A stretch of 21,468 nt of DNA from contig MU004185.1 in assembly GCA_010093605.1 (NCBI GenBank), positions 1-21,468 on the forward strand. The letters are read 5' to 3'. The notes below the pieces were generated by a model. It saw nothing but the letters and a program-made list of their open reading frames with translations, did no database searches and was not told the DNA's origin. The DNA is from Lophium mytilinum (taxonomy: Eukaryota > Ascomycota > Dothideomycetes > Mytilinidiales > Mytilinidiaceae). A program made the translations under genes and the position numbers. Each line of letters starts with the position of its first letter. Position 1 is the first letter of the stretch. This document shows positions 1 through 21,468 of this stretch, piece by piece.

Positions 1-95
1 AACCCTAACCCTAACCCTAACCCTAACCCTAACCCTAACCCTAACCCTAACCCTAACCCTAACCCTAACCCTAACCCTAACCCTAACCCTAACCC
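1..95 (+). repeat. Telomere repeat tract (CCCTAA)n
   Basis: Fifteen perfect AACCCT units followed by one imperfect AACCCC. This is the C-rich strand of the TTAGGG telomere common to filamentous fungi and animals. The run at base 1 shows that the window begins at a chromosome end, with the chromosome interior to the right. The repeat contains no CpA in its CCCTAA register, so RIP would not be expected to erode it. Confidence 0.98.
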
Positions 96-114
96 CGTGC
101 TAGCGGGCGGCCAA

Positions 115-466
115 CAGTACAGTATAGAAACATCGAGTAAAATTTCGTTACGCGTACTGTATACCTACTAGTAAGCGTACAGTATAGAAGCATCTACTAA
201 AATCCCTAGATGCGTACTGTATACCTACTATTAAGCGTATAGTATAGAAACATTTAGTAAAATTTTATTAGGCGTACTATATACGTTTATCTTAGTATAT
301 ACTATAGAAATATTTATTAAGGCTTTATTAGGCGTACCCTATACTTACACATTAGTATATAGTATAGAAACATTTCTATTAGTCTTATTAGGCGTAATAT
401 ATGTCTATATACTAGTATATAGTATAAAACACTTCTTTAAATTCTATTAAGTTTACATCTATTTTA
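115..466 (+). repeat. 60-bp subtelomeric tandem array, six units
   Basis: Units begin at about 115, 175, 235, 295, 355 and 415, exactly 60 bp apart. Each contains a motif like TACAGTATAGAAACAT near its start and a GCGTACTGTATAC-like motif in the second half; TACAGTA and TACTGTA are inverted relative to each other, so each unit can fold back on itself. The first two units, next to the telomere, keep most C and G. The later units have progressively more T and A, and the sixth is barely recognisable. No coding frame is seen. Confidence 0.93.
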
Positions 467-469
467 ATA

Positions 470-741
470 TATATTATAGTGTTCTTACTAGAAGACTTTC
501 TATAGAGATCCTTTTAATTATAAATTTATATATCTTTTTTATATATATATATTATACTAATATTTTTTATAGGGCCTTTATAGGAAGCCTTTCTATAGTA
601 ACCCTTATATTACTGCGGTAGTAATTATACTTTCTACTTACTATAGTTCTAATATGCTTCCCCTACTATAACCTAAATTAAGTAAGTATAAATAAGTTTC
701 TATTATATATCTCTCTATACTCCTAATAAGAATAATAGTTC
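470..741. other. AT-rich non-coding spacer
   Basis: Very AT-rich sequence with runs of TATA and no frame that can be followed. It holds one copy of the dispersed palindrome at 571-606. From about 735 the plus strand becomes C/T-rich, which marks the start of relic D's purine-rich 3' part on the minus strand. Confidence 0.6.
571..606. repeat. Dispersed palindrome, copy nearest the telomere
   Basis: AGGGCCTTTATAGGAAGCC followed by TTTCTATAGTAACCCTT. It matches the family's GGGCC-core-CCCT pattern, with mutated arms. No frame or splice signals surround it. Confidence 0.6.
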
Positions 742-957
742 TTATCCCCCTCCCTTATCTCTACCTCCCTCTTCCCCTCCTCTAATACCTTTCCTAACAC
801 CCCCTTCCTCCTCTCTAATACTTCTTCTAACTCTATTACTATTAACCGCGTATACTTTTCCCTTACCGCCTTCTTTCTAACTATATACCTTACTATTACT
901 ACTACCCTATTCTCCCCGTCTACTCTACTCCCCGGGAATAAACTACTTACTATAGAT

Positions 958-1090
958 AGCCCCGGCGCCAGCGCACTTAGCGCCGCCTACTAATACTCCG
1001 GCTGCGGTAGCCCTAGCTCGCTCGCCAGCGCTAGCACCCGCGCCGCCGCACTGCCCGGCAGCTGCACCGCGGCGTCCTTAGAACCCCCTG
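958..1090. other. GC-rich island spared by RIP
   Basis: About 130 bp, strongly GC-rich (GCGCCAGCGC, CGCCGCACTGCCCGGCAGC and similar) inside otherwise AT-rich mutated sequence. It lies in the 3' part of relic D. Several CpA and TpG steps survive here, unlike in the flanks. It may be sequence below the RIP length or identity threshold, or a Gly/Ala-rich stretch naturally poor in CpA. Confidence 0.65.
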
Positions 1091-1563
1091 CTATCTTCTA
1101 CTACTTCTTTGCGGACGCGGGCTTATATATAGCGGGCAGCTATCCCTATATATAGCTAGAGTACCGCCTCCCTTACTATAGCTATATAAGCCGCTTTCTT
1201 TAATAGGTAGAGCATAGCGCGGCCGCTAAAGGGGGCGTCCTCCGGGCGGTGTAAGGCCAGCAATAGCTTAGCGGAGAAGTAGGTGCCGGTTTTAAACTTA
1301 GTAAAGGTCGGGACGGAGATTTTAAAGGCTTAGTAGAATTCTATAAAAATGCTAGTAAAGTTTTCCTAGGGTTCCTTAGGGGTAGTAGTAGTAGGAGTTA
1401 GAGTTAAAGTATATTTTTTAGTTTTACTAGGGGTGGAGACTATACCTAAGGCTTTAAGAGAGGAGAGGAGGGCAAGGCTAAGAGTAGAGGCGGCTTCTTT
1501 AGCTTCTTTCTTAGAGGTAAAGGGGCTAGTAGTAGTAAGGGAGTAGGGGGAGCTAGCAGCATA

Positions 1564-1708
1564 GAGGGTTAGAGTACAGTTCTAGAAGAGTAGGGAGGCG
1601 TTACTATTAAACAAGAAGATAGGTTAGGGGATAGTAAGGGCCTAGTAGCGCTAGATAAAGAGCTAGGTGTTTGCTAATAAGCGTATAGAGATAGAAATAG
1701 GTTAGAGA
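1564..1708. repeat. Duplicated D segment, copy 1 (partner at 2651-2795)
   Basis: About 145 bp matching 2651-2795 at a constant offset of 1,087 bp. Both read on the minus strand as NSNASLLFxNCTLTLY or NSNASLPFxNCTLALH, preceded by RLLxNTQLFIQRxQAL, where x is mainly a RIP stop. Most differences are transitions. Confidence 0.8.
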
Positions 1709-2650
1709 GTAGATTAGGCTTAGGCTCTAGCGGCGGCAACGGCGGCTTTATACTACTTCTTAAACTTATTAATACTAAGAAGGTTTTATAGCACGCTTAG
1801 GGCACCTAGAATAGAGCCTCTATATATCTAATCTATTAACGGCGGGGTAGAGTTCTAACTGCTAAGGAAAGCTACAACCTCTATCTTTCTTTTCTTCTTA
1901 AAGCTAGAAAGCGGCGTAGTAATTAAGCTTAGTATAAAGAAAGGATAAGAATAATTATTACTGCCTACGCTGGTGTATATATAAGGTTAAAGGCTAGCCT
2001 AAAAAGGCTAAGGTAGGGTGCTAGTTTAATCTATATAAGCTGGGGTAGCTATAGCTACTCTACTAGAAGTTATTCTTTAGTGCTTAGGTAGGAGAGACTC
2101 TATATTTATGCGTAGCGGGCTAAGTTTATAAGAGGTAAAGTGTATCGCCGCTTATAGTTACATAATAGAGCTGGAGCCCGTTTTAATTTCTACCCCTTAG
2201 ATAATCTACTAAACTTTACGCTCTTTACTATCTATTAGTAAATTTAAGCTAAAGTACAGAAGTCTTATTACGGTGCAACAACCTTTATGCAAGAAGGCGG
2301 TATATTAGATAATTTCTAGTTAGCCTTTTAATAATCCACATTGCAGTAGATAACGCTAGCGTAGCAACTGCACCTTAGAGTGGCTTTCTTTCTATAATGT
2401 CCGCAATTTTAGGGCTTGCAAGTTAGCAACGCGGTAGTAGTAGTAATGGAAGATAAATCTTTAGGTTTTACTATAGTAGTAAAGGGTAAACTAGTGCTAT
2501 TACTAGGGGTTAGGTCTAGAGGCTCCGCTATAGTAGAAGAAGATAAGACTAATAGTAGAAGAGTAGAGATAAAGCTATTAAAGAAGAAAATAAGAGTAAG
2601 GTAAAGTAAAAGAGTAAAGCCTATTAGATAATTTCTGCGTAGATAGCGTG

Positions 2651-2795
2651 GAGGGCTAGGGTGCAGTTCTAGAAGGGCAGGGACGCGTTACTATTAAAGG
2701 AGAAGATGGGTTAGGGGATAGCGAGGGCCTGGCAGCGCTAGATAAAGAGTTGGGTGTTTACTAATAAGCGCGTAGAGATAGGGATAGATTAGAGC
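2651..2795 (-). pseudogene. Second copy of an internal D segment
   Basis: A 145-bp stretch, about 50 codons on the minus strand, homologous to the middle of relic D (1564-1708). It keeps NSNASLPF and NTQLFI blocks and is less mutated than copy 1 (CCCTGCCC, TGCACC retained). Its frame is not that of the upstream end of D at 2640, so it is a separate fragment: either a partial tandem duplication or the remnant of another family member. It sits just beyond the last readable codons of relic E. Confidence 0.65.
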
Positions 2796-2869
2796 ACTGC
2801 TGCTCCCGTCTAAGGTTTAGATTTAGGAGTAGATTAGGCCCTGCTGCTTCCGCTCTCTAGCTATAGCCT

Positions 2870-3715
2870 TAAACCTTATTTATACAGCCCTTACCTTCTT
2901 CTCTTCTATATTAATCCGCAAGCGCAGAAGCTCCTTATTCTTAGAATTATTCTTAAAAAACTTGTAGTATCTAGGCTGCTTATAAGGCCGGGCTTAATCT
3001 TAATACTAGGCTTAATCTTTATGTTAACTTCGTCGGCTGGTTTAGGCTTAATATTAATATTAGACTTAGAAGGTGGGGCGCTGTCTCTAGTAGCTTAGAA
3101 TAGGGGGTTAGCATAGTTATAGAGAGTTTAAGACTTAGTTATAGTAGGCTGCATATTAAGAGCAGTATTAGTAGGCGTGCCTAGGCTATTACTAAAGAGG
3201 GAACCTCCATTTTAATTCTAGATAGTTGCAAGAAGTGCTTCTCTCTAGGCACAGATGCAGGTAGGGTCGGCAGTGTCCTCCGCAGTAAGCGGTTTAGTCG
3301 TGTAGGGTTAGTCTATATTAGCTAGCTTAGGAGTTATTTTAGAAATAAATAATAAGGACTCCTCTCTAGCGTTTTGTGCGGTAAGATCTGCGGCATTGCT
3401 GGGTGTATTAGGGTTAAAAAGAGGGTTCTAAGTAATAGTACCCGAGCCCATTAGTATGCCTGTTATAGCGGTGCCATTCTTAGCGTACTGCTCTTCTAAG
3501 TTAGTTACATGGGTATTTCTATAGCCTGCCGGCTTTAAAACTTTACGCACTATTAATCTATCTCTCTAAAGTGCTTTAAATGCAATTAAGAGTCTCTCCC
3601 GTGCTAGTTCTAGCTGTTAGTTTGCCTATAGCTATAGTATAGAGAGGAATAAGCTAAAGAAGTAAGAAAAGAGAGGAAGAGTAAATTAGGCGGGCGCTAA
3701 AGCAACGCAGGGTAT
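2870..3715 (-). pseudogene. Relic E: RIP-degraded gene, unrecognised
   Basis: A minus-strand frame readable for over 200 codons, interrupted only by TAA/TAG. It begins with a helical, charged segment (LELARERLLIAFKAL then RDRLIVRKVLK), continues through NGTAITGILMGSGTI and a polar Thr/Ser/Pro/Asn-rich region, then a Lys/Ile/Pro-rich stretch (INIKPKPADEVNIKIKP). Near 2985 the best frame shifts by one, to a basic Lys/Arg-rich tail (YKFFKNNSKNKELLRLR), which suggests an indel or a lost intron. A low-complexity charged protein of this kind would fit a Gag-like or DNA-binding transposon protein, but no diagnostic motif is visible. The start codon is not identified. Confidence 0.6.
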
Positions 3716-3888
3716 AGTTACGTAAACTGTATATTATAGGGACCTACTAGTTCCGCCTAAGGTAAAATATATATATAGTATAGTAATAAAATAAAACTCT
3801 TAGAGCTACCATTTATGTATAGTATATAGAGTTAACCTTTAAAGGTTAATTATAAGTATAGGTATAATATAAGTAGTTAGCACGTAAT

Positions 3889-4962
3889 ATGCTAAGATTA
3901 ATAGAAACTAGCGCATTAAACCTTTTTCTAACTACTATCTATCCCTTATAGTATAGCAGCAGCCCACGCATAATACTATACGCAAGTCTTAATTAGTATA
4001 CTATATACATCCTTCCTAGAGCGTTCTAGCAGATATTTATAAGATAAGAAGCGGCCTAACCTAATATAGAGACGGCTGCAACCCTAAACTAGGCTAAAGT
4101 ATATAAAATATAGCCCGGCACACTAAGGTTAACGCGCAGCAGCACAGCAACTCTAAATGCTAAGGATGACGTTCGGCAGGGGTAGATATATCTACGTCTG
4201 CCCGATATATATATCCTAATAGAGCGGTTAGCTTCTCCTCTTACCACACCTAATACCCTATCTAGGCGCAAGGTTACAAATGCCACCCTAGATTTGGTTG
4301 CAAGAAGGAAGCTTATACAGCTAAAGCGCTTATTAAGACGGCTATAAGAATAGAAGCAAAGGAAAATACTAGAATAAAAGAGCAGTTCTATTTATAATAT
4401 AGAGACTATTTATAACTGCAAGAAGAAGGAAAGTTATATTAAAAGCGATAAATGGTAAGACTGTAACCCCTTAAGGATTACTATCCTTACTAATAATAAG
4501 CAGGTCTAAATACATCGCCAATAAACTAGAAAGTACAACTGCGATACCTAAATTGCCTTCCGCCGCCTAGCATGCTAAAGACTTAACAACAATATATGCA
4601 AATAACTCTTCTTCTAGTTAGTTTAGGCATTATATAATAATACACGCTTTAGGGAACTATAGGTAGAATAAAGTTATATACAGCGTATTAATAGATAGGG
4701 TCTATAGAGAGGACTTAGCCTAGCTGTATAACTAATATTAGTAAAGAGGGTTAAATTGCAGGGTATATAATAGTAGATTCTTTACTATAAAAAAGATAGG
4801 GAGCACATATTAATAGTGCAGATATAACAGAGCAGTATTAGAATATAATTACCCTCCCTAACTATATAAACTATAGCGGATAAGACCGCCCCCTATAATA
4901 TAGATAAATAAAATAAATATTATATTATATATAAGATACGCAAGGCATAGTTATAGTGGTGA
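3889..4962 (+). pseudogene. Relic F: plus-strand RIP-degraded gene, unrecognised
   Basis: This is the only long plus-strand frame. It runs from an ATG at 3889 to a TGA at 4960-4962, 358 codons, with internal stops only of TAA/TAG type. Readable blocks include LRLPDIYILIERLASPL, a strongly basic helical stretch (RRKLIQLKRLLRRL) around residues 140-155, and ESYIKSDKW with NPLRITILTN around residues 190-210. Several Cys codons (TGC) probably replace Arg CGC. The basic central region suggests nucleic-acid binding, but the family is not recognised. It diverges from relic E (gap 3716-3888) and converges on relic A. Confidence 0.6.
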
Positions 4963-5169
4963 ATATTACGCTATATTCTATAGTTAAGTAAGCCGCTATC
5001 TAGAGGCTAAATATAAACTAGGAAATTTTAAGGGTATAAAGTATACTACTACTATAGAGCAGTGCTAACTATTAGGGGGTAGGGGATGGAACGCAAGTAA
5101 GAAATTAGAATAGTAAAAAGTTGGCAGTACTAAGTAAGTAGGTGCAAACTAATAGCAAGAAAAGTAGTC

Positions 5170-5287
5170 CTAATTAGAACCGTTAGAAAGAAAAAGAAAA
5201 AGATATTAAGAGATACTAAACTAAATCTAAAAAGTAGAATAAGGGCCCCTACGGGAAGCCTTTCTATAAAGACCCTACTAGTTATAC
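5170..5287 (-). other. Relic A intron 7 (probable), with palindrome
   Basis: Donor AAG|GTATAA at 5287; polypyrimidine tract, branch-like TTTCTAAC and acceptor TTCTAATTAG at 5170; 118 nt. Palindrome at 5241-5276. What follows 5170 does not clearly continue the protein, so the 3' acceptor and final exon are uncertain. Confidence 0.55.
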
Positions 5288-6090
5288 CTTACTATTAGAC
5301 TTCTCCGGCGCTATGCTAGTTCCCTTTAATTTACTACCATCCTCTTTACTATTAGGGTCGGTATCTGCACCTAATGCCGCGGGTGGTCGGCCGACGTTAG
5401 AATTATTCTTCCGCCTGCGTAGGTCTATTTTTGGTCTAGTAGAGTTTGCAGACTTCTACGCGGCAGCTTTCTTCTTAGCAGCCTTCCTTTCGCGCTAAGG
5501 GCGCTACTTAGTAATCTCTTTCTTTATTATATACTTATACGGACGATATATAAGGGATTTAGATATAGGGTCTTTCTTAGCTGCTTTATCCTTCTTTATA
5601 GTAGGCTTCTTTTTTGCGCCTTAGCGCTTCCAACTCTTATTAGTATTGCTAGAGGATATAGTCTTTAGGGTTGGCTGCAAGGCCCCTTCTATAAATTCTA
5701 GCGGGTTATCTAAGTTACTACTATAGTTGCTATTACGCTTAAAGGCAACTTTAGATGGTATAGTAGTAAAATCCGGGTAATTATTAAGATACTCCCCGTT
5801 TTACTTATTAGTCTTAGACGGGACGTTCTCTATATTAACGTCGGGGGTTTTAATATTCTTCTTATTCTGCTTATTATCTATATTAATATTAGCTTTTAGT
5901 AGTAAATAAAAAACTAGATCATCTATAGAATCCTGCGAGGAGATAGTAGATATTTCGCGCTGCCTCTTCTTCTATATATTAGGCAACGGGACGGGGTCTA
6001 TAGAAGGGGTCCTAATAAGGCGTCTATTAAAGGTGCTAAGAGGGCTAGAAGGTAGGGTTAAAGTAGGTTAACGGGTGGAAGTAGGAGCTG

Positions 6091-6182
6091 CTATAATAGT
6101 TAGCACTTAAGCAATATAATAGGCGATACTAAAGGGCCCTAGCAGGAAGGCTTTCTAAAAAGGCCCTAGAATGAATTCTTAC
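6091..6182 (-). other. Relic A intron 6, with palindrome
   Basis: Donor G|GTAAGA at 6182; branch GTGCTAAC and acceptor TATTATAG at 6091; 92 nt, phase 1. Palindrome at 6131-6168. The frame continues as AAPTSTR into the Lys/Asn-rich tail. Confidence 0.85.
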
Positions 6183-6551
6183 CTATATACTTTACAAGAA
6201 ATAAAGTATTATTCTTATACTCTTTACCTTTAGAGTTATTACTATTTAGCCTACTAAAAGGGTTATCGCCGTTTATATTACTAAAAATAGCGGGTACTTA
6301 ACGCAAAGGGTTACGCTCCGGCCTATGTTAATGGATAAAAGGGGTATAAGCATTTCTAGTAGCGCTCTTTATAGGGGTGGGCATATTAGATTTAGTAGAA
6401 TCTAAGTCTTTAACTATAATAGTAGACTTAGGGTTAGGCTTGCGCTTCTTAATAGCAGCCGCTGGTATAGTACTAGCTTTACGCTTCTACTTTAAAGCTT
6501 TACTATTTTATTGCTCTAGCGTCTTTAGCTTTAGCTTTAGGGTGGCTTTTA

Positions 6552-6639
6552 CTATAAAACACGAATTAGCAAAGTATAAAGAGGCAAGTAGGGCCCTAGC
6601 AGGAAGCCTTCCCGCTAGAACCTATAAGGGCGAACTTAC
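6552..6639 (-). other. Relic A intron 5, with palindrome
   Basis: Donor A|GTAAGT at 6639; branch-like TTTGCTAAT and acceptor TTTATAG at 6552; 88 nt, phase 1. Palindrome at 6590-6623 with an AGGAAGCCTTCCC core. Confidence 0.8.
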
Positions 6640-8042
6640 TGCTTGCAGGATAACGCTTAAGCCTTAAACCTAGCTTATTAACACGCGGTTTCTTAGGCGC
6701 TCTACTTGCACCCTTCTCCTACTCTTCTTCTAATTCCAATTTGGTGAATTCGTACGCTTATTCTTCTTAGAACTTATTACTAAACCCACTAGACTAAAAA
6801 GTTATATTGCCTCGCGTAAGGGTTATTAGAAATATAAGGATATCTTATAGGGAGTTAAAGCGCTTAATATATAATTCTACCGGCATATTTAAAATATCTA
6901 TTTCGCCTATAATAAGGCGGGGTGTAATGCTCTTATTATTATAGGTTACCTACGCATACTGGCTATCTAGGGTTAGCTTTTCCTTAGAGGTCCCCTCCAC
7001 CTTAATCTAGTTAGTGTTTAACGCAGCAGTAAGACTAGGAAGCGCTATCTACACCTAGCGCGAGAGAGTAAAGGCATTAAATGTGTCCTGGATAAAGAAC
7101 GCAGTTACTATAATAGTAAACTTCTGGCTAATCCTATATAAACGCGCTATTATTTACTTCTTAATCTAAATAGAGCCTGTAGGGTTAAAAAGATATATAT
7201 TATAGTAAGTAGACTATAGATTAAGCCTAGCTCTATTAGCCTGGTAACTAGTAATAAGGATCTTTACTTTAGAGTTAGGGTCGTTAAACACTAAGATAAG
7301 GTTGTCCCGGTTAGTAGTAGAGAGATTAGAGGCTAATATATAAGCATCTATTTTATAATAGTTAATAATCTTAGCAAGAATTATTTACTTATCCAGGTAG
7401 TTAGTCTAGATAATAACCTTCTCTATACGCTTAATAACGTTGTTAGCTAAATAGTATAGTAGTATAGCCACTTTAGGGGCATTATAGATAAAAAGGGCGA
7501 CAATATAATAAAAGGATGCGGACTTTACTTTAAAGTCTTTTTAATTAGGGTTAGTTTAGACGTTCTTATTCCGGGCAATTTACTTTATTATGCCTCGCAA
7601 AACGTCTATTTCCTTTAACTAGTGACCGCCATTATTCTTAAGAGGGATAATTTTCGGGCCGTCCTTAATCTTATTGCCTTCTAAATCTAAAACCTTCTCT
7701 TGCGGATATACTATTATGGCGCGCTTAGAGTAGACTAAAAATGGCGCAGTACTTATAAGGTTAAAAGCACGCATAGAGCATGCGTTAAATGCATAGGTGC
7801 GCTAGCCTACGCGGTTCTTAGTAGGAACTATTAATAACTTAAGGTAGGCTGGCGATTTATTGGCATAGATAATATGGCCTAGTTTTATAGGCTGTAGCTT
7901 AATTACTCGCGTAACTAACCGCGGAAGTAATTCTCTAATTCGGGTGGCAGGATTAGTAGAATTATTTAGGCATGTAGAAGGGTATAAGCAAGTAATTATA
8001 TACTTGCTAAAAATTAAGCGCAAATAAAGCCCCTGTATAATC

Positions 8043-8136
8043 CTGGAGAAATATTAGAAAATTAAAGTAAATAAGAGGAGAGATAAGGGCCCTGGCTAGA
8101 AGCCTTTCTACTAGGGCCCTTTATATAATAACTTAC
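8043..8136 (-). other. Relic A intron 4, with palindrome
   Basis: Donor CC|GTAAGT at 8136; pyrimidine-rich tract, TTCTAAT branch-like site and TCTCCAG acceptor at 8043; 94 nt, phase 2. The palindrome at 8085-8122 is the best-preserved copy, with AAGGGCCCT on one side and AGGGCCCTT on the other. One flank of the core reads GGCTTCTAGCC, a variant shared with the copy at 11622-11657. Confidence 0.85.
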
Positions 8137-8864
8137 GGGTTAAATAAAGGCAGAATAAAATTTTTAAAAGCCTTGCGTGTATACTAGAAAATTATACCTA
8201 AATAGTTATTAGGAAGCTTAAACGGATTATTAGTACCCGGAATAAACTTAGCTTTACCGGGTTTTAAGCAGTACGTGCGGAATTATAGATGCTTATCTCT
8301 TAGTTCTATAAAAGATATATAAGCAGGCATATTAGTAATGCCTATATATAGCGGGGTTCTACTATAGAGCATAGTAAAGTCTAAGTAAAGCTATAACGCA
8401 GTTAGGTGGAGGTTTACTTAGTTGCTTTTAATAAGCTAGCACTTGTCTATAAATTGGACGTTAAAACAGCCACTTAAGAGACCGGGCTAGGTGGAGCTTA
8501 GGCGATATTTAACCTAATTCTTTAGCTTAGTAAGATTATTGTTGCTATACTACTTTAATGCGGGCTAGGGACCGTGCCAACCGGCCATTACCTAATAGCT
8601 GGCAATTACGATGCTCTTAGTATTTACCTTATTTTTAGTATTAAATAAGGGATGGTCCCTGGTTAAGGTGTTATATAGAAACGTAGCGCTATAGAAAGCA
8701 ACTTAGCCCTTTAATAAATAGATGTAGAGCTTAAGTTTAGAACTAAACTTTGCAAGTTTATTCGCTATTTAGTGTACTAAAACGGAAGGCACAAGAAAAA
8801 GGAAGGGCTTCGCCGGCCCGGGGTCTTTCTTATCTATAACTTTGCGCTGGCGCTTAGTAATAAG

Positions 8865-8954
8865 CTATAATTAAATTAGTAGATGCTAAGAGAAACTATT
8901 AGGGGGGTAGTAGAAAGGCTTTCTATTAATACTCTTTAAAGAGAAATTGCTTAC
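8865..8954 (-). other. Relic A intron 3, with palindrome
   Basis: Donor TAT|GTAAGC at 8954; branch-like TACTAAT and acceptor TTATAG at 8865; 90 nt, phase 0. Removing it joins ATLIRY (after motif I) to LITKRQRK and on to motif Ia in one frame. Palindrome at 8901-8937, arms strongly mutated. Confidence 0.8.
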
Positions 8955-10662
8955 ATATCTAATAAGGGTAGCCATTAAAAATATCTTTCTAATACTAACC
9001 TTATCTATAATTAAAGCCCTACTAAGAAAGCCTTTCTATATAATATAGTATATATAGTAAGCCCTAGTAATCTACTACCACCTTAAGTAAATATTGCCAT
9101 TTATTATAATAAGGCGGGGTTTCTAATAGTTATAAATGCGTAGGGCCTTTATTACTTCTTTTAGGTTATCTAGCTAATAGGCTTTATTAGTTATTAGAAG
9201 GCGGAGTATACTCTATATTGTAAGATCTACCGCGGTTAGTATAGTAAAGGGGATAATATTCTTTACATTAATAGCGGTAGCCCTTATATTAGCCTCCATA
9301 TCTTAGGCATGTTTAATACTGTCTAGATTAGCATACTTGTCCTTATTTAGATCTACAGCGCGCATATTTAGGTGCTATTTAACGGTATATATAAAATCTC
9401 CTGCTATCTATCTAATTACCCGATATGCGTTGTATTAAAACTTTAACGAGTTCTAGTTAATTATTGCTCCGGTGCGCTTAGCATGCATAATTACTAACTT
9501 AAGCTCCTGTTTTATAGTGCCGGTGATGTACTTAGCACTAGTAATATTAACGTTGCCTTTCTTCTTATTAACTAGGTTTGCAGCAATTTCCTCTTTAGAT
9601 AACCCCTAGATAGGGTTGTCTGCGTTAACCTCTATATTAATGGCCGCGAGTTCCTCCTTAGTAAAATAAGAGGGCAACTGCCGACAGGGAGGCCTAGAAG
9701 GGCCTTAACGGAAAGGCTTCCTATTAATATTCTTACTACTATAAGCAATGGTTTTGGCCGGGGTCTTAGGTGCCGGTGCTAGACTAAGCTTTATTTTTTA
9801 AAGAATATTCTATATCTTAATTTAGTTCTTAGTACAGGCGGTTCTACTAGCTTAAGACGGGCCACTCTTAAACTCTATATTTTTCTTTAATTTAAAGAAG
9901 ATTCTAAGCGCTTTATTATTAGTAATATTAGCGCGGTTGTGCAAAAACCCACTAAACCGCTTCCGGTAGTAATTAAAGCATTAACTAATAAATTAAGCTG
10001 CCTAATCCACGGGTTTGTAGTTATCCGTCTTAGGCTAAGAAGTAGTATATCGCTGCAGATTATGCAACTTGCCAGTCTTAAAAGCGTTTAGAATAGTAGT
10101 AAAACTGGCCCCTTAATCCTAACTATGCATAGCGCGCTTTAGGTCTAAATACCTATCCTTATACTTATTCTAAATTGCTTAGAAATTAGGCTTAGCTAGA
10201 ATTACTTTAAGTTCTGCTTTTATTTAACTATAAAGCTTGGCTAACTTTATTCTACTAGCATACAGCGTGTTTACTAAGGCCTATAACTTCTCTAACTCTT
10301 TATCTTTTCTAGTACTAGTAACTAGCGCTTAAAGCTTCTCCTGCTCTTTATTAGAGTTCTTAGGGATATTAGAGTTATTACTATAGTTATCGCTATCTAG
10401 ATAAACTACTTTACTATTTGCTAATGTAAGCGTCTCCGGATCTATTATAGTGGCCGGCTAATCGCGCTTTAAATTAACATGGGCATTAACCCTTAATTTA
10501 GTAACTAGTAGGGAGGTAGAATTTAGATCTTCTAGCACTTTAGAAGAAGTAGATTATTTCTTATAGCTATCTACTAGGTTAGTTGCAGGTAATATGCGCA
10601 GGAATGCAACCTTTACTACTACTTTGCTAGGGTCCCTATTACTTAAGGTATTTATAGCTAGT

Positions 10663-10753
10663 CTATTAATATGTTAGCTTATTTTAAATAATAGAAGAAA
10701 GAAGGCAGGCAAAGGGCCCTAGTAGGAAGGCTTTCTGCCAAGACCCTTTGCAC
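10663..10753 (-). other. Relic A intron 2, with full palindrome
   Basis: Donor GTGCAA (weak) at 10753; branch-like GCTAAC and acceptor TTAATAG at 10663; 91 nt, phase 2 on both sides. The palindrome occupies 10711-10749, with AAAGGGCCCTAGTAGG and CCAAGACCCTTT as arms in plus orientation. Confidence 0.65.
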
Positions 10754-10824
10754 TATGCCGGGTATTTTTAGTATTATTATTTTCTCGACATTTTCTACCG
10801 CCGCATCTTTAAAATTAAGGCAGA

Positions 10825-10894
10825 CTAATCTACTAAGACTAGTAAAGGGCCCTAGCAGAAAGCCTTCCTGCAATAATTCTTATAATATACTTAC
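10825..10894 (-). other. Relic A intron 1, with palindrome arm
   Basis: Donor GAG|GTAAGTATA at 10894, acceptor GATTAG at 10825, 70 nt, phase 0 on both sides. It contains GCAGGAAGGCTTTCTGC followed by TAGGGCCCTTT (10844-10871); the donor-side arm is missing. The large duplication (copy 18588-21468) begins inside this palindrome. Confidence 0.65.
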
Positions 10895-11212
10895 CTCACT
10901 CCACTCTTAGAGAAATTGCGATGGAATAAACCTGTTAGCAGAATTAGCTATAACGTAACTTAATTTTACCTGCTGGACAGTAAACTTACTAAAAGGCTTA
11001 ACCGCTAGCTAAAAAGACGCCTAAAATAAGCTAATTGCGGCTCTAATGTAGCTAGGAAACTACTAACTATTATCTAGTAAGTAAGGGTCTAGCGCGCAAC
11101 TGTTCTATAGGTAGCTAGATAAGTGGAAGTAATAGGAGTGCGGTGGTGTAGAAGGAGAGGTTAGTATAGAAGTAAGAAAGTTAAAGCTGCCAGGCGGTAG
11201 ATAAGTTCGTGG

Positions 11213-11239
11213 GCGGCCGGGCCGATAGCCGCCGGCCGC
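11213..11239. repeat. GC-rich inverted repeat between relics C and A
   Basis: GCGGCCGG at 11213-11220 is the exact reverse complement of CCGGCCGC at 11232-11239, with an 11-nt loop. It lies between the stop of C (11342) and the readable exon 1 of A. The equivalent in the second copy (about 18948-18974) keeps one arm and has mutations in the other. The arms contain no CpA, which explains why they survive RIP. Confidence 0.6.
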
Positions 11240-11495
11240 TAAGACGCTAAGCCTTTAACAGTAAACTACTTAAGTTAACTCTTAAGGTTAACGTAATAGC
11301 TGTATATTATATAAGGTTAAAATATTGCGGGTGTAAATATATCAGCGTTTTACTTAATTTCGCCGATATATAAATATTTACGGTTAATCTATAATACTAC
11401 GCTATATATTACCTAGTTCTAGTAATATAGTACTACGCTAAGATAGGTTAATAGAACATTGCGCGTTGTTGTATAACTATTTGCCTACAGTATAA

Positions 11496-11531
11496 GAGTC
11501 TTGCTAGAAAGCCTTCCTGCTAGGGCCCTTT
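11496..11531. repeat. Palindrome copy lying in-frame within relic C
   Basis: AAAGGGCCCTAGCAGGAAGG followed by CTTTCTAGCAAGACTCTT on the minus strand. In the frame of C it reads A-KGPSRKAF-stop-QD, with open frame on both sides. Its counterpart in the second copy is at 19231-19266. Confidence 0.8.
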
Positions 11532-11621
11532 GCTACTTATATTAAGCACGCCTATTATTACCTCTCTTCTTATATATATTACCGCTACGCACCTACTAGA
11601 TAAGCATTTGCGTACTATATA

Positions 11622-11657
11622 AGAGCCTGGCTAGAAGCCTTTCTACTAACGCCCTTT
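11622..11657. repeat. Second palindrome copy in-frame within relic C
   Basis: Minus strand AAAGGGCGTTAGTAGAAAGG then CTTCTAGCCAGGCTCTT, read as KGVSRKASSQAL in the same phase as the copy at 11496-11531. It shares the shortened GGCTTCTAGCC core with the intronic copy at 8085-8122. Counterpart at 19357-19392. Confidence 0.75.
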
Positions 11658-14600
11658 ATATCTTATACTAATTACTTTACTATCTTCCTTATTAATAATT
11701 CTTCTTTATAACGCCGCCCCTGCTAGTCTACCTATTAACGCTTAAATCTATATACTCCTTAGAACTCTTCTACTTAAGCCTTATTCTTCTAGGCCTCTTA
11801 CTCTAAGTCCTCTAAGTCCTCTATTTCTAAGCTGTAGTTACCTAAACTCTCTTTATACTTATACTCTTTATCTAATAACTAACTACTTATATCCCCCTCT
11901 TACTCCTTCTATATCGCTAAATAATTCTAGAATTCTTTAATTATTAGAATTCTGCCTAAATAAGCCCTTAGGCTATTTAGTGTATAGTGCTTAAACCTAA
12001 GCTGGACACGTTTTAGATTAACTTAACCCCTAGGGCCTATAATATTATCCTCTATTATTATTATCTTTAACTTTCCTGGGCTTCCCTAGGTTATATTCTA
12101 TACTTCCTTTGCAACTACGTCTATGCTAAGGTTAACTGCCCCCCCTTAAGCCTGTTCTTTAATATATTAGCTTAGTTAGGCTACCTTATAGTAGTAGCTA
12201 TTTAGTAGTTGCATATAGATCTACTATATATTTATAATTATATCTCTTCCCCTAATATTATCTTATATATCTTTAGAGTTGTTTTATTTAGCTTAACGCG
12301 TGGTTAAAATTTTGTTGTTATTATATCTTAAAAGAACCTAGAGTAATAAGGCGGCTCTTGCTTATAGATTATTAAGGAATTATTCTACCGTTTTTAGTAA
12401 CGCTTCATTTCTAATTATTGCATTTAATCTTCGCAATTTTATGCGGAAGGGACTGTTGTTCTATTTTTAAGTTTCTGCAGCTGGATCTATAATATTAAAT
12501 AGCGGCTAGACTTAATTAATCCAGCGTCTAGTTAAGTGCCTTAGATAATTTGTATTACTATTTCTAGCTACATTCTACACGTAGGTGTAGCTTACTATAA
12601 GTTCTAACTTTCTATATAGCTTTATAAGCATATTAGGATAAAGCGCAACTATAGATCTATTTAGAATACTCTTAAGAAATTAGTCGCGTAGTTCTTTACT
12701 CTTCTATTACGTCTTAGTATTTCTATCTTCTCCTATATACTATCTACTTAGAAGCTCGTATATATTAGTATAGTATGCCTTAATAATAAGCGCAGCTGCC
12801 TTACCTATCCATAGCGGTGCCAATCGCCAATCTTTTTGCACTTTAGTCCTATTTTCGCGTTAAATAGCTGGCGTGTACTATGCTGCAATACTATACTATA
12901 GATACCGCATCTCTATATTCTCCCTAGTAAGAGATACCTAAATCTAAGCTTTAGTAAACGTAGCTTAGAATTAATTCCTAAGGCCGGCTTGCAGTTAATT
13001 AACGCCTTAAGGGCTAAGTTGTGGGGGCGTTGTTGTCTAATCTAAGTACTCTAACTTTAGCTAAGCTATGCTATACTTCTTAAGGGAGTCTAATAACCTA
13101 AGGCTATACAAGGTTACAGGATTCTAGGGGTCTTTTTAATTTATCCACTCTTTTTTCTACAGTATAGATAATTAAGTAGGATTACCACATCTAGCAGTAA
13201 TTTACGCAAGGCGGATATAAAGAGATGCTAAATAACTATTTACTAGCTATTTATCTAGTATTACTATATGCCTAGCATTACGCCCCGGGGTAACCTAAAG
13301 AGACAGTACCTGGAAAAGAAATACCTAGCAATTAAGGTTTACAATAGTAAAGGCATTAACTTCTTCTATAGAAAGAACCTAGTAGGGGTAATAAGGCTTA
13401 CTACTATTGTCCGGCCCATCCTTTATAGTAAATTTAGGACTTGCGCTTTCTTTAAGTTGCTTAAGTATAGTAAGAAGTACTTAGAACTTAGTTTAAACCC
13501 TATAGAATAAGTGTCTATCTCTCTAGAGTATAGTATAGTGGCGTTAGAGAATAGCAGCAAGACTATCCTAAAGCTATTTTCTTTTTAATAATTCTCTAGA
13601 GCTACCTGCCGCTTTAAACCACCGCTTAATTATTTTAGTTAAGAACGTAAGAGCTTCTAGTTAAGTATTATAAAAGGGCGTAATATTCTTAACGGGTAAC
13701 TTAAGTATAATCTTATTACTATTATAGATTTTATTATATACTATACTACTAATACAGCTATAGTTACCTACTTAGAGCTCTACTATTAGAGATAACGCGC
13801 CCTAGATAAGATAGTAGGGGTACAATGTTATATAAATCTTTTCTTTTCCGCCGTTGTAGAAGTAAGTGGCCTAGTAGTTATTATAGCTAGTTTTGCGTAG
13901 AAGGGTAACCCCGGTATCTAGCTAATTAGTAGTTAGGATATCTTTATATCTATAGTTAATCTATATCCCCTTATCTAGTATATTAATTGGGTTTTTATTA
14001 AAAGTAGTAGTTAAAGTACGTAGTAGCTAATCTCTACTTTAAATTATACTTAAGGACTTATATGCCATTTTTAGATTATAACCCGAGACTACTAGGAATA
14101 CTCCTTTAAATAAATCTTTAGGTATAGTATCTATTTCTGCAAAGTTTTCTATGTTATAAAGAACTTAGTTCTAGAATTCTTAGAGTTAACACTATAGAAT
14201 TATATACTTAGTATTAATATAAGAGTCTCTAGATAATATTATATATTTTTCTTTCTTAACGCTTGCTTTACCCTATATAATATTAAAACTGTGTAGTATA
14301 TGCTACTACTTATTAGGTGTTAGAGTATACTTTACTACAGGTAAGATAATATTATTGAGCTAAGCTGCTTACATTATATCTAGTAGATGCAAAGTATTGC
14401 CCTTTTGCTTATTTAGTGTTGGCATCTAGGGGAAAAACACGTAAGTTTTAAATTAATGCTTATACCTGTGCCCTATGCAAAGCTACTTTATTATATAGAG
14501 CTTATGGCCGCGTATTATAATGCGTTAGTTTTAAGTAATACTTTAGAGGAAGGATAGTTATAGAGATAGTAAGAAGTACAAATTATAGGCCGCTAAAGTA

Positions 14601-16236
14601 GAGATGCCAATAATAACGCTATTAATATTATACACTCGCTGGATTTTAATCTCTTTATTTGCTATAAAGCTAGCTTTAGACCTTATAAAACTAAGCCTTA
14701 GAGTTTCTATATTACTAGTTTCTCCGCTTAACATTAATTTCTATAGGACATTATTAAAGTTATTAGAATTATTCTCTCTCTATAATAGCTCTAGTTGGCT
14801 TATTAGATAGAAGGCTGTATTGGCTATAATAGGCTCTTATTAGGAGGGAAGGTTCTAAGCCAGAAGAAAGCTAGTAACTTAGCTAAGGGATCTGCTCTAA
14901 GAAACTATTATATAGTTACTTGCTATATTATAATATTAGCTACTATATTATCTAAATAGAAAGAGTTAAGATATATAGTAAGTACACTAGACTTCTAACG
15001 CTAATTAGATTATACTTACTACATATAGAGTATTTACTAATAGATTATTATGCCTACGTATATTAGCTTTATATAAACTATAGGGCTTATAATACTTGCC
15101 TATTAGGGTCTATCTTATCTATAACTTTGTCTATAATCTCGCTGTTACCTTCACTATTTAAGGCTGTATTATCTACCCTACTGCCTTAATTCTCTAGTAT
15201 AACTTCGTTAAGTAAACCCAGTAATTTATCTATAGTGTCTTGCTATCCTTGCATATATATACCTTCTCTACCCTCTTTAACTCTATTATCTAATACCTTA
15301 TCTATATCTGCACCTGCTTCTATCTTATTCTTAAGTTAGGTAAATTCCTCTTCTATAACCTCGGTTACTGGCGTTAGGCGGAGAGATAATAAGGTAGCGT
15401 ACCACTCCATCTAAACCTAACCGTTGTTGTGCGCTAGTTGCATAAACCAACTTATATTAGCTAGCATTTCCTCCTTATCTATTTATTCCGCAGCGTCTAT
15501 TCTAGAGAGCACTTCTACGGCCTTATTTTATTGCGCTAAGAATAATTCCGCTGTAATCTCTTTGTTAGTTATTTGCGCGAGTATATAGAGCAGTAATACA
15601 GTAATAAGGGCTAGTGTTTAGCGTTATATTATTAGTTCTAGTTATGCAGGAGTAGAAGCTACTATAGTTTATTAAGCGCGTAAACTTGCGCGTAGTATTA
15701 TAGCCGTCTATAAAGTATTCTAGAGGGCAAGGATAGTATATACGCCTGTATATATATATAGTATAGCTGCGGGTTTAAGAAATACTTTGCAGAGATAGCG
15801 TATAGCGGGTAGAACCCAGCCCGGAGCTCTATTATTATTATTTACGGCTTGCCGAGGTGTCCCTACGCTGGAAGGTAGTAATAGAGAGGGCAACACCTCT
15901 CTAGTATCTAGAGGCGGTGGTAACGCAGGTGTATAAGGAGACAACGCGGAAGATATAGGTAACAGCAACTCTAATACTGCCTCTTCTACTTCTTTATCTA
16001 CTTAGGCTACTTCTTTATTTACTTTACTTTCTTTAGCTACTTCTTCTTCTTCTTTAACTGCTGCTCCCTTAATAGTCTATATAACAGCATACTTACTACT
16101 ATTACTCTAATCTTACTCTATAGCTTCCGTTAATTCTATGTTGCTTTAAATTTTAGGTATATATTAGGCCGCTCTTAACTTACTAGAGCGTGTACTACTG
16201 CTAGTAGACTGCTAGGTATAAGAAAGTTATATTAGT

Positions 16237-16480
16237 TAAGTAGGTTAAGAGGTTAAAGGAGCGAAAGAACAAGTACTACTATAAGTAGCCCGCCCTAGAG
16301 TAGAATATTAGGTAGGTTTAGTAGATAGAGGAGGAGCGGTAGAATAGATACTACTATAGGTAGACCGCTATAGAGAAGTATATTACGTAGATTACGTAGG
16401 TTAGATAGATAGAGGAGGAATAGTAGAACGGGTACTACTATAAGTAGACTGCTGCGGAGGAGTATATTACGTAGATTAAG
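16237..16480 (-). repeat. Coding tandem repeats (75-84 bp) within relic B
   Basis: The plus-strand motif TACTACTATA recurs near 16274, 16349 and 16433, spacings of 75 and 84 bp, both multiples of three. This gives 25-28-residue repeats of the TYSS...PPLS...PTQ type. The length pattern supports protein-level repeats rather than a non-coding satellite. Confidence 0.7.
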
Positions 16481-16522
16481 TAGAGGTAGAAGGTAATAAT
16501 TCTTCTATTAAGACGGGTTCTA

Positions 16523-16575
16523 CTTAAGTTTATTAGAACCTAACTATAAATACTAGGAGATTATAAAAGATATAC
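16523..16575 (-). other. Relic B intron (no palindrome)
   Basis: Donor A|GTATAT at 16575; branch-like TTCTAAT and acceptor ACTTAAG at 16523; 53 nt, phase 1 on both sides. Splicing joins LEETIAQLI to EPVLIEELLPSTSTQ in one frame. Unlike the introns of relic A it carries no palindrome. Confidence 0.6.
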
Positions 16576-17075
16576 TAATTATAAGTTATGCAATAGTTTC
16601 CTCTAAAGGCTCCTAAGGTGCAATTAGTTATTAAAAGGGCGTAGGCGCAGGGCGGGTGGGATAAGGGGCCCTAATATTTATACTAGAAAGACCTCTAGGG
16701 TTTTTAAAGATAATTAGAAACAGATCTAGAATAGAAGTAGGAGTAGGCTTGCTAGCCTCTCCTACTATAGCTGTTTAGTCTATAGCCCTCTTCTTTTTAT
16801 CTCTTTTACGTTGGTTCAAATCCACTATTAAACGTAATTTAGCTGCTTTTCGCTCTTCTTTATTCTAGTACTTTCGGGGGCGTCCTATACTAACTACTAG
16901 GTATAGTAGTAAGGGGAATAATAGTTTAGAATATAGAGCTAAGGAGCGGAAAGCGGTTAGGGAGTGTAATTAGTTAAAAATAAGGATTTATTAATATTCT
17001 TATTATAGGGCTTACCCCGCCTAACCCGTTTTAACACCCCTTACAGATACGGCCACTCGGTTAAGGTCGCTGGGG

Positions 17076-17111
17076 AAGGGCCCTAGTAGAAAGGCTTTCT
17101 GCGGTAGCCCT
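17076..17111. repeat. Dispersed palindrome at the edge of the satellite
   Basis: AAGGGCCCTAGTAGAAAGGC followed by TTTCTGCGGTAGCCCT. It lies upstream of relic B and immediately before the satellite array begins. No splice signals or open frame are evident around it. Confidence 0.7.
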
Positions 17112-18128
17112 ATTAATTGCTTTATCTATAAACGTTGTATAAACTATATCCTGCCCTTTACTTTATATATTTTATTTAATGCGGCTGAAATTTCTATTAT
17201 ATAAGAATACTATCTAGTAGCAACCTATACTAAGGCGAGGCTATTATAACGCAAAACCCTTTCTATTATATCTATTACCCTCTATAGGCACCTACTACTA
17301 GGACTTCGCCTTTTCTATAATGCTTTAAATTTAATTGCGTATACTGCATATAGTATTATAGCTCTATTATAGTATCTTAATATCTAGGAGTTATTATATG
17401 CAGCGGTAGAAAGGCTGCTTAATTATAGGGCTATACTCTCTGCTGCTAGCTACCCTCTTCTCTTACCCTCTACACCTACCTAGAGCCATAACTACAGCCT
17501 ATAAAATATTTCTAAATTGCTAGAATACTATTGCATTGCATAATAAGTAATTTTCCTTATAAATATCTTTAACCTTATATTGTAGTGGTTCTATGCAGCG
17601 CTAGTTAAGGTCTTTATTAAGTGCAAGGCTGGCATTACGCTAAACTCTTTAAGTAACTTCTATTATTTAGAATCTTACCTCTGCATATAACTGCCACTAC
17701 TACTATAGCCTGCATATTAATTCTAAGTTAATAGATTACTATCGCATTATATATTATATATAATTCTTTATATATTTCTTCTATGCTATATTATAGTAGT
17801 TGCATGCAGTAGTAGTTACACTAATTCTTAAGCACAAGGCTATTCTTACGCTAAACCCTTTAAGTAATTTCCATTCTATGCCTGCGCACCCTGCGGCCTC
17901 TCTATATCTACCTTAAGCTACTACTACGGCTTGTAAATTAAATTAAAGTTAATAGAACGCTATTATATTGCGTTCTAAGTATTATTCTTCGCATGCATAC
18001 TCTATTTCATGTTATGGTGGTTAAATGCGGCGGTGCAAGGTTATGCTGCACGTAATTCTTAAAGGTTAATTTTCTCTATATTAAACTCGCTTCTCCCTAC
18101 CTAACTTTAACCCTCTAGCCCCTATAAT

Positions 18129-18140
18129 AACCCTAACCCT
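18129..18140 (+). repeat. Interstitial telomere-like repeat 1
   Basis: AACCCTAACCCT, two perfect telomere units, at the junction between the two 460-bp satellite units. Confidence 0.85.
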
Positions 18141-18560
18141 TTATATATAACTACTACTACTACTATAGCCTATATATTAATTCTAAGTTAATAGATTACT
18201 ATTATATTATATATTATATATAATCCTTTATATATTTCTTCTATACTATATTATAGTAGTTGCATGCAGTAGTAGTTATACTAATTCTTAAGCGCGAGGC
18301 TATTCTTACGCTAAACCCTTTAAGTAATTTCTATTCTATGCCTGCGCACTCTATAGCCTCTCTATATCTACCTTAAGCCACCACTACGGCTTATAAATTA
18401 AATTAAAGTTAATAGAACGCTATTATATTATATTCTAAGCATTATTCTTTGCATGCATACTCTATTTCACGTTATAGTAGTTAAATGCAGCAGTGTAAGG
18501 TTATACTGCACGCAATTCTTAAAGGTTAATTTTCTCTATATTAAACTTACTTCTCCCTAT

Positions 18561-18574
18561 CTAACCCTAACCCT
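18561..18574 (+). repeat. Interstitial telomere-like repeat 2
   Basis: CTAACCCTAACCCT near the end of the second 460-bp unit. The equivalent site in the first unit (18101-18114) reads CTAACTTTAACCCT, the same element with two C-to-T changes. Confidence 0.85.
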
Positions 18575-18587
18575 CTAGCCCCTATAA

Positions 18588-18975
18588 TAGTAGGAAGCCT
18601 TTCTATAATAATTCTTATAATACGCTTACCTTACTCTACTCTTAGAGAAATTATAATAGAATAAACCTATTAGTAGAATTAGCTATAATATAACTTAATT
18701 TTACCTGCTAGATAGTAAACTTACTAAAAGGCTTAACTACTAGCTAAAAAGACGCCTAAAATAGGCTAATTGCGGCTCTAATATAGCTAGAAAGCTGCTA
18801 ACTATTATCTAGTAAGTAAGAAACTAGCGCGTAACTATTCTATAGGTAGCTAGATAAATAGAAGTAATAGGGGTGCGGTAGTATAGAAGGAGAAGTTAGT
18901 ATAAAAGTAAGAAAGTTAAAGCTACTAGGCGGTAGATAAGTTTATAGGCGGCCGGGCTAATAGCCGCCGGCTACT
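18588..18975 (-). pseudogene. Relic A second copy, exon 1 only
   Basis: Corresponds to 10853-11240 of the left copy. It includes the exon 1 coding stretch and the intron 1 donor region (AAG-GTAAGC), then breaks off inside the intronic palindrome where the satellite begins. It never extends to any helicase motif, so this A copy is truncated after its first exon. Confidence 0.7.
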
Positions 18976-19076
18976 AAGACGCTAAGCCTTTAATAGTAAA
19001 CTACTTAAGTTAACTCTTAAAATTAATATAATAGCTATATATTATATAAGGTTAAAATATCGCGGGTATAAATATA

Positions 19077-21468
19077 TTAGTGTTTTACTTAATTTTACTA
19101 ATATATAAATATTTATAGTTAATCTATAATACTACGCTATATATTACCTAGTTCTAGTAATATAGTACTGCGCTAAGATAGGTTAATAGAATATTGCGCG
19201 TTATTATATAACTATTTACCTATAGTATAAGGGTCTTACTAGAAAGCCTTTCTACTAGAGCCCTTTACTACTTATATTAAGTATATCTATTATTACCTCT
19301 CTTCTTATATATATTACTGCTATATATTTACTAGATAAGTATTTACGTACTATATAAGAGCCTAGCTAGAAGCCTTTCTACTAATACTTTTTATATCTTA
19401 TACTAATTACTTTACTACCTTTCTTATTAATAATTCTTCTTTATAACGCCGCCTCTACTAGTCTACCTATTAATGCTTAAATCTATATACTCCTTAAAAC
19501 TCTTCTACTTAAGCCTTATTCTTCTAGGCCTTTTACTCTAAGTTCTCTAAGTCCTCTATTTCTAAGCTATAGTTACCTAAACTCTCTTTATACTTATACT
19601 CTTTATCTAATAACTAACTATCTATATCCCCCTCTTACTCTTTCTATATTACTAAATAATTCTAGAATTCTTTAATTATTAGAATCCTACCTAAATAAGC
19701 CCTTAGGCTATTTAGTATATAGTACTTAAACTTAAGCTAGATATATTTTAGATTAACTTAACCTCTAGGGCCTATAGTATTATCCTCTATTATTATTATC
19801 TTTAACTTTCCTGGGCTTCCCTAGATTATATTCTATACTTTCTTTGCAACTATATCTATACTAAGGTTAACTACCCCCCTTTAAGCCTATTCTTTAATAT
19901 ATTAGCTTAGTTAGGCTACCTTATAGTAGTAGCTATTTAGTAGTTATATATAGATCTACTATATATTTATAATTATATCTCTTTTCCTAATATTATCTTA
20001 TATATCTTTAGAGTTATTTAGTTTAGCTTAACGCGTAGTTAAAATTTTATTGTTGTTATATCTTAGAAGAACCTAGAGTAATAATACGGCTCTTACTTAT
20101 AGATTATTAAGGAATTATTCTACTGTTTTTAGTAACGCTTTATTTCTAATTATTATATTTAATCTTTATAATTTTATATAGAAGGGACTATTATTCTATT
20201 TTTAAGTTTCTATAGCTGGATTTATAATATTAAATAGCGGCTAGACTTAATTAATCTAGCGTCTAGTTAAGTATATTAGATAATTTATATTACTATTTCT
20301 AGCTATATTCTATATATAGGCATAGCTTACTATAAGTTCTAACTTTCTATATAGCTTTATAAGCATGTTAGAATAAAGTATAACTATAAATCTATTTAGA
20401 ATACTCTTAAGAAATTAGTTATATAGTTCTTTACTCTTCTATTATATCTTAGTATTTTTATTTTCTTCTATATACTATCTACTTAGAAGCTTATATATAT
20501 TAGTATAGTATACCTTAATAATAAGCGCAGCTACCTTACCTATCTATAGTGGTGCTAATTGCTAATCTTTTTATACTTTAGTTCTATTTTTATATTAAAT
20601 AGCTAGCGTATACTATACTATAATGCTATACTATAGATACTATATCTCTATATCCTCCCTAGTAAGAGATACTTAGATCTAAGCTTTAGTAAATATAGCT
20701 TAAAATTAATTCCTAAGGCCGGCTTATAGTTAATTAACGCCTTAAGGGCTAAGTTATAGGGGCGTTATTATCTAATCTAAGTACTCTAACTTTAGCTAAG
20801 CTATGCTATACTTCTTAAGGGAGTCTAATAACCTAAGGCTATATAAGGTTATAGAATTCTAGGAGTCTTTTTAATTTATCTACTCTTTTTTCTATAGTAT
20901 AGATAATTAAGTAGAATTACTATATCTAGCAGTAATTTACGCAAGGCGGATATAAAGAGATGCTAAATAACTATTTACTAGCTATTTATCTAGTATTACT
21001 ATATACCTAGTATTACGCCCGGGGGTAACCTAAAGAGATAGTACCTAGAAAAGAAATACCTAGTAATTAAGGTTTATAATAGTAAAGGTATTAACTTCTT
21101 TTATAGAAAGAACCTAGTAGAGGTAATAAGGCTTACTACTATTATCTGGCCTATTCTTTATAGTAAATTTAGGACTTGCGCTTTCTTTAAGTTACTTAAG
21201 TATAGTAAGAAGTACTTAGAACTTAGTTTAAACTCTATAGAATAAGTATCTATCTCTCTAGAGTATAGTATAGTAGTGTTAGAGAATAGTAGTAAGACTA
21301 TTCTAAAGCTATTTTCTTTTTAATAATCCTCTAGAGCTATCTACTGCTTTAAACTACTACTTAATTATTTTAGTTAAGAATATAAGAGCTTCTAGTTAAG
21401 TATTATAAAAGGGCGTAATATTCTTAATAGATAACTTAAGTATAATCTTATTACTATTATAGATTTTA
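19077..21468 (-). pseudogene. Relic C second copy, partial
   Basis: Same minus-strand frame as relic C, ending at a TAA (19079-19077) where the left copy has TGA. The 5' part lies beyond the window. The in-frame palindromes are preserved at 19231-19266 and 19357-19392 but are more mutated. The density of RIP stops is higher than in the left copy. Confidence 0.75.

Follow-up and report, generated by a model that had tools for sequence, protein, structure and literature searches.

Why should every intron that can be recognised in one decayed fungal gene hold the same short palindrome? The question is raised by a stretch of 21,468 nucleotides from Lophium mytilinum (assembly GCA_010093605.1, contig MU004185.1, positions 1 to 21,468), called the window hereafter, which contains a relic of an SNF2-family ATPase gene (relic A). 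The original prediction offered two explanations, either a minimal or decayed introner or a distinct hairpin element that tolerates only introns. The observation behind it is partly confirmed in the present analysis, and its interpretation is partly supported.

A short palindrome and the gene that carries it

The palindrome is real. It is 39 bp long, and its consensus is roughly AAAGGGCCCTAGCAGGAAG-S-CTTCCTGCTAGGGCCCTTT. A RIP-tolerant scan of the window and 6 kb beyond recovered 15 copies at a score of at least 18, all within the window, against none in the reversed sequence at score 18; the reversed controls of the palindrome searches at other steps also gave zero matches. Eight copies lie inside relic A and seven outside it (Table 1). 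Across 11 site copies, the mean pairwise identity is 68% inside the palindrome and 27% and 29% in the 12-nt flanks, and the column information drops to near background at both edges. The inverted-repeat arms form 13-18 of the 19 possible pairs per site copy, with G-T counted, and a slid control shows that this pairing is itself real. The palindrome DNA had no match in one scan of viral contigs and one search of plasmids, and no report of it was seen in the titles or abstract openings of open PubMed Central papers.

Relic A matches the Pfam profiles SNF2-rel_dom (E 1.8e-5, slightly below the profile's cut-off) and Helicase_C (E 1.5e-6), and its PDB matches are Rad54/SNF2 chains (best E 1.6e-7). 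It is also backed by stop and codon statistics, and the codon score tracks the exon frames across most of the gene. Weak Pfam matches to Exo_endo_phos_3, RsbRD_N, Spc42p and ECM10 were dismissed as chance hits. An exon frame free of TGA stops at first seemed a sign of coding, but TGA is scarce in all frames of this sequence, and the argument was dropped.

The gene is carried by nine RIP-mutated subtelomeric places, and no others were found in this genome. As is predicted for RIP, C/T or A/G is seen at 1230 of the 1262 variable columns of the aligned unit copies; the alignment of the upstream flank was made with the copies other than C9s and C11s, which were unusable there. All the gene copies found are dead, and the least mutated one has 31 stops in 846 codons.

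Table 1. Relic A, its predicted introns and the palindrome copies of the window
Feature	Positions	Strand	Details
Palindrome copy near telomere, weaker	476..514	.	scan score 22.8
Palindrome copy near telomere, weaker	569..607	.	scan score 24.6
Tentative intron i9, 3'-most	5170..5287	-	118 nt; GTATAA donor in 7/7 copies, CTAAC branch, TTAG acceptor
Palindrome copy of i9	5240..5278	.	scan
Relic A, SNF2-family ATPase gene, exons e1-e7	5288..11250	-	5' end uncertain, ~11250
Predicted intron i8	6091..6182	-	92 nt, phase 1; GTAAGA donor in 6/8 copies, CTAAC branch, frame change
Palindrome copy of i8	6131..6169	.	scan
Predicted intron i7	6552..6639	-	88 nt, phase 1; GTAAGT donor in 8/8 copies, CTAAT branch, frame change
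Palindrome copy of i7	6588..6626	.	scan
Predicted intron i6	8043..8136	-	94 nt, phase 2; GTAAGT donor in 9/9 copies, CTAAC branch, frame change
Palindrome copy of i6	8084..8122	.	scan
Predicted intron i5, SNF2 domain right after motif I	8865..8954	-	90 nt, phase 0; SNF2 profile
Palindrome copy of i5	8899..8937	.	scan
Palindrome copy x3, in exon 3	9697..9735	.	in frame (39 nt = 13 codons); codon score
Tentative intron i2	10663..10751	-	89 nt, phase 2; CTGAC branch in C21 copy, frame change
Palindrome copy of i2	10711..10749	.	top scan score
Tentative intron i1, upstream GTRAGG donor	10825..10899	-	75 nt; C21 copy
Palindrome copy of i1	10844..10882	.	scan; one degenerate arm
Palindrome copy upstream of relic A	11493..11531	.	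scan; codon score non-coding
Palindrome copy upstream of relic A	11619..11657	.	scan; codon score non-coding
Palindrome copy outside relic A	17075..17113	.	scan; codon score non-coding
Counterpart of 11493 copy in second unit	19228..19266	.	scan
Counterpart of 11619 copy in second unit	19354..19392	.	scan

One copy in each inferred intron

The predicted introns differ in firmness. Splice motifs and changes of frame argue firmly for i6, i7 and i8 as introns, the donor of i8 being GT in six of eight copies and AT in two. A good case can be made for i5, which preserves the frame and has a GT donor in only two of nine copies. As the SNF2 profile runs on across it (exon 3 reaches about profile position 40, and the match resumes at 44 with residue 11 of exon 4), there is no space for i5 as protein. 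The remaining three, i1, i2 and i9, are tentatively read as introns. Donor, branch and acceptor motifs suggest i9, and the donor of i2 is GT in two, GC in four (including the window) and AT in three of nine copies. Intron i1 had been predicted in phase 0 from a GTAAGT donor at 10894, for which the in-frame acceptor is absent in one copy of the unit, C21. A consensus-like in-frame solution is given there by a GTAAGG donor five bases upstream, in phase 1. The phases of the other five of the six joins checked in the original prediction were reproduced, its intron lengths of 70-118 nt hold, and each of its seven introns does contain one palindrome.

Thus distributed, seven of the eight palindromes of relic A fall within introns, which account for 11% of the gene (P = 1.5e-6). 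Under random insertion, it is also improbable that each of seven introns would receive exactly one (P = 0.0055). This pattern may hint that the palindrome has a function, that its insertion is targeted or that intron length is limited.

When 39 nt are subtracted, i2, i5, i6, i7 and i8 are left with 50, 51, 55, 49 and 53 nt, respectively; the remainders of i9 (79 nt) and i1 (about 36 nt) are off the ordinary range. That range comes from nine introns of ordinary SNF2 genes in the same genome (47, 50, 50, 51, 55, 56, 60, 61 and 68 nt), picked by motif and open frame at loci most of which allow alternative introns. For one of these, a 43-nt candidate was dropped as it fails the frame check, and 68 nt fits. 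Gaps of the ordinary genes in C10, C9, C12 (the first) and C11 (16 nt) have no settled intron. The palindrome is absent from every ordinary intron examined. An intron position common to relic A and an ordinary SNF2 gene was considered, and on comparison the two positions were not the same.

Copies outside introns and their distribution

The proposal that the element tolerates only introns is wrong, because one copy sits in an exon in frame and seven lie outside relic A. Around the exonic copy, in-frame introns were sought from up to 45 nt before to up to 80 nt after the palindrome. Candidates of 117-123 nt, sharing one acceptor, were rejected because they would excise a stretch that scores as coding: the 77 nt downstream of the copy score higher in the exon frame than all off-frame windows. 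Rickettsia palindromic elements, which are bacterial and longer, have been noted in coding sequence. By this description, rather than by sequence, the exonic copy resembles them in standing in frame within a protein gene. It is, however, one of eight gene copies, and the other seven are intronic.

MITEs and foldback elements are short, non-coding and of inverted-repeat structure, and they may sit in introns. The palindrome is similar in being short and in having terminal inverted repeats. Unlike MITEs, it measures only 39 bp, does not extend beyond subtelomeres among the listed matches with zero or one mismatch, and shows no target-site duplication: flanking direct repeats average 3.45 nt, and random places give 3.35 nt.

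The original prediction had called for a genome search with mismatches. In one genome search, 61 of 61 matches lay at most about 41 kb from a contig end, as did 93 of 93 with up to one mismatch in a second and all 50 listed among 55 places in a third. Of the seven two-mismatch matches listed in the second, five are internal and chance-like. By the listed matches with zero or one mismatch, then, the palindrome is not dispersed through the genome. A gene-A site empty of the palindrome was not seen in any of 68 site-by-copy rows, and the palindromes are therefore older than the spread of the unit.

Origin of the palindrome-bearing introns

The explanation that we favour, as the probable one, is that a short palindromic repeat had already moved into pre-existing introns when the unit spread and RIP silenced it. 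Copies of 39 bp would have been inserted into introns already present in the SNF2 gene, turning introns of about 50 nt into ones of about 90 nt, and also into flanking non-coding DNA and, in frame, into one exon. As long as the gene was active, selection presumably purged any copy that disrupted the protein. The unit would later have reached nine or more subtelomeric places, and RIP would then have mutated all the copies found. Of the predicted distinct hairpin element, a discrete 39-bp repeat strongly concentrated in introns is thus supported, but tolerance of introns only is not, and maintenance of the hairpin is not evident.

Some observations count against insertion. No target-site duplication, no empty site and none of the genome dispersal usual for mobile elements are seen; the one-per-intron pattern, the remainder sizes of i9 and i1, and the tentative standing of i1, i2 and i9 also belong here.

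A bolder proposal is an intron-directed palindromic parasite. Such a 39-bp hairpin would enter existing spliceosomal introns, at most one per intron, perhaps via RNA or transcription-linked repair, and would neither create introns nor duplicate its target. We consider this unlikely.

It is decidedly unlikely that the hairpin serves splicing, present once per intron to shorten the donor-to-branch distance or to regulate the process. Exactly one copy in seven of seven introns would suit such a role, and so would the position of the palindromes, which start 2-17 nt past the donors assumed in the distribution test. The minimum free energies of i2, i6, i7 and i9 (-26 to -31 kcal/mol) point the same way. 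However, with intron sizes allowed for, nearness to the donor does not reach significance (P = 0.07), and folding clearly exceeds that of shuffles for i2 and i6 only (z = -3.2 and -3.4; i7 -1.8, i9 -0.9, i1 0.5, i5 0.0, i8 0.3). Covariation of the arms was not found, all five measures being below the shuffle means, and upkeep of the hairpin is not evident. The palindrome-free ordinary introns examined and the copies outside introns also speak against this role.

Could the introns have arisen whole, each a copy of a single hairpin element of which the palindrome is the last recognisable part? Its presence in every recognised intron of relic A would agree. In PMC8469720, fungal introner-like elements are repeats in introns, tied to stable structure or inverted repeats, and the sister stwintrons or cropped symmetrical introns of Hypoxylaceae show palindromic symmetry and no flanking duplications; both multiply as introns. 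According to PMC9860276, the median length differs among introner families (30-654 nt), and GC donors, as read in i2, occur in some of them. The palindrome, like the introner-like elements of Dothideomycetes, is a repeated sequence found in introns. Those elements, however, repeat the whole intron in many genes, whereas here 39 bp are all that the otherwise dissimilar introns of a single gene have in common, and additional copies lie in one exon and outside relic A. The likeness to the Hypoxylaceae introns extends to symmetry without flanking duplications. There, inverted repeats of 45-55 nt stand at the intron ends, and new intron positions arise; here the palindrome begins 2-17 nt inside the donor and stops 15-70 nt short of the intron end, and in five of seven introns the remainder has an ordinary length and a sequence of its own. 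Similarity is lost sharply at 39 bp and these five remainders are ordinary-sized, which does not suit a decayed introner. With no listed match of zero or one mismatch away from contig ends, that half of the original prediction is not supported, and an introner origin is improbable.

Little probability is also given to local copying by DNA repair within one locus. In that case gene conversion or the repair of breaks where DNA forms hairpins, not a transposase, would have made the copies, with introns as the sites of survival. The subtelomeric position of the listed matches and the missing target duplication are consistent with it. About 13 bases beyond telomere-like TAACCC repeats, one unit boundary in the window also falls inside a palindrome (18561-18608 versus 10853), but this junction is the single one found, and the palindrome carried no flanking sequence along. 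That decayed gene sequence has been misread as introns, and that chance or RIP produced the repeats, is scarcely credible: stops are abundant and i1, i2 and i9 tentative, but the reversed controls are empty, the frame changes at consensus splice sites of i6, i7 and i8, and the codon score follows the exon frames across most of the gene.

Shared repeats across introns are the usual way in which introners are recognised. If pre-existing introns can gather one short palindrome singly, as in the favoured explanation, a repeat shared by many introns is not in itself a sign that introns were gained. The present case offers a discriminating test: whether the repeat ends abruptly, whether the introns are of ordinary size once it is subtracted, and whether it also occurs outside introns. 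Should one copy per intron prove to be a general rule, it would point to a hitherto unknown route of spread tied to splicing or transcription.

The decayed gene and its introns

The observation centres on the palindromes of relic A, a decayed gene in the window, which is the telomeric end of contig C5 (genome 43.18 Mb, 24 contigs). The telomere repeat, the shortness of the spliceosomal introns and mutations of the RIP type point to a filamentous fungus. Judged by its domain matches, the gene is an SNF2-family ATPase. In the window, the Pfam profile SNF2-rel_dom gives E 1.8e-5, just under the curated cut-off, and Helicase_C matches exon 5 at E 1.5e-6. Exon 5 also matched SNF2/Rad54-family chains of the PDB (best E 1.6e-7); exons 3 and 4, with intron i5 read through, gave no PDB match at E 0.01. 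A weak Helicase_C match on contig C21 (L059, E 0.00096), beyond the part common with the window, could be one more piece of an SNF2-like relic.

A DNA search with the relic retrieved nine copies, the window's included, of which seven are full length or nearly so and two are truncated. Queried as protein at E up to 0.001, exons 3 and 4 led to the same nine places, one of them as two matches, a count to be read as at least nine. The other eight copies are 90-93% identical to that of the window. It was observed that 1230 of the 1262 variable columns in the oriented alignment (5743 columns) are C/T or A/G, as repeat-induced point mutation (RIP) predicts. The C21 copy, the least mutated, served as the reference; 31 of its 846 codons are in-frame TAA or TAG. 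Every copy found in this genome is dead.

The original prediction listed seven introns (i1, i2 and i5 to i9, the last being 3'-most). This list stands, with three graded firm, one good and three weak. In the C21 copy, TAA and TAG number 24 in the frame of exon 3 versus 73 and 46 in the others, and 14 versus 50 and 37 for exon 5. At i6, i7 and i8, the change of frame coincides exactly with donor, branch and acceptor motifs. The frame changes at i2 too, where the in-frame donor is GT in two, GC in four and AT in three of nine copies. It is kept across i5, whose donor is GT in two of nine copies; here exon 3 closes at about position 40 of the SNF2 profile (hand-counted from match coordinates), and residue 11 of exon 4 corresponds to position 44. 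The support for i9 comes from its splice motifs, which are good. For i1, the proposed phase 0 had to be given up, as no acceptor was found; a GTAAGG donor gives a phase 1 solution.

Palindrome copies in the window and the genome

A RIP-tolerant scan for the 39-bp palindrome, taking in the window and 6 kb past it (partly N), found 15 window copies at a score of at least 18, versus none in the reversed sequence, and 34 versus 1 at a score of 14.

Features of the window and of related C21 sequence
Feature	Position	Strand	Remark
Relic A	5170-10894	minus	locus carrying the palindrome finding
Palindrome copies inside relic A (n=8)	5240, 6131, 6588, 8084, 8899, 9697, 10711, 10844		RIP-tolerant scan
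Palindrome copies elsewhere in window (n=7)	476, 569, 11493, 11619, 17075, 19228, 19354		RIP-tolerant scan
Palindrome copy x3	9697-9735		in exon 3 of relic A
Exact 13-bp core	about 9011-9049		recognisable left arm absent
Start of second, truncated unit	18588		matches 10853
Unit junction	18561-18608		versus 10853-10873
Tandem duplication	17685-18147 / 18145-18607		463 bp, 90% identity
Subtelomeric repeats	117-429		spaced 120 bases, 72% identical
Candidate second relic	about 11900-14800	minus	C21 599620-602700
Weak Helicase_C match	C21:596081-596303		L059

No empty site was seen at the eight relic-A sites in any copy shown. Nine copies were examined for six sites, including x3 and i1, and eight, eight and seven for i7, i8 and i9, because two copies are truncated at the far end. 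Apart from the ends of the alignment and two large truncations, gaps are limited to an indel of 18 bases and a gap of 2 bases. Thus, the palindromes are older than the spread of the unit. Separately, the exact core (AGAAAGGCTTTCT) lies in the coding frame directly ahead of SNF2 motif I and scores at noise level in the scan.

Across the whole genome, half of the palindrome (26 bp, three mismatches allowed) was matched 61 times versus none for the control, and each of the 61 lies no more than about 41 kb from a contig end. When two mismatches were allowed, a RIP-degenerate 24-bp pattern gave 161 matches versus 12; all 93 matches at 0 or 1 mismatch are subtelomeric, and the five internal ones among the seven listed of the 68 two-mismatch matches look like chance. 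As this pattern at 0-1 mismatch retrieves 8 of the 13 distinct window sites in the first of the two unit copies, some diverged internal palindromes could escape detection. A core pattern was found at 55 places versus 0 for the control, the 50 listed ones all being subtelomeric.

The second unit starts within the i1 palindrome, about 13 bases past a TAACCCTAACCC stretch, an arrangement resembling a chromosome break at that palindrome, near telomere-like repeats. The tandem duplication ends at this junction, and the subtelomeric repeats are just inside the telomere. Stop counts and codon score suggest a second long single-frame relic, which has no palindromes and no significant Pfam match.

Introns, an exonic copy and the hairpin

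That the palindromes of relic A sit in introns proved largely right and is statistically strong within this one gene. Introns account for 637 of 5725 nt and hold seven of the eight copies (P = 1.5e-6). The chance that seven insertions at random would place one in each of the seven introns is P = 0.0055, and nearness to the donor is not significant once intron sizes are considered (P = 0.07), all three values being post hoc, from a single gene and with i1 taken as 66 nt.

The further proposal that the element tolerates only introns is contradicted by the copies outside the gene and by x3. Around x3, the only in-frame intron candidates found are of 117, 120 and 123 nt, with one acceptor common to all. 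Read in the exon frame, the 77 bases beyond the palindrome that these would remove reach a codon score of 0.41, which is within the coding range (at the 69th percentile for coding windows) and higher than in any off-frame window. Such an intron was ruled out since the stretch scores as coding, and x3 is therefore read as exonic and as supplying 13 in-frame codons N-terminal to the ATPase domain.

The folding energy reaches -26 to -31 kcal/mol in i2, i6, i7 and i9 and is weaker in i1, i5 and i8; it is far below that of shuffles only in i2 and i6. Arm pairing beats most slid versions, as any palindrome must. All five measures of pairing and covariation fall under the shuffled means, and no sign of maintained arm complementarity was seen in these 11 short sequences. 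Within so small a sample, this counts against a maintained hairpin.

Probable insertion into ordinary introns

Related subjects are covered by papers on symmetrical stwintrons (PMC8469720), introner-like elements (PMC4457414), introners derived from transposons (PMC9860276) and telomere-associated elements (PMC12857005); among the other papers listed, no title or abstract opening describes a short palindrome that recurs within introns of otherwise unlike sequence.

The suggestion of a minimal or decayed introner does not fit, as identity falls outside the 39 bp and the intron remainders are mostly ordinary-sized. Among 11 site copies, the palindrome is on average 68% identical (range 56-82%), and the 12-base flanks 27% and 29%; no target-site duplication was found at the palindrome copies. 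Less 39 nt, the introns measure 50 (i2), 51 (i5), 55 (i6), 49 (i7), 53 (i8), 79 (i9) and about 36 nt (i1). Nine ordinary introns of the same genome's SNF2 genes, picked by splice motifs and open frames with alternatives at most loci, and with a few exon gaps left without an assigned intron, measure 47, 50, 50, 51, 55, 56, 60, 61 and 68 nt. The sharp drop at the flanks and the ordinary size of the remainders thus fit a discrete element, which would be a short palindromic repeat inserted into pre-existing introns.
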